A stretch of 64,000 bases of DNA from Rhodobacterales bacterium 52_120_T64 (GTDB lineage: Bacteria; Pseudomonadota; Alphaproteobacteria; Rhodobacterales; Rhodobacteraceae), in assembly GCA_002162875.1 (NCBI GenBank), contig MABA01000004.1, positions 62,001 through 126,000 on the forward strand, read 5' to 3'. Positions 1 to 64,000 of this stretch are shown piece by piece. Every line of letters begins with the position of its first letter. The stretch's first letter is position 1. The notes under the pieces were generated by a model that worked only from the letters and a program-made list of their open reading frames with translations, was not told the DNA's origin and searched no databases. The translations under genes were made by a program, and so were the position numbers.

Positions 1-71
1 CAAGCTAGATTGGAAACACTCAAAGTCATGCAATTTCTCTAGCCTATTGTGATTGCAGGGGGAAGGGGCTG

Positions 72-872
72 TTAAGCCTCGGCCATTAAGCACCGGAATG
101 TTGCCCCGATAAGGTAACTTCCATCGTCTTGCCTGAATGCCTCCAACGCTTTTGCATTAGTATCCATCACCGCAGCTTCCCCCGAGGTATTTATCGCCAG
201 CACTGAAACGCCCGATGAGGCCAGCCCCTTAAGCGCGGTGGCCTCGTCTGGATAATGCCACGGGCAATCAACATCGAAAACCTCCAAGGGCTTCAGCCCT
301 GCATCACTGGCAAATCCTCGTAACATCGCCTCGTCTGACAACGCAAAAGGCCCAGGTGCACCGGGCGGCGGTGGTGGCAATAACGTCTTGATAGCACCAA
401 TCAGCGCCGCTGCTTCCATGCCCTCCGGTTCGCCCCACGTCACAATCAGAACCGCGCCTCCGGTCTTGGTAACACGCCGCGCATCGGTTAGCGCAGCAAC
501 CGGGTTTCCGGCGTATTGGAATGAATTAAAGCCGGTTACGACATCAAACGAATTATCCGAATAGGGCAATTCCTCGATATCGCCATGTTGAAAATCGGCG
601 TCGGGGGACCGCGTGCGAGCAACCGCCAGCAATTCCTCCGCAGCATCAATTCCGCTAACTTCCGCGCCTCGGTTTGCTGCGATTGCCGCTGCCATTCCAG
701 CGCCGCAACCAACATCCAGATACCGAGTGCCCGCTTCAACTTTGGTTCGATCCAGTGCTGCCAAAAAAGCAGGGCGGACCATGCCTTCTTGAATATCGGC
801 CCAGTCCTGCGCTTTCGCACCCCATAATTTCCCGTTTTTTTCAGCGGTTCTTGGTATGACGTCACCTGACAT
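72..872 (-). CDS. class I SAM-dependent methyltransferase
   Basis: 266-residue protein with the class I methyltransferase fold. The glycine-rich SAM-binding motif I (YLDVGCGAGMA) lies near residues 48-58, an acidic motif follows (GIDAAEELL), and a later GDIEELPYSDNSFDVV segment matches the UbiE/Methyltransf_11 pattern. The start has a good ribosome site on the minus strand (AGGAGGGA before ATG at 872). The gene diverges from acnA with about 185 bp between them. The substrate cannot be read from the sequence. A Pro-rich stretch (TLLPPPPPGAPG) in the C-terminal half is unusual but in frame. The family call is secure; the role is unknown. Confidence 0.85.
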   Translation of the reverse strand: MSGDVIPRTAEKNGKLWGAKAQDWADIQEGMVRPAFLAALDRTKVEAGTRYLDVGCGAGMAAAIAANRGAEVSGIDAAEELLAVARTRSPDADFQHGDIEELPYSDNSFDVVTGFNSFQYAGNPVAALTDARRVTKTGGAVLIVTWGEPEGMEAAALIGAIKTLLPPPPPGAPGPFALSDEAMLRGFASDAGLKPLEVFDVDCPWHYPDEATALKGLASSGVSVLAINTSGEAAVMDTNAKALEAFRQDDGSYLIGATFRCLMAEA

Positions 873-942
873 TTCAATCCCTCCTGTTTACTTATAGGAC
901 CATACTATGCCAAACCCTGCCTCATGTCATTTTACCGAAATA

Positions 943-970
943 TTGACCTTGCAGCAATATTCAGTATACA
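943..970 (+). promoter_or_regulatory. candidate sigma70 promoter of acnA
   Basis: TTGACC at 943-948 and TATACA at 965-970 are separated by 16 bp and lie about 90 bp upstream of the acnA start. This is a good match to a housekeeping promoter. The match is by eye only. Confidence 0.5.
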
Positions 971-1057
971 ATTGCACACAAAGTCGCTATAGCGCATTGC
1001 ACACCAACCGTATTCAGGGCATAGCACCCCGAACCCATCCCAAACGGAGGCACCCTT

Positions 1058-3745
1058 ATGACCATCCAAGTCGGTACCGACACCGCTAAAACCCGCCGCG
1101 AGCTGAAAGTAGGATCGCAAACAATTTCGTATTATTCCATTCCTGCTGCTCAAGAAGCCGGCCTTGGCGATTTCTCGCGCCTGCCAGCAGCCTTGAAAGT
1201 TGTTCTGGAAAACATGCTTCGCTTCGAAGATGGCAAGACAGTTTCCGTTGACGACATCAAAGCCTTCGCTGAATGGGGCGCCAACGGTGGTAAAAACCCC
1301 CGCGAAATCGCTTATCGACCAGCACGTGTTCTTATGCAGGATTTCACCGGCGTTCCGGCTGTTGTTGACCTTGCCGCGATGCGCGACGGCCTAGTTGCGC
1401 TTGGTGGTGACGCTGAAAAAATTAACCCGCTGAACCCTGTTGATCTGGTCATCGACCACTCCGTTATGATCGACGAATTTGGCAACCCGCGCGCGTTCCA
1501 GATGAACGTGGACCGCGAATATGAACGCAATATGGAGCGTTACACGTTCCTTAAATGGGGCCAATCAGCCTTTAACAACTTCCGCGTTGTACCTCCGGGA
1601 ACTGGTATCTGTCATCAGGTGAACCTTGAATACCTTGCACAGACTGTTTGGACAGACACTGACCAAAACGGTGTTGAGGTTGCATACCCTGACACACTCG
1701 TTGGTACAGATAGCCACACAACTATGGTTAACGGTTTGGCCGTTCTTGGTTGGGGCGTTGGCGGTATCGAAGCCGAGGCCGCAATGCTTGGCCAGCCCGT
1801 TTCCATGCTTATCCCAGAAGTTGTCGGTTTTGAGCTAACCGGCGAAATGATGGAAGGCACTACCGGTACAGACCTTGTGTTGAAAGTTGTTGAACTACTG
1901 CGCGCACAAGGCGTTGTTGGCAAATTTGTTGAATTCTACGGCGACGGTCTAAACCGTCTGCCACTAGCTGACCGTGCAACCATCGCAAACATGGCACCTG
2001 AATACGGCGCGACTTGTGGTTTCTTCCCGATCGATGACGAAACACTCCGTTACCTGCGCACATCTGGTCGTGACGAAGATCGTATAGCACTGGTAGAAGC
2101 CTACGCGAAAGAAAACGGTTTCTGGCGCGATGCGGATTATTCCCCGATCTACACAGACACACTTTCGCTTGATATGGGCACAATCGTTCCGGCGATTTCT
2201 GGTCCAAAACGTCCACAGGATTACGTGGCATTGACCAATGCCAAAGCAGCCTTCCACAAAGAAATGGAAGAAACCTTCAAGCGCCCAATGGGCAAAGAAG
2301 TGGCTGTTAAAGGCGAAGATTACACAATGGAATCGGGCAAAGTTGTTATCGCTTCGATCACATCGTGCACCAACACTTCGAATCCATACGTAATGATCGG
2401 CGCTGGCCTTGTTGCCCGCAAAGCGGCGGCCCTTGGCCTGAACCGCAAACCTTGGGTTAAAACTTCCCTCGCACCGGGAAGCCAAGTTGTTTCTGCATAC
2501 CTAGAAGCGGCTGACTTGCAAAAAGACCTCGACGCGATTGGCTTCAACCTTGTTGGCTATGGTTGCACAACTTGTATCGGTAACTCCGGTCCGATCCAGC
2601 CAGAACTTTCTGCCGCGATTGCCGAGGGTGATCTGGTTGCGACTTCCGTTCTTTCCGGTAACCGCAACTTCGAGGGCCGTATCAGCCCCGACGTTCGCGC
2701 AAACTACCTTGCATCGCCTCCGCTTGTTGTGGCTTACGCGATCACAGGAACGCTCGACATCGATATCGCCACGGACGTGATCGGTACAGACAAAGACGGA
2801 AACGACGTTTACCTCAAAGACATCTGGCCAACGACACAAGAAGTTGCGGAGCTGGTTGAACAGACCGTTACCCGCGAAGCCTTCCTTGAAAAATACGCTG
2901 ACGTATTTGCAGGCGACGAAAAATGGCAGGCCGTTGATACAACCGACAGCCTGACATACGACTGGCCAGCAGCCTCGACATACATCCAGAACCCGCCATA
3001 CTTCCAAGGCATGTCCAAGGAACCTGGCGTAATCACTGATGTTAAAGACGCTAAACTTCTGGCCGTTCTGGGCGATATGATCACAACAGACCACATCTCT
3101 CCTGCCGGTTCCTTCACTGTGGACAGCCCGGCCGGTAAATACCTGATCGATCGTCAGGTTGGCCAACGCGAGTTCAACTCGTTCGGGTCACGGCGCGGCA
3201 ACCACGAGGTAATGATGCGCGGCACCTTCGCTAATATCCGCATCAAGAACGAAATGCTCGACGGCGTTGAAGGTGGTTACACCAACGGCCCGGATGGCAA
3301 CCAAACCTCGATTTTCGATGCGGCGATGGCGTACAAAGATGCCGGAACCCCACTGGTTATCGTTGGCGGTGAACAATACGGTGCCGGATCATCCCGTGAC
3401 TGGGCAGCCAAAGGCACAAGCCTTCTGGGTGTAAGCGCAGTTATCGCTGAAAGCTTCGAGCGTATCCACCGTTCCAACCTCGTTGGCATGGGCGTTATAC
3501 CGTTCGAATTCACAAACGGCGAAGGTCGCAAATCTCTGGGTCTAACTGGTGAGGAAAGCATTTCGATCACCGGCCTTGAAGGTGATCTGGTTCCTCTCTC
3601 GGAAGTTCCTGCATCCATCACGTATGCAGACGGCACAGTGAAAGAGATCAGCCTCAAATGTCGTATCGATACTCAGATCGAGATCGAATACGTCGAAAAC
3701 GGTGGTGTGCTGCACTATGTTCTACGGAACCTTGCCAAAAGCTAA
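1058..3745 (+). CDS. acnA: aconitate hydratase (aconitase A)
   Basis: 895-residue cytosolic aconitase, interconverting citrate and isocitrate in the TCA cycle. The three [4Fe-4S] ligand cysteines are visible in the SCTNTSNP segment (about residue 440) and in GCTTCIGNSG (about 506-509). The C-terminal swivel domain carries GAGSSRDWAAKG and GSRRGNHEVMMRG. The length is normal for the AcnA/IRP-type enzyme. ATG at 1058 follows an AACGGAGG site. It is a single-gene unit with its own promoter and a terminator at 3769-3799. Several out-of-frame ORFs on the opposite strand are shadows of this gene. Confidence 0.97.
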   Translation: MTIQVGTDTAKTRRELKVGSQTISYYSIPAAQEAGLGDFSRLPAALKVVLENMLRFEDGKTVSVDDIKAFAEWGANGGKNPREIAYRPARVLMQDFTGVPAVVDLAAMRDGLVALGGDAEKINPLNPVDLVIDHSVMIDEFGNPRAFQMNVDREYERNMERYTFLKWGQSAFNNFRVVPPGTGICHQVNLEYLAQTVWTDTDQNGVEVAYPDTLVGTDSHTTMVNGLAVLGWGVGGIEAEAAMLGQPVSMLIPEVVGFELTGEMMEGTTGTDLVLKVVELLRAQGVVGKFVEFYGDGLNRLPLADRATIANMAPEYGATCGFFPIDDETLRYLRTSGRDEDRIALVEAYAKENGFWRDADYSPIYTDTLSLDMGTIVPAISGPKRPQDYVALTNAKAAFHKEMEETFKRPMGKEVAVKGEDYTMESGKVVIASITSCTNTSNPYVMIGAGLVARKAAALGLNRKPWVKTSLAPGSQVVSAYLEAADLQKDLDAIGFNLVGYGCTTCIGNSGPIQPELSAAIAEGDLVATSVLSGNRNFEGRISPDVRANYLASPPLVVAYAITGTLDIDIATDVIGTDKDGNDVYLKDIWPTTQEVAELVEQTVTREAFLEKYADVFAGDEKWQAVDTTDSLTYDWPAASTYIQNPPYFQGMSKEPGVITDVKDAKLLAVLGDMITTDHISPAGSFTVDSPAGKYLIDRQVGQREFNSFGSRRGNHEVMMRGTFANIRIKNEMLDGVEGGYTNGPDGNQTSIFDAAMAYKDAGTPLVIVGGEQYGAGSSRDWAAKGTSLLGVSAVIAESFERIHRSNLVGMGVIPFEFTNGEGRKSLGLTGEESISITGLEGDLVPLSEVPASITYADGTVKEISLKCRIDTQIEIEYVENGGVLHYVLRNLAKS

Positions 3746-3768
3746 ACAGCTCTGATTTTACCAACCTT

Positions 3769-3799
3769 AAAGCGCTCTTCTTTATGAAGGGCGCTTTTT
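3769..3799 (+). terminator. rho-independent terminator of acnA
   Basis: A 12-bp stem (AAAGCGCTCTTC paired with GAAGGGCGCTTT, one G-T wobble) with a 5-nt loop is followed by a T run, starting 24 bp after the acnA stop. Confidence 0.85.
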
Positions 3800-3837
3800 C
3801 TGTTATAAACCCCACTTAATAGGGAAGGGGTATTCAA

Positions 3838-4209
3838 ATGGAATTAGGCACATTTTCGATCAGCCTGAATGTCAAAGACATCGCTGTATCACAAGAATTT
3901 TATGCAAAACTAGGATTTGAACCTATCGGCGGAGTCGCAGAACAAGGCTGGCTGATCCTACGAGGCGGCACAACGACAATCGGCCTGTTTGTTGGCATGA
4001 TCGAGAAGAACACCCTAACCTTCAACCCAGGTTGGGACAGCGCTGCTCAGCCATTGGAAAGTTTCCAAGACGTGCGGGAAATTCAAAAACATCTTAAATC
4101 CGAAGGGGTCATTCTGGATGCGGAAGCTGACGAAAATACCAGCGGGCCGGCCAGTGTCATACTTACAGATCCGGACGGCAACCCGATCTTATTGGACCAG
4201 CACTTGTAA
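3838..4209 (+). CDS. VOC (glyoxalase/bleomycin-resistance) superfamily protein
   Basis: 123-residue single-domain VOC protein. It opens with the usual beta strand (FSISLNVKDIAVSQEFYAKLGF) and ends with the typical TDPDGNPILLDQ signature. The start has a GGGAAGGGG site. The substrate is not predictable. It follows the acnA terminator and so is probably transcribed on its own. Confidence 0.8.
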   Translation: MELGTFSISLNVKDIAVSQEFYAKLGFEPIGGVAEQGWLILRGGTTTIGLFVGMIEKNTLTFNPGWDSAAQPLESFQDVREIQKHLKSEGVILDAEADENTSGPASVILTDPDGNPILLDQHL

Positions 4210-4442
4210 ACTGCCAAATAACTTTGATTTTGAGCCAAGTTTTGCGAGTTTGGGTTGAATGAAGTTGATCACCACAAACTGAGTCGAGGGCGACTATGCG
4301 GACAAAGCGGACGTTGAGCTTTTCTTTCGCGGGGATACGTTGGCTTTAAATTGAATATGCGAGACGCTGAATAGCAGGTGTTTATTGAGTACGCCCTCGA
4401 CGGTCTATTGAAGTTTTCAAGCGATCGTTTTACAAAGCGGAC

Positions 4443-5021
4443 ATGGGTAGACCGAGAACATACACTCGTGACGCAGTGGTCGAAAAGGCAATGGGCGTAT
4501 TTTGGCAGAACGGCTACAAGGCGACCTCGGTCAGCGACATTGTCCGTGAGACCGGACTGAATACCGCCAGCATGTACAAGGAGTTCGGGGACAAGAACGG
4601 GCTTTTTCTTGAGGCACTCGAATATTATCGCGGCAATGTCATCGGACCGCGTTACCAGATCCTAGTGGACAATCCTAACATGGCCGGTGTCGAAACATTT
4701 CTCAGGAATGTAATGACCGGCGCTGCCAAAACAGAATACAAAGGCTGCCTGATGATGAATCATCTGGCGCAAAAGCATGCGATTAGTTCCGATGCTGCGA
4801 TACAGGTCGGCGCGTTCTGCGACGAGATCGAATCACTGGTCAAAAACGCCCTGAGCAACGCGCAGTCAGACGGAGATATCGGCCCAGACAAAGACCCGGC
4901 GCAGCTAGCGAGCTTTGTCGTTTTCTGCGTTCATGGCGCGGTGTTGTATGGACGCCATGATACTAAAAAAGCCCTAATTTCTAACTTTTACGATGTAATC
5001 ATGCGTGCCCTACGTAATTAG
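4443..5021 (+). CDS. TetR/AcrR family transcriptional regulator
   Basis: 192-residue TetR-type repressor. The N-terminal helix-turn-helix spans roughly residues 1-50 (GRPRTYTRDAVVEKA, then NGYKATSVSDIVRETGL and SMYKEFGDKNGLF). The C-terminal ligand domain has the KGCLMMNH segment typical of this subgroup. The next gene is a small NTF2-like protein 129 bp downstream, and an inverted repeat at 5050-5079 lies between them. The gene probably controls that neighbour, by inference from position. The 233 bp upstream (4210-4442) contains no gene, only the sequence ACAAAGCGGAC present twice. Confidence 0.88.
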   Translation: MGRPRTYTRDAVVEKAMGVFWQNGYKATSVSDIVRETGLNTASMYKEFGDKNGLFLEALEYYRGNVIGPRYQILVDNPNMAGVETFLRNVMTGAAKTEYKGCLMMNHLAQKHAISSDAAIQVGAFCDEIESLVKNALSNAQSDGDIGPDKDPAQLASFVVFCVHGAVLYGRHDTKKALISNFYDVIMRALRN

Positions 5022-5049
5022 GATCTATCGCTCCATGATTTTAAAGTAG

Positions 5050-5079
5050 TCATTTTAAAATATTTGTTTTATAAAATGA
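5050..5079. promoter_or_regulatory. inverted repeat, candidate TetR operator
   Basis: TCATTTTA at 5050-5057 is matched exactly in inverted orientation by TAAAATGA at 5072-5079. The AT-rich element sits between the TetR gene and the NTF2-like gene, where a promoter and operator for the latter would be expected. Confidence 0.45.
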
Positions 5080-5150
5080 ATATCCGGCGTCCCTGCACGC
5101 GGGGTCCCGACCGGAACAAGAATTTAAAACAAATAAATATGGAGCTAAAA

Positions 5151-5564
5151 ATGACGATTTCCGATACTGCAATGGCATTCTTCGATGCTTGCGAAACCGG
5201 CAAAGGCTGGGATGTGTGCAAGAATTATTGCCATGAAGGCGCTGCCTTTTCATGCCAGGCTGATGCGCTGGCCGACATCACGACGATCGAGGGATATACC
5301 GGCTGGACGGCAGGGCTATTAACGCCAGTTCCGGACGGTCATTACGATCTCAAATCGTTCTCGACAGATCTCGAACGAAACATCGTGGTCGCCGCAGCGG
5401 CCTTCAAGGGCACCCAGACCGGAGAGGGTGGTCCTGTCCCACCAACCGGCAACGCAGTTTCAGCCGACTACGCCTATGTCATGGAATTTGAGGGTGATAA
5501 AATCGCCCGCATGAACAAGATTTGGAATGACGGCCACTCCCTTAGGCAACTCGGATGGGCTTAG
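5151..5564 (+). CDS. small NTF2/SnoaL-like protein
   Basis: About 137 residues with the features of a SnoaL/NTF2-like single-domain alpha+beta cone protein: an N-terminal helix (MAFFDACETGKGWDVCKNYCHEGAAF) and a C-terminal strand ending KIARMNKIWNDGHSL. I chose ATG at 5151 because GGAG at 5141-5144 is correctly spaced; ATG at 5139 and an upstream start at 5064 are possible. No enzymatic function can be assigned. It is probably controlled by the upstream TetR gene. Confidence 0.75.
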   Translation: MTISDTAMAFFDACETGKGWDVCKNYCHEGAAFSCQADALADITTIEGYTGWTAGLLTPVPDGHYDLKSFSTDLERNIVVAAAAFKGTQTGEGGPVPPTGNAVSADYAYVMEFEGDKIARMNKIWNDGHSLRQLGWA

Positions 5565-5691
5565 CACCCTCTGACTTGCCAATTAGCGCTGCCCCTTGGG
5601 GCGGCGTTATTCGTTGTTTGGCGTCTGTTTTGTATAAAGCGGCGAGCGGTAGGATTGGGCTCCAAGCGGGCATTTGACTATTTGAATTACC

Positions 5692-5725
5692 AAAAAAAAC
5701 GCCCGCGAATTACCACGGGCGTTTT
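5692..5725 (-). terminator. rho-independent terminator of the pyrimidine-transport operon
   Basis: A perfect 10-bp stem (AAAACGCCCG with CGGGCGTTTT) is followed on the minus strand by eight T residues. It lies 20 bp beyond the stop of the substrate-binding protein gene, the last gene of the operon. Confidence 0.9.
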
Positions 5726-5745
5726 CAATTGTTAAGCTGCGAAAC

Positions 5746-6735
5746 TTAGTTCAAAGCTGCATCCGTAATTGCGTGTGTCCAAGCGCCTGTTGGCTCGGCT
5801 GTGATAACCGGATCGGAACCACCAGACATAAGCGAGGCAACTGTACGCTCATATGCTGCGATATCCAGCGCGCCGTTTGAACCAGCTGTAAGCTTGGCAA
5901 TTTCGCCCATCATACGTTTCTGGTGCTCTTCAGTTTGTGCACCGGACGCGTCGTTCTCAAGAACAATCATAGCCGCCGCATCAGGATTAGCTTCAGCCCA
6001 CTTCCAGCCCTTCATGGAAGCGCGAACAAAACGAACCATACGATCAACAAACGCTGCATCGTTCAGGTTTTCTTCCAGCACATACATACCGTCTTCCAGC
6101 GTCGCAACACCTTGATCTTCATACTTGAACACGATCAGATCGTCTGCAGTAAGACCCGCATCAATAATCTGCCAGTACTCGTTATATGTCATAGTTGACA
6201 CACAATCAGCCTGACCCTGAAGGATCGGATCGACGTTGAATCCTTGTTTCAGAACCGTCACACCATCGTCGCCGCCATCAGTGGATAGGCCAAGCTGCGA
6301 CATCCAGCTAAGGAACGGATACTCGTTGCCGAAGAACCAAACGCCCAGTGTTTTACCCGCAAAATCGGCAGGGGACGCAATGCCACTGTCTTTACGACAC
6401 GTCAGCATCATGCCCGAAGACGCGAATGGCTGCGCGATGTTCACAACGTTCAGACCTTTCTCACGTGACGCAAGCGCGGAAGGCATCCAGTCAAGAACAA
6501 CATCAGCACCTCCACCGGCGATAACCTGTGCTGGCGCGATATCAGGACCACCCGGTTTGATTGTCACGTCAAGGCCCTCATCAGCATAAAACCCGTTGTC
6601 CAGCGCAACATAGTAACCAGCGAACTGTGCCTGCGTTACCCACTTAAGTTGCAACGTCACATCGTCCGCCGCTTGTGCTGCAAAACCTGTAAGCGCCAGT
6701 GCGCCGGTCATTGCACCCGTTAAAAATTTGTTCAT
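5746..6735 (-). CDS. ABC transporter substrate-binding protein, NMT1/ThiY-like (probable pyrimidine-type substrate)
   Basis: About 329-residue periplasmic binding protein. It has a signal peptide (MNKFLTGAMTGALALTGFAAQA, cleaved after AQA) and an NMT1/THI5-like fold (LQLKWVTQAQFAGYYVALDNG, then a conserved GADVVLDWMPSAL segment). Relatives bind hydroxymethylpyrimidine, riboflavin or other small heterocycles. Here it is the last gene of an operon of two permeases, an ATPase and reductive pyrimidine catabolism enzymes. Uracil, thymine or a dihydropyrimidine or hydantoin is therefore the likely cargo (inference). Two adjacent ATG codons follow AGGAGAG; the second, at 6735, has the better spacing. 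Confidence 0.85.
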   Translation of the reverse strand: MNKFLTGAMTGALALTGFAAQAADDVTLQLKWVTQAQFAGYYVALDNGFYADEGLDVTIKPGGPDIAPAQVIAGGGADVVLDWMPSALASREKGLNVVNIAQPFASSGMMLTCRKDSGIASPADFAGKTLGVWFFGNEYPFLSWMSQLGLSTDGGDDGVTVLKQGFNVDPILQGQADCVSTMTYNEYWQIIDAGLTADDLIVFKYEDQGVATLEDGMYVLEENLNDAAFVDRMVRFVRASMKGWKWAEANPDAAAMIVLENDASGAQTEEHQKRMMGEIAKLTAGSNGALDIAAYERTVASLMSGGSDPVITAEPTGAWTHAITDAALN

Positions 6736-6754
6736 CATACTCTCCTAATTTGTC

Positions 6755-7597
6755 CTACCCGCGCTGGGAAGGATGCCAAAACGTGGTCGCTTTCTCTAGA
6801 AGCGCTACCACACCATAAAATGCGGAACCGGCAATCGCCGCGACCACAATCTCTGCCCACACCATATCAAGCGCCAAGCGCCCGACTTCGGTTGAAATAC
6901 GAAATCCCATTCCAACCGTGGGTGAGCCAAAGAACTCGGCCACGATAGCGCCGATCAGCGCCAATGTCGTGGAAATTTTGAGTCCGTTAAAAATAAAGGG
7001 CGCCGCCGCAGGAAGCCGCAATTTCAACAGCTTCTGCGGATAGCTCGCCGCATATGTCCGCATCAAATCGCGTTGCATCGACGTTTGCGCCTGCATCCCT
7101 TGCACCGTGTTTACCAGCATCGGGAAGAACACCATGATAACGACCACGGCGGCCTTGGACTGCCAGCCAAACCCGAACCACATCACCAAAATGGGGGCCA
7201 TCCCGATAATCGGCAACGCCGCCACAAAGTTACCGACCGGCAGCAATCCCTTTTGCAAGAACGGAGATCGGTCAATCGCAACCGCAGTGGCGAACGCCGC
7301 CCCGCAACCAATGAAATACCCGCTTAACGCGCCCTTAACGAACGTCTGTATAAAGTCCGCCCAAAGCGTCGGAATGTTGCTAACAAACGCCACACCGATC
7401 ATTGTCGGGGGCGGCAGAAGAACCGCCTTAACCTCCAACCCGCGCACGACCCATTCCCAGATCACCAGCAGGGTAATGCCGAAAATCACAGGCACCAACA
7501 GCTTGGTCAAACGGGTGGGCTTCAGGTTCGACAACCAGACGTTCAACGCCCATGCTACCAGCCAGAAAACCAAGGCGCCAATAAGATACATATTCAT
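6755..7597 (-). CDS. ABC transporter permease (SsuC/ThiX type) 1
   Basis: 280-residue inner-membrane permease with about six transmembrane segments. The cytoplasmic EAA loop is visible (YAASYPQKLLKLRLPAAAP, near residue 195). It belongs to the BPD_transp_1 family used with NMT1-like binding proteins. The start codon overlaps the stop of the second permease gene (ATGA), indicating translational coupling and a heteromeric permease pair. Confidence 0.88.
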   Translation of the reverse strand: MNMYLIGALVFWLVAWALNVWLSNLKPTRLTKLLVPVIFGITLLVIWEWVVRGLEVKAVLLPPPTMIGVAFVSNIPTLWADFIQTFVKGALSGYFIGCGAAFATAVAIDRSPFLQKGLLPVGNFVAALPIIGMAPILVMWFGFGWQSKAAVVVIMVFFPMLVNTVQGMQAQTSMQRDLMRTYAASYPQKLLKLRLPAAAPFIFNGLKISTTLALIGAIVAEFFGSPTVGMGFRISTEVGRLALDMVWAEIVVAAIAGSAFYGVVALLEKATTFWHPSQRG

Positions 7598-8469
7598 CGC
7601 GCCATCCCCATTTTCCGCAGAGCGTACTTTTCAATCTGCCCGATAACCATCACGAGTGCCGCCGCGAGGGCCGCCGCCATCAACAACGCCGACCAAATCT
7701 GGATCGTCTGCCCGTAATAACTACCGGCCAGCAGCCGCGCTCCGAGACCACGAACGGCCCCCGTCGGCAGCTCGGCAACAATCGCGCCAACCAATGCCGC
7801 AGCCACGCCAATCTTCAATGACGGGAAAAGATACGGAACGGAAGACGGCCATCTGAGCGCCCAAAAAGTCGTCCACTTACTCGCGTTCCAAGTACGCATC
7901 TGATCCATCTGCATCGCATCCGGTGCACGCAGTCCCTTGACCATGCCAACGACGACAGGGAAGAAACTTAGATACATGGAGATCACCGCCTTTGGCACCA
8001 ACCCCGAAATTCCGACAGCATTCAGCACCACAATAATCATCGGCGCAATCGCCAAAATCGGGATCGTCTGGCTCGCAATTACCCACGGCATTACCGACAG
8101 GTTCATCGCCTTATTATGCACAATTCCAACAGCCAGCAAAATCCCCAGAACTGTTCCCATTGCAAAACCCAACAACGTAGACGACAGCGTAATCCACGAA
8201 TGGAAAACCAGTGACCGCTTCGACGTGATGCTTTTCATCGCCGTCGTATTCCACAACTCCTCCGCAATCTGATGCGGGGCAGGGAGGCGCGGTTTCTTCT
8301 GGCTCCACGTATCCACAACCAGCTCCGAAAAGCCCAGTTCCACATCCGCGCGTTTGGCTTTATCATACGCCCAGTTGGCATTCATAACCACGGCCATCAC
8401 ATACCAAAGCGCGAAAATCGCGAGGACAACGGTCAGTACCGGCCCGAATTTCTGCCACATCCGGTTCAT
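7594..8469 (-). CDS. ABC transporter permease (SsuC/ThiX type) 2
   Basis: 291-residue inner-membrane permease, partner of the downstream permease, with which it overlaps by 4 bp. It has a long N-terminal extension with one predicted membrane helix (VLTVVLAIFALWYVMAVVM), then five or six further helices. The EAA loop reads WNASKWTTFWALRWPSSVP. It is separated from the ATPase gene by 87 bp containing an 11-bp tandem repeat (8499-8541), the only sizeable gap among the transporter genes. Confidence 0.88.
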   Translation of the reverse strand: MNRMWQKFGPVLTVVLAIFALWYVMAVVMNANWAYDKAKRADVELGFSELVVDTWSQKKPRLPAPHQIAEELWNTTAMKSITSKRSLVFHSWITLSSTLLGFAMGTVLGILLAVGIVHNKAMNLSVMPWVIASQTIPILAIAPMIIVVLNAVGISGLVPKAVISMYLSFFPVVVGMVKGLRAPDAMQMDQMRTWNASKWTTFWALRWPSSVPYLFPSLKIGVAAALVGAIVAELPTGAVRGLGARLLAGSYYGQTIQIWSALLMAAALAAALVMVIGQIEKYALRKMGMAR

Positions 8470-8498
8470 GCGCTCACCAAAAGGTTAACGCCAAAACG

Positions 8499-8541
8499 TA
8501 CATACGCGTTGTGCACGGGTTGTGTACGGGTTGTGCACACG
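8499..8541. repeat. 11-bp-period tandem repeat, copy 1 of an interspersed element
   Basis: Three consecutive 11-bp units (GCGTTGTGCAC, GGGTTGTGTAC, GGGTTGTGCAC, at 8506-8538) lie between the ATPase and permease 2 genes. Each unit ends in a GTRCAC hexamer. In reverse complement the block is nearly identical over about 40 bp to the element at 56086-56130, so it is a dispersed intergenic repeat. Confidence 0.75.
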
Positions 8542-8556
8542 AGTTTTTGGCAAAGG

Positions 8557-9339
8557 TTAATCATCCCCGTGCCCCGCACGCAGCCCTTCACGTACCCGAT
8601 GCGCGATGTCCAGAAACTCTTGACTTTCGCGAATATCCAGTGGTCGTTCACGTGGCAAAGTGCTTTCAATCACATCGGTCACACGGCCCGGGCGCGGCGA
8701 CATAACGACGATCTTGCTCGACAGATAAACCGCCTCGGGAATGGAGTGCGTAACGAAACAAATCGTCTTGTTTGTCGCGGCCCACAGCTCCAGAAGTTGT
8801 TCATTCAAATGGTCCCGAACGATTTCATCGAGCGCCCCGAAGGGTTCGTCCATCAGCATCAAATCCGCATCAAAACTAAGCGCCCGCGCAATCGAGGCGC
8901 GCTGCTGCATTCCGCCAGAAAGCTGCCAAGGGAACTTTTTCGCGAACCCGTCCAGATGTACAAGCTCCAGAACCTCGTCAACGCGCATGGCTTGCTCCGC
9001 CTTGGAATACCCCATGATTTCAAGGGGTAAGCGAATGTTTCCGCCGATGGTCCGCCAAGGATATAATCCTGCCGCCTGAAAAACATAGCCATAAGCCCGC
9101 TTCAGCCGCGCTTCCTCAGGTGTCATTCCGTTGACCGAAATTTCACCGCCAGTTGGCTGTTCCAGATCCGCCATGACCCGCAAGAATGTCGTCTTGCCAC
9201 ACCCCGAAGGTCCGATAAACGAAACGAAATCACCCTTGTTGATCGTCAAATCAACGTCCTTAAGCGCATGCACTGGCCCGTCGTTTGTTTCAAACGTCAA
9301 GCTCAGTTTTTTGGCTTCAATTACAACCTCTTGGTTCAC
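8557..9339 (-). CDS. ABC transporter ATP-binding protein (SsuB/ThiZ type)
   Basis: 260-residue nucleotide-binding subunit energising the pyrimidine-type importer. Walker A is GPSGCGKTT (near residue 43), the signature is LSGGMQQR, Walker B is LMLMDEPFGALD and the switch is FVTHSIPEA, so all catalytic residues are present. The start is a GTG at 9339 that lies 1 nt beyond the hydA stop; the hydA stop region supplies the ribosome site (AGGAG). Tight coupling to dihydropyrimidinase supports a shared pathway. Confidence 0.92.
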   Translation of the reverse strand: MNQEVVIEAKKLSLTFETNDGPVHALKDVDLTINKGDFVSFIGPSGCGKTTFLRVMADLEQPTGGEISVNGMTPEEARLKRAYGYVFQAAGLYPWRTIGGNIRLPLEIMGYSKAEQAMRVDEVLELVHLDGFAKKFPWQLSGGMQQRASIARALSFDADLMLMDEPFGALDEIVRDHLNEQLLELWAATNKTICFVTHSIPEAVYLSSKIVVMSPRPGRVTDVIESTLPRERPLDIRESQEFLDIAHRVREGLRAGHGDD

Positions 9340-9340
9340 A

Positions 9341-10801
9341 TCAAACTCCTGACGGAATGTTCATAGGATCGCGCTTAACCATCCGCGGAGAGTTCAACTC
9401 TTTCCACTTGCTAAGCGCTTGGTTAACTGCCGGAAATGCCGGACGAGGAATAAACTTCCCGCGGCCCGGTTGCGGCTGGCTGTTCTGACCATAGGCCCAG
9501 ATTACATCGCCACGGCTAAGCGTATAACGCGCCTGCGCCTTGACCTCGAAACCCTCGAACACGTTGTAATCAATGATAGATTTTTGCGATGCGACTGAAA
9601 TTGTTTTTGAAATCGTCGGATCCCAAACCACAATATCCGCGTCACCACCCTCAACAATCGCACCCTTCTTTGGATAAACATTCAGGATTTTCGCGATATT
9701 GGTCGAGGTCGCCGCAACAAACTCATTCATCGTCAACCGACCGGTTTCAACACCTTCAGTCCACAACACCGCCAACCGCTCTTCCAGGCCGCCAGTCCCG
9801 TTCGGGATCATCGGAAATCCAGCGTCGCCCATATGCTTCTGCTCGGTCGTAAACGCCGCGTGATCCGTGGCGACAACCTGCAATGAACCCGACTGCAAAC
9901 CTGCCCAAAGGCTGGCCTGATGTTCTTTGTTACGGAATGGTGGTGACATCACGCGCCGCGCTGCATATTCCCAATCCTTGTTGAAGTATTCGCTCTCGTC
10001 CAAGGTCAAATGCTGGATAAGAGGTTCCCCATAAACCCGCATTCCTTTTTGGCGCGCACGGCGAATAGCCTCATGCGCCTGCTCGCACGAAACATGCACG
10101 ATATAGAGCGGAACACCAGCCGCATCAGCGATCATAATCGCACGGTTGGCAGCTTCGCCTTCAACTTCTGGCGGGCGGGAATAGGCGTGGCCTTCTGGCC
10201 CCGTAATTCCTTCGGCCATGTATTTTTTCTGCAATATATCAACGATATCGCCGTTTTCGGCATGCACTAGCGGCAAGGCCCCAAGTGACGCACAACGCTG
10301 GAAGCTGGCGTACATCTCGTCGTCCTCGACCATCAACGCCCCTTTGTAGGCCATAAAGTGTTTGAAGGTGTTAACCCCCATCTTCACAACCTCGGCCATC
10401 TCGTCAAAAATGCCTTCATTCCAACCGGTTATCGCCATGTGATAGCCAATGTCACCACAAATTTGCGGCGCCGATTTGCGATGCCATTCGTTGATAGCAT
10501 TAACCAGCGAACCATCCTCGCCCGGCAAGCAGAAGTCCACCAGCATGGTTGTGCCACCAGCGGCGGCGGCGAACGTACCGCTCTCGAAAGTCTCGGCAGC
10601 CGTCGTGCCCATGAATGGCATTTCCAGATGCGTATGCGGGTCAATCCCGCCGGGGATTACATAAGCCCCCGAGGCATCAATATACTCGTCGCCCTTAAGA
10701 TCCTCGCCGATCTGCTTGATAGTCTCGCCCTCGATCAGGACATCCGCTTTCCACGTGCGATCCGCCGTGACGACAGTGCCATCTTTGATTACTTTGGTCA
10801 T
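9341..10801 (-). CDS. hydA: dihydropyrimidinase (D-hydantoinase)
   Basis: 486-residue cyclic amidohydrolase that opens dihydrouracil or dihydrothymine to the N-carbamoyl-beta-amino acid, the second step of reductive pyrimidine breakdown. The binuclear metal site is visible: the HxH of GGIDPHTHLEMPF (about residue 57), the lysine that is carbamylated in the family (TFKHFMAYKGALM), HAENGD, and the later DHAAF aspartate. The start has an AGGAGG site. The gene lies between the ATPase gene and the carbamoyl-amide hydrolase gene in one operon. Confidence 0.95.
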   Translation of the reverse strand: MTKVIKDGTVVTADRTWKADVLIEGETIKQIGEDLKGDEYIDASGAYVIPGGIDPHTHLEMPFMGTTAAETFESGTFAAAAGGTTMLVDFCLPGEDGSLVNAINEWHRKSAPQICGDIGYHMAITGWNEGIFDEMAEVVKMGVNTFKHFMAYKGALMVEDDEMYASFQRCASLGALPLVHAENGDIVDILQKKYMAEGITGPEGHAYSRPPEVEGEAANRAIMIADAAGVPLYIVHVSCEQAHEAIRRARQKGMRVYGEPLIQHLTLDESEYFNKDWEYAARRVMSPPFRNKEHQASLWAGLQSGSLQVVATDHAAFTTEQKHMGDAGFPMIPNGTGGLEERLAVLWTEGVETGRLTMNEFVAATSTNIAKILNVYPKKGAIVEGGDADIVVWDPTISKTISVASQKSIIDYNVFEGFEVKAQARYTLSRGDVIWAYGQNSQPQPGRGKFIPRPAFPAVNQALSKWKELNSPRMVKRDPMNIPSGV

Positions 10802-10864
10802 GGTATTTCCTCCTGTTGGTGAGGTGTTGGAAGCGCCCGCTGCATTCAGCGTGGGGCACTTGTT

Positions 10865-12115
10865 TTATTCTACGATTACGGCCGTTTCAACCACCGCATG
10901 CAGCAGTACATCTGCGCCAGCGGTTGCCCACTCCCGCGAAATGTCTTCGGCCTCGTTATGGCTTAATCCATCCACGCAAGGGCACATCACCATTGCGGTT
11001 GGCGTTGTTTTGTTGATCCAACAGGCGTCATGCCCAGCACCCGAAATCAAATTTCGGTGCGAATATCCCAGTCGTTCAGCCGCGTTTCGAACAGCTGTCA
11101 CACAACTCTCGTCGAACGTCACAGGGTCAAAACCACCGACCTTTTCAAGCTCCACGCCCAATCCCATTTCCTCGGCAATCCGCTTCGCACCCTCAGCAAA
11201 CTGCGCTTCCATATCTTGAATTGTTGCCAGAACAGGCGAGCGGAAATCGACAGTGAACACAACCTTTCCCGGGATCACGTTGCGAGAGTTCGGATACACA
11301 TCAATATGCCCTGCAGCCCCCACAGCGTCCGGTGCATGCGACCACGCGATTTTGTCCACCAGCTCCAACATCCGTGCCATTCCCAGCCCTGCGTTCTTGC
11401 GCATCGGCATCGGGGTGGAACCCGTGTGGGAATCTTTGCCCGTAACTGTAACTTGAACCCAGCTTAAACCCTGACCGTGGGTAACAACGCCGATTTCTTT
11501 GCCCTCGGCTTCCAGAATTGGCCCTTGTTCGATGTGCAGTTCAAAGAACGCATGCATCTTGCGCGCGCCGACTTCTTCTTCGCCGCGCCAACCGATGCGT
11601 TTTAGTTCGTCGCCAAACTTCAGCCCCTCGGCGTCTTCGATATCATAGGCCCAGTCCTGTGTGTGCACCCCCGCGAAAACACCCGATGCCAGCATCGCCG
11701 GTGCATACCGCGTACCTTCTTCGTTGGTCCAGTTGGTCACCACAATCGGGTGCTTGGTCTTGACGTCCAGATCGTTCAGCGTACGGATAATCTCCAATCC
11801 GCCGAGAACCCCGAGCACTCCGTCATACTTTCCGCCCGTTGGCTGCGTATCAAGATGCGAACCTACATAGACGGGCAGGGCGTCAGGGTCCGTGCCTTCG
11901 CGCATGGCAAACATGTTGCCCATCTGATCGAGGCCCATCGTACAGCCAGCGGCCTTACACCAATCTTGAAACAGGTGGCGGCCCTCGCCATCCTCGTCCG
12001 TAACCGTTTGGCGATTATTGCCGCCTGCAACCCCCGGTCCGATTTTGGCCATTGCCATCAGCGAGTCCCACAGGCGCTCGCCATTGATTTTCATGTTTTC
12101 ACCGGGTGCAGCCAT
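10865..12115 (-). CDS. Zn-dependent N-carbamoyl-amino-acid amidohydrolase (beta-ureidopropionase type)
   Basis: 416-residue M20-family amidase of the hydantoinase/carbamoylase group. It would hydrolyse N-carbamoyl-beta-alanine (or its methyl homologue) to the beta-amino acid, CO2 and ammonia, the third step of the pathway. Metal ligands are visible in VGSHLDTQPTGGKYDG (His and Asp), WTNEEGTRY (Glu) and HIEQGP, with a late GHDACW histidine. The dimerisation region carries KDSHTGSTPM. The start at 12115 has AGGAGAG, and the gap to the aminotransferase gene is 11 bp. The family includes allantoate and L-carbamoylase enzymes; the context selects the pyrimidine role. Confidence 0.9.
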   Translation of the reverse strand: MAAPGENMKINGERLWDSLMAMAKIGPGVAGGNNRQTVTDEDGEGRHLFQDWCKAAGCTMGLDQMGNMFAMREGTDPDALPVYVGSHLDTQPTGGKYDGVLGVLGGLEIIRTLNDLDVKTKHPIVVTNWTNEEGTRYAPAMLASGVFAGVHTQDWAYDIEDAEGLKFGDELKRIGWRGEEEVGARKMHAFFELHIEQGPILEAEGKEIGVVTHGQGLSWVQVTVTGKDSHTGSTPMPMRKNAGLGMARMLELVDKIAWSHAPDAVGAAGHIDVYPNSRNVIPGKVVFTVDFRSPVLATIQDMEAQFAEGAKRIAEEMGLGVELEKVGGFDPVTFDESCVTAVRNAAERLGYSHRNLISGAGHDACWINKTTPTAMVMCPCVDGLSHNEAEDISREWATAGADVLLHAVVETAVIVE

Positions 12116-12126
12116 TGGTTCTCTCC

Positions 12127-13452
12127 TTAGTCGAGGTTTTTCAGAACGTCGGCCAGCTTGCCGATCAGTTCGTCTATGTGGGATTTGTTCATGATAAGTG
12201 GTGGTGATAGGGCAATGATATCACCCGTCGTGCGGATCAGGATGCCTGCGTCGTATGCATCAAGGAAGGCTTGGAATGCACGTTTGGTCGGCGCACCCTC
12301 GATCGGTGTCAACTCGACTGCGCCAATCAGACCTTCGTTACGAATGTCGATGACGTGCGGCAGGCCGCGTAGCCCGTGCAGGGCATCCTCCCAATAGCCT
12401 GCCAGATCGCGGGCGTTCTCAAACAGCCCGTCTTCTTTATATGTCTCCAGCGTCGCAAGCCCCGCAGCCGAGGCAATCGGGTTGCCTGAATATGTGTAGC
12501 CGTGGAACAGCTCAATCATATTCTCAGGACCGTCCATGAACGCATCGTGGATTTCCGCGCTGGCAATAACCGCGCCCATAGGAATAACGCCGTTGGTCAG
12601 GCCTTTGGCTGTGGTCATCATGTCCGGTGTCACGCCGTAATGTGTCGCACCGAAACTGCTGCCAAGGCGGCCAAAACCGGTGATAACTTCATCAAATATT
12701 AGCAGAATGCCATGCTTCTTGGTGATCGCGCGCAACCGATCGAGATAGCCTTTCGGCGGCAACAGCACGCCTGTAGAGCCGGCCATCGGCTCGACAATCA
12801 CAGCTGCGATGTTGGATGCATCCCCGAGGGCAACGATCTTTTCCAACTCGTCCGCAATCTCGGCGCCATGTTCGGGCTGCCCGCGGGTGAAGGCATTTTC
12901 AGGGATATGGGTGTGAGGCATATGATCGACACCGTTTAGCAAAGTGCCGAAAGCCTTGCGGTTTGGCCCAATGCCACCGACCGAAATGCCGCCAAAGTTC
13001 ACGCCGTGATAGCCACGCTCGCGCCCGATCAGGCGGGTCCGTGTACCTTCGCCACGTGCGCGGTGGTATGCGATTGCGATCTTTAGGGCTGTTTCTACCG
13101 CTTCAGAACCCGAGTTGGTATAGAACACATGATCCATGCCTTCGGGTGTCATTTCCACCAGACGATTAGCCAGCTCGAACGCTTTTGGGTGACCCATTTG
13201 GAAAGCAGGGGCGTAGTCTAGCTCGCTGACTTGCTTGGCAATCGCCTCTACAATACGGGGCTGGTTGTGGCCAGCGTTACAACACCAAAGACCTGATGTC
13301 CCATCTAGAACCCGGCGCCCTTCAGCAGTCGTGTAATACATGCCGTCTGCCGCCACAAACATGCGAGGGTTCTTTTTGAATTGACGATTAGCCGTAAACG
13401 GCATCCAGAATGCGCCAAGATCATTGGGCGCTACGTTTGTGCGATCAGACAT
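12127..13452 (-). CDS. class III omega-amino acid aminotransferase (beta-alanine/beta-aminoisobutyrate:pyruvate type)
   Basis: About 441-residue PLP-dependent class III aminotransferase. It has the YTNSGSEAVETALKIA cofactor loop, the LIFDEVITGFGR aspartate and the TTAKGLTNG lysine that binds PLP. In this operon it most likely removes the amino group from beta-alanine or beta-aminoisobutyrate to give a semialdehyde (inference). I chose ATG at 13452 because CCGGAGGA is well spaced; a start at 13485 would lie inside the upstream operator. It is the first gene of the operon. Confidence 0.9.
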   Translation of the reverse strand: MSDRTNVAPNDLGAFWMPFTANRQFKKNPRMFVAADGMYYTTAEGRRVLDGTSGLWCCNAGHNQPRIVEAIAKQVSELDYAPAFQMGHPKAFELANRLVEMTPEGMDHVFYTNSGSEAVETALKIAIAYHRARGEGTRTRLIGRERGYHGVNFGGISVGGIGPNRKAFGTLLNGVDHMPHTHIPENAFTRGQPEHGAEIADELEKIVALGDASNIAAVIVEPMAGSTGVLLPPKGYLDRLRAITKKHGILLIFDEVITGFGRLGSSFGATHYGVTPDMMTTAKGLTNGVIPMGAVIASAEIHDAFMDGPENMIELFHGYTYSGNPIASAAGLATLETYKEDGLFENARDLAGYWEDALHGLRGLPHVIDIRNEGLIGAVELTPIEGAPTKRAFQAFLDAYDAGILIRTTGDIIALSPPLIMNKSHIDELIGKLADVLKNLD

Positions 13453-13477
13453 GCCGGTCCTCCGGAAAAGAATTCTT

Positions 13478-13493
13478 TTGACCAATTGGTCAG
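13478..13493. promoter_or_regulatory. RutR-type operator 1
   Basis: TTGACCAATTGGTCAG contains a perfect 14-bp palindrome (TGACCAATTGGTCA, 13479-13492). It matches 15 of 16 positions of the known RutR consensus TTGACCANNTGGTCAA when the two free positions are counted as matches. It lies between the divergent aminotransferase and rutR-like genes. Confidence 0.75.
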
Positions 13494-13510
13494 GTTGACG
13501 CTAGCATAGC

Positions 13511-13524
13511 TGACTAACTAGTCA
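13511..13524. promoter_or_regulatory. RutR-type operator 2
   Basis: TGACTAACTAGTCA has perfect 6-bp arms (TGACTA/TAGTCA) around a 2-bp spacer. Its centre lies 32 bp from that of operator 1, about three helical turns, so both would face the same side of the DNA. Confidence 0.6.
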
Positions 13525-13547
13525 AGAATTTGTTTGGAAATCTGAAA

Positions 13548-14201
13548 ATGCTCGTACCAGTTGAAAAACCAAAGTCGAAACGCGAAGGATTGCGGCGTGA
13601 AACATTAGCGATAATCGTTGCTACGGCGGAACGGATTTTTGCTGATCATGGTTTTAAAGGCGCAACCATGCAGGCGATAGCTGATGGGGCGAACTTACCT
13701 AAAGCGAACCTCCATTATTATTTCCCAACAAAACAAGAGCTTTACCGGCAGGTTGTTGAGCGTATTTTCAACATCTGGCTGGATGCCGCAGAAAGTTTCG
13801 ACACGCAAGCCAACCCGGAAGAAGCGCTGGGTACATATATTCGCAAGAAAATGGAGATCAGCCGTTCCCACCCATACGGCTCCAAGGTTTGGGCGAACGA
13901 GGTGATCCACGGGGCGCCGATTATTCATGACTACCTCGAAACAACGCTAACAGAGTGGACGGATTCGCGAATCGAGGTTATCAAGCGCTGGGAAGAGGAA
14001 GGGTTGATCGACCCCGTTAACCCACGTCATTTGCTATATATGATCTGGTCAACAACCCAGCATTACGCGGACTTTTCACACCAGATAGAGACTCTGAATA
14101 GCGGTGTACCGTTTAACGACGCGCAATGGGCGCAGGCGACGAAATGTGTGACAAACATTATTCTGAAAGGGATCGGCGTTCAGCGCGGCGACCCCAGTTG
14201 A
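13548..14201 (+). CDS. rutR: RutR-type TetR family pyrimidine regulator
   Basis: About 217 residues. The HTH region (TMQAIADGANLPKANLHYYFPTKQELY) and the C-terminal part strongly resemble E. coli RutR as I know it, in particular the YIRKKMEISRSHP, GAPIIHDYL and LLYMIWSTTQHYADF segments. RutR senses uracil and thymine. It is divergent from the aminotransferase gene, with two RutR-like palindromes between them, so it probably represses the reductive pyrimidine operon and itself. ATG at 13548 is preferred over TTG at 13530. The 3' end overlaps the convergent DUF2061 gene by 44 bp. Confidence 0.88.
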   Translation: MLVPVEKPKSKREGLRRETLAIIVATAERIFADHGFKGATMQAIADGANLPKANLHYYFPTKQELYRQVVERIFNIWLDAAESFDTQANPEEALGTYIRKKMEISRSHPYGSKVWANEVIHGAPIIHDYLETTLTEWTDSRIEVIKRWEEEGLIDPVNPRHLLYMIWSTTQHYADFSHQIETLNSGVPFNDAQWAQATKCVTNIILKGIGVQRGDPS

Positions 14202-14382
14202 TCCGTGACCAAACGCGTTCATAGGTTACGTAAGCCACGATCCCAACGGCTGTATTTGCCAACGCCAATGCACCACCACTTATCAGCGATCCGGTGATAG
14301 CAAAACCTACAAGGCTCATGGATATCAACCCGATGAATTGCCAAATTATTGTTTTCACAAGGGTTCTTTTGCCCGTTTCCAT
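14158..14382 (-). CDS. DUF2061 small membrane protein
   Basis: 74-residue protein with two hydrophobic segments (TIIWQFIGLISMSLVGFAITG and ALALANTAVGIVAYVTYE) and the conserved N-terminal KTIIWQ and C-terminal YERVW patterns of DUF2061. The function is unknown. It converges with rutR, and the two coding ends overlap by 44 bp. Confidence 0.8.
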   Translation of the reverse strand: METGKRTLVKTIIWQFIGLISMSLVGFAITGSLISGGALALANTAVGIVAYVTYERVWSRINWGRRAERRSLSE

Positions 14383-14446
14383 TTATATTCCAGTGATTTG
14401 TGTAAGTTTATGCACCCAACATACTCTTGACTTTTGGTGATGGGTA

Positions 14447-14462
14447 TTGTGGATATACACAA
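14447..14462. promoter_or_regulatory. palindrome in the XRE regulator promoter
   Basis: TTGTG at 14447-14451 and CACAA at 14458-14462 form an inverted repeat around a GATATA core. A TTGACT hexamer lies 14 bp upstream (14427-14432). An autoregulatory operator overlapping the -10 region is plausible. Confidence 0.35.
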
Positions 14463-14494
14463 TATTAATTCCACAACATGGGATTTTATCACCA

Positions 14495-15349
14495 ATGTCG
14501 ATAAATATGGACAAGCGCGAACGTTCCGCGATATTTCGTCAACGATTGCAAGAAGCGATGAATGGAGCCGGGTTGAACAAGAGCAGCCTGTCGGAAGCCA
14601 TTGGCGTCGACCGCTCGACCATTTCGCAATTATTGTCGAACCATCACACCCGCCTACCCAATGCGCAGGTGATTGGCGAATGCGCCTATACGCTGGGTGT
14701 TTCCGCGGATTGGTTGTTGGGGCTAAGTGCACGGCCTGAGCGGGCGAACGACCTGCTGGATGTCGCACTAACCATGCCGGAAGCGGCGCGATCGTCAGTC
14801 GATAAACAATTGTTTGCATGGCATCAGGAGGCCACCGGATACAAAATTCGCCATGTCCCTGCGACCCTGCCGGACTTTTTGAAGACGCCAGACGTTCTTA
14901 ATTGGGAATACCCGCAGCACATCGGCAAAACTACAAATCAGGCGATCAATGCGATGGAGGAGGGGTTGACGTGGCTGCGCTCTCGACACACCGACTACGA
15001 GATCGCGATGCCGTTGAACGAGCTGGAGTGTTTCGCCGCCGGAACCGGCTATTATGCAGGGCTATCGGTACAAATCCGTGAGAAACAAATCGCAAGCTGG
15101 ATCGAGAATTACGACCAACTTTACCCTTCGCTGAGAATCTTCCAGTTTGACGCGCATCAGGTTTTCAGCGCCCCTCTAACCGTTTTCGGGCCGCTGATCG
15201 CGACGATTTATCTGGGAAGGCACTACTTGGTCTTTCGGGATTCGACGCGGGTTCAAGCCATGACCAACCATTTCGACTGGCTAATCCGTGAAGCCACAGT
15301 CGATGCGCGTGATTTTATTGCCAATCTGGAATCACTGAAGATCCGTTAA
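14495..15349 (+). CDS. XRE family helix-turn-helix regulator with uncharacterised C-terminal domain
   Basis: About 284 residues. The N-terminal HTH_XRE domain spans roughly residues 8-70 (RQRLQEAMNGAGLNKSSLSEAIGVDRSTISQLL, then a GECAYTLGVSADWLLGLS tail). The remaining 200 or so residues are predicted soluble alpha/beta with no motif I recognise; a DUF-type ligand or response domain is likely. The start is uncertain: ATG codons at 14495 and 14507 are candidates, and neither has a strong ribosome site. It converges with the EamA gene, overlapping by 4 bp. The target is unknown. Confidence 0.75.
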   Translation: MSINMDKRERSAIFRQRLQEAMNGAGLNKSSLSEAIGVDRSTISQLLSNHHTRLPNAQVIGECAYTLGVSADWLLGLSARPERANDLLDVALTMPEAARSSVDKQLFAWHQEATGYKIRHVPATLPDFLKTPDVLNWEYPQHIGKTTNQAINAMEEGLTWLRSRHTDYEIAMPLNELECFAAGTGYYAGLSVQIREKQIASWIENYDQLYPSLRIFQFDAHQVFSAPLTVFGPLIATIYLGRHYLVFRDSTRVQAMTNHFDWLIREATVDARDFIANLESLKIR

Positions 15350-16233
15350 TCTTTCAGCAACATTAATAATGCCACAATGGTTAGGGCAACTCCTGCCAAA
15401 ACCGTTATCTCGACGAACCCGTTTCCCATCAAGGCTTCCCACAATATTACCCATGCCGGAACCAGATATGTGTATGCCATGACTTTGGCGCTCGGCAAAT
15501 TCAGAGAGGCGTATTGCAGAAGAAAAAACGTGGCAGAGCTGGCGAAGATTGCTACATAAAGGATGGTAATCCAGACGATTGCGGGCAGGGCGGCCCAGTC
15601 GGTCGTAACGATGTCTTTGGCGCCGTAAATCGACAGCACAAAGAACCCGGCTAGCAGAGTGCCAAGCGTGAACACCAACGTCGGTTCCCCTCGGTTCAAC
15701 TTTCGGACCAGTGGTGTGTAAATTGCGTGCGCGACGCAACCAAAGAAGAATATTGTTTCCCCCTTGCCAATGTTAAAGGCGAGGATGGCATCGATGTTGC
15801 CACGGAAAATAACCCATACGGCGCCCATGGCCGCAAGCGTAAGTGCAACAGTCATGCGAGGGGTTGTGATTTGGCGCAACAATAACCACCCGAAGCCCGC
15901 CGACATAACTGGGGTTAGGGTGAATACAGCACTGGTGGAAATCGCTGGCGCGAACTTTAATCCTTCGAACATCAGCACAAAATAGATCGCAAACAACCCG
16001 CCCAGCAGCAAATAGCGCCATGGGGCGACAAGATGTTCGCGCTTGAGGCCAGGTCCTAAAAAAACCAGTGGCGCGATGATAGCACCGGCAATCAGAAAAC
16101 GTATTGCGTTTAGTGCCGACGGCTCAATCATAGGTGCCGCAATGCTGCCAAGTGAAAACGAGCCCGCCACGAGCACGGAAAATAACAACATGGCGCCGTG
16201 ACCGCGCATGGATTGGGCTTTGATGTCGCTCAT
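15346..16233 (-). CDS. EamA/DMT family transporter
   Basis: About 295-residue inner-membrane protein with ten hydrophobic helices arranged as two EamA repeats. The second repeat begins near HAIYTPLVRKLNRG and ends at TVLAGVALTIVALLML. The substrate is unknown. It lies 78 bp downstream of preA on the same strand, so it may export or import a pathway amino acid such as beta-alanine, or it may be unrelated. ATG at 16233 (MSDIKAQ) is preferred over a start at 16278. Confidence 0.85.
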   Translation of the reverse strand: MSDIKAQSMRGHGAMLLFSVLVAGSFSLGSIAAPMIEPSALNAIRFLIAGAIIAPLVFLGPGLKREHLVAPWRYLLLGGLFAIYFVLMFEGLKFAPAISTSAVFTLTPVMSAGFGWLLLRQITTPRMTVALTLAAMGAVWVIFRGNIDAILAFNIGKGETIFFFGCVAHAIYTPLVRKLNRGEPTLVFTLGTLLAGFFVLSIYGAKDIVTTDWAALPAIVWITILYVAIFASSATFFLLQYASLNLPSAKVMAYTYLVPAWVILWEALMGNGFVEITVLAGVALTIVALLMLLKD

Positions 16234-16310
16234 TTGATTGTTCCGGCGTAAAAATAAAAGGCGATCCTGAGTTAACAAGATCGCCCGAAAGTACTGTTTT
16301 TACAACGACA

Positions 16311-17633
16311 TTATTCGTCAGGTGTAGTTAGCTCAAACATTTCCCCAATTGGGTTGTTTGGATGGGTAGTCCAGTTGGCATATTCTTTTTCAACTACCTT
16401 GCCAGTGCGTTCGTCGATTGTACCAGGCGCCTGCGCATCAAGTGAGATGCAGTTCTCAACCGGGCAAACGAGGGCGCAAAGGTTACAGGCGACGCATTCG
16501 TCGTCCATGACCTCAAACACGCGATCTTCAGACATGGATATCGCCTGATGCGATGTGTCTTCGCATGCTGCAAAGCACCGGCCACATTTAATGCAGAGGT
16601 CCTGATCGATTTTGGCTTTGGCGATATAGTTGAGGTTCAGATCCTGCCAATTCTTGGCGTTAGGAACCGCTCGTCCAACGATTTCGCTGGTCGAAGTCAT
16701 TTCGTGTTCGTCCATATACTGCGAAAGCCCCGAGATCATCTCTTGCACGATCTTGAAGCCATACGTCATCGCCGCTGTACATACCTGCACATTGCCAGCA
16801 CCCAGTGCCATAAACTCGGCCGCGTCACGCCAGTTAGAAACGCCACCGATACCGGAAATCGGCAAGTTTGCCGTTTCGGGATTGCGGGCGATTTCAGCCA
16901 CCATATTCAAGGCGATCGGTTTAACAGCTGGCCCACAATACCCGCCATGTGCGCCCCAGCCATCAATGGTTGGTTCCGGCGCGAAAGTGTCCAGATTTAC
17001 CGATGTGATCGAGTTGATTGTGTTGATCAAGCTGACGGCATCACCACCGCCGCGATATGCAGCCTCGGCTGGTTTACGGATATCGGTAATATTTGGGGTC
17101 AGCTTCACGATAACCGGCATGCGAGTGTTTTGTTTGCACCAGCGCGTCACCATTTCGATGTACTCGGGCACTTGGCCAACGGCTCCGCCCATCCCACGTT
17201 CAGCCATACCGTGCGGACAGCCGAAGTTCAGTTCGATCCCGTCAGCGCCAGTTTCCTCAACCGGGCCAAGGATGGCCTTCCATGCATCTTCTTCGCACGG
17301 AACCATCAGCGAGACGACAACCGCATGATTTGGGTAATCCCGTTTAACAGCTTTGATTTCCCGAAGGTTCTGTTGCAAGGGGCGGTCGGTAATTAGCTCG
17401 ATGTTATTCAAGCCGATCAGGCGTCTGTCGCCGCCATAAATGGCACCGTAGCGTGGACCGTTAACGTTCACAACGGGCGGACCTTCCTCGCCCAGCGTTT
17501 TCCATACAACACCGCCCCAGCCCGCTTCGAAGGCGCGGCGAACGTTGTATTCCTTGTCCGTTGGCGGGGCAGATGCCAGCCAGAACGGGTTCGGGGATTT
17601 AATGCCAATGAAATTGGTTGTTAGATCAGCCAT
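16311..17633 (-). CDS. preA: NAD-dependent dihydropyrimidine dehydrogenase, PreA subunit
   Basis: 440-residue subunit that reduces uracil or thymine to the dihydro form, the first step of the reductive pathway. The N-terminal FMN TIM barrel resembles dihydroorotate dehydrogenase (SPNPFWLASAPPTD, NFGCPHGM with the catalytic-loop cysteine, VKLTPNI, and GIGGVSNWRDAAEF). The C-terminal ferredoxin domain has two CxxCxxC clusters (CIKCGRCFAAC and CVACNLCALVCP). It starts 3 bp after preT, so the two subunits are co-translated. Confidence 0.96.
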   Translation of the reverse strand: MADLTTNFIGIKSPNPFWLASAPPTDKEYNVRRAFEAGWGGVVWKTLGEEGPPVVNVNGPRYGAIYGGDRRLIGLNNIELITDRPLQQNLREIKAVKRDYPNHAVVVSLMVPCEEDAWKAILGPVEETGADGIELNFGCPHGMAERGMGGAVGQVPEYIEMVTRWCKQNTRMPVIVKLTPNITDIRKPAEAAYRGGGDAVSLINTINSITSVNLDTFAPEPTIDGWGAHGGYCGPAVKPIALNMVAEIARNPETANLPISGIGGVSNWRDAAEFMALGAGNVQVCTAAMTYGFKIVQEMISGLSQYMDEHEMTSTSEIVGRAVPNAKNWQDLNLNYIAKAKIDQDLCIKCGRCFAACEDTSHQAISMSEDRVFEVMDDECVACNLCALVCPVENCISLDAQAPGTIDERTGKVVEKEYANWTTHPNNPIGEMFELTTPDE

Positions 17634-17636
17634 GTT

Positions 17637-18974
17637 TTAGCCCTCCGCCGTTAGTTTATTGTTAATAGCTTCGGCGGCATCGCGCCCTTCCGCTACGGCT
17701 GTAACAGTCAGATCATCGCCGCCTGAGGCGCAATCTCCGCCCGCCCAGATGGCCGGATCAGATGTTTGCCCAACCTCGTTAACCTTGATTTTTCCGCCCG
17801 TCAGTTCCAACCCGTCGGGTGCACCGTCCAATGTCTGGCCGATGGCCTTGAACACTTGATCGGCAGTGACGGTGAACGTCTCGCCAGTGTTTTCCAGCTT
17901 GCCATCCACCGTGTGAGTGTGCGCGAATTCCACCGCTTGCGCGGCGCCGTTTCCGGTCAGGCGCACGGGGGCGGCGTTGTAAATAATCCGAACGCCTTTA
18001 CTGGTTGCCAGTTCTTGTTCGAATTCCGAGGCGCTCATGCGTTCTTTGCCACGGCGGTACACCATCGTTACCTCGTCCGCGCCCAAAAGCTTGGATTGCA
18101 CGGCGGCATCCACGGCTGTCATACCACCGCCAATAACCACGACGTGACGACCAACGGCAACGGTGCCCATATCGGAAGCTTGACGCAAACCCTCAATGAA
18201 ATCGACCGCATCAACGACGTTGTCCTTGTCTTCGCCATCGGCCCGAAGCGCGTTCACGCCACCAAGACCAATTCCGAGGAAAACCGCTTCATAATCCGCT
18301 TTCAGATCGTCAATCGACAGGCCGCTCCCAAGCGGGGAGTCGTATTTCACTTCGATTCCGCCAATAGACAAAAGCCATTCAACTTCGGTCTGCGCGAAAC
18401 CGTCAACTGCTTTATACGCAGCAATTCCGAATTCGTTCAGACCGCCACCTTTGGCGCGAGCATCAAAAACCGTAACCGCGTGGCCATTCATCGAAAGACG
18501 ATGCGCACATGCAAGGCCGGCGGGGCCAGCACCAACGACAGCAATTCTATTGCCAGTGTCTGCTGCGCGTTTAAACGGGTGGGCGCGGCCCATCATTCCG
18601 TCGGTCGCGTAGCGCTGCAACTGGCCGATAAGAACCGGTTTGCCCTCGGCTGTTTCACGAACGCAGACTTCTTCGCATAGCGTTTCGGTCGGGCAAACGC
18701 GGGCGCACATGCCGCCGAGGATGTTTTGCGAAAAGATTGTATTGGCCGCTGCATCCGCTGTTCCCGTCGAAATCTGCCGGATAAATAGCGGAATATCGAT
18801 CGAGGTCGGGCAAGCGTCCATACAGGGCGCGTCGTGGCAAAAATAGCACCGATCAGCCGCAACCAGCGCTTCATGGTCTGTCAGCGGGGCGTGCAGGTCG
18901 GTGAAGTTGTCGGCATAATCTGACGGGGTCAGACGGTGGTCTGCAATCCCGGATGTCTGCATATCGTTTGGCAT
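17637..18974 (-). CDS. preT: NAD(P)-dependent oxidoreductase, PreT subunit of dihydropyrimidine dehydrogenase
   Basis: 445-residue FAD/Fe-S partner of PreA, similar to the small subunit of glutamate synthase. The N-terminal cysteines (CYFCHDAPCMDACP and MCARVCPTETLCEEVC) bind Fe-S clusters. The FAD site is VVGAGPAGLACAHRL (about residue 138), and the NAD(P) site is VVIGGGMTAVDAAVQ (about residue 275). The start follows AGGAGGG. An imperfect RutR-like palindrome lies 50 bp upstream. Confidence 0.95.
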   Translation of the reverse strand: MPNDMQTSGIADHRLTPSDYADNFTDLHAPLTDHEALVAADRCYFCHDAPCMDACPTSIDIPLFIRQISTGTADAAANTIFSQNILGGMCARVCPTETLCEEVCVRETAEGKPVLIGQLQRYATDGMMGRAHPFKRAADTGNRIAVVGAGPAGLACAHRLSMNGHAVTVFDARAKGGGLNEFGIAAYKAVDGFAQTEVEWLLSIGGIEVKYDSPLGSGLSIDDLKADYEAVFLGIGLGGVNALRADGEDKDNVVDAVDFIEGLRQASDMGTVAVGRHVVVIGGGMTAVDAAVQSKLLGADEVTMVYRRGKERMSASEFEQELATSKGVRIIYNAAPVRLTGNGAAQAVEFAHTHTVDGKLENTGETFTVTADQVFKAIGQTLDGAPDGLELTGGKIKVNEVGQTSDPAIWAGGDCASGGDDLTVTAVAEGRDAAEAINNKLTAEG

Positions 18975-19024
18975 TTTCGCCCTCCTGTTACGTTTGTTTT
19001 AAGGTACGATGACATAAATGCAAA

Positions 19025-19044
19025 ATTTTATCAAATGGTAAAAT
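19025..19044. promoter_or_regulatory. palindrome upstream of preT, diverged RutR-like box
   Basis: The 9-bp arms ATTTTATCA and TGGTAAAAT are inverted with one mismatch around an AA spacer. The core TCA-AA-TGGT resembles the RutR consensus core CCANNTGGT. It lies 51-70 bp before the preT start, where it could repress preTA. Confidence 0.45.
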
Positions 19045-19060
19045 AAAATAATTTTAGCTG

Positions 19061-20470
19061 TTATCCTATGGAATAGGGCAGCACACCGCGCGCATTATGG
19101 TTGACGATCAGGCGTCTTTCGAGGGGTGGAACTGCTCTTTGATGGCACTTCTTCCGTGGGCAAATCCGGCACGATATCCCGATTGGCTCAAAGGCTTTGG
19201 TATTTTGGATGTCTAAGTCGTCCGCGTAAACTAATGCGCCCGCATGTTCGACTTCGCATCCCAAGCCGATCGCAAACCGCTGGACTGGCGCACGAAACGA
19301 GCCGCCGCTTTTGGAAATATCCAGTGCAAGACACAGGTAGCGAACACCGTCTGGTGTTTCGGCAAGCTGCCGCAGTGTTTGCCCTGGTGTCTCAAAGGCG
19401 CGGTGTACGTTCCAGAGGGGGCATGCACCACCAAAGCGTGCGAACTGTAACTGCGTCGCGGAGTGCCGTTTGGTGATTGTCCCTGCCTGATCGACCCGCA
19501 CGAAAAAGAACGGAATTCCCTTCGCGCCGGTACGCTGCATTGTTGATAGGCGGTGGGCGACCTGTTCAATGCTGGCGGAAAACTGGTTGGCCAAAATTTC
19601 CAGATCGTGGCGACATTCTTTGGCCGCGTTAAGGAAGTCTTCATAAGGCAGCATCGCTGCACCGGCAAAATAGTTCGCTAGACCGATCTTGCAAATCGCG
19701 CGCGCCTCTTCCGTACCAAAACGCGCAAAGTCGAGGGTGGCTTCGAGCAGGTCGTTATATTCCAGCAACGCGATTTGGTGGGCGATTTGGAAAGCTTGCG
19801 TGGCGACCGGTGCATGCGCAGATACCGTTAGGCGTCGTGAGCCGGTTTCATACTGGCGAATTGCTGTGTCAGTAGAAATGACAAGTTCAACCCGATGTTC
19901 GGTGTTCAGCCACTTACGCAAGGTGTTGATTTTGTCCGGTGTGCTTAGCCTGGCACTCGCATAAAAATGCTCGGCAGCGCGGTCGATCGCATCAATGTAG
20001 TTGTCGCAATAATGGAAAAAATCGCGAACCTCCTCCCACGGAAGGGGGGAGATGCCGATGTCTTCGCGGCCCAATGCCTCGTTCAAAGTGGCGAGGCGGT
20101 CTTGATTTTGCCGATGGGCGCGATGAAGTGTCAAGAATGCGCGCGCCAATGCTGGTGCATTTGAAGCGGCCAGTTGTAAATCCGCCATCGGCGGTGGGTC
20201 CTCGCCAAACACCGGATCCGCAAGCGCCTCGCGCATGTCTGCCACGATGCGTTCGCTGTCGCCGACCGAGAGTTGCGTCACATCAAAGTTGTATTCCTGG
20301 GCCAAGGCCAGAACCACCGTTGCCGAAATCGGGCGGTGGTTGTTTTCCATTTGGTTCAGGTAGGATACAGATATCCCCAAAGATTTCGAGAAATCCTTCT
20401 GGGTTAGACCAATTTTCAACCGTGTCTCGCGAAGTATCGCACCGGCGTATAGTTTCTTTTGAGTTGCCAT
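19061..20470 (-). CDS. pccR: short-chain fatty acyl regulator (ScfR family), PccR type
   Basis: About 469 residues. An N-terminal XRE helix-turn-helix (LRETRLKIGLTQKDFSKSLGISVSYLNQMEN) is followed by the long ScfR domain that binds a short-chain acyl-CoA. Conserved cysteines near the end (GISCRICPRKKCHQRAVPP) are typical of the family. ATG at 20470 is chosen because the reading frame further upstream (to 20677) would run into pccB and its promoter. It is divergent from pccB with TTTGCAAA-type boxes between them. In Rhodobacter sphaeroides, PccR controls propionyl-CoA carboxylase and methylmalonyl-CoA mutase expression. Confidence 0.9.
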   Translation of the reverse strand: MATQKKLYAGAILRETRLKIGLTQKDFSKSLGISVSYLNQMENNHRPISATVVLALAQEYNFDVTQLSVGDSERIVADMREALADPVFGEDPPPMADLQLAASNAPALARAFLTLHRAHRQNQDRLATLNEALGREDIGISPLPWEEVRDFFHYCDNYIDAIDRAAEHFYASARLSTPDKINTLRKWLNTEHRVELVISTDTAIRQYETGSRRLTVSAHAPVATQAFQIAHQIALLEYNDLLEATLDFARFGTEEARAICKIGLANYFAGAAMLPYEDFLNAAKECRHDLEILANQFSASIEQVAHRLSTMQRTGAKGIPFFFVRVDQAGTITKRHSATQLQFARFGGACPLWNVHRAFETPGQTLRQLAETPDGVRYLCLALDISKSGGSFRAPVQRFAIGLGCEVEHAGALVYADDLDIQNTKAFEPIGISCRICPRKKCHQRAVPPLERRLIVNHNARGVLPYSIG

Positions 20471-20481
20471 AGTTTCGCAAG

Positions 20482-20521
20482 TTTGCAATTTGCAGGCAGG
20501 ATTTGCAATAAGTTTTGCAAA
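20482..20521. promoter_or_regulatory. PccR operator region (TTTGCAAA-type boxes)
   Basis: TTTGCAAT (20502-20509) and TTTGCAAA (20514-20521) are separated by exactly 4 bp. This matches the TTTGCAAA-N4-TTTGCAAA motif described for R. sphaeroides PccR, with one mismatch. A further TTTGCAAT lies at 20482-20489, next to the pccR start, and GTTGCAAA lies at 20568-20575 before pccB. The boxes can serve both divergent promoters. Confidence 0.8.
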
Positions 20522-20593
20522 GTTGCGATTGTTCGGTTCTAATTCGTTGGAAACTTCGTTATGCTGTGTTGCAAACATTTGGGAGACAGACGT

Positions 20594-22126
20594 ATGCAAG
20601 ACATTCTCGAACAACTCGAAGCGCGGCGCGATCAGGCACGGCTTGGAGGTGGGCAGCGGCGCATTGATGTGCAGCATTCAAAAGGCAAACTGACCGCGCG
20701 CGAACGGATCGAGGTGCTGTTGGATGAGGGCAGCTTCGAGGAATTCGACATGTTCGTGGCACATCGTTGCGTCGACTTCGGGATGGAGAAACAGAAATAC
20801 CCCGGTGATGGTGTAATTACCGGTTGGGGAACGATCAATGGACGGATGGTGTATCTGTTCTCGCAGGATTTCACCGTGCTGGGTGGTTCGCTTTCGGAAA
20901 CCCACGCGGCGAAGATTTGCAAAATCATGGATATGGCCATCAAAAACGGTGCGCCAGTGATCGGTATGAACGACTCCGGCGGTGCACGTATTCAAGAAGG
21001 CGTCGCAGCGCTGGGTGGCTATGCGGATGTGTTTCAGAAAAACATTATGGCATCGGGTGTTGTTCCACAAATCAGCGTGATCATGGGGCCTTGCGCCGGC
21101 GGTGCGGTGTATTCCCCCGCGATGACCGATTTCATCTTTATGGTGAAAGACAGCTCCTACATGTTCGTTACTGGCCCTGACGTTGTAAAAACTGTAACCA
21201 ACGAGATTGTCACCGCTGAAGAGTTGGGTGGGGCAAGAACGCATACCTCCAAGTCTTCCGTCGCGGACGGCGCTTATGAAAACGATATGGAGGCCTTGTT
21301 CGAGGTTCGGCGTCTTGTTGACATGTTGCCTTTGAATAACCGTGAAAAACCTCCGGTACGGCCTTACTTCGACAGCCATTCACGGGTTGAAAACAGTCTT
21401 GATACGCTAATCCCCGACAACACCAATGCCCCATACGATATGCACGAACTGGTGCGTAAGTTGGCTGATGAAGGGGATTTTTTTGAGATCCAGAAGGACT
21501 TTGCCAAAAATATCCTGACAGGGTTTATTCGTCTCGAAGGTTCCACCGTTGGTGTTGTAGCCAATCAGCCGATGGTGCTGGCAGGGTGTCTGGATATCGA
21601 TTCCAGCCGCAAGGCTGCGCGGTTTGTGCGGTTCTGCGATGCATTTGAAATTCCGATTTTAACGCTCGTCGATGTGCCCGGGTTCTTGCCTGGAACCACG
21701 CAGGAATACGGCGGCGTTATCAAGCACGGCGCGAAACTGTTGTTTGCATATGGCGAGGCGACCGTGCCCAAAGTCACCGTGATTACCCGTAAGGCTTATG
21801 GCGGGGCATATGACGTTATGGCCTCCAAACACTTGCGGGGGGATTTCAACTACGCATGGCCCACAGCCGAGATCGCGGTGATGGGCGCCAAGGGCGCAAC
21901 GGAGATCATCCACCGCTCCGATCTTGGGGATGCCGAGAAGATTGCCGCCCACACGCAGGATTATGAAGATCGTTTCGCCAACCCGTTTGTTGCCGCAGAG
22001 CGTGGATTTATCGACGAGGTAATCATGCCTCGGAACACTCGTATCCGCGTCGCCCGCGCGTTTGCCAGCCTGCGTAACAAGCAGCTGAGCAATCCGTGGA
22101 AGAAGCACGACAACATTCCTTTGTGA
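20594..22126 (+). CDS. pccB: propionyl-CoA carboxylase beta subunit
   Basis: About 510-residue biotin-dependent carboxyltransferase that makes methylmalonyl-CoA with PccA. It has the acyl-CoA carboxyltransferase halves with oxyanion-hole glycines ([12 protein letters not shown], about residue 130) and the [22 protein letters not shown] and [11 protein letters not shown] segments of the second half. ATG at 20594 follows GGGAG; an extended start at 20561 is not supported. It heads a plus-strand operon under PccR. Confidence 0.96.
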
Positions 22127-22132
22127 GGTCCC

Positions 22133-22504
22133 ATGGCTCAGCTAAACATGCATAAACATCGAGGGTTCCCGGGGCGTATGCCCAGCTCGGACGCGCAATT
22201 CACCATTCGTCGGCCTGCAACCAAGGGCGTGACACCTCTCGCGCCACGTGAGCGGTATCGGGATCGCCGTGCCGTTGATCGCAAAGCAGACGAGCTGTTT
22301 TTGACCGCGCTATGGCAACATTTTGGCGATGAGCCGTTTGAACGTGGTAATCTGGATGCCGGTCGTATCAATTGGCTATTTGGCCGCGAGATCGTCGCTG
22401 GCGAAGACCCGTTTGACAATGCGCATTATGAGGCGATGCTGAAGCTGAATCTTGACGTAATCCGTAAGAATTTTCCGCAAATTGATCTAGAGGCACGTGT
22501 ATGA
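22133..22504 (+). CDS. conserved hypothetical protein between pccB and pccA
   Basis: 123-residue, basic and probably cytosolic protein with no signal peptide or membrane segment. Two visible features are an N-terminal Arg-rich stretch (PLAPRERYRDRRAVDRKADELF) and an acidic C-terminal half (LFGREIVAGEDPFDNAHYEAML). It starts 6 bp after the pccB stop with a GAGG site, so it is part of the pcc operon. I do not recognise a characterised family. Confidence 0.75.
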   Translation: MAQLNMHKHRGFPGRMPSSDAQFTIRRPATKGVTPLAPRERYRDRRAVDRKADELFLTALWQHFGDEPFERGNLDAGRINWLFGREIVAGEDPFDNAHYEAMLKLNLDVIRKNFPQIDLEARV

Positions 22505-22628
22505 TGCGTTTGTATAGGTGGAAAACCGCTTGCGCGAAACTTCAAGTGGCGAAACGCGAGGATTGCGTCTACGATACGACAGTATCGGGCGGGGGACACC
22601 GTCAGTCAGGAAATACAGGAGAAATAAG

Positions 22629-22826
22629 ATGCAAAAGAAATTCATTGTTCTCGCATTGGCGGCCATCGTTTTGTCAGGATGCGACACATATGGTGAAACG
22701 CTTGGTCTTGGTGCGGGTATCGGTGCTGGCGCTGCCGTATTGGTTGGCGGTGATCCTGTCACAGGCGCACTCGTTGGTCTCGGGGGCGCTGCACTGTGCG
22801 AAGAAGGCGTTATCTGTAACCGATAA
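22629..22826 (+). CDS. small glycine-rich lipoprotein
   Basis: 65-residue secreted lipoprotein. A short signal sequence ends in the lipobox LSGC, so Cys19 would be lipidated. A glycine-zipper region follows (LGAGIGAGAAVLVGGDP) and a short Cys-containing tail. ATG at 22629 has an AGGAG site; the frame continues upstream to 22518, but that part has no translation signal. It sits inside the pcc locus and is followed by a terminator. Its function is unknown. Confidence 0.75.
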   Translation: MQKKFIVLALAAIVLSGCDTYGETLGLGAGIGAGAAVLVGGDPVTGALVGLGGAALCEEGVICNR

Positions 22827-22865
22827 CCATAATTTTGCGTTAACGCGCAATTCCGAATATTCGAG

Positions 22866-22897
22866 AGGGACGCCGCATTCGCGCGGTGTCCCTTTTT
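22866..22897 (+). terminator. rho-independent terminator between the lipoprotein gene and pccA
   Basis: An 11-bp stem (AGGGACGCCGC with GCGGTGTCCCT, one G-T pair) has a 6-nt loop and five T residues. It lies 39 bp after the lipoprotein stop, suggesting that pccA has separate or read-through transcription. Confidence 0.8.
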
Positions 22898-22926
22898 GTT
22901 TGCCTAAAGCATAGACGGGGAAAACC

Positions 22927-24927
22927 ATGTTCAAGAAAATTCTGATTGCAAACCGTGGCGAAATCGCCTGTCGTGTTATCAAAACTGCCAAACTGATGGG
23001 CATCAAAACGGTAGCGGTGTATTCCGATGCCGATAAAAATGCCCTGCACGTAAGCATGGCGGACGAGGCGATTCACATCGGCCCACCCGCGGCAAACCAA
23101 TCGTATATTGTGATTGACAAGATCATGGCCGCTATCAAGCAAACAGGGGCCGAAGCCGTGCACCCGGGCTATGGTTTCTTGTCCGAAAACCCGAAATTCG
23201 CCGAGGCACTTGAAGCCGCAGGGGTTGCATTCATCGGACCACCTGTTGGCGCGATCAAGGCGATGGGCGACAAGATTACGTCCAAAAAGCTGGCTAAGGA
23301 GTCGGGGGTTACCACTGTTCCCGGTTATATGGGCTTGATCGAGGATGCAGAAGAAGCCGTAAAGATTTCCAATCAGGTTGGCTATCCGGTTATGATCAAA
23401 GCATCGGCTGGTGGCGGCGGCAAAGGTATGCGTATCGCTTGGAATGACGAAGAAGCCCGTGAAGGTTTCCAATCCTCCAAAAACGAGGCGGCAGCATCTT
23501 TTGGCGACGACCGGATTTTCATCGAAAAATTCATCACCCAGCCCCGCCATATCGAAATTCAGGTGCTAGGGGACAAGCACGGCAACTGTGTCTATCTGAA
23601 TGAACGCGAGTGTTCCATTCAGCGTCGCCAGCAAAAGGTGATCGAGGAGGCCCCGTCGCCGTTTTTGGACGAAGAAACTCGCGCTGCTATGGGTGCGCAG
23701 TCTGTGGCGTTGGCGCAGGCAGTTGATTATTGTTCGGCAGGTACGGTCGAATTTATCGTTGATTCAGATTCGAATTTTTTCTTCCTAGAAATGAACACCC
23801 GCCTTCAGGTCGAGCATCCCGTGACCGAACTGATCACTGGCATTGACCTAGTGGAGCAGATGATCCGCGTGGCTTATGGTGAGAAATTGTCGATGCAGCA
23901 ATCAGACATCGGCATCAACGGGTGGTCTATCGAAAGCCGCCTTTACGCCGAAGACCCGTATCGCAACTTCTTGCCTTCTATCGGACGTTTGTCGCGGTAT
24001 CGCCCACCTGCCGAGATGGCGGACGAAACACGCGCTGTACGTAATGACACCGGCGTGTATGAGGGCGGCGAGATATCCATGTATTACGATCCCATGATTG
24101 CCAAATTGTGCACATGGGCACCGGACCGCGCGACTGCAATTGCCGAAATGCGCCACGCGCTGGACGAGTTTGAACTAGAAGGTATTGGCCACAATCTGCC
24201 GTTCCTGTCCGCTGTTATGGATCATGAACGGTTTATCACCGGCAATATTTCCACCGCGTTTATCGAGGAGGAATACCCTGAGGGTTTCGAAGGGGCTACG
24301 CTGTCTACGGAAATTCTGAAACAGCTGGCAGCGGGGGCGTCTGCCATGCACCGTGTCTCTGAAATTCGCGCAGCGCGGGTGTCGGGCCGGATGGACAATC
24401 ATGAACGCGAGGTTGGTACGGATTTCGTGATCTCGCTTGGTGGCATTGATTTAGCGGTGAAGGTTGCGGCGGATCACGATGGATCAACCGTGGAATTTTC
24501 GGATGGGACCAGCCACCGTGTGGTTTCCGACTGGAAGCCGGGTGAAGGTTTGGTGCGTCTCGATGTGTCTGGCGAAGCGGTTATTGCCAAAGTCGCCCAG
24601 ATTTCCGGTGGTTTCCGTATGCGCCATCGCGGTGCAGATTTGAATGTCATCATTCGCACGCCGCGTCTGTTTGAACTATCCAAGCACATGATCGAGAAGA
24701 TGCCGCCGGACACCTCGAAACTGTTGCTATGTCCAATGCCCGGTTTGATCGTTTCGATGGCGGTTGAGGTAGGTGACGAAGTTCAGGAAGGCCAGGCGCT
24801 TTGCACTGTCGAAGCCATGAAGATGGAAAATGTCCTGCGGGCGGAAAAGAAATCGGTTGTAACCAAAATCAATGCTGCGGCAGGTGACAGCCTCGCCGTT
24901 GACGATGTGATTATGGAGTTCGAATAG
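22927..24927 (+). CDS. pccA: propionyl-CoA carboxylase alpha subunit (biotin carboxylase/biotin carrier)
   Basis: 666-residue subunit. The N-terminal biotin carboxylase domain starts FKKILIANRGEIACRVI, followed by the ATP-grasp glycine loop (KASAGGGGKGMRIAW) and the EMNTRLQVEHPVTE active-site segment. The C-terminal biotinyl domain carries EAMKMEN, with the biotinylated lysine about 35 residues from the end. It carboxylates biotin at the expense of ATP for transfer by PccB. The length and domain order match the PCC alpha subunit, including the roughly 200-residue linking region. The start has a GGGGAAAACC context. Confidence 0.96.
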   Translation: MFKKILIANRGEIACRVIKTAKLMGIKTVAVYSDADKNALHVSMADEAIHIGPPAANQSYIVIDKIMAAIKQTGAEAVHPGYGFLSENPKFAEALEAAGVAFIGPPVGAIKAMGDKITSKKLAKESGVTTVPGYMGLIEDAEEAVKISNQVGYPVMIKASAGGGGKGMRIAWNDEEAREGFQSSKNEAAASFGDDRIFIEKFITQPRHIEIQVLGDKHGNCVYLNERECSIQRRQQKVIEEAPSPFLDEETRAAMGAQSVALAQAVDYCSAGTVEFIVDSDSNFFFLEMNTRLQVEHPVTELITGIDLVEQMIRVAYGEKLSMQQSDIGINGWSIESRLYAEDPYRNFLPSIGRLSRYRPPAEMADETRAVRNDTGVYEGGEISMYYDPMIAKLCTWAPDRATAIAEMRHALDEFELEGIGHNLPFLSAVMDHERFITGNISTAFIEEEYPEGFEGATLSTEILKQLAAGASAMHRVSEIRAARVSGRMDNHEREVGTDFVISLGGIDLAVKVAADHDGSTVEFSDGTSHRVVSDWKPGEGLVRLDVSGEAVIAKVAQISGGFRMRHRGADLNVIIRTPRLFELSKHMIEKMPPDTSKLLLCPMPGLIVSMAVEVGDEVQEGQALCTVEAMKMENVLRAEKKSVVTKINAAAGDSLAVDDVIMEFE

Positions 24928-24984
24928 ACCGATGCTTGCAGCTCTAAATATCATCGGGACAAATGATGTTAGATCGCGAACACC

Positions 24985-25383
24985 CTACATGCGGTCAATT
25001 TCGTCTTTTCGAATTGGCAGCTTGTCGATCGCACGAGACAGTTCGCGCGGGGTCCACGGTGTGGATTTTCGCAGAACAACATTTCCTTCTTTGTCCAGTA
25101 GAACCACCGTAAAGTCATATGGTCTTAGGCGCTGCCGCAGCGGGCCGTATGCACCCACATCGGTGTCGGTTAGAACAATCACGTCGCGTTCTTCCAATAC
25201 AGCTGGATCTTCGGCAAGCATTTCCATTTGCAACACAAACCGCGGATCGAACGGAGAGTCGGCAAAAATTACCAACGGACGCGTGATCCACTTATATTCT
25301 GCAAGCGGATCTGTCGTATCTTGTGCAACTGCAAAAGTGGCAAAGATCGACAGCAACAAGGTTAGTAAACTGAATTTACGCAT
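24985..25383 (-). CDS. DUF4174 periplasmic protein
   Basis: About 132 residues with a signal peptide (MRKFSLLTLLLSIFATFAVAQ) and a DUF4174 domain (PLVIFADSPFDPRF, then VVLLDKEGNVVLRKSTPWTPREL), a thioredoxin-like small fold without a CxxC pair. It is on the opposite strand between pccA and the mutase gene, so it interrupts an otherwise co-oriented block. ATG at 25383 follows GGAGGAATT. Its function is unknown. Confidence 0.8.
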   Translation of the reverse strand: MRKFSLLTLLLSIFATFAVAQDTTDPLAEYKWITRPLVIFADSPFDPRFVLQMEMLAEDPAVLEERDVIVLTDTDVGAYGPLRQRLRPYDFTVVLLDKEGNVVLRKSTPWTPRELSRAIDKLPIRKDEIDRM

Positions 25384-25517
25384 AATTCCTCCGGTTTCCC
25401 AAGACATAAGTACTTACCCCGTAGAATCTAATAGCTGCGGCGGAGCTTTCCGCTATTCCGCAACGTTATCCCGAAATAATCCCGATTTGCACCCCAGAAA
25501 CGATAGTGAGACAAGCC

Positions 25518-27647
25518 ATGAGCAATAATTCCGACGATTGGAAAGCCCTCGCCGAGAAGGAGCTACGTGGCCGCCCGCTTGATGACCTGACATGGAACAC
25601 TCCCGAAGGGATTGCCGTTAAACCCGTCTATACTGCGGATGATCTTGACGGGGTTGAGCACCTTGGCGGAATGCCCGGAATTGCGCCTTACACGCGCGGG
25701 CCGCGTGGCACGATGTATACTGGGCGTCCTTGGACAATCCGGCAATACGCGGGATTTTCGACTGCAGAAGAAAGTAATGCGTTTTACCGCAAGGGATTGG
25801 CTGCTGGGCAAAAGGGTGTGTCTGTTGCGTTCGATCTGGCGACCCATCGGGGTTACGACAGTGACCATCCACGTGTGGTTGGGGACGTTGGCAAAGCGGG
25901 CGTAGCGATTGATAGTGTCGAGGATATGAAAATCCTGTTCGACGGCATTCCGCTTGATAAAATGTCGGTTTCCATGACGATGAACGGGGCCGTTATTCCG
26001 ATTCTGGCCAGTTTCATTGTGGCTGGTGAAGAACAAGGCGTTGATCGTGCGGCGTTGACCGGAACCATTCAAAACGACGTTTTGAAGGAATTTATGGTTC
26101 GTAACACGTACATCTACCCGCCCGAACCGTCGATGCGGATCGTTTCGGACATCATCAAATATACTTCACAGGAAATGCCGAAATTCAACTCGATCTCGAT
26201 TTCGGGTTATCACATGCAAGAGGCCGGCGCGAACTTGGTGCAAGAATTGGCGTTCACGCTCGCTGATGGCAGGGAATATGTTAAGGCCGCGATTGCTTCG
26301 GGTATGGATGTAGATGCGTTTGCGGGAAGGCTGTCGTTTTTCTTCGCTATTGGCATGAATTTCTTTATGGAGGCCGCTAAACTGCGTGCCGCCCGACTGC
26401 TGTGGTCGCGGATAATGGCGGAATTCGACCCGAAGAAACCGCAATCATCAATGCTGCGGACACATTGCCAAACTTCGGGCGTAAGTCTTCAGGAACAAGA
26501 TCCGTATAACAACATTGTTCGAACCGCTTACGAGGCGATGTCGGCGGCATTAGGCGGCACGCAATCGTTGCACACGAACTCGTTCGACGAGGCAATCGCG
26601 CTGCCCACCGAATTCTCGGCACGGATCGCGCGGAACACGCAGCTGATTTTGCAGAACGAGACGGGTGTTACCAACGTCGTCGATCCGTTGGCGGGCTCAT
26701 ACTATGTCGAGAGCCTAACCAAGGAACTGGCGGATGAGGCGTGGAAGCTGATATGCGAAGTCGATGAATTGGGTGGCATGACCAAAGCTGTTGCCAGTGG
26801 TATGCCCAAACTTCGGATCGAAGAAGCTGCGGCGCGTAAACAAGCAGCGGTCGATAAGGGCGATGATGTTATTGTCGGGGTGAACAAGTTCCGCCTTGAA
26901 CAGGAAGACCCGATCGACATTCGCGAGATCGACAACAGCAAGGTTCGGGACTCCCAAATCGAACGCTTAACCGGCATTCGGGAAACGCGCGATACAGCGG
27001 CTTGTGAAAACGCCTTAGTGGCACTTGAAGAAGGTGCCGCATCTGATGGTAACCTTTTGGAATTAGCTGTTGAAGCTGCACGGGCAAGGGCAACCGTTGG
27101 CGAAATATCCGCAGCTATGGAAAAGGTTTTTGGGCGCCATAGTGCCGAGGTGAAGACACTTTCAGGCGTTTACGGTGACGCTTATGAAGGCGATGAAGGG
27201 TTTGCGAAAATTCAGCAAGACGTCAAAGATTTCGCGAATATCGAGGGCCGCCACCCGCGTATGCTTGTAGTCAAGATGGGGCAGGATGGGCATGACCGCG
27301 GCGCCAAAGTTATCGCTACAGCATTTGCCGATATCGGTTTTGATGTCGACGTCGGCCCGTTATTCCAAACGCCTGAAGAGGCTGCGCAAGATGCAGTCGA
27401 TAAAGGTGTTCATGTCGTCGGAATTTCCTCTCAAGCAGCGGGGCATAAAACCCTCGCGCCGCAGCTGGTGGAGGCCCTGAAAGCCGCTGGCGGTGGTGAA
27501 ATCATGGTGATTTGTGGCGGGGTAATTCCGCAACAGGACTATGACTTCCTGTATGAACACGGAATTAAAGCGATTTTCGGACCGGGCACAAATATTCCCG
27601 ATGCAGCAGACAAAGTTTTGCGGCTGATACGTCGGACAAATTATTGA
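25518..27647 (+). CDS. scpA: methylmalonyl-CoA mutase
   Basis: About 709-residue adenosylcobalamin-dependent mutase converting (R)-methylmalonyl-CoA to succinyl-CoA. The substrate barrel contains [17 protein letters not shown] and the [13 protein letters not shown] segment. The C-terminal cobalamin domain has the lower-ligand motif DGHDRG (about residue 594) and later [12 protein letters not shown]. The single-polypeptide length is that of the homodimeric bacterial enzyme. ATG at 25518 is preferred over GTG at 25506. The (S)/(R) epimerase needed upstream of this step is not in the window. Confidence 0.96.
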
Positions 27648-27725
27648 AACAGTTCCAGTATTTCCGACCTGACAATATTGTCGTACCCGACTATTGTGCG
27701 CTGAAATCAGCATAGGAGACGTGAA

Positions 27726-30005
27726 TTGACCGAAGACCGCCAGAAATCTGCCCGCCAAGCGGCCCTTGATTACCATGAATTTCCCAAGCCGGGAAAACTT
27801 GAGATCCGTGCAACCAAACCTTTGGCCAACGGGCGGGATTTGTCGCGCGCGTACTCCCCGGGTGTGGCGGAGGCTTGTGTCGAGATCAGCAAAGATCCCG
27901 CTGCTGCGGCGAAATATACCGCACGGGGCAATCTGGTGGCGGTGGTTACCAATGGTTCAGCGGCGTTGGGGTTGGGGAACATCGGGGCGCTCGCGTCAAA
28001 GCCGATCATGGAAGGCAAGGCGGTCCTGTTCAAGAAATTCGCTAATATCGATTGTTTCGACATCGAAGTTAACGAAAGTGACCCGGAAAAGCTGGCGGAT
28101 ATTGTCACTGCGTTAGAGCCGACGTTTGGTGCAATCAACCTTGAAGACATCAAAGCACCGGAGTGCTTTATCGTAGAAAAGCTGTGTCGCGAGCGCATGG
28201 ACATTCCTGTATTCCATGACGATCAACACGGTACGGCGATCGTGGTAGGCGCTGCGGCGACGAATGCACTGCGTGTCGCTGACAAGAAGTTTGAAGACAT
28301 CAAAGTAGTGTCCACGGGGGGCGGCGCAGCTGGAATTGCCTGCCTGAACATGTTGCTGAAATTGGGTGTGAAACGCGAAAACGTCTGGCTGTGTGACATC
28401 GCCGGTTTGGTCTACAAAGGCCGAACCGAAGAGATGACGCCGCAAAAAGCCGAGTTTGCGCAGGACAGTGATAAGCGCACGCTTGGGGATGTGATTGAGG
28501 GGGCGGATTTGTTTCTGGGTTTATCAGGCCCGGGCGTTTTGAAACCTGAAATGGTTGCGCGTATGGCAAAGCAACCGATTATTTTCGCGTTGGCCAATCC
28601 GACACCTGAAATTATGCCAGAAGCCGCTCGTAAGGTTGCACCAGATGCGATTATTGCTACGGGACGTTCGGACTTCCCGAACCAAGTTAACAATGTTCTG
28701 TGTTTCCCGTTCATCTTCAGGGGCGCGTTGGATGTTGGGGCAACCACTATTAACGACGCTATGGAAATCGCTTGTGTTGAGGGGATAGCGGAGCTTGCGA
28801 GGGCCTCCACCAGTGCGGAGGCTGCGGCTGTTTACAAAGATGAAAGCCTGAAGTTTGGTCCTGATTACCTTATTCCGAAACCATTCGATCCGCGTTTGCT
28901 GGCAATAGTTTCATGCGCCGTTGTTAAGGCTGCGATGGCCAGCGGTGTCGCTAGTCGCCCGATCACGGATATGGTGGCGTATAAACAAAAACTCGACGGT
29001 TCAGTATTCAAATCCGCGCTTATCATGCGTCCGGTATTTTCTGCTGCAAAAAATGCCGTTCGCCAGATCGTCTTTGCCGAGGGCGAAAGCGAGCGCGTGC
29101 TTCGCGCAGCGCATGCTATGGTCGAAGAGATTGCTGATAAGCCAATCCTGATTGGCCGTCCCGATGTTATAGAAGCGCGATGCGAGAAATTTGGTTTACC
29201 CATCAAAGAGGGCCGTGATTTCGAATTGGTTAACCCTCAGAACGATTCACGTTTTCGCGACTACTGGAGCAGCTATCACGATATTATGCAACGACGTGGC
29301 GTGACACCGGAACTGGCCAAGGCGATCATGCGGACCAACACTACGGCGATTGGCGCGGTAATGGTGCATCGCGGCGACGCGGATAGCCTGATTTGTGGAA
29401 CCTTCGGGCAATATCTGTGGCATTTGAAATACATCCAACAAATTCTGGGCACGGAACGGATGCGCCCTGTCGGGGCATTGTCGCTGATGATTTTAGAAGA
29501 CGGTCCGCTATTTGTTGCCGACACGCATGTGAACCCTGAACCAACCGCGCAACAAATGGCCGATACCGTGGTCGCTGCTGCGCGGCACGTGCATCGGTTT
29601 GGCCTAGAGCCGAAGGTGGCGCTGTGTTCGCACTCCCAATTCGGGAACCTGAAAACGGACTCGGCTTGCCGGATGCGCGAAGCGATTGAGATTTTGGATG
29701 GTATGGATCTAGATTTCGTTTACGAGGGTGAAATGCATACCGACGCCGCGCTCGATGAAAATTTGCGCCGCAAAATTTATCCAAACTCGCGCTACGACGG
29801 GGCGGCTAACGTGCTGGTTTTCACCAATTCCGATGCGGCCAGTGCCGTTCGAAATATCCTGAAAATGTCGGCCAATGGACTGGAAGTCGGACCTATTCTG
29901 ATGGGAATGGGGAACAGGGCGCACATCGTTACGCCGTCGATTACGGCGCGCGGTTTGCTGAATATTACAGCGCTCGCGGGAACACCTGTCAACGTTTATG
30001 AATAA
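27726..30005 (+). CDS. maeB: NADP-dependent malic enzyme with phosphotransacetylase-like domain
   Basis: 759-residue hybrid enzyme decarboxylating malate to pyruvate. The N-terminal malic domain (about 1-430) has [21 protein letters not shown] and the nucleotide-binding [11 protein letters not shown] segment. The C-terminal part (about 430-759) is a phosphotransacetylase homologue, catalytically inactive but regulatory in characterised MaeB. The start is TTG at 27726 with AGGAG correctly spaced. Its place between the mutase and propionyl-CoA synthetase genes suggests it drains C4 acids made from propionate to pyruvate (inference). Confidence 0.94.
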
Positions 30006-30079
30006 TAAGAAAATGATCATCTCGAAGGGCGTCAATGAAAACGCCAAGGCTGGAGCGCCTTAGTTCATAGGAGAACAAG

Positions 30080-31975
30080 ATGAGTTACAAATCAGTATAT
30101 GACGGTTGGAAAGCCGACCCCGAGGCATTCTGGATGGAGGCCGCCGAGGCAATAAGCTGGACCAAAAAGCCTACCTATGCGTTGGATTCCACCAATGCGC
30201 CAGTGTACGAGTGGTTCACCGATGGTGAGGCCAACACCTGTTACAACGCGCTTGATCGGCACGTTGAAGCGGGGCGCGGGGATCAGACGGCTATCATTTA
30301 TGATAGTCCGATAACGGGTGCAAAACGCAATATTTCTTACGCGGAATTAACTGATCAGGTCGCCTTACTTGCTGGTGCGCTGCAAGCCAAAGGTGTTCGC
30401 AAGGGCGACCGCGTGCTGATCTATATGCCTATGGTGCCCGAGGCTTTGAATGCCATGTTGGCCTGTGCACGCATCGGGGCCGTGCATACCGTGGTGTTCG
30501 GTGGATTTGCGGCGAATGAGCTGGCCATACGGATTGATGATGCGCAACCCAAGGCTGTTATCGCCGCATCGTGCGGTATAGAACCTGGAAGGGTAATTGC
30601 GTATAAACCGCTGCTGGATGGCGCGATTGATTTGGCCACGCACAAGCCGGACTTTACAATTATCCTTCAGCGCGAACAAGCGCAGGCCGAATTGATCGAA
30701 GATCGTGATTTCGACTGGTTCGAACTACAGCAGAGTGTTGAGCCCGCCGAATGTGTACCAATCGGCGGCGCTGACCCGCTGTATATTCTTTATACATCTG
30801 GAACGACTGGTCAGCCCAAGGGCGTAGTACGCCCAAGCGGCGGACACATGGTTGCGCTGAACTGGACGATGAAAAACATCTATAACGTCGAGCCGGGTGA
30901 AGTGTTTTGGGCAGCTTCGGATGTTGGCTGGGTCGTCGGGCATTCCTATATTTGCTATGCTCCGCTTATTTATGGTGCAACAGCTGTCGTGTTCGAGGGT
31001 AAGCCGGTTGGCACCCCTGACGCCGGTACGTTCTGGCGCGTGATTGAAGAGCATAAAGTGGCTTCTTTCTTCACGGCTCCAACCGCGTTCAGGGCAATTA
31101 AGCGCGAAGACCCGAAAGGGGAATTTGTTAAGAAGTATGATCTTAGCAGCTTGAAAGCTCTCTATCTGGCTGGCGAGCGTGCTGATCCGGACACGATCCT
31201 TTGGGCGCAAGACCAGCTTGGTGTTCCAGTTGTGGACCACTGGTGGCAGACCGAAACCGGCTATTCCATAGCAGCAAACCCGCTGGGGTTGGAGGAGTTG
31301 CCGACGAAACTTGGCTCGCCAACAGTTGCTATGCCCGGATACGACGTGCAGGTTCTTGGCGACGATGGCCACCAACTGCCTGCTGGCGAGTTGGGCGCGA
31401 TTGCGATCAAGCTTCCGCTACCGCCGGGAACTTTGTCGACGCTTTGGAATGCCGACGAACGGTACATCAAATCCTATCTTGATACTTTTCCGGGTTATTA
31501 CGAAACAGGTGATGCCGGGATTATCGACGAAGATGGATACCTCTACATCATGGCGCGTACCGATGATGTGATCAATGTTGCTGGGCACCGTTTGTCCACC
31601 GGCGCGATGGAGGAGGTTCTGGCCGCTCATCCAGACGTGGCCGAATGCGCGGTGATTGGTGTTGCAGATCAGTTGAAGGGACAGTTGGCACTTGGGCTCA
31701 TGTGCCTCAACAATGGCGTCAATCGTCCACACGAAGAAATTGTCTCGGAAGTTGTGAAATTGGTGCGCCAAAAGATTGGACCCGTGGCAGCCTTCAAACT
31801 GGCGTTGGTCGTTGATCGGTTACCCAAAACCCGGTCCGGTAAGATCTTGCGCGGGACAATGGTGAACATCGCGGATGAAACGCCGTGGAAAATGCCGGCT
31901 ACCATTGATGATCCAGCTATTTTGGAAGAAATCACAGCGGCGCTGAAAACCCTCGGATACGCTGGCGCGGGGTAA
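30080..31975 (+). CDS. prpE: propionyl-CoA synthetase
   Basis: 631-residue AMP-forming acyl-CoA synthetase. It has the P-loop YTSGTTGQPKGVVRPSGG (about 235-250), the WWQTETGYS adenine-binding motif, YYETGDAG, and the C-terminal KTRSGKILRG catalytic lysine. The length and N-terminal ACAS domain (YKSVYDGWKADPEAFW) match PrpE rather than acetyl-CoA synthetase. It activates propionate for the PCC-mutase route encoded upstream. The start has an AGGAG site. Confidence 0.93.
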   Translation: MSYKSVYDGWKADPEAFWMEAAEAISWTKKPTYALDSTNAPVYEWFTDGEANTCYNALDRHVEAGRGDQTAIIYDSPITGAKRNISYAELTDQVALLAGALQAKGVRKGDRVLIYMPMVPEALNAMLACARIGAVHTVVFGGFAANELAIRIDDAQPKAVIAASCGIEPGRVIAYKPLLDGAIDLATHKPDFTIILQREQAQAELIEDRDFDWFELQQSVEPAECVPIGGADPLYILYTSGTTGQPKGVVRPSGGHMVALNWTMKNIYNVEPGEVFWAASDVGWVVGHSYICYAPLIYGATAVVFEGKPVGTPDAGTFWRVIEEHKVASFFTAPTAFRAIKREDPKGEFVKKYDLSSLKALYLAGERADPDTILWAQDQLGVPVVDHWWQTETGYSIAANPLGLEELPTKLGSPTVAMPGYDVQVLGDDGHQLPAGELGAIAIKLPLPPGTLSTLWNADERYIKSYLDTFPGYYETGDAGIIDEDGYLYIMARTDDVINVAGHRLSTGAMEEVLAAHPDVAECAVIGVADQLKGQLALGLMCLNNGVNRPHEEIVSEVVKLVRQKIGPVAAFKLALVVDRLPKTRSGKILRGTMVNIADETPWKMPATIDDPAILEEITAALKTLGYAGAG

Positions 31976-32061
31976 GGTAAACTCCACCTCGCGAAGGGTT
32001 GACTGGAATGTTGGGGGATTTATCCGTATCAAATAGGTAACCTTCAACATTCGGAGCCAAG

Positions 32062-32754
32062 ATGCGTTTTATTAAGTTCTTCGCCGTTGCCTTAAGTTTA
32101 TATCTTCCTTCCGCCGCATTTGCACAGAATGTCGTGGTGGAGCTGTTCACCTCGCAAGGGTGCAGTTCTTGCCCGCCGGCGGACGACATTCTAAGTGAAT
32201 TGGCATCGAAGGAAGGTGTCATTGTTCTTGGTTGGCACGTTGATTATTGGGATTATCTGGGCTGGAAAGACGAATTTTCACGTCCTGAGAACACTGATCG
32301 TCAAAGGGGGTATCGCGATCGCTGGAACTTGCGATCACTCTACACACCTCAAGCGGTTATTCACGGTGAAGCACAAACCGTTGGTAGTAGCGAACAAGAT
32401 ATCCGTATGTATGTGGACCAGTTTCAAGCCGAAAAACCATTGCTGGAAATTAATTTTAACACGTCGGAAGCTGTCGCAATCATCAGTGTGTCTGCGTTGG
32501 CGTCCAGATTACCAGCGGCGGATATTTTCCTTGCCCGCATAACACCCGAAGCGACCACCAGCATCCGTCGTGGCGAAAATGCAGGTCGAACTATAAGCTA
32601 TGTAAACGTAGTCGAAGCGATGACTTGGATCGCCAATTGGAATGGTAAATCCGATGTTACAGTTCGCGCGTCCATTCGCGGTGACAGCAAATATGTGGTG
32701 TTAGTTCAAGCGAAAGATTTTGGGCCTGTTTTGGGGGCCGAGTACCTGAACTAA
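32062..32754 (+). CDS. DUF1223 secreted thioredoxin-like protein
   Basis: 230 residues with an N-terminal signal peptide ending AAFAQ and a DUF1223 domain. The domain opens with VVVELFTSQGCSSCPPAD, giving a CxxC motif at about residues 34-37, and continues with VIVLGWHVDYWDYLGWKD. A periplasmic redox role is suggested by the fold only. The last 4 bp overlap the convergent nucleotide-sugar dehydrogenase gene. Confidence 0.85.
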   Translation: MRFIKFFAVALSLYLPSAAFAQNVVVELFTSQGCSSCPPADDILSELASKEGVIVLGWHVDYWDYLGWKDEFSRPENTDRQRGYRDRWNLRSLYTPQAVIHGEAQTVGSSEQDIRMYVDQFQAEKPLLEINFNTSEAVAIISVSALASRLPAADIFLARITPEATTSIRRGENAGRTISYVNVVEAMTWIANWNGKSDVTVRASIRGDSKYVVLVQAKDFGPVLGAEYLN

Positions 32755-34076
32755 AGACTCCAATGCGTAATGGTTTCAGGGATATCGGCGCGGTTCAATA
32801 CGGACCGAATATCAATGATAACACCTCCGTCGCGAACTCGTTCAAAAACGTTGGCTGCCAAATATTCATCGTGAGGCACCGCCAAAACAAGTAGGTCCAA
32901 CATTGGCATGTCGCCAATATTTACCCAATCAAACGCGCCCTCGGGAATTTCTGTCGGGTTGGCTATGGGGTCATGTACCATCGGGCGCACACCGAACTCA
33001 GATAGTGCATCCAGCACATCAAAGGTCTTGGAGTTACGCAAATCCGGCACGTTTTCCTTAAATGTTAGACCCAGAACGCCAACTTTGGCGCGAGACAACG
33101 GTACGTTCAATGACGCGAGCATTTTGATAGCTTTGGCGGCGATAAAAGCCCCCATTCCATCGTTGACACGCCGACCAGACAGGATGACTTCGGAGTGATA
33201 CCCTACTTCCTCGGCTTTGGCCGTCAGATAATATGGGTCCACGCCGATGCAATGCCCGCCGACCAAACCAGGTGTGAAGGGCAGAAAATTCCATTTGGTT
33301 GAAGCTGCTGCGATTACGTCGCTAGTGCGTACATCTAGGCGGTCGCAGATAATGGCGATCTCGTTCATTAGAGCAATGTTAACATCGCGCTGGGTGTTCT
33401 CGATGACCTTGGCTGCCTCTGCAACACGAATGGATGGGGCGCGGTGGATGCCTGCGTGGACCAACGTGCCGTAAACGTCTGCTACTCGTTGCAGGGATTC
33501 AGCGTCTTGGGCAGCCACTACCTTGGTAATCGTTTCAATACGGTGTTCTGTATCGCCAGGATTAATACGTTCGGGGCTGTACCCCAGTTTAAAGTCGGTC
33601 CCGCACCGCAGGCCAGATATTTCGGCAAGGATTGGGCCGCAGATGTCTTCAGTAACGCCGGGGTAGACCGTGGATTCAAAAACAACGATGGCGCCTTTGG
33701 ACAGATGCGGAGCGATGGTTTCACAGGCCGCCCGCAACGGCGCGAGATCCGGGCGGTTACCTTTGTCGATGGGGGTTGGGACTGTGACGATGAAGAAACT
33801 GGCATTCGAAAGTTTGGTGACGGCATGCGTAACGTCCAGGCGGGAGGTCTCTATTTCAGCGCGGCCGATTTCCAGCGTGTTGTCGAAACCGTCGGCTAGC
33901 TCGCGGATGCGGGATTTGTTGATGTCGAACCCCGTAACGTTGGCGAAATGGCGGGCAAAGCCGATGGCGACGGGTAGACCGACATAGCCAAGACCGACGA
34001 TAGCGATGGTTTCGTCTGTGCGGAGTGGCAAAACGGGAAGCGCATCGACAAGTTGGAAGGGGGTGGTAACATTCAT
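32751..34076 (-). CDS. nucleotide sugar dehydrogenase (UDP-HexNAc/UDP-hexose 6-dehydrogenase family)
   Basis: 441-residue enzyme oxidising a UDP-sugar at C6 to the uronic acid in two NAD-dependent steps. The Rossmann motif is VGLGYVGLPVAIGFA (about residue 27), and the catalytic cysteine sits in GLVGGHCIGVDPYYLT (about 262). The TviB/WbpO-like sequence (GFDINKSRIRELADGFDNTLEI) points to UDP-GalNAc or UDP-GlcNAc dehydrogenase, but the exact sugar is not certain. It is the last gene of the polysaccharide block, 15 bp after the KpsE-like gene. Confidence 0.88.
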   Translation of the reverse strand: MNVTTPFQLVDALPVLPLRTDETIAIVGLGYVGLPVAIGFARHFANVTGFDINKSRIRELADGFDNTLEIGRAEIETSRLDVTHAVTKLSNASFFIVTVPTPIDKGNRPDLAPLRAACETIAPHLSKGAIVVFESTVYPGVTEDICGPILAEISGLRCGTDFKLGYSPERINPGDTEHRIETITKVVAAQDAESLQRVADVYGTLVHAGIHRAPSIRVAEAAKVIENTQRDVNIALMNEIAIICDRLDVRTSDVIAAASTKWNFLPFTPGLVGGHCIGVDPYYLTAKAEEVGYHSEVILSGRRVNDGMGAFIAAKAIKMLASLNVPLSRAKVGVLGLTFKENVPDLRNSKTFDVLDALSEFGVRPMVHDPIANPTEIPEGAFDWVNIGDMPMLDLLVLAVPHDEYLAANVFERVRDGGVIIDIRSVLNRADIPETITHWSL

Positions 34077-34091
34077 TGTTTAAACTCCTGT

Positions 34092-34922
34092 TCAGTTTCG
34101 GGCGTAGTGCCGAAAACTTTGGAAAAAAATGCCTCCAATCGAGAATATTGAAAGGCTGACGAGGAATGTGAGTAGGGTGTTGGGGAGTACGCGAGCGACG
34201 GCGCGGTCAGGTGGAATTGGTCCGGCTAGCACTTTAACCCTTGCAGGGAACGCTAAAGTGTTAGCCGTTTTAACCAGTTCGGAGTTTTGCAAATAGGCCT
34301 GCGTTGGCGTTGTCGCCAACGTCGTTATCGTTAACAGTCCTTGCGTGGTGTCGATGGCCATCTCGAAGCCTGGACCCTCGTGGTCTTGCATTTTAACACG
34401 AAGTTGGAACGCTGCGGCCATGGTGGATTGCATAGTTGAGATGTCGTTGAACAACGGGTTGCGGCGGAGGGATGGCATCGCCCCCTCAATGGCGAGGGTG
34501 CTGGTGGACTGAAAAACGGGTATGGCCATAAACGTGTAAAAAACTGCGGTTAGAAGTGTAGGGAGGAAAACAGAAACTGCCATCAGTCCTGCCGTCAGGC
34601 GATGGGATTTTCGGCGTGCTGATCTTAGTGCTGCGCAGGCGGTTTCGATGTCGTCCAACGCTTCCAAGTGCGCGCGGGCTTTGTCCATCCGCCGCGCTTC
34701 TATCGCTTCGGATTCTTCTCGGCGCCGATTTTCGGCGGTTCGAATGCGTTCAGCTTTGTCGGTCTCAAAGCGGTCCAGACGGGTTTTTCGATCGGTATCT
34801 GCTTGACGTAAACGCTCGGTGTTTGGGTCTGCGGCGGCTTGGCGTCGGACCTCTCGCCACTTGCGAAGGCGTTCCTGTTCTTGTGCCAAATTCGGGGACT
34901 GTATAGGGGCGCTATCCGACAT
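34092..34922 (-). CDS. short KpsE/BexC-like polysaccharide co-polymerase/export protein
   Basis: About 276 residues from ATG at 34922, which overlaps the end of the kpsT-like gene by 11 bp. Residues about 15-105 are an extremely charged, Arg/Glu-rich predicted coiled coil facing the cytoplasm. The membrane helices are at about 111-133 and 249-270. Between them only about 115 residues remain for the periplasmic part, well short of the long coiled-coil arm of typical KpsE/CtrB proteins. The N-terminal continuation of the frame to 35024 lies within the upstream gene and is not used. The role as exporter partner is inferred from the operon. Confidence 0.7.
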   Translation of the reverse strand: MSDSAPIQSPNLAQEQERLRKWREVRRQAAADPNTERLRQADTDRKTRLDRFETDKAERIRTAENRRREESEAIEARRMDKARAHLEALDDIETACAALRSARRKSHRLTAGLMAVSVFLPTLLTAVFYTFMAIPVFQSTSTLAIEGAMPSLRRNPLFNDISTMQSTMAAAFQLRVKMQDHEGPGFEMAIDTTQGLLTITTLATTPTQAYLQNSELVKTANTLAFPARVKVLAGPIPPDRAVARVLPNTLLTFLVSLSIFSIGGIFFQSFRHYARN

Positions 34923-35607
34923 TGCGGGCGACCTCGTTCCAGTAAGTGTTGCCATATCCGCCGGCATAATCGAGAATGTCCTGCGCTTCTTCGGGCGACG
35001 AGCAGGGCAATAGTTGCCCTGCATGCAGCGCGTAAAACTTTGTGCAGAACCGGTTAAGTGTGCGGGCGTGGCGGGATATTAAGATCAGACCAGAGCGTGT
35101 CAAACGTTCTAGCAACGCGGCTTCGCATTTATCTCGAAAACTGTGGTCACCCGCACTGGTGATACCGTCGCTTAGATAAGTGTCGAACTCAACCGACATG
35201 GAAAATGCAAAGCCAAGTCGTGCGCGCATGATGGGGGCGTATTGATCGATTGGTCGGTGAAAGTAGGGGCCGATGTCGGCGAAACTTTCGCAATAATCCG
35301 TGGTTTCTTTGACGTTACGTCGTAACAATCGAGCGAGGAATCGGACGTTTTGAGCCCCTGAAAGCCCTGCGTGAAATCCCACTGTGCTGCCGATCGGATG
35401 TGACAGGCTGTTATGACGTTGAACGTTGCCGATGTCAGGGCGTTCAACACCAGAAAGAATCCGCGCGAGAGTGGTTTTACCTGTCCCGCCCAAGGCCAGA
35501 ATGCCAACGCTTTCGTTACGGGCAAACTGTGTGGAGACATTATTCAGAATGATGTTTGGATTGGTTTTGTCAGGGTGGTACCTGCTGACGTTGAACATGG
35601 ATATCAT
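34912..35607 (-). CDS. kpsT: KpsT-like capsule-export ABC ATPase with degenerate catalytic motifs
   Basis: 231-residue homologue of KpsT. Walker A is intact (GGTGKTT, Lys44). At the signature, the family YSSGM is YAPIM (about 123-127). After the Walker B Asp147 the catalytic Glu is Gly148 (YLSDG where relatives have YLVDE). At the switch position the family SHA/SHD is SRH, placing Arg179 where His is expected. I confirmed these codons on the minus strand; Gly148 is GGT, two base changes from GAA or GAG. It overlaps kpsM by 4 bp. It may be a non-hydrolysing or decaying subunit, or partner a second ATPase. Confidence 0.85.
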   Translation of the reverse strand: MISMFNVSRYHPDKTNPNIILNNVSTQFARNESVGILALGGTGKTTLARILSGVERPDIGNVQRHNSLSHPIGSTVGFHAGLSGAQNVRFLARLLRRNVKETTDYCESFADIGPYFHRPIDQYAPIMRARLGFAFSMSVEFDTYLSDGITSAGDHSFRDKCEAALLERLTRSGLILISRHARTLNRFCTKFYALHAGQLLPCSSPEEAQDILDYAGGYGNTYWNEVARNVG

Positions 35608-36395
35608 GTGAGCTCCATCCCGTCGCGACCGCGTTTGAAGGCGGATTGCATCACGTAGGAGGTCATCAAGATCACCGTCGAAAACCCCAGTGGGACAGCT
35701 ATATTGGCGAAGCTAGACGTGTAATCTAGGAAAACCCCGGAACGAGTAATCTCGATTGTGTGCAGCAAAGGATTCCATTGCAGATAGATATGAAGTGCAG
35801 AGGGCAACTCGGGCGCAGTGAAGAAAATACCAGATATCCAGAACATTGGCCGAAGCACAACTGGAACCATTCGTTTGGCCGTTTCGGATACCATGCCGAG
35901 GATGGCGAAGAACCGGCCAACAGCAGTGCCGAGCATGGCGGTAAGCAACAGGCCATTGATGAATTCTAAAGGGTTTTCGATGGGTGTTGGGCCAAACGCC
36001 ACTGACAAAACCACCCAGATTATAGCGAATATGATGATTGCGTTCTGAAGTTCCAGTAATGCGGCGGCGAACAGTAGGTCTGATCCGCGTACACCGCCGA
36101 AATGGACTAGATGTCGGTGGGTAGAGGCAACGCGGCTCATTGAAGTGATGGTGTAGCGGAACAGTACATAGGGCACGACACCCGTGGCGATAAAGGCTGG
36201 GGTGTCCACGGGTATCGCAGGGCTGCGACCTAGCAGGGCGAAGAAATACATTAGGGTTCCGATCCACAATAGTGGAACAAGGAATGCCCACATATACCCA
36301 AGCGGGTCGCCTGCGAAACGGCATCGGACCTCGCGTAACATGATGGTTTGGATGGTACTGGCCCAGTTCCACATGCCATTTGCGAAATGTGTCAT
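35604..36395 (-). CDS. kpsM: KpsM-like ABC-2 polysaccharide export permease
   Basis: 263-residue inner-membrane permease with six hydrophobic segments and the ABC2_membrane pattern, including the N-terminal RYAGDPLGY-like segment (here RCRFAGDPLGYMWAFLVPL) and the PMFWISGIFFTAPELP re-entrant region. It overlaps the glycosyltransferase gene and kpsT by 4 bp each, so the set is translationally coupled. It carries a lipid-linked polysaccharide across the inner membrane with KpsT and KpsE. Confidence 0.9.
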   Translation of the reverse strand: MTHFANGMWNWASTIQTIMLREVRCRFAGDPLGYMWAFLVPLLWIGTLMYFFALLGRSPAIPVDTPAFIATGVVPYVLFRYTITSMSRVASTHRHLVHFGGVRGSDLLFAAALLELQNAIIIFAIIWVVLSVAFGPTPIENPLEFINGLLLTAMLGTAVGRFFAILGMVSETAKRMVPVVLRPMFWISGIFFTAPELPSALHIYLQWNPLLHTIEITRSGVFLDYTSSFANIAVPLGFSTVILMTSYVMQSAFKRGRDGMELT

Positions 36396-38560
36396 GCGCG
36401 AGCTGCCGTTTTATAATATGTCTCGGAGTCTGAAAGGCCTGATAAAAGTTGCAGTGTTTTGGGTAGTATGCTTTCCATCGCGAAAGTTTCGGATGCGAAT
36501 GCCGCCGCAGCGATCCCCATAGCTTCTCGTTGTGATGTCTCAGTGGCTAACTTTAAGAAGTATCCCAAAAATTGTGCCAATTGCGGCTGTTCAGTGGATC
36601 CGAGCAAATAACCGGTTTGGTCCGGGACAAATGCCTCGGCAGCGCCACCAGCGGGAGTCGAGATGACAGGGATGCCTGCGAGTTGTGCTTCGATTAACAC
36701 GTTGGGCAGGCCTTCAAGCCGCGAGGTCAAGCCAAGCGCATCCATTCTTGACAGCCAATATCCGACGTTTCGGGATTTTCCGACGAACAGGCAGCGATGC
36801 GCGATTCCCAGTTCCTCGGCGTAAGATTGTGCGGCAGTTAACAGCGTGCCGTCGCCGACCAAAACAAATCGGCTATTTGGGTAAGCGACCATTGCGGCGG
36901 CTGCGAATTCCAGCCACATGTACGGGCGTTTATTTTGATCAAATCGAAAAACTGCGCCAAAGGTAAAATCCGCGTCGGGTGTGGACTTTACGAACTTTTC
37001 CCAACGTTTGCGTTCGAGGTTAGTTCCGTTAGCGTTGATCAACTCAGCCGCATTATGGACGACGCGGATGGCATCTGCGGGCAGCTCTAGCCAGCGGGCG
37101 TAGGCGTCAGCGCCTGCTTGTGTGTTTGCGGAGAAGGTCACGCCGGGAATCTTTGACAAAACACAATACATGTCGAAATATTCGTCCTTCATCATTTCGG
37201 GACGCAGGTCAGGCGGCATGCCGCGCAAGGATATGACTATATGTGGGATGTTTGCGGCAAGCGCTGCTAACGCCGTGGCCAACACCGCGCCGTCTTGCCA
37301 GATGTAGGCTACCTCGGGGCGCACGGTTGTGAGGTGGGGGGTAAGACGGCGAACCGCCTCGGCCGTTTGCGGTGGCAGAAAGCGGAACAGGTTTTCTGGC
37401 ACGGGGGACGGGCCGGCTGGAAGCTCATTGATTACGGAGACGGGAATGTCGGCATCTTGCAGTTTTGGCAGGAAAAAGTCGCGCCCCCTTTCTGGGGATA
37501 GTGTGTTGACGAAAACTTCGATTGGGCCAGTGATGCCGAATTGGTCTGGCTTGTTGATCGACTGGCCGCGTTTCATTTCGACAGCCATACGTGTCATTTG
37601 CCGTTCTGCGCCCCCTGCGCCAAGCGATCCGGTGATGAAAGCGACCCCACCGATATGTGGCGAGATCGATGTGACAGGCGAACGGTCCTGAAATTGTTGC
37701 AAAGCTTGTGACAAGGCAGTGGATGGGGTCAGCGCACGCGCATGATTAGGTGCGATGTAGGTATCGAACAAGCCGTCGAAAAGGAAAGCACCGAAGTCCT
37801 CGGAATAATGCGAAAGGCTGGTTTCGGCATCCGACATTGCCGCCTGTTGCCCGAACGCTTGCATGGATGCAGTTGGGTTGAAAATCGGCAACTTTAGGTT
37901 TTGTGCAACGTCTTCAACCATCGCAATGTATGCCGCACGGCTAGCGATGGGTGTTTGGATGTTTGAAAGAGCGTTACAGTGGCTTATGAAAACCACGTTT
38001 GGTAGGCGGTCGCGGATTTCGGTCAGGTCGCGCGATAGCGTATCAAGGGTTGAGAGAGAGCGTGTTAGTTTTTCCAGCAAAGTTTGATCACTACCGGATA
38101 GAGCTCGAAAGCTTTCCTGTTTGGTAAGGAATGTTCGTTTTTCCTCTTCCTGTCGGCCGTCTGCCAAACGCCAGAAATCACGAGCACGGTGTTTGTCGCC
38201 GAAGAAATCGGCGAAGTGTCGAGTGGTATAATTAAGTTGGACTTGGGTATCATCGATCCGCAGTTCTTTTGCAGACGACAACTCGATAAAATATATGTCC
38301 GACGTCGGGTGTTGTGTGCCCTTGAGCGCGTCAACATCGACGTTCGGCATTAACAGCGGCAAGGTTTCAGCAAGCGGTGTAAATTCGCCCTGAAGAAACC
38401 GGACTTGCTGTAAAGCCTCGGCGCTGGTGTGGGTGTAACCGTAGATGCGGTCCGTGTTGTTAACGACAGGATGACACATTGCCGCCGCTTTGAACGGAGT
38501 GCTGATCCGGCAGGATCCAATGGCGGTTATCCTTGTCAATTCTCTCACTGGCGGCCTCAA
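36392..38560 (-). CDS. two-domain protein: GSCFA/SGNH-like N-terminus plus family GT4 glycosyltransferase
   Basis: 722 residues. The N-terminal ~280 residues begin ITAIGSCRISTPF and contain VVFISHCNAL and ETSLSHYSEDFGAFLF, which resemble the GSCFA/SGNH-hydrolase-like polysaccharide domain (a weak, by-eye assignment). The C-terminal ~400 residues are a GT4 transferase: the donor-site entry motif GSLGAGGAERQM at about residue 315 and the EX7E-type SRLEGLPNVLIEAQLAGIPVIST near 620. It is the first gene of the polysaccharide operon, overlapping kpsM by 4 bp. It probably both modifies and extends the exported glycan. The sugar and linkage are unknown. Confidence 0.78.
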   Translation of the reverse strand: MRPPVRELTRITAIGSCRISTPFKAAAMCHPVVNNTDRIYGYTHTSAEALQQVRFLQGEFTPLAETLPLLMPNVDVDALKGTQHPTSDIYFIELSSAKELRIDDTQVQLNYTTRHFADFFGDKHRARDFWRLADGRQEEEKRTFLTKQESFRALSGSDQTLLEKLTRSLSTLDTLSRDLTEIRDRLPNVVFISHCNALSNIQTPIASRAAYIAMVEDVAQNLKLPIFNPTASMQAFGQQAAMSDAETSLSHYSEDFGAFLFDGLFDTYIAPNHARALTPSTALSQALQQFQDRSPVTSISPHIGGVAFITGSLGAGGAERQMTRMAVEMKRGQSINKPDQFGITGPIEVFVNTLSPERGRDFFLPKLQDADIPVSVINELPAGPSPVPENLFRFLPPQTAEAVRRLTPHLTTVRPEVAYIWQDGAVLATALAALAANIPHIVISLRGMPPDLRPEMMKDEYFDMYCVLSKIPGVTFSANTQAGADAYARWLELPADAIRVVHNAAELINANGTNLERKRWEKFVKSTPDADFTFGAVFRFDQNKRPYMWLEFAAAAMVAYPNSRFVLVGDGTLLTAAQSYAEELGIAHRCLFVGKSRNVGYWLSRMDALGLTSRLEGLPNVLIEAQLAGIPVISTPAGGAAEAFVPDQTGYLLGSTEQPQLAQFLGYFLKLATETSQREAMGIAAAAFASETFAMESILPKTLQLLSGLSDSETYYKTAARA

Positions 38561-38753
38561 ATTGGTTAATGGCCCGTTCAGGGTTGTGGAAATTGATTAA
38601 AGAAAGGTAAAATTTGTCGAAAATTTCCGTGCGAGACTTTTACGCTGCGTCAATAACGATGAACGAACGTTCAAATAATTGACCTATCTGATCGCGACGA
38701 TAAGGTCCTTTGGGACACAAATTTTTGAACATCAGCACCAAAGGAGGACACGC

Positions 38754-39929
38754 ATGAGTTCCAAGTTAGAAAGCATTCTGGCAGCCGCACGCAGGCACAC
38801 GGACGAAGTTATCAAACCCAACGTAAGCGCATGGAATGAAGCGGGTGTTTGGCCACGTGATGCTTCCGACAAAGCGGGAGACGCGGGCCTGACTGGCCTT
38901 TATGCACCGGAAGATTGGGGTGGTCAGGGTTTCTCGATTGGTGAGGGTATTCAAGTCTATGAAGAACTTGGTAAAGGTGACGGAGCCTATGCGTTTACGA
39001 TTTCCATGCACAACATTTGTACCTATGCGACGTGTGGTTTTGGAACAGACGCATTCAAGGACAAGTGGGCGCGCGACCTTACCTCTGGTAGAAAACTGGC
39101 GAACTTTGCATTAACCGAGCCGCAATCGGGTTCGGATGCATCCACCATGTATACGAAAGCTGTCATTAACGACGATGGGACATGGACCATCAGCGGGGCG
39201 AAGGCATGGGTTTCGTTGGCAGGCGAAGCGGACGTTTACTTCACAGTTGTGAAAACGAGTGATGAGCCCGGGCATAAGGATATGGCGATGATCGCCATTC
39301 CAGCCGATGCCAAAGGCGTTAGCTTCGGGCCGCGTTACGACACGCCGTCATACGAGTTTCTGCCACTGGGCGAGATGTATTTGGACAACGTTGTCGTGTC
39401 CGAAGACAACATAATCATGGGCGTTGGCACTGGTTTGCAGGGGGCGTTAATGGCGATTGATATCGCACGGGTCTCGATTGCATCGGGATGTTGCGGTTTG
39501 ATTGAAAGCGCGCTGGATACTGCGTTGGCGTATTCCAAGAACCGCAAAATGTTTAAAGGCGTTAACCTTGATCTTGACGGTATCCAGTGGATGCTTGGCG
39601 ATGTTGCGACCGATCTGGTAACCTCGCGCTTACTATACAAAGCAGCGGCAAATGCGCTTGGGACACCTGAAGGGCCATTGATGGCTGCACATGCTAAACG
39701 CTTTGTGCCGGATGCTGCCGTAAAAGCGGCCAATACCTGTACGCAGGCGATGGGCGGAATGGGGTTGCTGCAATCCTATGGCATGGACCGTCTAAGCCGT
39801 CTATCGCAGATGCTGCGGATTGTGGATGGCACGACAGAGATCAGCCGTGTAGTTATAGGGCGAGCTTTACAAAAACGCGCCGCGGGCTTGCCGGACATTC
39901 CGGTTCCCACGGGCTTTGGGGAGAAATAA
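38754..39929 (+). CDS. acyl-CoA dehydrogenase family protein
   Basis: About 391-residue flavoprotein. FAD and substrate loops are visible in [22 protein letters not shown] and the late [17 protein letters not shown] segment. The catalytic-loop position that is Glu in medium-chain enzymes (EGT) is Asp here (IVDGTTEI). The alternative helix-G Glu used by isovaleryl-CoA dehydrogenase is Ala (IDIARVSI). ATG at 38754 follows AAAGGAGG. It is followed directly by acuI, so a short-chain acyl-CoA such as propionyl- or acryloyl-CoA is a reasonable guess. The 193 bp upstream hold no gene, only the palindrome GAACGTTC (38665-38672). Confidence 0.88.
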
Positions 39930-39930
39930 A

Positions 39931-40923
39931 ATGGGTTTTAACGCTTTAGTAGTGACGCGGGACGAGGATAAGAAGACCTCTGCCTCGATCCAGCAATTGG
40001 AAATAAGCGATCTACCGCATGGTGATGTCATCGTCGCGGTTGAGTATTCGTGTGTAAACTACAAGGATGGTCTTTGCATTGGCCCCGGTGGCGGATTGGT
40101 GCGCAACTATCCGCATGTTCCAGGGATTGATTTCGCTGGTACAGTCGAGAGTTCCGAAGACCCTCGTTACAGGGCTGGCGATAAAGTTGTGCTTACCGGT
40201 TGGCGCGTAGGCGAGGCGCACTGGGGTGGATATTCCCAGAAAGCTTCGGTTAAAGCGGATTGGCTTGTACCGTTGCCCGATGGTCTGACAACACGTCAGG
40301 CGATGGCGGTTGGAACGGCTGGCTTTACGGCAATGCTGGCCGTTATCGCGCTTGAAGATCATGGGATGGAAAAGAACCACGGTCCGGTTCTGGTAACTGG
40401 CGCTGCTGGCGGTGTTGGATCTGTAGCGACGGCGATACTAGCGAACCTTGGATATGAGGTTGCGGCTGTTACTGGTCGTCCCGAGGCCGCGGATTATCTA
40501 AAATCTTTAGGGGCGACACAAATTGTGGCGCGCGACGAAATTAACGAAACAACAAAACGTCCGCTGGAGAGCGAAAGCTGGGCTGGCTGTATTGATGCCG
40601 TTGGTGGCGATATGCTGGCGCGCGTTCTTGGGCAGATGAAGTATGGAGCATCTGTATCGGCTGTTGGTTTGGCTGGTGGCATGGGCTTACCCGCTACGGT
40701 TATTCCGTTCCTTCTACGGGCGGTGAACCTGTTGGGCATCGACAGTGTTATGCAGCCTTACCACAATCGCGTACGCGCTTGGCAACGGATTGCGACGGAT
40801 CTGCCGATGGATAAGTTGGAAAGCATGATCCAGCCAGCGACGCTAAGTGACTTGCCTGCATTGGGGAAAGACATCCTTAAAGGTCAGGTTAAGGGGCGTG
40901 TCGTTGTAGACGTAAACGCTTGA
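39931..40923 (+). CDS. acuI: acryloyl-CoA reductase (AcuI/YhdH-type MDR oxidoreductase)
   Basis: About 330-residue zinc-free medium-chain dehydrogenase/reductase. It has the N-terminal SCVNYKDGLCIGPGGG segment, VPGIDFAGTV, and the NADPH site VTGAAGGVGSVATAIL (about residue 150). AcuI reduces acryloyl-CoA to propionyl-CoA and detoxifies acrylate from DMSP. No DMSP lyase or demethylase gene is in the window, so the role here is inferred; the propionyl-CoA product would feed the PCC route encoded 8-20 kb upstream. ATG at 39931 follows GGGGAGA, 1 nt after the dehydrogenase stop. Confidence 0.88.
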   Translation: MGFNALVVTRDEDKKTSASIQQLEISDLPHGDVIVAVEYSCVNYKDGLCIGPGGGLVRNYPHVPGIDFAGTVESSEDPRYRAGDKVVLTGWRVGEAHWGGYSQKASVKADWLVPLPDGLTTRQAMAVGTAGFTAMLAVIALEDHGMEKNHGPVLVTGAAGGVGSVATAILANLGYEVAAVTGRPEAADYLKSLGATQIVARDEINETTKRPLESESWAGCIDAVGGDMLARVLGQMKYGASVSAVGLAGGMGLPATVIPFLLRAVNLLGIDSVMQPYHNRVRAWQRIATDLPMDKLESMIQPATLSDLPALGKDILKGQVKGRVVVDVNA

Positions 40924-40950
40924 CCACGTTGCATAAATAAACTGATAGAC

Positions 40951-40984
40951 TCCCGTCCGTTTTAGTTAGCGGGCGGGATTTCTT
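40951..40984 (+). terminator. rho-independent terminator of acuI
   Basis: A 9-bp stem (TCCCGTCCG with CGGGCGGGA, one wobble) is followed by TTTCTT, 28 bp after the acuI stop. Confidence 0.75.
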
Positions 40985-40996
40985 AGGGGATACTTC

Positions 40997-42223
40997 ATGA
41001 CCAAGTTGGATATAGATTTCGTACGCAGCCAGTTTCCGGCCTTTCAAGAGCCGACATTACAAGGACAGGCGTTTTTTGAAAATGCGGGCGGGTCATACAC
41101 CAGCAAGTTCGTGATCGACCGGTTGCACCGATACTATACGCAACGCAAGGTTCAACCCTATGCGCCGTACGAGGCCTCGCGTGTGGCAGGCGAAGAGATG
41201 GACGAGGCGCGGACGCGTCTGTCAGCGGTCCTAAACATTCCTGTTAATGATCTTAGCTTTGGTCCGTCGACCACTCAAAATACTTATGTCTTGGCGCAAG
41301 CATTCCGGCAGATGTTGAACGCGGGCGATGCGGTAATTGTCACCAATCAGGACCATGAAGCGAACTCCGGCCCTTGGCGTCGGCTAGCCGAGAGCGGCAT
41401 CGAGGTGCGTGAGTGGCAAGTGGACAAGGATACCGGTTTCCTCGATTTGTCAGATTTGGCGAACCTTCTGGATAACAAAGTCAAACTCGTAACATTCCCG
41501 CATGTGTCCAACATCGTTGGGCAAATAAATCCAGTGGCGGATATTTGCGCGATGGTGAAAGCTGCCGGAGCTGTCGCCTGCGTCGACGGCGTTAGCTTTG
41601 CACCACACGGGCTGCCTGATATCAAGGCGCTGGGCGCGGATATCTATTTGTTCTCGGCTTATAAAACCTACGGCCCGCATCAGGGGATTATGTATGTGGA
41701 CGCCGATTTGGCGAAGCGACTGCCAAACCAAGGGCATTATTTCAATGCGAATTCGCCATACAAACGCTTTACGCCCGCAGGACCCGACCATGCGCAGATC
41801 GCAGCCTCGGCTGGGATGGTGGATTATATCGAAGCAATCCACGACCATCATTTTGATGCGAACATTCCACTGGTACAAAAAGCGCGTGCGACATTGAAGT
41901 TGCAGGCAGATCACGAAGCAGAATTACTGGCACCGCTGCTGGAATACTTGCGTGCTCGCAATGATGTACGCCTGATCGGGACGGATAAGGTGCAGGAACG
42001 TGTTTCCACTGTGGCCGTCGGTCTGCTACGCCAAGGAGAAGAAGTGGCGCTAGATTTAGCGAAACACGGAATAATGGCCGGTGGCGGTGATTTCTATGCT
42101 GTTCGGTTGCTCAAAAGTCTTGGAATTAAGCCAACTCATGGCGTGCTGCGACTCAGTTTTGTGCATTATACGAATGCGCAAGAAGTGGAAAAATTGATAA
42201 TTGCATTGGATCAAACACTATAA
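40997..42223 (+). CDS. class V aminotransferase / cysteine desulfurase-like PLP enzyme
   Basis: 408 residues with the fold-type I class V pattern: FFENAGGSYTSKFV near the N-terminus, VIVTNQDHEANSGPWRRL, the VDGVSFAPHGLPD aspartate and the PLP lysine in FSAYKTYGPHQG (about residue 223). No conserved catalytic cysteine loop of the IscS type is evident, so a desulfurase role is not demonstrated. It starts soon after the acuI terminator. The substrate is unknown. Confidence 0.8.
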   Translation: MTKLDIDFVRSQFPAFQEPTLQGQAFFENAGGSYTSKFVIDRLHRYYTQRKVQPYAPYEASRVAGEEMDEARTRLSAVLNIPVNDLSFGPSTTQNTYVLAQAFRQMLNAGDAVIVTNQDHEANSGPWRRLAESGIEVREWQVDKDTGFLDLSDLANLLDNKVKLVTFPHVSNIVGQINPVADICAMVKAAGAVACVDGVSFAPHGLPDIKALGADIYLFSAYKTYGPHQGIMYVDADLAKRLPNQGHYFNANSPYKRFTPAGPDHAQIAASAGMVDYIEAIHDHHFDANIPLVQKARATLKLQADHEAELLAPLLEYLRARNDVRLIGTDKVQERVSTVAVGLLRQGEEVALDLAKHGIMAGGGDFYAVRLLKSLGIKPTHGVLRLSFVHYTNAQEVEKLIIALDQTL

Positions 42224-42259
42224 TGCACTGGGATATTGTAAGGAATAATTAACATTTGG

Positions 42260-42282
42260 ACTTGATTCCTGCGGCGTCAAGT
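42260..42282. promoter_or_regulatory. inverted repeat upstream of trgA
   Basis: ACTTGA at 42260-42265 and TCAAGT at 42277-42282 form a perfect 6-bp inverted repeat with an 11-bp spacer, about 40 bp before the trgA start. It is a possible regulator site for the trgA-cysK pair. Confidence 0.35.
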
Positions 42283-42319
42283 TTACCCTGTTGAAAATAC
42301 GTATGACGGGAGAGACATT

Positions 42320-42763
42320 TTGCCAACCGCTGCCAAACTAGTTGCATCGATTATGTTAGCCATCTCAGGCATCATCGTGGTGATAGTTGTAGTGAATGTT
42401 TACCCCGATTCCGCCCGACGGTCGGTCGGGATGACGACCGCTGCGGTGTTCATGGGGCTATTCGTCGGTTGGCGTGGCTTGGGTAGGCAAATTACCGAAG
42501 AAGAGGGCTCTGGCGTGATGTTAGGCCTGAAGGCCGGAATATCGATGTTTATTTGGGTGCTTTTCCTCTATGCGCTGGAAGACATGATCGCAGGCATCAA
42601 AGACAATTTGTACTACCAGCCGATGACCGCTTTGTTGGTTATTCCGGCTGGTATGATTAAGTATGGGCAAATGGCGTTGAATGTTCCGATTATTGGCACA
42701 ATGGTGGTTTTATCGGCCATTGTAGGGAAAATGACTAAAACTGCGGATGCGCGTTGGAGTTGA
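42320..42763 (+). CDS. trgA: TrgA family membrane protein
   Basis: 147-residue inner-membrane protein with four hydrophobic segments, matching the TrgA family of Rhodobacterales (MTTAAVFMGLFVGWRGLG and PMTALLVIPAGMIKYGQ segments). In Rhodobacter sphaeroides trgAB with neighbouring cysK contributes to high-level tellurite resistance; trgB is not seen here. The start is TTG at 42320 with a GGGAGAG site. cysK follows 84 bp downstream. Confidence 0.78.
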   Translation: MPTAAKLVASIMLAISGIIVVIVVVNVYPDSARRSVGMTTAAVFMGLFVGWRGLGRQITEEEGSGVMLGLKAGISMFIWVLFLYALEDMIAGIKDNLYYQPMTALLVIPAGMIKYGQMALNVPIIGTMVVLSAIVGKMTKTADARWS

Positions 42764-42847
42764 GGTGATTTTCACCAGCTTTAGGCCTTGTTTTGATCTG
42801 GTTTGGTTAATAAATCTGTCTAACAGAGAAATGTCGAGGGATTGACC

Positions 42848-43882
42848 ATGAACCGCTACGCAGATTTTCATCATGCCATTGGGAACACACCGTTGATACG
42901 GCTTAACAAAGCCTCGGCGCTGTCGGGATGCGAAATTTATGGCAAAGCCGAATTTATGAACCCCGGGCAGTCGGTCAAAGATCGTGCCGCGTTGGGCATT
43001 ATTAACGACGCGATAGCAAAGGGTGACCTGAAGTCTGGCGGTACGATTGTCGAGGGGACGGCGGGAAATACCGGCATTGGTTTGGCACTGGTCGGGGCTG
43101 CGATGGGCTTCAAAACGGTAATTGTTATTCCCGAGACACAAAGCCAGGAAAAGAAGGACATGATCCGGCTGGCTGGCGCGCAACTTGTTGAAGTTCCGGC
43201 TGCGCCTTATTCCAACCCCAACAATTTTGTGCGGTATTCCGAACGGCTGGCGAAATCTTTGGCGGCAAGCAATCCGAACGGCGTTATCTGGGCCAACCAG
43301 TTTGATAATGTTGCCAATCGTCAGGCGCATATCGATACAACCGCCCCCGAGATTTACGAACAAACAGATGGCAAAGTTGACGGATTTGTATGCGCGGTTG
43401 GTTCCGGCGGTACTCTTGCAGGGGTGGCCATGGGCCTGCATGAACGCAACAAGGACATCAAGATCGGGCTAGCGGACCCCGACGGCGCGGCGCTTCATAA
43501 TTTCTATACTAACGGAGTGCTAAAGGGCGAAGGCTCCTCGATAATGGAGGGGATCGGGCAGGGCCGGATCACTGCAAATCTTGACGGGTTGTCGGTCGAT
43601 TTTTCCTACAACATTCCCGATAGCGAGGCATTGCCCGTAGTGTTCGATATGTTGGCAGACGAGGGGTTATGCCTCGGCGGTTCCTCCGGTATTAACGTCG
43701 CAGCTGCAATGCGGATGGCAAAGGATATGGGCCCGGGCAAGACAATTGTGACGGTGCTGGCGGATTTTGGCACGCGTTATCAGTCGAAGCTGTTTAATCC
43801 GATGTTCCTGCGCGAAAAAGGTCTACCTGTACCTGCATGGCTGGACGCCGAAGCTACTTCGATGCCCGATGTGAGTGAATAA
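42848..43882 (+). CDS. cysK: cysteine synthase A (O-acetylserine sulfhydrylase)
   Basis: About 344-residue PLP enzyme making cysteine from O-acetylserine and sulfide. The PLP lysine lies in NPGQSVKDRAA (about residue 45), the phosphate loop is GTAGNTGIGLA and the SGGTLAG and GGSSGINVA loops follow. The length exceeds CysK-type 310-residue enzymes by a C-terminal extension. ATG at 42848 follows GAGGGA. Neighbouring trgA suggests a link to oxyanion or tellurite tolerance as well as to cysteine supply. Confidence 0.93.
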   Translation: MNRYADFHHAIGNTPLIRLNKASALSGCEIYGKAEFMNPGQSVKDRAALGIINDAIAKGDLKSGGTIVEGTAGNTGIGLALVGAAMGFKTVIVIPETQSQEKKDMIRLAGAQLVEVPAAPYSNPNNFVRYSERLAKSLAASNPNGVIWANQFDNVANRQAHIDTTAPEIYEQTDGKVDGFVCAVGSGGTLAGVAMGLHERNKDIKIGLADPDGAALHNFYTNGVLKGEGSSIMEGIGQGRITANLDGLSVDFSYNIPDSEALPVVFDMLADEGLCLGGSSGINVAAAMRMAKDMGPGKTIVTVLADFGTRYQSKLFNPMFLREKGLPVPAWLDAEATSMPDVSE

Positions 43883-43894
43883 AAGGTTAGCCAA

Positions 43895-46237
43895 ATGAAG
43901 TTCCTGATTGTCGCCTTGCAGACCACATTAATCGCCATGTTTATGTCGAGTGCCGGATTTGCACAGAGTGACAATACGGAAATGGTTAATGCTTGGATCG
44001 CAACGGCAACGCGTGCGGAAGGGGTGTTGGAAGCCGATCTGGCCTCTACACCAGCGCTTGAAGCATTGCGCGCTGAACTGGTCGATCAACGAAGCGAGGC
44101 TTTGGGGCTGGAAGTTGTTACCCAAAGCAACATCCTTCCCTTACGTACAGAACTGGATGCGCTTGGGTTACCGCCAGAAGACGGGTCCGAGGAGGCGTCG
44201 GAAATCGCGGCACGCAGAACAGCGCTTGAAGCCGATATTGTCCGTGAAACTGTGCCGCTTTTGTTGGCGCAAGCTGCCTATCTACGCGCTGACGGGCTGA
44301 TACATGATATAAACGCGATAATACGTACGCGCTTCTCCGATACACTAGTAGAACTTGGCCCGTCCCCATTGGACCCGGCGCTCTGGCCTGAAGCGTTTAG
44401 TGATGTGTCGCATTACGCCACAAGGTTGGTTGGCGAAGTGCAGGATGCATTCGCGCAAGAAACAAGCCGGACCGCGTTAGCGCAAAAAGCACCACTAGCG
44501 TTGTTGTTTGCAGGGCTGGGTCTGTGGATGTTGCTGGGAGTGCGGCGGGGGTTCGCCGACTGGGTTAAGCGTGGATTAGCGCAGGGGGGTGATGTTACGT
44601 TATGGCAGTCGTCGTTGGCCGATTTAGTGCGTTTACTTATTCCAAGCGCGGGTGCTGCCGCGGTGATTTTTGCCGTTGAGAGTTCCGAATTAGCCGGCGT
44701 CTGGGGGCAAGCGATTGTAAATGTATTGCCGCTAATCGCTGTATCTTTGATCGCGGCACCTTGGTTGGGACACAGTGTGTTTGGACATGCGCAAAAGCTC
44801 GATGGCGACGACGTTGCCCGATCGGGTTACCGCATGAGCGTTTTGTTAGGAATCATTTACGCGGCGTCTGTGCTATTGATAGCGATCACTGCCCAAGGCG
44901 AGTTTTCAACCGGAACACAAGCGGTGCTAGGTTTCCCGCCCGTTGTCATTGCTTCGTATGCATTTTATAAGCTGTCCGGAATCCTCAGAAACGGCAGGCA
45001 CGCCGATCTGGACCCGGATGACGAGACTGAAACACCGGAATTCCTTTTCTCCTCTATCGTTTCCCGGTTGCTGATGCTGTTCGCGATTTTTGCTCCGGTA
45101 TTCGCCGCGATTGGATACTATGCCGCTGCCCGGTTCTTCGTGTTCCCAACAATCGTAACCCTCGGCCTGGTCGCCACGATTCTGGTGCTGTTTAGCCTGA
45201 TCCGTACTTTTCTAGACTATTGGATCGAAGGGGAGGGGCACGAGCTTCGCCGAGATCAGACGCGTCTAATCCCCGTATTCGTAGGTTTCTTGCTAGCGCT
45301 CGGTGCATTACCAGTCCTGGCGTTGATCTGGGGCGCCCGGCCAAGTGACCTTTGGGAAATTTGGGGGTGGTTAAGTGACGGAATCACTATTGGCGAAAGT
45401 CGATTTTCTTTGACGGACTTGTTGGTGTTTGTCGTGGTTTTCGGACTTGGTTACACAATTACACGGTTGCTGCAAAAGATGATCCGTAACACGGTGTTGC
45501 CACGCACGAAAATGGATATCGGTGGGAAAACTGCAGTATTAACCGGTGTAGGCTACGTAGGTGTTACCTTTGCAGCATTGGCAGCTATATCGGCCACAGG
45601 GCTTGACCTTTCAAGCCTTGCAATCGTTGCAGGTGCATTGTCCGTTGGTATCGGTTTTGGCCTTCAGGCGATCGTTTCGAATTTCGTATCAGGCATCATT
45701 CTGTTGGTGGAACGCCCGATAAAGGAAGGCGATTGGATTGTCGCTGGCGGTCATGAAGGGATCGTGCGCAAAATATCTGTTCGTGCAACACTTGTAGACA
45801 CATTTGACCGGTGCGCGGTCGTTATTCCGAATTCGGACCTGATCGCGGGTAGCGTATTGAACTGGACTTCGCCAGACCTGTCGGGCCGCGTAAAAGTCGC
45901 AATCGGGGTGGCCTACGGCACCGATCCCGAAAAGGTTAAAGAGGTGTTGCTGTCGATTGCTTCAGATAATTCGGTGGCGCTGAAATATCCGGCACCGTCG
46001 GTCATATTCAAGAATTTCGGCGCTAGCGCTCTGGATTTCGAATTAAGAGTGTTCATTCGAGATGTAAATAAAATCCTATCCGTACATTCGGATATAAACT
46101 TCGAGATAGCCCGACGGTTCAAACAAGAAGGCATCGAAATTCCGTTTGACCAACATGATGTGACTTTGAAAAACGTAGACCAAATTGGGGTAGCCGTAAG
46201 CGACGCTATCAAGGGAATTCGTTCGGGTAACAAGTAA
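43895..46237 (+). CDS. large MscS/MscK-type mechanosensitive channel with DUF3772-like periplasmic domain
   Basis: 780 residues. A signal peptide (MKFLIVALQTTLIAMFMSSAGFAQ) precedes a helical periplasmic domain of about 170 residues (DUF3772-like). About ten hydrophobic segments follow, then the MscS core with the pore-lining GLQAIVSNFVSGIILLVERP and the soluble beta domain (IKEGDWIVAGGHEGIVRKISVRAT). It opens on membrane tension to release solutes after hypo-osmotic shock. It starts 12 bp after cysK and may be co-transcribed. Confidence 0.9.
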   Translation: MKFLIVALQTTLIAMFMSSAGFAQSDNTEMVNAWIATATRAEGVLEADLASTPALEALRAELVDQRSEALGLEVVTQSNILPLRTELDALGLPPEDGSEEASEIAARRTALEADIVRETVPLLLAQAAYLRADGLIHDINAIIRTRFSDTLVELGPSPLDPALWPEAFSDVSHYATRLVGEVQDAFAQETSRTALAQKAPLALLFAGLGLWMLLGVRRGFADWVKRGLAQGGDVTLWQSSLADLVRLLIPSAGAAAVIFAVESSELAGVWGQAIVNVLPLIAVSLIAAPWLGHSVFGHAQKLDGDDVARSGYRMSVLLGIIYAASVLLIAITAQGEFSTGTQAVLGFPPVVIASYAFYKLSGILRNGRHADLDPDDETETPEFLFSSIVSRLLMLFAIFAPVFAAIGYYAAARFFVFPTIVTLGLVATILVLFSLIRTFLDYWIEGEGHELRRDQTRLIPVFVGFLLALGALPVLALIWGARPSDLWEIWGWLSDGITIGESRFSLTDLLVFVVVFGLGYTITRLLQKMIRNTVLPRTKMDIGGKTAVLTGVGYVGVTFAALAAISATGLDLSSLAIVAGALSVGIGFGLQAIVSNFVSGIILLVERPIKEGDWIVAGGHEGIVRKISVRATLVDTFDRCAVVIPNSDLIAGSVLNWTSPDLSGRVKVAIGVAYGTDPEKVKEVLLSIASDNSVALKYPAPSVIFKNFGASALDFELRVFIRDVNKILSVHSDINFEIARRFKQEGIEIPFDQHDVTLKNVDQIGVAVSDAIKGIRSGNK

Positions 46238-46354
46238 TATCCAACGAAGTTTGTGTGTTGCTCCCGTTCAATAACCGATGATCGAAAATTCTTATTCTCA
46301 ATGTGCGCTTATCCCCTTGATCTGGCGTCAAAGGGCGGTATATAGACCCTCAAC

Positions 46355-46444
46355 GGACAGGTGGCCGAGTGGTCGAAGGCGCACGCCTGGAAAGTGTGTA
46401 GGCGGGGAACCGTCTCCAGGGTTCGAATCCCTGTCTGTCCGCCA
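46355..46444 (+). tRNA. tRNA-Ser (anticodon GGA)
   Basis: A full class II cloverleaf. The acceptor arm GGACAGG pairs with TCTGTCC; the D arm reads GGCCGAGTGGTCGAAGGC. The anticodon stem-loop CACGC-CTGGAAA-GTGTG has GGA at 46389-46391. A long variable arm follows, then T arm CAGGG-TTCGAAT-CCCTG, discriminator G at 46441 and an encoded CCA. It reads UCC and UCU codons. An old integrase fragment lies directly downstream. Confidence 0.96.
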
Positions 46445-46534
46445 GATCCCCTTATTTTATTGACTATTTGCAATATAAACCCAAAACTGCTACGAGTTTT
46501 GCTACGAACTTTTCGTATCAGAATGGGAAGCAGC

Positions 46535-46890
46535 ATGAAAAATCTTATTCAAAGAAACGGCGTTTACTGTTAGCGGAAAACTATTCCGCGTGATTTAAGT
46601 GATGTTATTAACAAACGAGAATATGCCGTTAGCCTCAAAACCAAAGATAAACACATTGCCCTAGAAAGATATGTGGCAGTGGATAAGCAAGCAGAGGCTC
46701 TGTTTATTCTTACCGCGTTAATCCATTGCAGCCTGAGAAGGACCGTCTAGCAGCCTTACAATTACTCTCAGAAGCTCATGGGCAGTCATATGTGTCTGCT
46801 GCATCAAAGTTAGAAATGACAAAACAAGAGTTGATTAAAGATGCTCATGCAGTAGCAGAAGAATGGCAAAAGCAGGGTATTCGCCCGTAA
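46535..46890 (+). pseudogene. decayed tyrosine-recombinase (integrase) N-terminal fragment next to tRNA-Ser
   Basis: Translation from ATG 46535 gives [12 protein letters not shown], an in-frame TAG at 46571, then RKTIPRDLSDVINKREYAVS and LKTKDKHIALERY. This is the N-terminal DNA-binding pattern of tRNA-targeted phage or island integrases (usually GVYYFRRRIPKDL..., SLKTKD...A). The homologous frame then shifts and continues as a Lys/Glu-rich helical stretch to TAA at 46888. The catalytic Arg-His-Tyr domain is missing. The gene is broken by a stop, a frameshift and truncation. Confidence 0.7.
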
Positions 46891-47182
46891 GGCATTGTGG
46901 ATACGAGACTAAACCGCGCATAAAATTACATAACAGTCTGAATTAAAACAATTACCCTGTAAATCTCCCTGTTTGCAGGGAAGTTTAGGCCGAGACTGGC
47001 CAAGTCGGGACAGCCTGCACCGTCAAACGCCAATTTCAATGAGTCTCTAAACCTCATTGATCTGACGTCAGCACTTATGGAACAGAATTCTTGTCTTGAT
47101 TAAGGAAGGGTTTCTGTCACACCGAAATTTTCAACGTGCGAAGAAGAGTTCGTAGGACATTGTAGGATCAGTTATCGTATTC
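46891..47182. other. non-coding stretch after the integrase remnant
   Basis: I see no gene here. A small hairpin (TCCCTG-TTTG-CAGGGA, 46966-46981) is the only clear structure. No second copy of the tRNA 3' end, which would mark an att site, was found by eye in this stretch. Confidence 0.5.
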
Positions 47183-48172
47183 TCAACCGAGGACGACGCT
47201 CATACCAGAGCGTGCAGACTCAAGTGCAGCATCAGCAAGTTCAAGCGCGCGCAATCCGTCTTGGCCGTCAGGAATGGAGATGATTTCTCCGGACAACGCT
47301 TTTACGAAGGATTGGAGTTCCGCGCGGTAAGCGTCGGCATATCGCTCCATAAAGAAATCCAGCAGTGGATCAGTTTTATAACCATCTTTTGACGCCACGG
47401 TGACGGTGGTTGCACGATGGTTGCCGGCTTGGACCATTCCATCAGATCCGTGAACTTCTATCCGCTGATCATATCCGTAGCTGGCACGGCGTGAATTTGT
47501 AATTACGGCAATTTTTCCACTTGCAGTGCGCAGAGTTGCTGTCGCCGTATCGAAATCACCAGCATCCCCAATCGCCGGATCTGTGAGGACAGAGCCAGTG
47601 GCACTGATTTCAGTTATTTCTTCATCCAACAAGAAACGAGCCATGTCCAGATCGTGAATCATCATATCCCGAAAGATACCGCCGGAGCGTTTGATGTAAT
47701 CAACAGGCGGGGCGGAGGGGTCTCGCGAAGTAATCTGTACCAGCTCAACGTTACCAATAGTGCCATCGTTAATTTCGGACTTCAAGCGAACGAAACTAGT
47801 GTCGAAGCGGCGATTGAATCCGACCATCAACGTAACGCCTGTTTCCTCCACAATATCAAGGCACTGGCGCACTCGTTCGACGGAAAGATCGATTGGCTTT
47901 TCACAAAAGATCGCTTTCCCGGCTTTGGCGGCCAACTCTATCTGTTCTGCGTGCAGATCTGTCGGGGTTGCAATAATAACGCCGTCAATTTCAGTAGAGG
48001 CCATTATTTCTTCAACGGTCGCCCGTTTAGCGCCAGTAAGTTCGATCGCGGCTTCTGCTGCGGCATCGAATGGATCATATACCGCGGAAATTGTTGCATT
48101 TGGAACTGCCTGCACGGCTTTTACGTGTGTAATTCCAATGCGTCCAGCGCCTAAAAGTCCCAATTTCAACAT
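47183..48172 (-). CDS. iolG: myo-inositol 2-dehydrogenase
   Basis: 329-residue Gfo/Idh/MocA enzyme oxidising myo-inositol to 2-keto-myo-inositol (inosose) with NAD. The N-terminal Rossmann motif is GLLGAGRIGITH. EKPIDLSVE carries the conserved lysine, and RSGGIFRDMMIHDLDMARF contains the catalytic Asp/His pair typical of IolG. It is the last gene of the iolDCB-aldolase-iolG unit. Confidence 0.9.
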   Translation of the reverse strand: MLKLGLLGAGRIGITHVKAVQAVPNATISAVYDPFDAAAEAAIELTGAKRATVEEIMASTEIDGVIIATPTDLHAEQIELAAKAGKAIFCEKPIDLSVERVRQCLDIVEETGVTLMVGFNRRFDTSFVRLKSEINDGTIGNVELVQITSRDPSAPPVDYIKRSGGIFRDMMIHDLDMARFLLDEEITEISATGSVLTDPAIGDAGDFDTATATLRTASGKIAVITNSRRASYGYDQRIEVHGSDGMVQAGNHRATTVTVASKDGYKTDPLLDFFMERYADAYRAELQSFVKALSGEIISIPDGQDGLRALELADAALESARSGMSVVLG

Positions 48173-48208
48173 TTTTCACCTCAGTGTATTTTCTGGTAAC
48201 AGGTTACG

Positions 48209-49048
48209 CTAACGTTGCACAGGTGCGCCAAAAGCGCGAATTACTTGCTGTGCGGCAAGTTGCACCGGATTTTCTGTTTCTTTTAGAATTGTAACGCGGT
48301 CGAAGCGGTTTGGATCTTGATTTACCGCTGTTCGCAGGGCCAAACCAAATGCCATCCGAAGTTCAGTTCCAATGTTAAATTTGCAAACTTTGCTTTCTTT
48401 CGCAAGAAAACTACGCGTTTCGACTGGAACGCCGGAACCACCGTGAATGACGAGCGGCACGCTTGTTACCGCCTCGATTGCACGCAGGGCGACAATGTCT
48501 AGTTCAGCAGCTTTTTCTTGCTGTAGGTGAACGTTGCCAATGGATACGGCCATTGCATCAACGCCACTTTCCGCCGCAAAACGCGCAGCTTCTTCCGGAA
48601 GTGTACCAGCGGAGGATTCACCTTCGGAATATCCCACAAACCCAATTTCGCCTTCAACTGACACGCCAGCGGCCTTTGCTATCTCGACAATTTGCGCGGT
48701 CATATCGATGTTTTCGGAAATTGATTTTCGAGAACCATCGAACATAACCGACGAAAAACCGCTATCAATTGCTTCGCGACATTCGTCAAAAGTATATCCA
48801 TGGTCGAGGTGCGCGACGACGGGAACGCTTGCGTTTTCAGCAAGGTTCCGGAACATCGCACCCAACACCGGAAGAGGAGTGTGGGCCCGACATCCCGGTC
48901 CTGCTTGCAGGATCACCGGTGCGTTTTCTGCTTCAGCTGCGGCCACATATGCACGCATGTCTTCCCACCCAAGACAGACCAAGCCGCCAACGGCGTAGCC
49001 GTGCTTCAGGGCTGGCTGAAGAACTTCTTCAAGCGTCGCTAGTGTCAT
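48209..49048 (-). CDS. iolJ: class II ketose-bisphosphate aldolase, probable IolJ
   Basis: 279-residue zinc aldolase. Metal ligands are visible in VVAHLDHGYTFDE (His), VEGEIGFVG (Glu) and GNVHLQQEK and VIHGGSGVP (His residues). In the inositol pathway this step cleaves 5-dehydro-2-deoxygluconate 6-phosphate to DHAP and malonate semialdehyde. Tagatose- or fructose-bisphosphate aldolase is the alternative family role; the iol operon context favours IolJ. The start overlaps the iolB stop by 4 bp. Confidence 0.8.
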   Translation of the reverse strand: MTLATLEEVLQPALKHGYAVGGLVCLGWEDMRAYVAAAEAENAPVILQAGPGCRAHTPLPVLGAMFRNLAENASVPVVAHLDHGYTFDECREAIDSGFSSVMFDGSRKSISENIDMTAQIVEIAKAAGVSVEGEIGFVGYSEGESSAGTLPEEAARFAAESGVDAMAVSIGNVHLQQEKAAELDIVALRAIEAVTSVPLVIHGGSGVPVETRSFLAKESKVCKFNIGTELRMAFGLALRTAVNQDPNRFDRVTILKETENPVQLAAQQVIRAFGAPVQR

Positions 49049-49887
49049 TTGAACTTCGCAATCATGTCTTTGATGCCGGGGATGGTTTCCAACTGTGCCG
49101 CATGTGTCGGCTGGAAATACTGAACAAGAGAACGCTGGCTCAACCCGCCAAGGATGGTGAAATAATACATCTCATACCCGGGTAAAACCGCACAAGGGTG
49201 ATACCCTTTATCAAGGCAAATCGTTGATCCATCGACTATGTGATAAGCATCACCCGGTTTGTTATCTTCGCGCTGAAGCATCTGAACACCGGAGCCATAG
49301 TTTGGGCGGAAGCGGAAGTTGTACGTTTCGTCGTGGCGGGTTTCATCCGGCAAGCGATCTGTATCATGCTTGTGGCTAGGGAAACCGGACCAACCGCCCT
49401 GACCAACTGTGTACAGTTCGGAAACGAGTAGGCGCCCGACTTTTCCGTGCTGTTTCTGACCAAGAATATGTTTGATCTTGCGGTGCGTTTTTGTGTCGTC
49501 AGATCCGTATTGGACTTTGTCGATTTCATCGGCGCGGACTGCAAATGGTTCTAATACTTCATCATATTTGGCACCGGCAATAAAAACTTCTGCTGTATCG
49601 GATGTGCAGACCATTTGTGCAGGGGTGTCAGTTGGCACGTAAACGCCTTCCGGCTCACCGTCCCAAACGTCTACGCCACGTCCGCCGATTGACTTGTATT
49701 CTACACCACCAACATTGATATCCAGCGTACCTGTCGCGGGTGCAATACATGTCTCGTAGCCCGGAACGCGATACTCGAACGCTTGGCCTTTAGTTAGCTT
49801 AACTATGTTGAAGTAGTTCAATGGTACGGTTGTATCATCAACATCGACAATCGGTTTATTCAAGTTTTCAAACGGTGCAATATGCAT
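49045..49887 (-). CDS. iolB: 5-deoxy-glucuronate isomerase
   Basis: 280-residue bicupin isomerase converting 5-deoxy-D-glucuronate to 5-dehydro-2-deoxygluconate. Recognisable segments are GWSGFPSHKHDTD (metal His residues, about 175) and the C-terminal YHPCAVLPGYEMYYFTILGG. The length matches IolB. It starts 1 bp after iolC and overlaps the aldolase gene. Confidence 0.93.
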   Translation of the reverse strand: MHIAPFENLNKPIVDVDDTTVPLNYFNIVKLTKGQAFEYRVPGYETCIAPATGTLDINVGGVEYKSIGGRGVDVWDGEPEGVYVPTDTPAQMVCTSDTAEVFIAGAKYDEVLEPFAVRADEIDKVQYGSDDTKTHRKIKHILGQKQHGKVGRLLVSELYTVGQGGWSGFPSHKHDTDRLPDETRHDETYNFRFRPNYGSGVQMLQREDNKPGDAYHIVDGSTICLDKGYHPCAVLPGYEMYYFTILGGLSQRSLVQYFQPTHAAQLETIPGIKDMIAKFK

Positions 49888-49888
49888 A

Positions 49889-50878
49889 CTAATTCCTTTC
49901 GACGGCCGAAGGGCCGGAATGATTATAGAGAAATTCGTCTAATTCGCTTGTGGTAGGCATTGCCGGCGCGCAACCAACTTTGGATACAACAATGGCGGCA
50001 GATGCGGACCCGCGCAACACGCAGTCTTGTAAGTCGTGTCCAGTTGCCAAGGACGAAATGAATCCGCCCATAAATGCGTCACCGGCACCGGTAGGTTTCA
50101 GCGCTTCAACACGGTAGATACCTGTTCGGAACTCTTCGGCCGGGGTTATGGTGATGGAGCCGAACTCGCCCATCTTGTAGACAATTATCGATGCAGTTGT
50201 TTTTGCCAACTCCCGCGCAAAATCCAGACCCTTTTCTTTACCGCCAGCCATAAAACCAAACTCGTCGTCGTTTCCGATTACGATGTCGCAAAGCCTACCC
50301 GCGCGCGCGTAAACTTCGGCAGCAACCTCGTCAGATGGCCATGAATACGGACGATAATCCACATCGAAAATGATCGGAAGACCCGCGTCTTTGGCAAGCG
50401 CCATTGCATGGAAGGCTGCGGATCGCGAAGGTTCGGCAGCGAAAACGGTTCCGGTAGTTATCAACGCACCGTAAGCAGAATAATCGACAGCCTCGACATC
50501 GGCGACAGTCATCTGAAAGTCTGCCGCACCATTGCGGTAAATCACCGATTGATGATCTTCTACGCGGGATTCAACAACTGCCAAGGAATTGCGTGCCTCG
50601 CCACCTTCGGCATGAACGTGGGTTGCATCCACATCGTATTTTTTAAGCTGGTTTACGGCGAACCGGCCGATTGAATCGTCTGATACACGGGTTACCAGCG
50701 CTGCTTTCCCACCGTGCCGCGTTATAGCAACACCGATATTCGCCGATGAACCACCAAGGCAGGTAAAAAAATGTGTAGCATCTTCAGTTTTTGTACCCGG
50801 CGGATCTGGATACATATCGATCCCGGCGCGGCCAATAATTACGAAGCTGTTCTCGGCGATTTTGGATTCAATCGACAT
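49889..50878 (-). CDS. iolC: 5-dehydro-2-deoxygluconokinase
   Basis: About 329-residue PfkB-family kinase. It has the early GRAGIDMYPDPPGT and GGSSANIGVAITRHGGKA segments and the C-terminal GAGDAFMGGF motif with the catalytic Asp (about residue 280). It phosphorylates 5-dehydro-2-deoxygluconate before aldolase cleavage. ATG at 50878 overlaps the iolD stop by 1 nt (TGATG); the reading frame upstream to 50917 lies in iolD. Confidence 0.93.
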   Translation of the reverse strand: MSIESKIAENSFVIIGRAGIDMYPDPPGTKTEDATHFFTCLGGSSANIGVAITRHGGKAALVTRVSDDSIGRFAVNQLKKYDVDATHVHAEGGEARNSLAVVESRVEDHQSVIYRNGAADFQMTVADVEAVDYSAYGALITTGTVFAAEPSRSAAFHAMALAKDAGLPIIFDVDYRPYSWPSDEVAAEVYARAGRLCDIVIGNDDEFGFMAGGKEKGLDFARELAKTTASIIVYKMGEFGSITITPAEEFRTGIYRVEALKPTGAGDAFMGGFISSLATGHDLQDCVLRGSASAAIVVSKVGCAPAMPTTSELDEFLYNHSGPSAVERN

Positions 50879-52749
50879 CACACACCTTTGCGTTGATTGA
50901 AGCGGCCGGATTCCCACTCAATATGAGCTTCGCGGACGCTTTCATTGTTTGTGATGTGCGGTGTTCCAACTTCCCACCATGCGTGACCTTCTTGTGTCCA
51001 GCCCTCATAAGGATCGACCTTCATGCAAATCACATATGTTTTGTCGGAATCTTTGGCGCGTTTAAACGCCTCTGCAAACTCGGCTGGGTTGGCCGCAGTT
51101 TCGGAATTTGCACCCATTGAGCGTGCATGAGCCTCGAAGTCGACCGCGAATGGTTCAACCGCTAGCTTGCAATCTTCGATCAAGTTATTGAAAGACGTGT
51201 TGCCAGTATTGTTTTGAAGTTTGTTAATTACCGCAAAGCCACCATTGTCGAGCACAAGAATAATCAGCTTCTTTCCCGTCAGGACGGACGAATAGATGTC
51301 CGAGTTCATAAGTAAGTATGAACCATCGCCCACAAAAACCATGGTATCGTTATCTGGCTCGGTTTCGGACTGGGCAATTCTTGCCCCCCATCCGCCTGCG
51401 ATCTCGTAACCCATGCAGGAGAAGCCAAACTCCACATCAACAGTACCGATATCCAGTGTACGCCAATTGGCGGTTACTTCAGCAGGCAGTCCACCTGCGG
51501 CAGCAACTACACGGTCACGTGGGTCGCACAGGTCGTTTGCGATTCCAATGGCTTGGGCATAAGAGTTCGGTCCATTGCCCGGCCGTATGTTTTCCGCAAC
51601 GTACGCGTCCCAAGCTTTTCTTTCACCTTGTGCCTCGGCCATCCAACTTTGCGAGGATGTGTATTCGCCAAGCTCCGCGCCCAGTGCCACCAAGGCAAGT
51701 TTTGCATCGCCAACAACTGGAAGGGACCTGTGTTTGCCAGCGTCATGGCGCGCGGCATTGATCGAGATAAACTGCGCCTTCTTGTCAAACGCAGTCCACG
51801 ATCCTGTCGTGAAATCCTGTAATCTAGTGCCAACAGCAACAATCACATCCGCTTTGGCAGCAATAGTATTGGCGGAATTAGAGCCGGTCACGCCTATTGG
51901 CCCAATGTTAATCGGATCATCCGCTAACAAATTGGCGCGACCGGCAATCGTTTCCACTACCGGAATGTTGTGCGTTTTTGCAAAGGCAGTCAGTTCCTCT
52001 ACTGCGCGTGAATACTGTACGCCACCACCGGCGATAATCATTGGACGCTCAGCGGTTTTTAACAGCGCGGCAGCATCCGATATATCCTGTGTATCAGCGT
52101 GTTGGCGCCGGATACGGTGAACCTTCTTTTCGAAAAACTCTACGGGGTAGTCGTACGTCCAGCCTTGAACATCCTGAGGCAAGCCCAAAAACGCAGGCCC
52201 GCAGTCTGCTGGATCAAGCATCGTTGCGATTGCGTTGGGCAATGATTGAATGACTTGCGCGGGGTGGGTAATCCGATCCCAATAGCGCGAAACAGCTTTG
52301 AAAGCATCATTAACGCCCAAGCTTGGATTGCCGTAATGTTCAAGCTGTTGAAGGACTGGATCGGGCAGGCGGGTTTGAAATGCATCACCGCAAAGCATAA
52401 GCATCGGCAATCTATTTGCATGTGCCAATGCAGCGGACGTCAAAAGATTGGTGGTGCCCGGTCCGGCAGACGCGGTGCAAAACATAAATTTTTGACGCAA
52501 CTTGGCTTTGCTGTAAGCGGCGGCGGCGAATCCCATACTTTGTTCGTTTTGCCCACGATAGAGCGGTAGTTCTTCACGGGAATCATACAACGCTTCGCCT
52601 AGACAAGAGACGTTTCCATGTCCGAAAATGCCAAACCCACCACCGCACAGACGTTGCTCGACTCCATCGATTACGATGAACTGATTAGCCAAATACTTAA
52701 CAATAGCTTGCGCCATCGTCAGTGTAATTGTGTCGCTTTGAGTGTTCAT
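50878..52749 (-). CDS. iolD: 3D-(3,5/4)-trihydroxycyclohexane-1,2-dione acylhydrolase
   Basis: About 623-residue thiamine-diphosphate enzyme that opens the inositol-derived ring. The N-terminal half has the catalytic-glutamate-type stretch LYRGQNEQSMGFAAAAYSKA. The cofactor site is FVGDGSYLLMNSDIYSS (GDG...N pattern, about residue 500). ATG at 52749 has GGAGAG upstream. It is the first gene of the minus-strand iol operon, and a LacI-type palindrome lies 93 bp upstream. Confidence 0.94.
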   Translation of the reverse strand: MNTQSDTITLTMAQAIVKYLANQFIVIDGVEQRLCGGGFGIFGHGNVSCLGEALYDSREELPLYRGQNEQSMGFAAAAYSKAKLRQKFMFCTASAGPGTTNLLTSAALAHANRLPMLMLCGDAFQTRLPDPVLQQLEHYGNPSLGVNDAFKAVSRYWDRITHPAQVIQSLPNAIATMLDPADCGPAFLGLPQDVQGWTYDYPVEFFEKKVHRIRRQHADTQDISDAAALLKTAERPMIIAGGGVQYSRAVEELTAFAKTHNIPVVETIAGRANLLADDPINIGPIGVTGSNSANTIAAKADVIVAVGTRLQDFTTGSWTAFDKKAQFISINAARHDAGKHRSLPVVGDAKLALVALGAELGEYTSSQSWMAEAQGERKAWDAYVAENIRPGNGPNSYAQAIGIANDLCDPRDRVVAAAGGLPAEVTANWRTLDIGTVDVEFGFSCMGYEIAGGWGARIAQSETEPDNDTMVFVGDGSYLLMNSDIYSSVLTGKKLIILVLDNGGFAVINKLQNNTGNTSFNNLIEDCKLAVEPFAVDFEAHARSMGANSETAANPAEFAEAFKRAKDSDKTYVICMKVDPYEGWTQEGHAWWEVGTPHITNNESVREAHIEWESGRFNQRKGV

Positions 52750-52841
52750 TATATCTCTCCGATTTTTCGAAGTATCCGAATTCAAATTGCATATAGATCA
52801 AAATTCCAATTGACCTAAGAGTTGAAGATAGGATACATATT

Positions 52842-52857
52842 TTGCAACCGGTTGCAA
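52842..52857. promoter_or_regulatory. LacI-type operator, copy 1 (iolD / idh divergent promoter)
   Basis: TTGCAACCGGTTGCAA is a perfect 16-bp palindrome with the central CG typical of LacI-family operators. It is identical to the site at 57286-57301. It lies between the iolD start (52749) and the Gfo/Idh start (52883). Confidence 0.85.
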
Positions 52858-52882
52858 TAGCCTTTTCGCGGAGTCTTAGAAA

Positions 52883-53995
52883 ATGACAGACATAGGTATC
52901 GGAATAGTTGGTGGCGGATATATGGGCAAAGCACACTCGGTTGCTATGCAGGCCGTTGGCGCGGTGTTTAATACACGTCTGCGTCCAAAGATGGAAATGA
53001 TCTGCGCTAGTTCACCAGCGTCTGCAGAAAAGTACCGGATCGCTTATGGTTTCGCGCGTGCGACCGACGACTGGAAAGTATTGGTTAACGACCCGAAAGT
53101 GGAGGCTATCGTAATTGCGTCGCCGCAATCAACGCATCGAAAAATTGCACAAGCTGCCTTTGCGCTTGGAAAGCCGGTGTTTTGTGAAAAGCCTTTGGGT
53201 GCCTCGCTAGAGGATAGCGAATTAATGGTCAAGGCGGCGGAAGAATCCGGTGTAACCAATATGGTCGGATTTAATTATATTCGAACACCAGCATCGCAGT
53301 TGGCGCGTAATCTGATCGCGAGCGGCGAGATCGGCGAAGTAACGTATTTTCGTGGTGAACACACCGAGGATTTTTACGCGGATCCGGCGACACCAGCGTC
53401 TTGGCGAACAAGCGGGGCGGCCAATGGCACGATGGGCGATCTGGCGCCGCACATGATTAACGGCGCTTTGGCCTTGATCGGGCCCATAGCTTCATTGATA
53501 GCCGAGGTCGAAACTGTGCATACTACGCGACCGGGAAAATCAGGTACAGAAGCTGTCACAAATGACGATCAGGGACAGCTGATGTGCCGATTTGAAAATG
53601 GTGCAATGGGGCACTTGTTTTTTAGCCGTATCGCGACCGGCCGCAAGATGGGTTATGCTTATGAAATCACCGGAACCAAAGGTGCAATCCGGTTTGATCA
53701 GGAAGATCAGAATGCGCTTTGGGTTTACAAAATGGATGATCCAACAGCGCAGCAGGGCTTTAAGAAAATTCTGACAGGTCCGGCACATCCAGACTACGAA
53801 CCCTTCTGTCAGGGGCCTGGGCACGGCACCGGATACCAAGATCAAATTATCATCGAAGCGCGGGATTTCCTGACCGCGATCGAGACGAAAAAACCCGTTT
53901 GGCCGACGTTCCGTGACGGGATGGAAGTTAACAAAATTGTCGCAGCGGCGTTGCGCTCAAGCGAAGAAAAAACGTGGGTGCAGGTGGGCACCTAG
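52883..53995 (+). CDS. Gfo/Idh/MocA family oxidoreductase (inositol-type)
   Basis: 370-residue NAD(P)-dependent dehydrogenase. Its Rossmann motif is IGIVGGGYMGKAHS, and EKPLGASLED and the GDLAPHMINGALALIG stretch carry the conserved Lys and His. The shape of the C-terminal half suits an inositol or sugar dehydrogenase with a more bulky substrate than IolG. It is the first gene of the plus-strand iolE unit, under the shared palindrome. Likely substrates are scyllo- or chiro-inositol (inference). Confidence 0.85.
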   Translation: MTDIGIGIVGGGYMGKAHSVAMQAVGAVFNTRLRPKMEMICASSPASAEKYRIAYGFARATDDWKVLVNDPKVEAIVIASPQSTHRKIAQAAFALGKPVFCEKPLGASLEDSELMVKAAEESGVTNMVGFNYIRTPASQLARNLIASGEIGEVTYFRGEHTEDFYADPATPASWRTSGAANGTMGDLAPHMINGALALIGPIASLIAEVETVHTTRPGKSGTEAVTNDDQGQLMCRFENGAMGHLFFSRIATGRKMGYAYEITGTKGAIRFDQEDQNALWVYKMDDPTAQQGFKKILTGPAHPDYEPFCQGPGHGTGYQDQIIIEARDFLTAIETKKPVWPTFRDGMEVNKIVAAALRSSEEKTWVQVGT

Positions 53996-54017
53996 TAGAC
54001 TATCGAGAGGCGAGACT

Positions 54018-54911
54018 ATGAGTATTAGAATTGGAAATGCGCCCTGTTCCTGGGGTGTTGAGTTCGCAAATGATCCGCGTAATCCGGATTGGAAAACAGT
54101 GCTGAAGGAATGTGCTGGCGCTGGCTACAAGGGTATTGAACTTGGGCCCGTTGGCTTTATGCCCGAAGACCCGGCGATCGTTGCAGATGCGCTTGCGGAG
54201 AATAATCTGGAGCTGATCGGTGGCGTCGTGTTCCGCGCGTTTCACGACCCTGCGCAGTGGGAAGATGTTCAGGATGGAGCAGTGCGTACGTGTAAGGCGT
54301 TGGTGGCGCACGGGGCGAAGCATTTGGTGTTGATTGACTCGATTTCTGATCGTCGTGCACCAACTGCTGGACGTGCCGCCGAGGCTGAACAAATGGATGC
54401 GGCAGAGTGGGCGGCTTATTCGGATCGCATTCGTACTATCGCTAAAATTGGTGCTGAAGAATATGGCCTTACGGTTGGTATTCATGCGCATGCAGCGGGC
54501 TTTATGGACTTCGAACCGGAGCTTGAAAAACTGCTCGATGAAATTGACGAGAGCATTCTAAAAATCTGTTTTGATACGGGTCATCATTCCTATGCAGGTT
54601 TCGATCCTGTTGCATTTATGAAGCGGCATATGGACCGCATTTCTTATATGCACTTCAAGGATATTGATCCAAAAATCAAGGCCGCAGCGATTGCAAATCG
54701 TACGGGGTTTTACGATGCGTGTGGGCAGGGAATATTCTGTAATCTTGGTGATGGGGATGTTGACTTTCCAGCGGTTCGCCAGTTGCTTGTCGACAGCGGT
54801 TTTGAGGGCTGGTGCACGGTCGAGCAGGATTGCGATCCGACGCTCGATGTGTCGCCAATCGACGATGCGCGCGCGAACCGTCAGTATCTAGAATCTATCG
54901 GTTTCAACTAA
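54018..54911 (+). CDS. iolE: myo-inosose-2 dehydratase
   Basis: About 297-residue TIM-barrel enzyme removing water from 2-keto-myo-inositol, the second step. Visible segments are IGNAPCSWGVEFANDPRNPDW at the N-terminus, GIELGPVGFMPED, HAHAAGFMDFEPEL (metal ligands) and CFDTGHHSYAGFDP. ATG at 54018 has a GAGG site; the upstream frame belongs to the preceding gene. The gap to the next Gfo/Idh gene is 12 bp. Confidence 0.94.
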   Translation: MSIRIGNAPCSWGVEFANDPRNPDWKTVLKECAGAGYKGIELGPVGFMPEDPAIVADALAENNLELIGGVVFRAFHDPAQWEDVQDGAVRTCKALVAHGAKHLVLIDSISDRRAPTAGRAAEAEQMDAAEWAAYSDRIRTIAKIGAEEYGLTVGIHAHAAGFMDFEPELEKLLDEIDESILKICFDTGHHSYAGFDPVAFMKRHMDRISYMHFKDIDPKIKAAAIANRTGFYDACGQGIFCNLGDGDVDFPAVRQLLVDSGFEGWCTVEQDCDPTLDVSPIDDARANRQYLESIGFN

Positions 54912-54923
54912 GGAGACCTGCAA

Positions 54924-56081
54924 ATGACTAAATTAAACTGGGGTATGATCGGTGGTGGCGAAGGTAGTCAAATTGGCCCTGCACACCGACTTGGTTCTGG
55001 ATTGGACGGCGAATTCTCTTTTGTTGCCGGTGCGTTAGATCATAATCCGGACGATGGTCGTGACTATGCGCAGCGCTTGGGCATAGCCGCTGATCGCGCT
55101 TATGGAGACTGGCGTGAAATGCTGGCAGGCGAGGTGGCGCGGGAAGATCGTGTTGATCTTGTAACCGTTGCAACACCGAATTCTACGCACTTTGAAATCA
55201 CCAAAGCTTTCCTTGAGGGCGGGTTCCATGTGCTGTGTGAAAAGCCGATGACCATGACGGTTGAGGAGGGTGAAGAGATAGTGAAAATCTCTGAATCTAC
55301 AGGTAAAATCTGCGCTGTGAATTACGGATATTCAGGATATTCCTTGGTGCGTCATATGAAGGCGATGGTTGCACGTGGTGACCTTGGAAAAGTTCGTTTG
55401 GTCGTTACGGAATTTGCACACGGGCATCACGCTGATGCGGCGGATGCGGATAACCCACGGGTTCGTTGGCGCTATGATCCGGCGCAGGCTGGCGTGTCTG
55501 CACAGTTTGCGGATTGTGGTATTCATGCGTTGCATATGGCCAGTTTTGTAACCGGACAAGAAGTTGAAAAACTGTCGGCAGATTTCGCATCTACAATTGA
55601 AAGTCGTGTGCTTGAAGATGACGCAATGGTGAACTTCCGTATGGACGGTGGAACGGTTGGAAGGCTTTGGACATCGTCAGTTGCTATTGGCCGGATGCAC
55701 GGTTTAACCATTCAGGTGTTTGGTGAAACTGGCGGATTGCGTTGGGCGCAGGAACAACCAAATCAGTTGTATTGGACGCCGGTTGGGGGCCGTGTTCAAG
55801 TTATCGAGCGTGGTGATGCGAACCTGTCACCAGAGGCCGATCGTGCGACGCGGGTTACCATCGGACATGCCGAGGGAATGCCGCTTGCGTTTGCGAATAT
55901 ATATTCGGATCTGGCCGAAGTTATTCGCGCGCAAAAAGAGGGTCGTAACGCTGACAGTGCAGCTGATTTGTACCCGCGTGCGGTGGATGGATTGCGGTCT
56001 ATGGCGGCGGTACATATGGCCGTGAAATCGGCAAATTCAGATGGTGAATGGGTAGATGCCCGGCCGCCGATGTTCCGCTAA
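54924..56081 (+). CDS. Gfo/Idh/MocA family oxidoreductase (second)
   Basis: 385-residue NAD(P)-dependent dehydrogenase. It has the Rossmann motif GMIGGGEGSQIGPAHR (somewhat irregular), the EKPMTMTVEEGE lysine and FADCGIHALHMASFVTGQEVE as the catalytic His region. Long inserts near residues 275-310 separate it from IolG. It probably acts on another inositol isomer or a derived sugar acid. It ends 5 bp before the repeat at 56086. Confidence 0.85.
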   Translation: MTKLNWGMIGGGEGSQIGPAHRLGSGLDGEFSFVAGALDHNPDDGRDYAQRLGIAADRAYGDWREMLAGEVAREDRVDLVTVATPNSTHFEITKAFLEGGFHVLCEKPMTMTVEEGEEIVKISESTGKICAVNYGYSGYSLVRHMKAMVARGDLGKVRLVVTEFAHGHHADAADADNPRVRWRYDPAQAGVSAQFADCGIHALHMASFVTGQEVEKLSADFASTIESRVLEDDAMVNFRMDGGTVGRLWTSSVAIGRMHGLTIQVFGETGGLRWAQEQPNQLYWTPVGGRVQVIERGDANLSPEADRATRVTIGHAEGMPLAFANIYSDLAEVIRAQKEGRNADSAADLYPRAVDGLRSMAAVHMAVKSANSDGEWVDARPPMFR

Positions 56082-56085
56082 AACG

Positions 56086-56130
56086 GCGTACACAACCCGT
56101 ACACAATGCGTGCACAACGCGTATGCACAA
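56086..56130. repeat. 11-bp-period tandem repeat, copy 2 of an interspersed element
   Basis: Four units (GCGTACACAAC, CCGTACACAAT, GCGTGCACAAC, GCGTATGCACAA) directly follow the stop of the second Gfo/Idh gene. It is nearly identical to the reverse complement of 8499-8541, so this is a dispersed repeat and not a local duplication. Confidence 0.75.
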
Positions 56131-56158
56131 TTTATGTATATTGCGTGATATTATTAAT

Positions 56159-56197
56159 AAAGGGTTAACGTCAGAGATGTCGTTAACCCTTTTTTAA
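56159..56197 (+). terminator. rho-independent terminator after the iolE operon
   Basis: A perfect 12-bp stem (AAAGGGTTAACG with CGTTAACCCTTT) is followed by a T run. The right arm includes the stop codon of the convergent LacI gene (56183-56185). Confidence 0.88.
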
Positions 56198-57178
56198 TGT
56201 TCCACGCTCGACAATCCGGCAGGGGAACAGGCGGGTTTCGGGGTAGCGATCCGGTTCGTCCAGCATCGCTACGATCAGTTCAATTGAGGAGCTGATGATC
56301 TGACTGACGGGTTGGTGGATTGTGGTAAGATTGAAGTTTTCCCAAGCCGCCATTTCCATGTCGTTCAGGCCGATTATTCCTATGTCGTCGGGCACGGATA
56401 GCCCCGCCGTTTCGATGGCACTTAACGCCCCGATGGAGAGAACATCATCGCCGCAAAAATACGCCTCGGCGTGATCCTTTTTAAGAAGCCGGAGCATTTC
56501 TTTTCGGCCAGCTTCATGGGAATATGCGTCAGCGTAACTATAGGAAACCTCGATGTCTGGGTGCTTTCCGGCTTCTTCCATAAAGCCATCAAAACGATCT
56601 TGCGTCGACGTCGCGTTTTCTGGTCCACCCATGAAACCGATGGATTTGTAGTCTTTTTCGATCAGGCAGCGGGCAGCCATGCGCCCACACTGTTGGTTGT
56701 CAATTCCTACGATGTGAACATCAGGTGTTGCGGAAAAACGTCCGAACGAATGGACGACCGGAACCTTTGCATCGCGGAAAGCTTTGGAAAACCCGGACGG
56801 CAATGTGGAGGAGGCGACGATTACGCCGTCGACCGAGTACTGCCGAAGCATCTTCACGGATTCCTCCGGATCAGTCTCGTCTGTTAGATTTACGAGCAGA
56901 GGTCTTAGCCCGCGTTCTTGAAGGCCGCGTGTAAATAAATCAAAGACTTGCAGGAATATCGGGTTGTGGAAGTTGTTTGACACAAGGCCGATCATCTTGG
57001 TGCGGCGTGTGGTTAAACTGCGGGCCAGAAAGTTAGGGCTGTAGCCCAGCTCGTCTGCTGCTTTTTCAACTTTTTTGCGGGTTTTGGCCGAAACCGATGC
57101 GCCTTCCGTAAAGGTTCTGGAAACCGCCGACCGGGAAACCCCGGCGCGTAAAGCGACTTCCTTTAGTGTTACGGCCAT
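56183..57178 (-). CDS. LacI family transcriptional regulator of the inositol locus
   Basis: About 331 residues. An N-terminal LacI HTH (VTLKEVALRAGVSRSAVSRTFTEG) and hinge (LGYSPNFLARSLTTRRT) precede a periplasmic-binding-protein-like ligand domain. ATG at 57178 follows AGGAGC; the frame further upstream is not used. The 16-bp palindrome at 57286-57301 lies 108 bp upstream and its twin at 52842-52857 controls iolD and the Gfo/Idh gene, so this protein is the likely repressor of both (inference). Confidence 0.9.
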   Translation of the reverse strand: MAVTLKEVALRAGVSRSAVSRTFTEGASVSAKTRKKVEKAADELGYSPNFLARSLTTRRTKMIGLVSNNFHNPIFLQVFDLFTRGLQERGLRPLLVNLTDETDPEESVKMLRQYSVDGVIVASSTLPSGFSKAFRDAKVPVVHSFGRFSATPDVHIVGIDNQQCGRMAARCLIEKDYKSIGFMGGPENATSTQDRFDGFMEEAGKHPDIEVSYSYADAYSHEAGRKEMLRLLKKDHAEAYFCGDDVLSIGALSAIETAGLSVPDDIGIIGLNDMEMAAWENFNLTTIHQPVSQIISSSIELIVAMLDEPDRYPETRLFPCRIVERGTLKKG

Positions 57179-57285
57179 GCCTGCTCCTTGATCGCCGTCA
57201 TAGTTTGGCGCTGAACTTTCTCTAAGGTGCGTGATTAAAAGTGTAAACAATCATGCGGGTCCATATTGTCCCAGACAAAATAAAA

Positions 57286-57301
57286 TTGCAACCGGTTGCA
57301 A
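57286..57301. promoter_or_regulatory. LacI-type operator, copy 2 (lacI / inositol ABC transporter)
   Basis: A perfect 16-bp palindrome identical to 52842-52857. It lies between the LacI gene and the substrate-binding protein gene. Confidence 0.85.
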
Positions 57302-57392
57302 AATGAGTTGAATTGTGATTACTTGAGTCGCACGAGGGGCATTTGGGTCTTTCGAGAGAGATAACTATTCAACTTTTCTGGGAGGAAAATGA

Positions 57393-58346
57393 ATGAACCG
57401 TATTATCAAAAACCTAGCTTTGGCTGCTACGGTCGTTGCGGCGCCATTGGCGTTCACGGCTGGTACTGCCCAAGCTGAAGGCGAGAAGTATATCCTCGTT
57501 AGCCACGCTCCGGATTCGGATAGCTGGTGGAATACTATTAAAAACGGTATCGCGCTTGCTGGTGATCAAATGGGCGTTGAAGTTGAGTACCGTAACCCGC
57601 CATCAGGCGATTTGGCTGACATGGCGCGTATCATTCAGCAGGCCGCGGCGTCCAAACCGAATGGCATTATCACAACACTTTCAGATTTTGATGTTCTAAG
57701 TGGTCCGATCTCTGACGCGGTTGCACAGGGAATTAACGTTATCATCATGAACTCCGGCTCACCTGAGCAGGCACGTGAAGTTGGTGCGCTAATGTATGTT
57801 GGCCAGCCTGAGTATGACGCTGGTTACGCTGCTGGTCTTCGCGCTTCCGGTGACGGCGTTGGGTCGTTCCTATGTGTGAACCACTACATCTCTAGCCCGT
57901 CTTCGACAGAACGCTGTCAGGGATTTGCTGATGGTCTAGGTGTTGATCTGGGCAACCAGATGATCGATTCCGGTCAGGATCCGGCCGAGATCAAGAACAA
58001 AGTTCTTGCTTACCTTTCAGCTAACCCCGGCACAGATGCTATCCTGACGCTTGGTCCAACCTCTGCTGATCCTACATTGGCAGCGCTTGATGAAAATGGT
58101 TTGGCTGGCGACATCTACTTCGGCACTTTCGATCTGGGTACAGAAATCGTTAAAGGTATCAAAGCCGGTATCATCAACTGGGGTATCGATCAGCAGCCGT
58201 TCTTGCAGGCTTACCTGCCGGTTATCATCTTGGCTAACTATGATCGTTACGGCGTTCTACCTGGTAACAATATCAACTCTGGTCCGGGCTTCGTTACAGC
58301 CGAGGGCCTGACGTTGGTGGAAAAATGGGCTGGCGAGTACCGCTAG
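57393..58346 (+). CDS. sugar ABC transporter substrate-binding protein (probable inositol)
   Basis: 317-residue periplasmic protein with a signal peptide ending TAQAEG and a Peripla_BP_4 fold (YILVSHAPDSDSWWNTIKNG, then YVGQPEYDAGYAAG). Start ATG 57393 follows GGGAGG. It sits beside the LacI regulator and iol genes, which suggests myo-inositol as ligand (inference). It is followed by an intercistronic terminator, a common way to express the binding protein above the permease. Confidence 0.9.
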   Translation: MNRIIKNLALAATVVAAPLAFTAGTAQAEGEKYILVSHAPDSDSWWNTIKNGIALAGDQMGVEVEYRNPPSGDLADMARIIQQAAASKPNGIITTLSDFDVLSGPISDAVAQGINVIIMNSGSPEQAREVGALMYVGQPEYDAGYAAGLRASGDGVGSFLCVNHYISSPSSTERCQGFADGLGVDLGNQMIDSGQDPAEIKNKVLAYLSANPGTDAILTLGPTSADPTLAALDENGLAGDIYFGTFDLGTEIVKGIKAGIINWGIDQQPFLQAYLPVIILANYDRYGVLPGNNINSGPGFVTAEGLTLVEKWAGEYR

Positions 58347-58360
58347 GTCGTGTGATTTTG

Positions 58361-58394
58361 TGGCGGCTGCTTTCTTAGTTGCCGCCATTTTTCT
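58361..58394 (+). terminator. intercistronic attenuating terminator after the binding-protein gene
   Basis: A perfect 7-bp stem (TGGCGGC with GCCGCCA) around a 13-nt loop is followed by TTTTTCTT, 15 bp after the binding-protein stop. Partial termination would lower permease and ATPase expression. Confidence 0.75.
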
Positions 58395-58417
58395 TATTTG
58401 ATTTTAGGGAGCCCGAG

Positions 58418-59542
58418 ATGTCGGAAACCGCACAAACAGCCCCGCCAACGGATGAACGCGTCAAGGAGATGTCAAGCTTTCGCAAAAGTTTGATCCGTCC
58501 TGAACTGGGCGGCATCTGTGGCACCATCCTTGTCTTTGTATTCTTTTTCCTGACGGCACGCGATTCAGGCATGTTCTCGCCCGCGGGCGTAATGAACTGG
58601 TCAGTAGTATCTGCGCAGTTCACAATTATCGCCGTCGGCGCGTGTTTGCTGATGATTGCAGGGGAATTCGACCTTTCAGTGGGGTCCATGATCGGTTTTG
58701 CCGGCATGTCGATTGCACTTCTTTCTGTTAGCTTTGGCTGGCCTGTCTGGTTGGCAATCACTATTACGTTCGTGCTTTGTATGGCGATCGGCGCGTTTAA
58801 CGGCTGGCTGGTTGTCAAAACTGGATTGCCGAGTTTTATTGTGACACTGGCGTTCTTGTTTATTCTACGCGGCCTGACAATTTTTGCAGCGATTGCGACG
58901 ACACGGAAAACCATTATTGGTGGTGTGCGCGATGTTGCTGAAGGCGATTGGCTGGCGCCAATATTTGGCGGAAAGATCTTTACGGGCTTTTTCCAATGGA
59001 TGGGAGACCATGGCTGGATTGAAACTTTCGTTCGCGGTTCCAAAGCGGGACAACCAGTGGTCGAGGGTATTCCTATGCTGATCGTCTGGGCGCTCGGGCT
59101 GGTTGTATTTGGTCATATAGTGTTGACGAAAACCCGGTTTGGTAACTGGATTTTCGCAGCGGGTGGCGATGCGCAGTCCGCACGATATACTGGTGTTCCG
59201 GTAAATCGCGTTAAAATCATCATGTTTATGTTTACCGCATTTTGTGCATGTGTATTTGCCACAGCGCAGGTGATGGAATTTGGTTCAGCTGGAGCTGATC
59301 GTGGTGTTCTTAAAGAATTCGAGGCGATCATTTCGGTTGTTATCGGTGGTGCGTTGTTGACGGGTGGATATGGCTCGGTTATCGGCGCGGCCCTTGGCGC
59401 GCTTATCTTCGGAGTGGTGCAGCAAGGCTTGTTCTTTGCCGGTGTAGAAAGTTCACTATTCCGCGTATTCCTTGGAGTTATATTGCTGCTCGCGGTGATC
59501 CTTAACACCTATATCCGACGCATGATTACAGGGGAGAAATAA
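58418..59542 (+). CDS. sugar ABC transporter permease (BPD_transp_2)
   Basis: About 374-residue inner-membrane permease with eight to ten hydrophobic segments. FIIAVGACLLMIAGEFDLSVGS-like and GLPSFIVTLAFLFILRG segments match RbsC/IatP permeases. ATG at 58418 is preferred over 58379, which is inside the terminator region. It ends 1 bp before the ATPase gene. Confidence 0.9.
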   Translation: MSETAQTAPPTDERVKEMSSFRKSLIRPELGGICGTILVFVFFFLTARDSGMFSPAGVMNWSVVSAQFTIIAVGACLLMIAGEFDLSVGSMIGFAGMSIALLSVSFGWPVWLAITITFVLCMAIGAFNGWLVVKTGLPSFIVTLAFLFILRGLTIFAAIATTRKTIIGGVRDVAEGDWLAPIFGGKIFTGFFQWMGDHGWIETFVRGSKAGQPVVEGIPMLIVWALGLVVFGHIVLTKTRFGNWIFAAGGDAQSARYTGVPVNRVKIIMFMFTAFCACVFATAQVMEFGSAGADRGVLKEFEAIISVVIGGALLTGGYGSVIGAALGALIFGVVQQGLFFAGVESSLFRVFLGVILLLAVILNTYIRRMITGEK

Positions 59543-59543
59543 G

Positions 59544-60323
59544 ATGACCAAACCTATCATTCAAATGAAGAATATCGAAAAGCACTTTGGTCCTGTTATT
59601 GCGTTGGCCGGTGTATCCGTAGATGTCATTCCGGGCGAATGTCACTGCCTGTTGGGTGACAACGGTGCTGGTAAGTCGACATTCATCAAGACGATGTCGG
59701 GTGTTCACAAAGCCACCAAGGGCGAGATCTATTTCGAGGGCAACGAGATGAATTTCGATCGCCCCCGTGATGCGATGGCTGCTGGAATTTCGACGGTTTA
59801 CCAAGATTTGGCGATGATCCCGCTGATGTCTGTAGCGCGTAATTTCTTCATGGGTAACGAGCCTACGAAGCGTGTTGCCGGTATCAATTTCTTCGATCAC
59901 AAACTGGCCAACGAGGTCACGATGGAAGAAATGCGTAAAATGGGCATCAATTTGCGTGGTCCTGATCAGGCGGTTGGAACCTTGTCTGGTGGCGAGCGGC
60001 AGACAGTGGCTATTGCCCGCGCGGTGCATTTCGGTGCCAAGGTTCTGATCCTCGACGAGCCGACATCGGCCTTGGGCGTGCGCCAGACGGCTAATGTTCT
60101 GGCCACTGTTGATCGGGTGCGCAAAAAAGGCATTGCGGTGGTGTTCATCACCCACAACGTTCGCCATGCGATGGCTGTGGGCGATAGGTTCACGGTTCTG
60201 GATCGTGGCAAAACGCTGGGCACGGCAAAGCGCGGTGAGATCACGCCGGAGGAATTGCAGGACTTGATGGCCGGCGGCCAGGAGCTTGCAACGCTCGAAG
60301 GGTCGCTTGGCGGAACTGTGTAG
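59544..60323 (+). CDS. sugar ABC transporter ATP-binding protein, single-domain
   Basis: 259-residue nucleotide-binding subunit with Walker A GDNGAGKST, signature LSGGERQTVA, Walker B LILDEPTSALG and switch VFITHNVRHA. It has one nucleotide-binding domain, unlike the duplicated RbsA/IatA type, so two copies pair in the transporter. It ends about 30 bp before a terminator. Confidence 0.92.
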   Translation: MTKPIIQMKNIEKHFGPVIALAGVSVDVIPGECHCLLGDNGAGKSTFIKTMSGVHKATKGEIYFEGNEMNFDRPRDAMAAGISTVYQDLAMIPLMSVARNFFMGNEPTKRVAGINFFDHKLANEVTMEEMRKMGINLRGPDQAVGTLSGGERQTVAIARAVHFGAKVLILDEPTSALGVRQTANVLATVDRVRKKGIAVVFITHNVRHAMAVGDRFTVLDRGKTLGTAKRGEITPEELQDLMAGGQELATLEGSLGGTV

Positions 60324-60352
60324 TTTGACCTAGCACCTAGGTTAGATCTAAT

Positions 60353-60386
60353 GGGCGTTCGCATGTGAAATGCGGGCGCCCTTTTC
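60353..60386 (+). terminator. rho-independent terminator of the inositol transporter operon
   Basis: A 12-bp stem (GGGCGTTCGCAT with ATGCGGGCGCCC, two G-T pairs) is followed by TTTTC, 30 bp after the ATPase stop. Confidence 0.8.
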
Positions 60387-60390
60387 TATT

Positions 60391-61422
60391 TCAGACATCA
60401 AACCGAGAGGGAATATTCATTGGCGTAATAATCTGAATATCCGACGCTGTGGGTGGTACGGCAAGTTTAACGAGTTTGTGGTGTGCCATCATGTGCAAAA
60501 ACGCAATTCTAATATCTTCGCGCAGGTCGTGCTGCAAAACGACTGTTATCTTGCCTTCCCGCAGCAGTCTTAGATTGTCGGCGTCCAAATCATGCGCGAT
60601 GAAAACGTCTGGTTTACGCTTAAGATTCTCTAAAACCTGTTGGATGGCGGTGTTACCACCACCCATTGAATAGACTGCACAAATATCCGGTGTATTTGAA
60701 ATCGCCAGTTCGACCTTTTGTGCCGTGCTGGCATTCAGGCCAGCACCACCGCTGGCATCGAGCACATGTAGGTCTGGCCGAAGGTGTGCCATTACTTCGC
60801 AAAACCCTTGATACCTATCATCTTCACCTTGGAATAGTGTGTCACTTTTCGTTGTAAGAACTGTACCATTGGTATGGCTTAACATATTTGCAAATAGGTA
60901 GGCAGCCGTGCGCCCCGCATTAAAATTGTCGAGCCCCGCATAGGCCAATCTATCAGATCCAGAGATATCGGTGAAAATCGTAACGACGGGAATGCCTTTT
61001 TTCATGAGCTCGGAAATACCTTCGCGAATTGCTGGTAGATCGCGGGCCTTGATGCAAACACCTTGACTACCGCGTTTTGCAATACTTTTAAGAATAGCAG
61101 CACATTCTTCTTCGGACATGCGCTCTTTGAAGTTGAAGCGCGGGCGAATGACCGCTGGATTGAACGCAGGCAGCACATCTTCGGTCGCGTGGCGGATTTC
61201 ACGGCTGAAACGGGCAGGGGCCTCGACTACGAAGTCGATAAACATCCGTCGACCACGTGCGGAAAGCTGGGTTTCTTGCCCTTCCAGTTCGGAAATTGCA
61301 TCGCTTACGCGCCGCCTCGTTTGCGGGCTTACATGAGCGCGCTTGTTCAAGGCTCGATCAACGGTTGCGGTGCTAAGGCCAGCCTGTTGTGCAATTTCTT
61401 TAATCGGAAAACGATGAGTCAT
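60391..61422 (-). CDS. LacI family transcriptional regulator, second
   Basis: 343 residues with a LacI-type HTH (FPIKEIAQQAGLSTATVDRALN) and a periplasmic-binding-protein-like domain. The hinge is shorter and less conserved (ELEGQETQLSARGRRMF) than in the first LacI regulator. It is divergent from the dioxygenase gene with about 84 bp between them. It probably controls that neighbour; no clear palindrome was found by eye in the gap. Confidence 0.85.
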   Translation of the reverse strand: MTHRFPIKEIAQQAGLSTATVDRALNKRAHVSPQTRRRVSDAISELEGQETQLSARGRRMFIDFVVEAPARFSREIRHATEDVLPAFNPAVIRPRFNFKERMSEEECAAILKSIAKRGSQGVCIKARDLPAIREGISELMKKGIPVVTIFTDISGSDRLAYAGLDNFNAGRTAAYLFANMLSHTNGTVLTTKSDTLFQGEDDRYQGFCEVMAHLRPDLHVLDASGGAGLNASTAQKVELAISNTPDICAVYSMGGGNTAIQQVLENLKRKPDVFIAHDLDADNLRLLREGKITVVLQHDLREDIRIAFLHMMAHHKLVKLAVPPTASDIQIITPMNIPSRFDV

Positions 61423-61506
61423 TTGATGTATTATTGATGGATTTTAGCACAGAAAACAAACGTTAAATTTGATAGTATTTCGGTAACAACCAAAAAGGGG
61501 GAAGTT

Positions 61507-62688
61507 ATGAAAGACACCATTAAGAAACCATCCGGTTATTTCTACGCTGATGAATGTAGCCTTGATGAATTTGTTGGTGTGGTCTCGCAATCGCTAGATA
61601 AAGCAGAATTATCATTCGCGGCTGCAGTTGAACAGAACATCCCGATTTATGATATAAACGCGTTGGGGGAGAAGCTTTCGCAACCGGACACGCGCTTGCA
61701 TATCATGTCAGAATGGGCGGATGTTCTAAGAAACTCGGCTGGCGTATTGGTGTTGAAAGGTGCTTACGCTGACACTGCGCCGATTGATGCGGCATCCGAA
61801 ATCTATAACGGAATTATTGAGACGCAAAGGAAAGAGAGCGACGGGGAAGGGGATCACTTCGCCAAAGCTGGCGCGAATGACCGCATCTGGAATTCCTTGC
61901 AAAAACTTTGTGATCGCTCGCCTGAAACCTTTGCACGATATTTCGGTAATGTCGCGATTGCGGCAGTGTGCGAGGCTTGGCTTGGTCCGAATTATCAAAT
62001 GACGGCGCAGGTTAATCTGGTGCGTCCGGGTGGTGCAGCGCAACAGGCGCATCGGGACTATCATCTGGGCTTCCAGACTGCGGAAGCTTCTTCGCAATAC
62101 CCCGCGCATGTGCATGATCTTTCGCCAGCTTTAACGTTGCAGGGGGCCGTCGCCCACACCGATATGCCTGTCGAAACTGGCCCGACAAAGCTGTTACCGT
62201 TTTCCCAATTATATCGTGCAGGGTACGCCGCATGGCGTCGCGAAGATTTCCGCAACTATTTTGAGGCGCATCAGGTGCAGTTGCCGCTGTCAAAAGGTGA
62301 CGCGGTGTTTTTCAGCCCAGCGCTATTCCATGCTGCTGGTGACAATTTTAGCAAAAATACAGGTCGGATGGCGAACTTGTTGCAAGTATCCTCGGCTTTC
62401 GGCCGGGCGATGGAGACGATTGACCGTAAAGCAATGTCAGAACAGTTGTTTCCGGCGATGGCAAAACTGCAAAGCGAGGGCGCGTTAACCAAGGGTGAAA
62501 TTGTAGCGGCGGTTGCGTCGTGTGCCGAGGGGTATTCATTTCCTACCAACCTTGACCGAGATCCTCCGCTTGGTGGTCTCGCACCTGAAACACAGCAGGC
62601 CATCTTCCACCGCGCACTCGCTGAAAAATGGACGCCGGAAACGTTTTCGAAAACTTTACAGAAACAGGTAGAACGTAGAAAAGCCTAA
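61507..62688 (+). CDS. phytanoyl-CoA dioxygenase (PhyH)-like Fe(II)/2-oxoglutarate oxygenase
   Basis: 393-residue protein with the cupin oxygenase pattern. QQAHRDYHLGFQ supplies the HxD metal ligands (near residue 183). SPALFHAAGDN supplies the distal His, and TGRMANLLQ the Arg that binds 2-oxoglutarate. The start has GGGGGAAG. The substrate is unknown; it lies between the inositol transporter and Kdo genes and faces a LacI-type regulator. An amino-sugar or polyol hydroxylation is possible but unsupported. Confidence 0.8.
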   Translation: MKDTIKKPSGYFYADECSLDEFVGVVSQSLDKAELSFAAAVEQNIPIYDINALGEKLSQPDTRLHIMSEWADVLRNSAGVLVLKGAYADTAPIDAASEIYNGIIETQRKESDGEGDHFAKAGANDRIWNSLQKLCDRSPETFARYFGNVAIAAVCEAWLGPNYQMTAQVNLVRPGGAAQQAHRDYHLGFQTAEASSQYPAHVHDLSPALTLQGAVAHTDMPVETGPTKLLPFSQLYRAGYAAWRREDFRNYFEAHQVQLPLSKGDAVFFSPALFHAAGDNFSKNTGRMANLLQVSSAFGRAMETIDRKAMSEQLFPAMAKLQSEGALTKGEIVAAVASCAEGYSFPTNLDRDPPLGGLAPETQQAIFHRALAEKWTPETFSKTLQKQVERRKA

Positions 62689-62982
62689 CACTGGAGGGTT
62701 TAGGGCTACTAATGTGTTTTGTTGATCTGAAATTTTTGTGGCGATGCAATTTTTGGTTTGGAGTGATGGTGAGGGCGAAGTTTAGGACCTTTCTACTGAG
62801 CAGCGAGATGGAGAAACAGCGATGAAAGTGGCCGACACCGTCGATAAGAAAGAGGTCGGTCGTTGGACGATGACGGGATATTGCAAATCGTCGACCGATC
62901 CCGTTAATAATCGGTCTGATATTCGACACAAGGCAGTAAAAAGCCCTTGGCGTTTATGCTCGAATCATTCATCAATGAGGGC
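62689..62982. other. non-coding gap before kdsB
   Basis: About 290 bp with no credible gene. A 54-codon reading frame (62822-62986) overlaps the kdsB start by 4 bp, but it has no recognised motif or strong ribosome site. No terminator or palindrome stands out. Confidence 0.4.
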
Positions 62983-63789
62983 ATGAAAACAGATGTCGTA
63001 ATTATAATCCCCGCTCGCTATGCTTCATCGCGCTTCGAGGGTAAGCCGCTTGCGCCGTTGGTCGGTGCAACTGGTGTCGCCAAATCCTTGATCGAGCGAA
63101 GTTGGAATACCGCCATGATGGTGGACGGAATTTCAGGTGTCTATGTCGCCACAGATGACGACAGGATCGCCGATGCGGCTCGAGCCTTTGGTGCGAACGT
63201 CATAATGACATCCTCGGGTTGTAAAAATGGTACAGAGCGAGTTGCCGAAGCGGTCAAATCATTGGATAGCGTTCCAGATATCGTCGTTAATCTGCAGGGG
63301 GATGCGCCGCTGACTCCGCCTTGGTTTTTGACCGCGTTGATCGACGAGTTGCGCGACGACCCTTCTGTGCAGATGGCAACACCGGTATTACGTTGCGATG
63401 GTCAAACGTTGCAGAACTTTCGCGACGATCGCAAGAACGGCCGCGTTGGTGGAACAACCGCGATATTTGATGCATCACATGATGCGCTGTATTTTTCGAA
63501 GGAAGTCATCCCATATACTAATGATGACTACGAGCCTGAACAGGAAACTCCGGTTTTTCATCACGTCGGCGTTTATGCATATCGGCAGGCGGCGCTTCAG
63601 GCGTATATCGACTGGAATGTCGGCACATTCGAGACATTGGAAGGACTGGAACAATTGCGTTTCCTTGAAAATGGAAAACCAGTGCGTTGCGTCACAGTCG
63701 AGGCTCCGGGGCGTGTATTTTGGGAGCTGAATAATCCCGTGGATGTCGCCCGTATCGAGTCCGTGTTACTTAGGGAGGGCTGGGAATGA
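62983..63789 (+). CDS. kdsB: 3-deoxy-manno-octulosonate cytidylyltransferase
   Basis: About 268-residue enzyme making CMP-Kdo from CTP and Kdo. Visible motifs are IIIPARYASSRFEGKPLAP at the N-terminus, VVNLQGDAPLTPP (metal site) and YYEPEQETP-like plus HHVGVYAYRQAAL later. The family is KdsB/KpsU; whether it serves lipopolysaccharide or capsule cannot be told from sequence alone. ATG at 62983 is chosen, but 62956 is also in frame and neither has a strong ribosome site. It overlaps kdsA by 4 bp. Confidence 0.88.
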   Translation: MKTDVVIIIPARYASSRFEGKPLAPLVGATGVAKSLIERSWNTAMMVDGISGVYVATDDDRIADAARAFGANVIMTSSGCKNGTERVAEAVKSLDSVPDIVVNLQGDAPLTPPWFLTALIDELRDDPSVQMATPVLRCDGQTLQNFRDDRKNGRVGGTTAIFDASHDALYFSKEVIPYTNDDYEPEQETPVFHHVGVYAYRQAALQAYIDWNVGTFETLEGLEQLRFLENGKPVRCVTVEAPGRVFWELNNPVDVARIESVLLREGWE

Positions 63790-64000
63790 AGTCTGTTACG
63801 ATTCGAAACATTGAATGCAGCAACAACGCACCCGTGATTTTGATCGCTGGGCCGTGCCAATTGGAGAGCCTAAGTCACAGCCGTCAAATAGCAGAAAGCC
63901 TTGTCAGTATTTGTTCAGACCTTGGTGTGCCATTAGTTTTTAAAGGAAGTTTTGACAAAGCTAATCGTACTAGCCTTGCGGGTAAACGCGGTCTGGGGAT
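63786..64000 (+). CDS. kdsA: 3-deoxy-8-phosphooctulonate synthase, 5' part
   Basis: The window ends inside this gene; 71 codons are present. The start reads MKSVTIRNIE and includes the hallmark LIAGPCQLES followed by FKGSFDKANRTS, as in Kdo-8-phosphate synthase, which joins arabinose 5-phosphate and phosphoenolpyruvate. Its start overlaps the kdsB stop (ATGA), so the two are co-translated. Confidence 0.9.
   Translation, partial: MKSVTIRNIECSNNAPVILIAGPCQLESLSHSRQIAESLVSICSDLGVPLVFKGSFDKANRTSLAGKRGLG

What the first reader, a model, noticed from the sequence alone, without database searches (positions are those of the whole stretch)
34912..35607. KpsT-like export ATPase has lost three catalytic hallmarks while keeping Walker A
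Seen directly: YAPIM replaces the family signature YSSGM, YLSDG replaces YLVDE (no catalytic Glu), and SRH replaces SHx at the switch position. The Walker A lysine is intact. From ABC-ATPase knowledge these changes should abolish normal ATP hydrolysis, yet the gene is intact and tightly coupled to kpsM and to a KpsE-like gene. It may be a regulatory or heteromeric subunit that pairs with an ordinary KpsT elsewhere, or early decay.
Basis: partly seen in the sequence, partly recalled or inferred. Interest (0 to 1): 0.72.

Follow-up and report, generated by a model that had tools for sequence, protein, structure and literature searches.

The report
Capsule exporter with crippled ATPase motor
The motor protein of a marine bacterium's capsule exporter has lost the parts needed to burn ATP, and so have its relatives in every Vi-type capsule cluster we could read, so the loss is an old, preserved trait of this exporter family and raises the question of what drives export.

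Summary
Window 34912-35607, minus strand, encodes an intact 231-aa ABC ATPase with YAPIM (signature), SDG148 (no catalytic Glu) and SR179H (no switch His); Walker A Lys44 and Walker B Asp147 remain. It is not decay or a sequencing error: ten species of the genus share SDG and SRH, and dN/dS is about 0.05. The interpretation needs changing. The gene belongs to a reduced Vi-type capsule cluster (TviD/TviE fusion, VexB, VexC, VexD, TviB), and hallmark loss is a trait of that family. Of 23 Vi-type VexC-like proteins from Alpha- and Betaproteobacteria, 1 keeps the switch His, 7 the catalytic Glu, 7 the signature Gly; 24 of 24 ordinary KpsT-like proteins keep all three. In Caballeronia even the P-loop is gone. 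The curated NCBIfam VexC model favours Gly at the Glu site and Thr at the signature Gly, so the experimentally required Salmonella VexC probably lacks them too. Two complete genomes with degenerate VexC hold no ordinary KpsT, which speaks against an obligatory canonical partner. Best reading: a nucleotide-binding, hydrolysis-poor gate or scaffold of a Vi-type exporter, with chain growth probably supplying much of the push. The mechanism is inferred, not shown.

The parts
34912..35607 (-). VexC-like (KpsT-family) ABC nucleotide-binding subunit, 231 aa; Lys44 and Asp147 kept; signature Gly126 replaced by Ile, catalytic Glu148 by Gly, switch His179 by Arg
   Evidence: predicted NBD fold pLDDT 88, best match KpsT 8tsl_A Z 27.3
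35604..36395 (-). VexB/KpsM-like ABC-2 permease, 263 aa; ATGA overlap with the ATPase gene
   Evidence: (PF01061; NCBIfam VexB 151.6 bits)
36392..38560 (-). fusion of a TviD N-terminal domain (presumed O-acetyltransferase) and a TviE-like glycosyltransferase, 722 aa
   Evidence: (TviD 150 bits over aa 10-270; TviE 405 bits over aa 282-705)
34092..34922 (-). short VexD/KpsE-like co-polymerase, 276 aa from ATG 34922; lacks the long periplasmic coiled-coil present in full-length relatives
   Evidence: no Pfam/NCBIfam hit
32751..34076 (-). TviB-like UDP-sugar dehydrogenase, 441 aa
   Evidence: NCBIfam TviB 403.6 bits

Best explanation
The protein is the nucleotide-binding subunit of a reduced Vi-type capsule exporter (VexC-like), and its lost hallmarks are a conserved trait of that exporter family. 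Most likely it sits as a homodimer under VexB, binds ATP through the retained Lys44 and Asp147 (and perhaps Arg179 contacting the gamma-phosphate), but hydrolyses it slowly or not at all. It would then serve as a nucleotide-dependent gate and docking scaffold for the nascent glycolipid, opening about once per chain. Chain extension by the TviE-type glycosyltransferase, which is fused to the TviD domain and coupled to the exporter genes, would supply much of the push. Shown: sequence, family membership, conservation, purifying selection, absence of a canonical partner in some relatives. Inferred: ATP binding, homodimer, gating, polymerisation-driven movement.
For: Locus: TviD/TviE, VexB, VexC, VexD, TviB with NCBIfam Vi-family hits. 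Same kind of locus in six further genera of the family, two genera of another alphaproteobacterial family and nine genomes of a betaproteobacterial family. Hallmark counts in 23 Vi-type VexC-like versus 24 ordinary sequences: Glu 7 vs 24, signature Gly 7 vs 24, switch His 1 vs 24; Walker A Lys 18 vs 24. With motif columns removed, the 18 non-Caballeronia rows form one clade, 98/93. The whole genus keeps SDG and SRH; dN/dS 0.05, lower than the permease at 0.09. The NCBIfam VexC model gains about 3 bits for Gly over Glu at the catalytic site, about 2.8 for Thr over Gly in the signature and about 3.4 for His over Arg at the switch, on two or three template proteins, while the galactan and TagH models in the same scans prefer Glu, Gly and His. 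In the Salmonella viaB locus expressed in E. coli, vexC::Tn5 leaves Vi in the cytoplasm and is complemented (PMC3448643), so a VexC of this kind works. Synthesis and export of Vi are reported to be closely coupled (PMC9597891).
Against: No biochemistry. In canonical KpsT, Glu to Gln at the same site abolishes export (PMC11041684), so an exporter with Gly there must work differently or have slow residual turnover. The window protein scores 91 bits against the VexC model (cut-off 313), so it is VexC-like, not an orthologue by that test. The Salmonella sequence itself was not read, only inferred from model scores. Polymerisation-driven movement has no direct evidence.
Confidence: 0.6

Rival explanations
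1. It is a working homodimeric ATPase with unusual chemistry: water is activated without the Glu (substrate-assisted, or by another residue), and the motif changes only slow it.
For: Lys44 and Asp147 are kept; several relatives keep Glu and a readable signature; ABCB1 Walker B Glu mutants are reported to keep residual ATPase (PMC7756269). One slow cycle per chain could suffice.
Against: No conserved acidic substitute near Gly148; the His at +1 is not conserved in the family. Caballeronia relatives lost even the P-loop, so at least there hydrolysis cannot be the job. KpsT E151Q abolishes export (PMC11041684).
Confidence: 0.25
2. A regulatory or heteromeric subunit that pairs with the canonical KpsT encoded elsewhere in the genome, one degenerate plus one active site, as in TAP or CFTR.
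For: A canonical KpsT exists in the same genome. Heteromeric exporters with one degenerate site are common (PMC7756269).
Against: 266 of 296 family genomes have a KpsT-like gene, so co-occurrence is uninformative. G1031 has the degenerate gene without a detected canonical KpsT; G1027 and G1032 the reverse. Complete genomes G537 and G1022 have a degenerate VexC and no other KpsT; their other hits are soluble ABC-F proteins. The canonical copy has its own KpsE.
Confidence: 0.1
3. Early decay or relaxed constraint of the exporter.
For: Several motifs lost; the neighbouring VexD is shortened.
Against: Same losses fixed across ten species; dN/dS 0.05, below that of the permease; open, coupled reading frames and the whole locus retained.
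Confidence: 0.03
4. Sequencing or assembly error at these codons.
For: None found.
Against: Identical residues in independent assemblies of relatives.
Confidence: 0.01

Closest known systems
VexC of the Vi capsule exporter (viaB locus; NCBIfam NF011724)
   Same: Neighbours TviB, TviD, TviE, VexB; 231 positions in the model; the model itself favours Gly at the catalytic Glu site and Thr at the signature Gly
   Different: 91 bits against a cut-off of 313; switch His is Arg here but the model favours His; VexA, VexE and TviC are not in the window's cluster; TviD and TviE are fused; VexD is short
KpsT of group 2 capsule exporters (8tsi/8tsh, KpsMT-KpsE)
   Same: Fold (Z 23-27, 29-30% identity), partner permease, coupled KpsE-like gene
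   Different: KpsT keeps Glu151, signature and switch His, and needs Glu151 for export (PMC11041684)
Heteromeric ABC exporters with one degenerate site (TAP, TM287/288, CFTR)
   Same: Loss of Glu and switch His in a nucleotide site
   Different: There one site of each pair stays canonical; here no canonical partner is encoded in the locus, and none at all was found in two relatives' genomes

Membership tests
Canonical KpsT-type ABC ATPase | Walker A lysine and Walker B aspartate | tested here: met
   Lys44, Asp147
Canonical KpsT-type ABC ATPase | Signature glycine (YSSGM) | tested here: not met
   YAPIM; 24/24 ordinary sequences have Gly
Canonical KpsT-type ABC ATPase | Catalytic glutamate after Walker B | tested here: not met
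   Gly148; 24/24 ordinary have Glu
Canonical KpsT-type ABC ATPase | Switch histidine | tested here: not met
   Arg179; 24/24 ordinary have His
Canonical KpsT-type ABC ATPase | NBD fold of polysaccharide-export transporters | tested here: met
   AlphaFold2 pLDDT 88; 8tsl_A Z 27.3, rmsd 2.2, 222 aligned
Canonical KpsT-type ABC ATPase | ATP hydrolysis coupled to export | not testable with these tools
   needs an assay
Vi-type exporter NBD (VexC) | Encoded with TviB, TviD/TviE, VexB and VexD | tested here: met
Vi-type exporter NBD (VexC) | Groups with other Vi-locus VexC apart from KpsT | tested here: met
   18 rows, 98/93, motif columns removed; the Caballeronia rows lie on a very long branch and are not placed
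Vi-type exporter NBD (VexC) | NCBIfam NF011724 equivalog cut-off 313 bits | tested here: not met
   91.5 bits; hence called VexC-like, not VexC
Vi-type exporter NBD (VexC) | Complete viaB set with VexA and VexE | tested here: not met
   neither in the window; no VexE match in the own genome (without a positive control in that search); one OPX protein elsewhere
Heteromeric degenerate-site exporter | Canonical partner NBD available | tested here: inconclusive
   present in the own genome, not detected in G1031, no KpsT beside VexC in G537 and G1022

The most novel reading that the evidence does not exclude
Vi-type capsule exporters, including that of Salmonella Typhi, are ABC transporters whose own motor no longer powers transport: the NBD is a gate or scaffold, ATP hydrolysis is slow or absent, and the growing polymer is pushed out by its own synthase. 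In Caballeronia the motor has become a complete pseudo-ATPase.
Probability: 0.3. Interest if true: 0.88.

Novelty: new variant of a known kind. Interest (0 to 1): 0.62.

Why it matters
Capsule export through ABC transporters is assumed to be driven by the KpsT-type ATPase, and one Walker B change stops it in the best-studied case. A whole, widespread and selected family of Vi-type exporters that has lost the catalytic Glu, the switch His or the signature, up to loss of the P-loop, gives a natural test of whether hydrolysis or polymer synthesis moves the chain. It also bears on how the Vi capsule, a vaccine antigen, reaches the cell surface.

Tried and rejected
Decay and sequencing error: rejected by genus-wide conservation and dN/dS. 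A neighbouring residue supplying Glu or His: no acidic substitute near Gly148, and the His at +1 is not conserved in the family. Obligatory canonical partner: not supported. Plasmid hits with 40-44% identity (Sphingobium, Cupriavidus, Novosphingobium) turned out canonical and served as controls. dS is saturated for several pairs and some pairs could not be computed, so omega is a rough figure; selection was not tested site by site. The Salmonella VexC sequence was not obtainable here; its motifs are inferred from how the NCBIfam model scores single-residue variants of three proteins from non-pathogens.

Full report
The observation. Window 34912-35607 on the minus strand is an uninterrupted 231-codon frame. 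Its Walker A is ALGGTGKTT with Lys44, its signature YAPIM, its Walker B YLSDG with Asp147 and Gly148, and its switch SRH with Arg179. The start overlaps the stop of the upstream permease gene as ATGA, and the downstream gene starts inside its end, so the genes are translationally close. In an alignment with 24 ordinary KpsT/KpsT-like sequences, all 24 have the signature Gly, the catalytic Glu and the switch His.

The surroundings. The five genes on the minus strand from 38560 to 32751 are a TviD N-terminal domain fused to a TviE-type glycosyltransferase, a VexB/KpsM-like permease, this ATPase, a short KpsE/VexD-like protein and a TviB-like dehydrogenase. NCBIfam gives TviE 405 bits, TviB 404, TviD 150 and VexB 152. 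None reaches its equivalog cut-off, so the locus is Vi-like, not a viaB orthologue. VexA, VexE and TviC are not in the cluster. In the own genome an OPX protein lies elsewhere, and no VexE relative was found (that search had no positive control).

Not decay. Ten of 13 genomes of the genus carry the gene, the other nine at 68-90% identity to the window's, and all ten have SDG and SRH; the signature is YAPIM, YAPVM, YAPGM or YAPAL. Nei-Gojobori dN/dS over usable pairs has a median of 0.05 for the ATPase against 0.09 for the permease, 0.22 for the KpsE-like gene and 0.02 for the canonical KpsT of the same genomes. Many dS values are near saturation, so these are rough, but relaxed constraint is excluded.

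A family trait. Using the permease and TviE as bait, Vi-type loci were found in six further genera of the family, in two genera of another alphaproteobacterial family (G537, G1022) and in nine genomes of a betaproteobacterial family: Caballeronia-type species, G957, and the small-genome pair G1092/G1069. The last two carry the fuller TviBCDE-VexABCDE set. Every VexC-like protein read is degenerate somewhere. G1092 and G1069 lack only the switch His (Arg instead). Rhodobacteraceae lineages have Arg or Lys at the switch, mostly altered signatures, and Glu, Asp or Gly at the catalytic site. G537 keeps His but has Gly for Glu. The Caballeronia group has lost the P-loop as well (ALLSRTPEAHRALI) and the one scanned gives no Pfam ABC_tran match, with dN/dS near 0.2. 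Over 23 sequences the counts are: Walker A Lys 18, signature Gly 7, Walker B Asp 21, catalytic Glu 7, switch His 1. These are not independent samples. A tree with the motif columns removed puts the 18 non-Caballeronia rows in one clade (98/93) and needs at least three changes for His and four for Glu. The Caballeronia rows sit on a branch of 3.2 changes per column and are not placed.

The model family member. Single-residue variants of G1069, G1022 and the window genome's canonical KpsT were scored against the curated VexC model. It gains 2.2-3.2 bits when the catalytic Glu or Asp becomes Gly (three templates) and 2.8-2.9 bits when the signature Gly becomes Thr (three templates); it gains 3.4-3.5 bits for His over Arg at the switch (two templates). 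The galactan and TagH models prefer Glu, Gly and His, which is the control. The Salmonella/Citrobacter-type VexC, on which that model is presumed to be built, therefore probably lacks the catalytic Glu and the signature Gly but keeps His. This is an inference from scores. It matters because vexC insertion mutants of the Salmonella locus expressed in E. coli accumulate Vi in the cytoplasm and were complemented (PMC3448643): a degenerate VexC would then be a working part.

Partner or not. The window's genome has one canonical KpsT (APNGTGKTT, YSAGM, LIDEG, VSHS) beside a full-length KpsE, while its best KpsM candidate lies on another contig. Most genomes of the family have a KpsT-like gene (266 of 296), so its presence says little. 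In the genus the two occur independently. In G537 and G1022, both rated complete, a KpsT query finds only the Vi-type VexC, and the remaining hits are ABC-F proteins. An obligatory canonical partner is therefore unlikely for the family, though not excluded for the window's species.

Mechanism. The predicted fold is an ordinary NBD (pLDDT 88; KpsT 8tsl_A Z 27.3, rmsd 2.2 over 222 residues), so docking to VexB should be intact. Lys44 and Asp147 are kept, so ATP binding is plausible. Changing the Glu to Gln stops export in KpsT (PMC11041684). A conserved Arg/Lys at the switch could hold the gamma-phosphate rather than promote its loss. Vi synthesis and export are described as closely coupled (PMC9597891). 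The reading preferred here is a gate or scaffold that cycles rarely, with chain growth supplying much of the movement. Only the sequence and evolutionary parts of this are shown.

Co-varying change. The KpsE/VexD-like partner is short (275-289 aa, without the long coiled-coil) throughout the genus and in G146 (329 aa), the Rhodobacteraceae lineages with Gly or Asp in place of Glu, and full-length in the Rhodobacteraceae lineages that keep Glu. G537 and G1022 break the pattern: they lack Glu and have full-length VexD. So it is a hint within one family only.

Novelty and score. VexC, KpsT and degenerate heteromeric sites are known; a widespread exporter family whose only encoded NBD is degenerate in this way was not found described in the library searched. 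It is a new variant of a known kind.

Noticed in passing
window 34092-34922 (-); L048:7887-8876; L125, L127, L128, L129: VexD/KpsE-like protein lacks the long periplasmic coiled-coil in the whole genus and in G146, but is full length in the other Vi-type loci.
   Followed up: partly
window 36392-38560 (-): TviD N-terminal domain and TviE glycosyltransferase are fused in one 722-aa protein in the genus; they are separate genes in the other Vi-type loci examined.
   Followed up: partly
L131:12578-13891, L148, L150-L152: Caballeronia VexB carries an extra N-terminal region of about 190 aa (437 aa in all), starting with a motif (RRIDDWRARRQ) like the cytosolic N-terminus of Rhodobacteraceae VexD; its VexC is a complete pseudo-ATPase.
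   Followed up: partly
L046:2297-2950 (G000:C15): The canonical KpsT of this genome has a one-residue insertion and altered D-loop (LIDEGMPGTSD), shared across the genus; its likely KpsM is on another contig (L045:8509-9345).
   Followed up: no
L069:7523-8221: G537 VexC keeps the switch His (THS) but has Gly for the catalytic Glu and Ser in the signature, the pattern nearest to what the NCBIfam VexC model favours.
   Followed up: no
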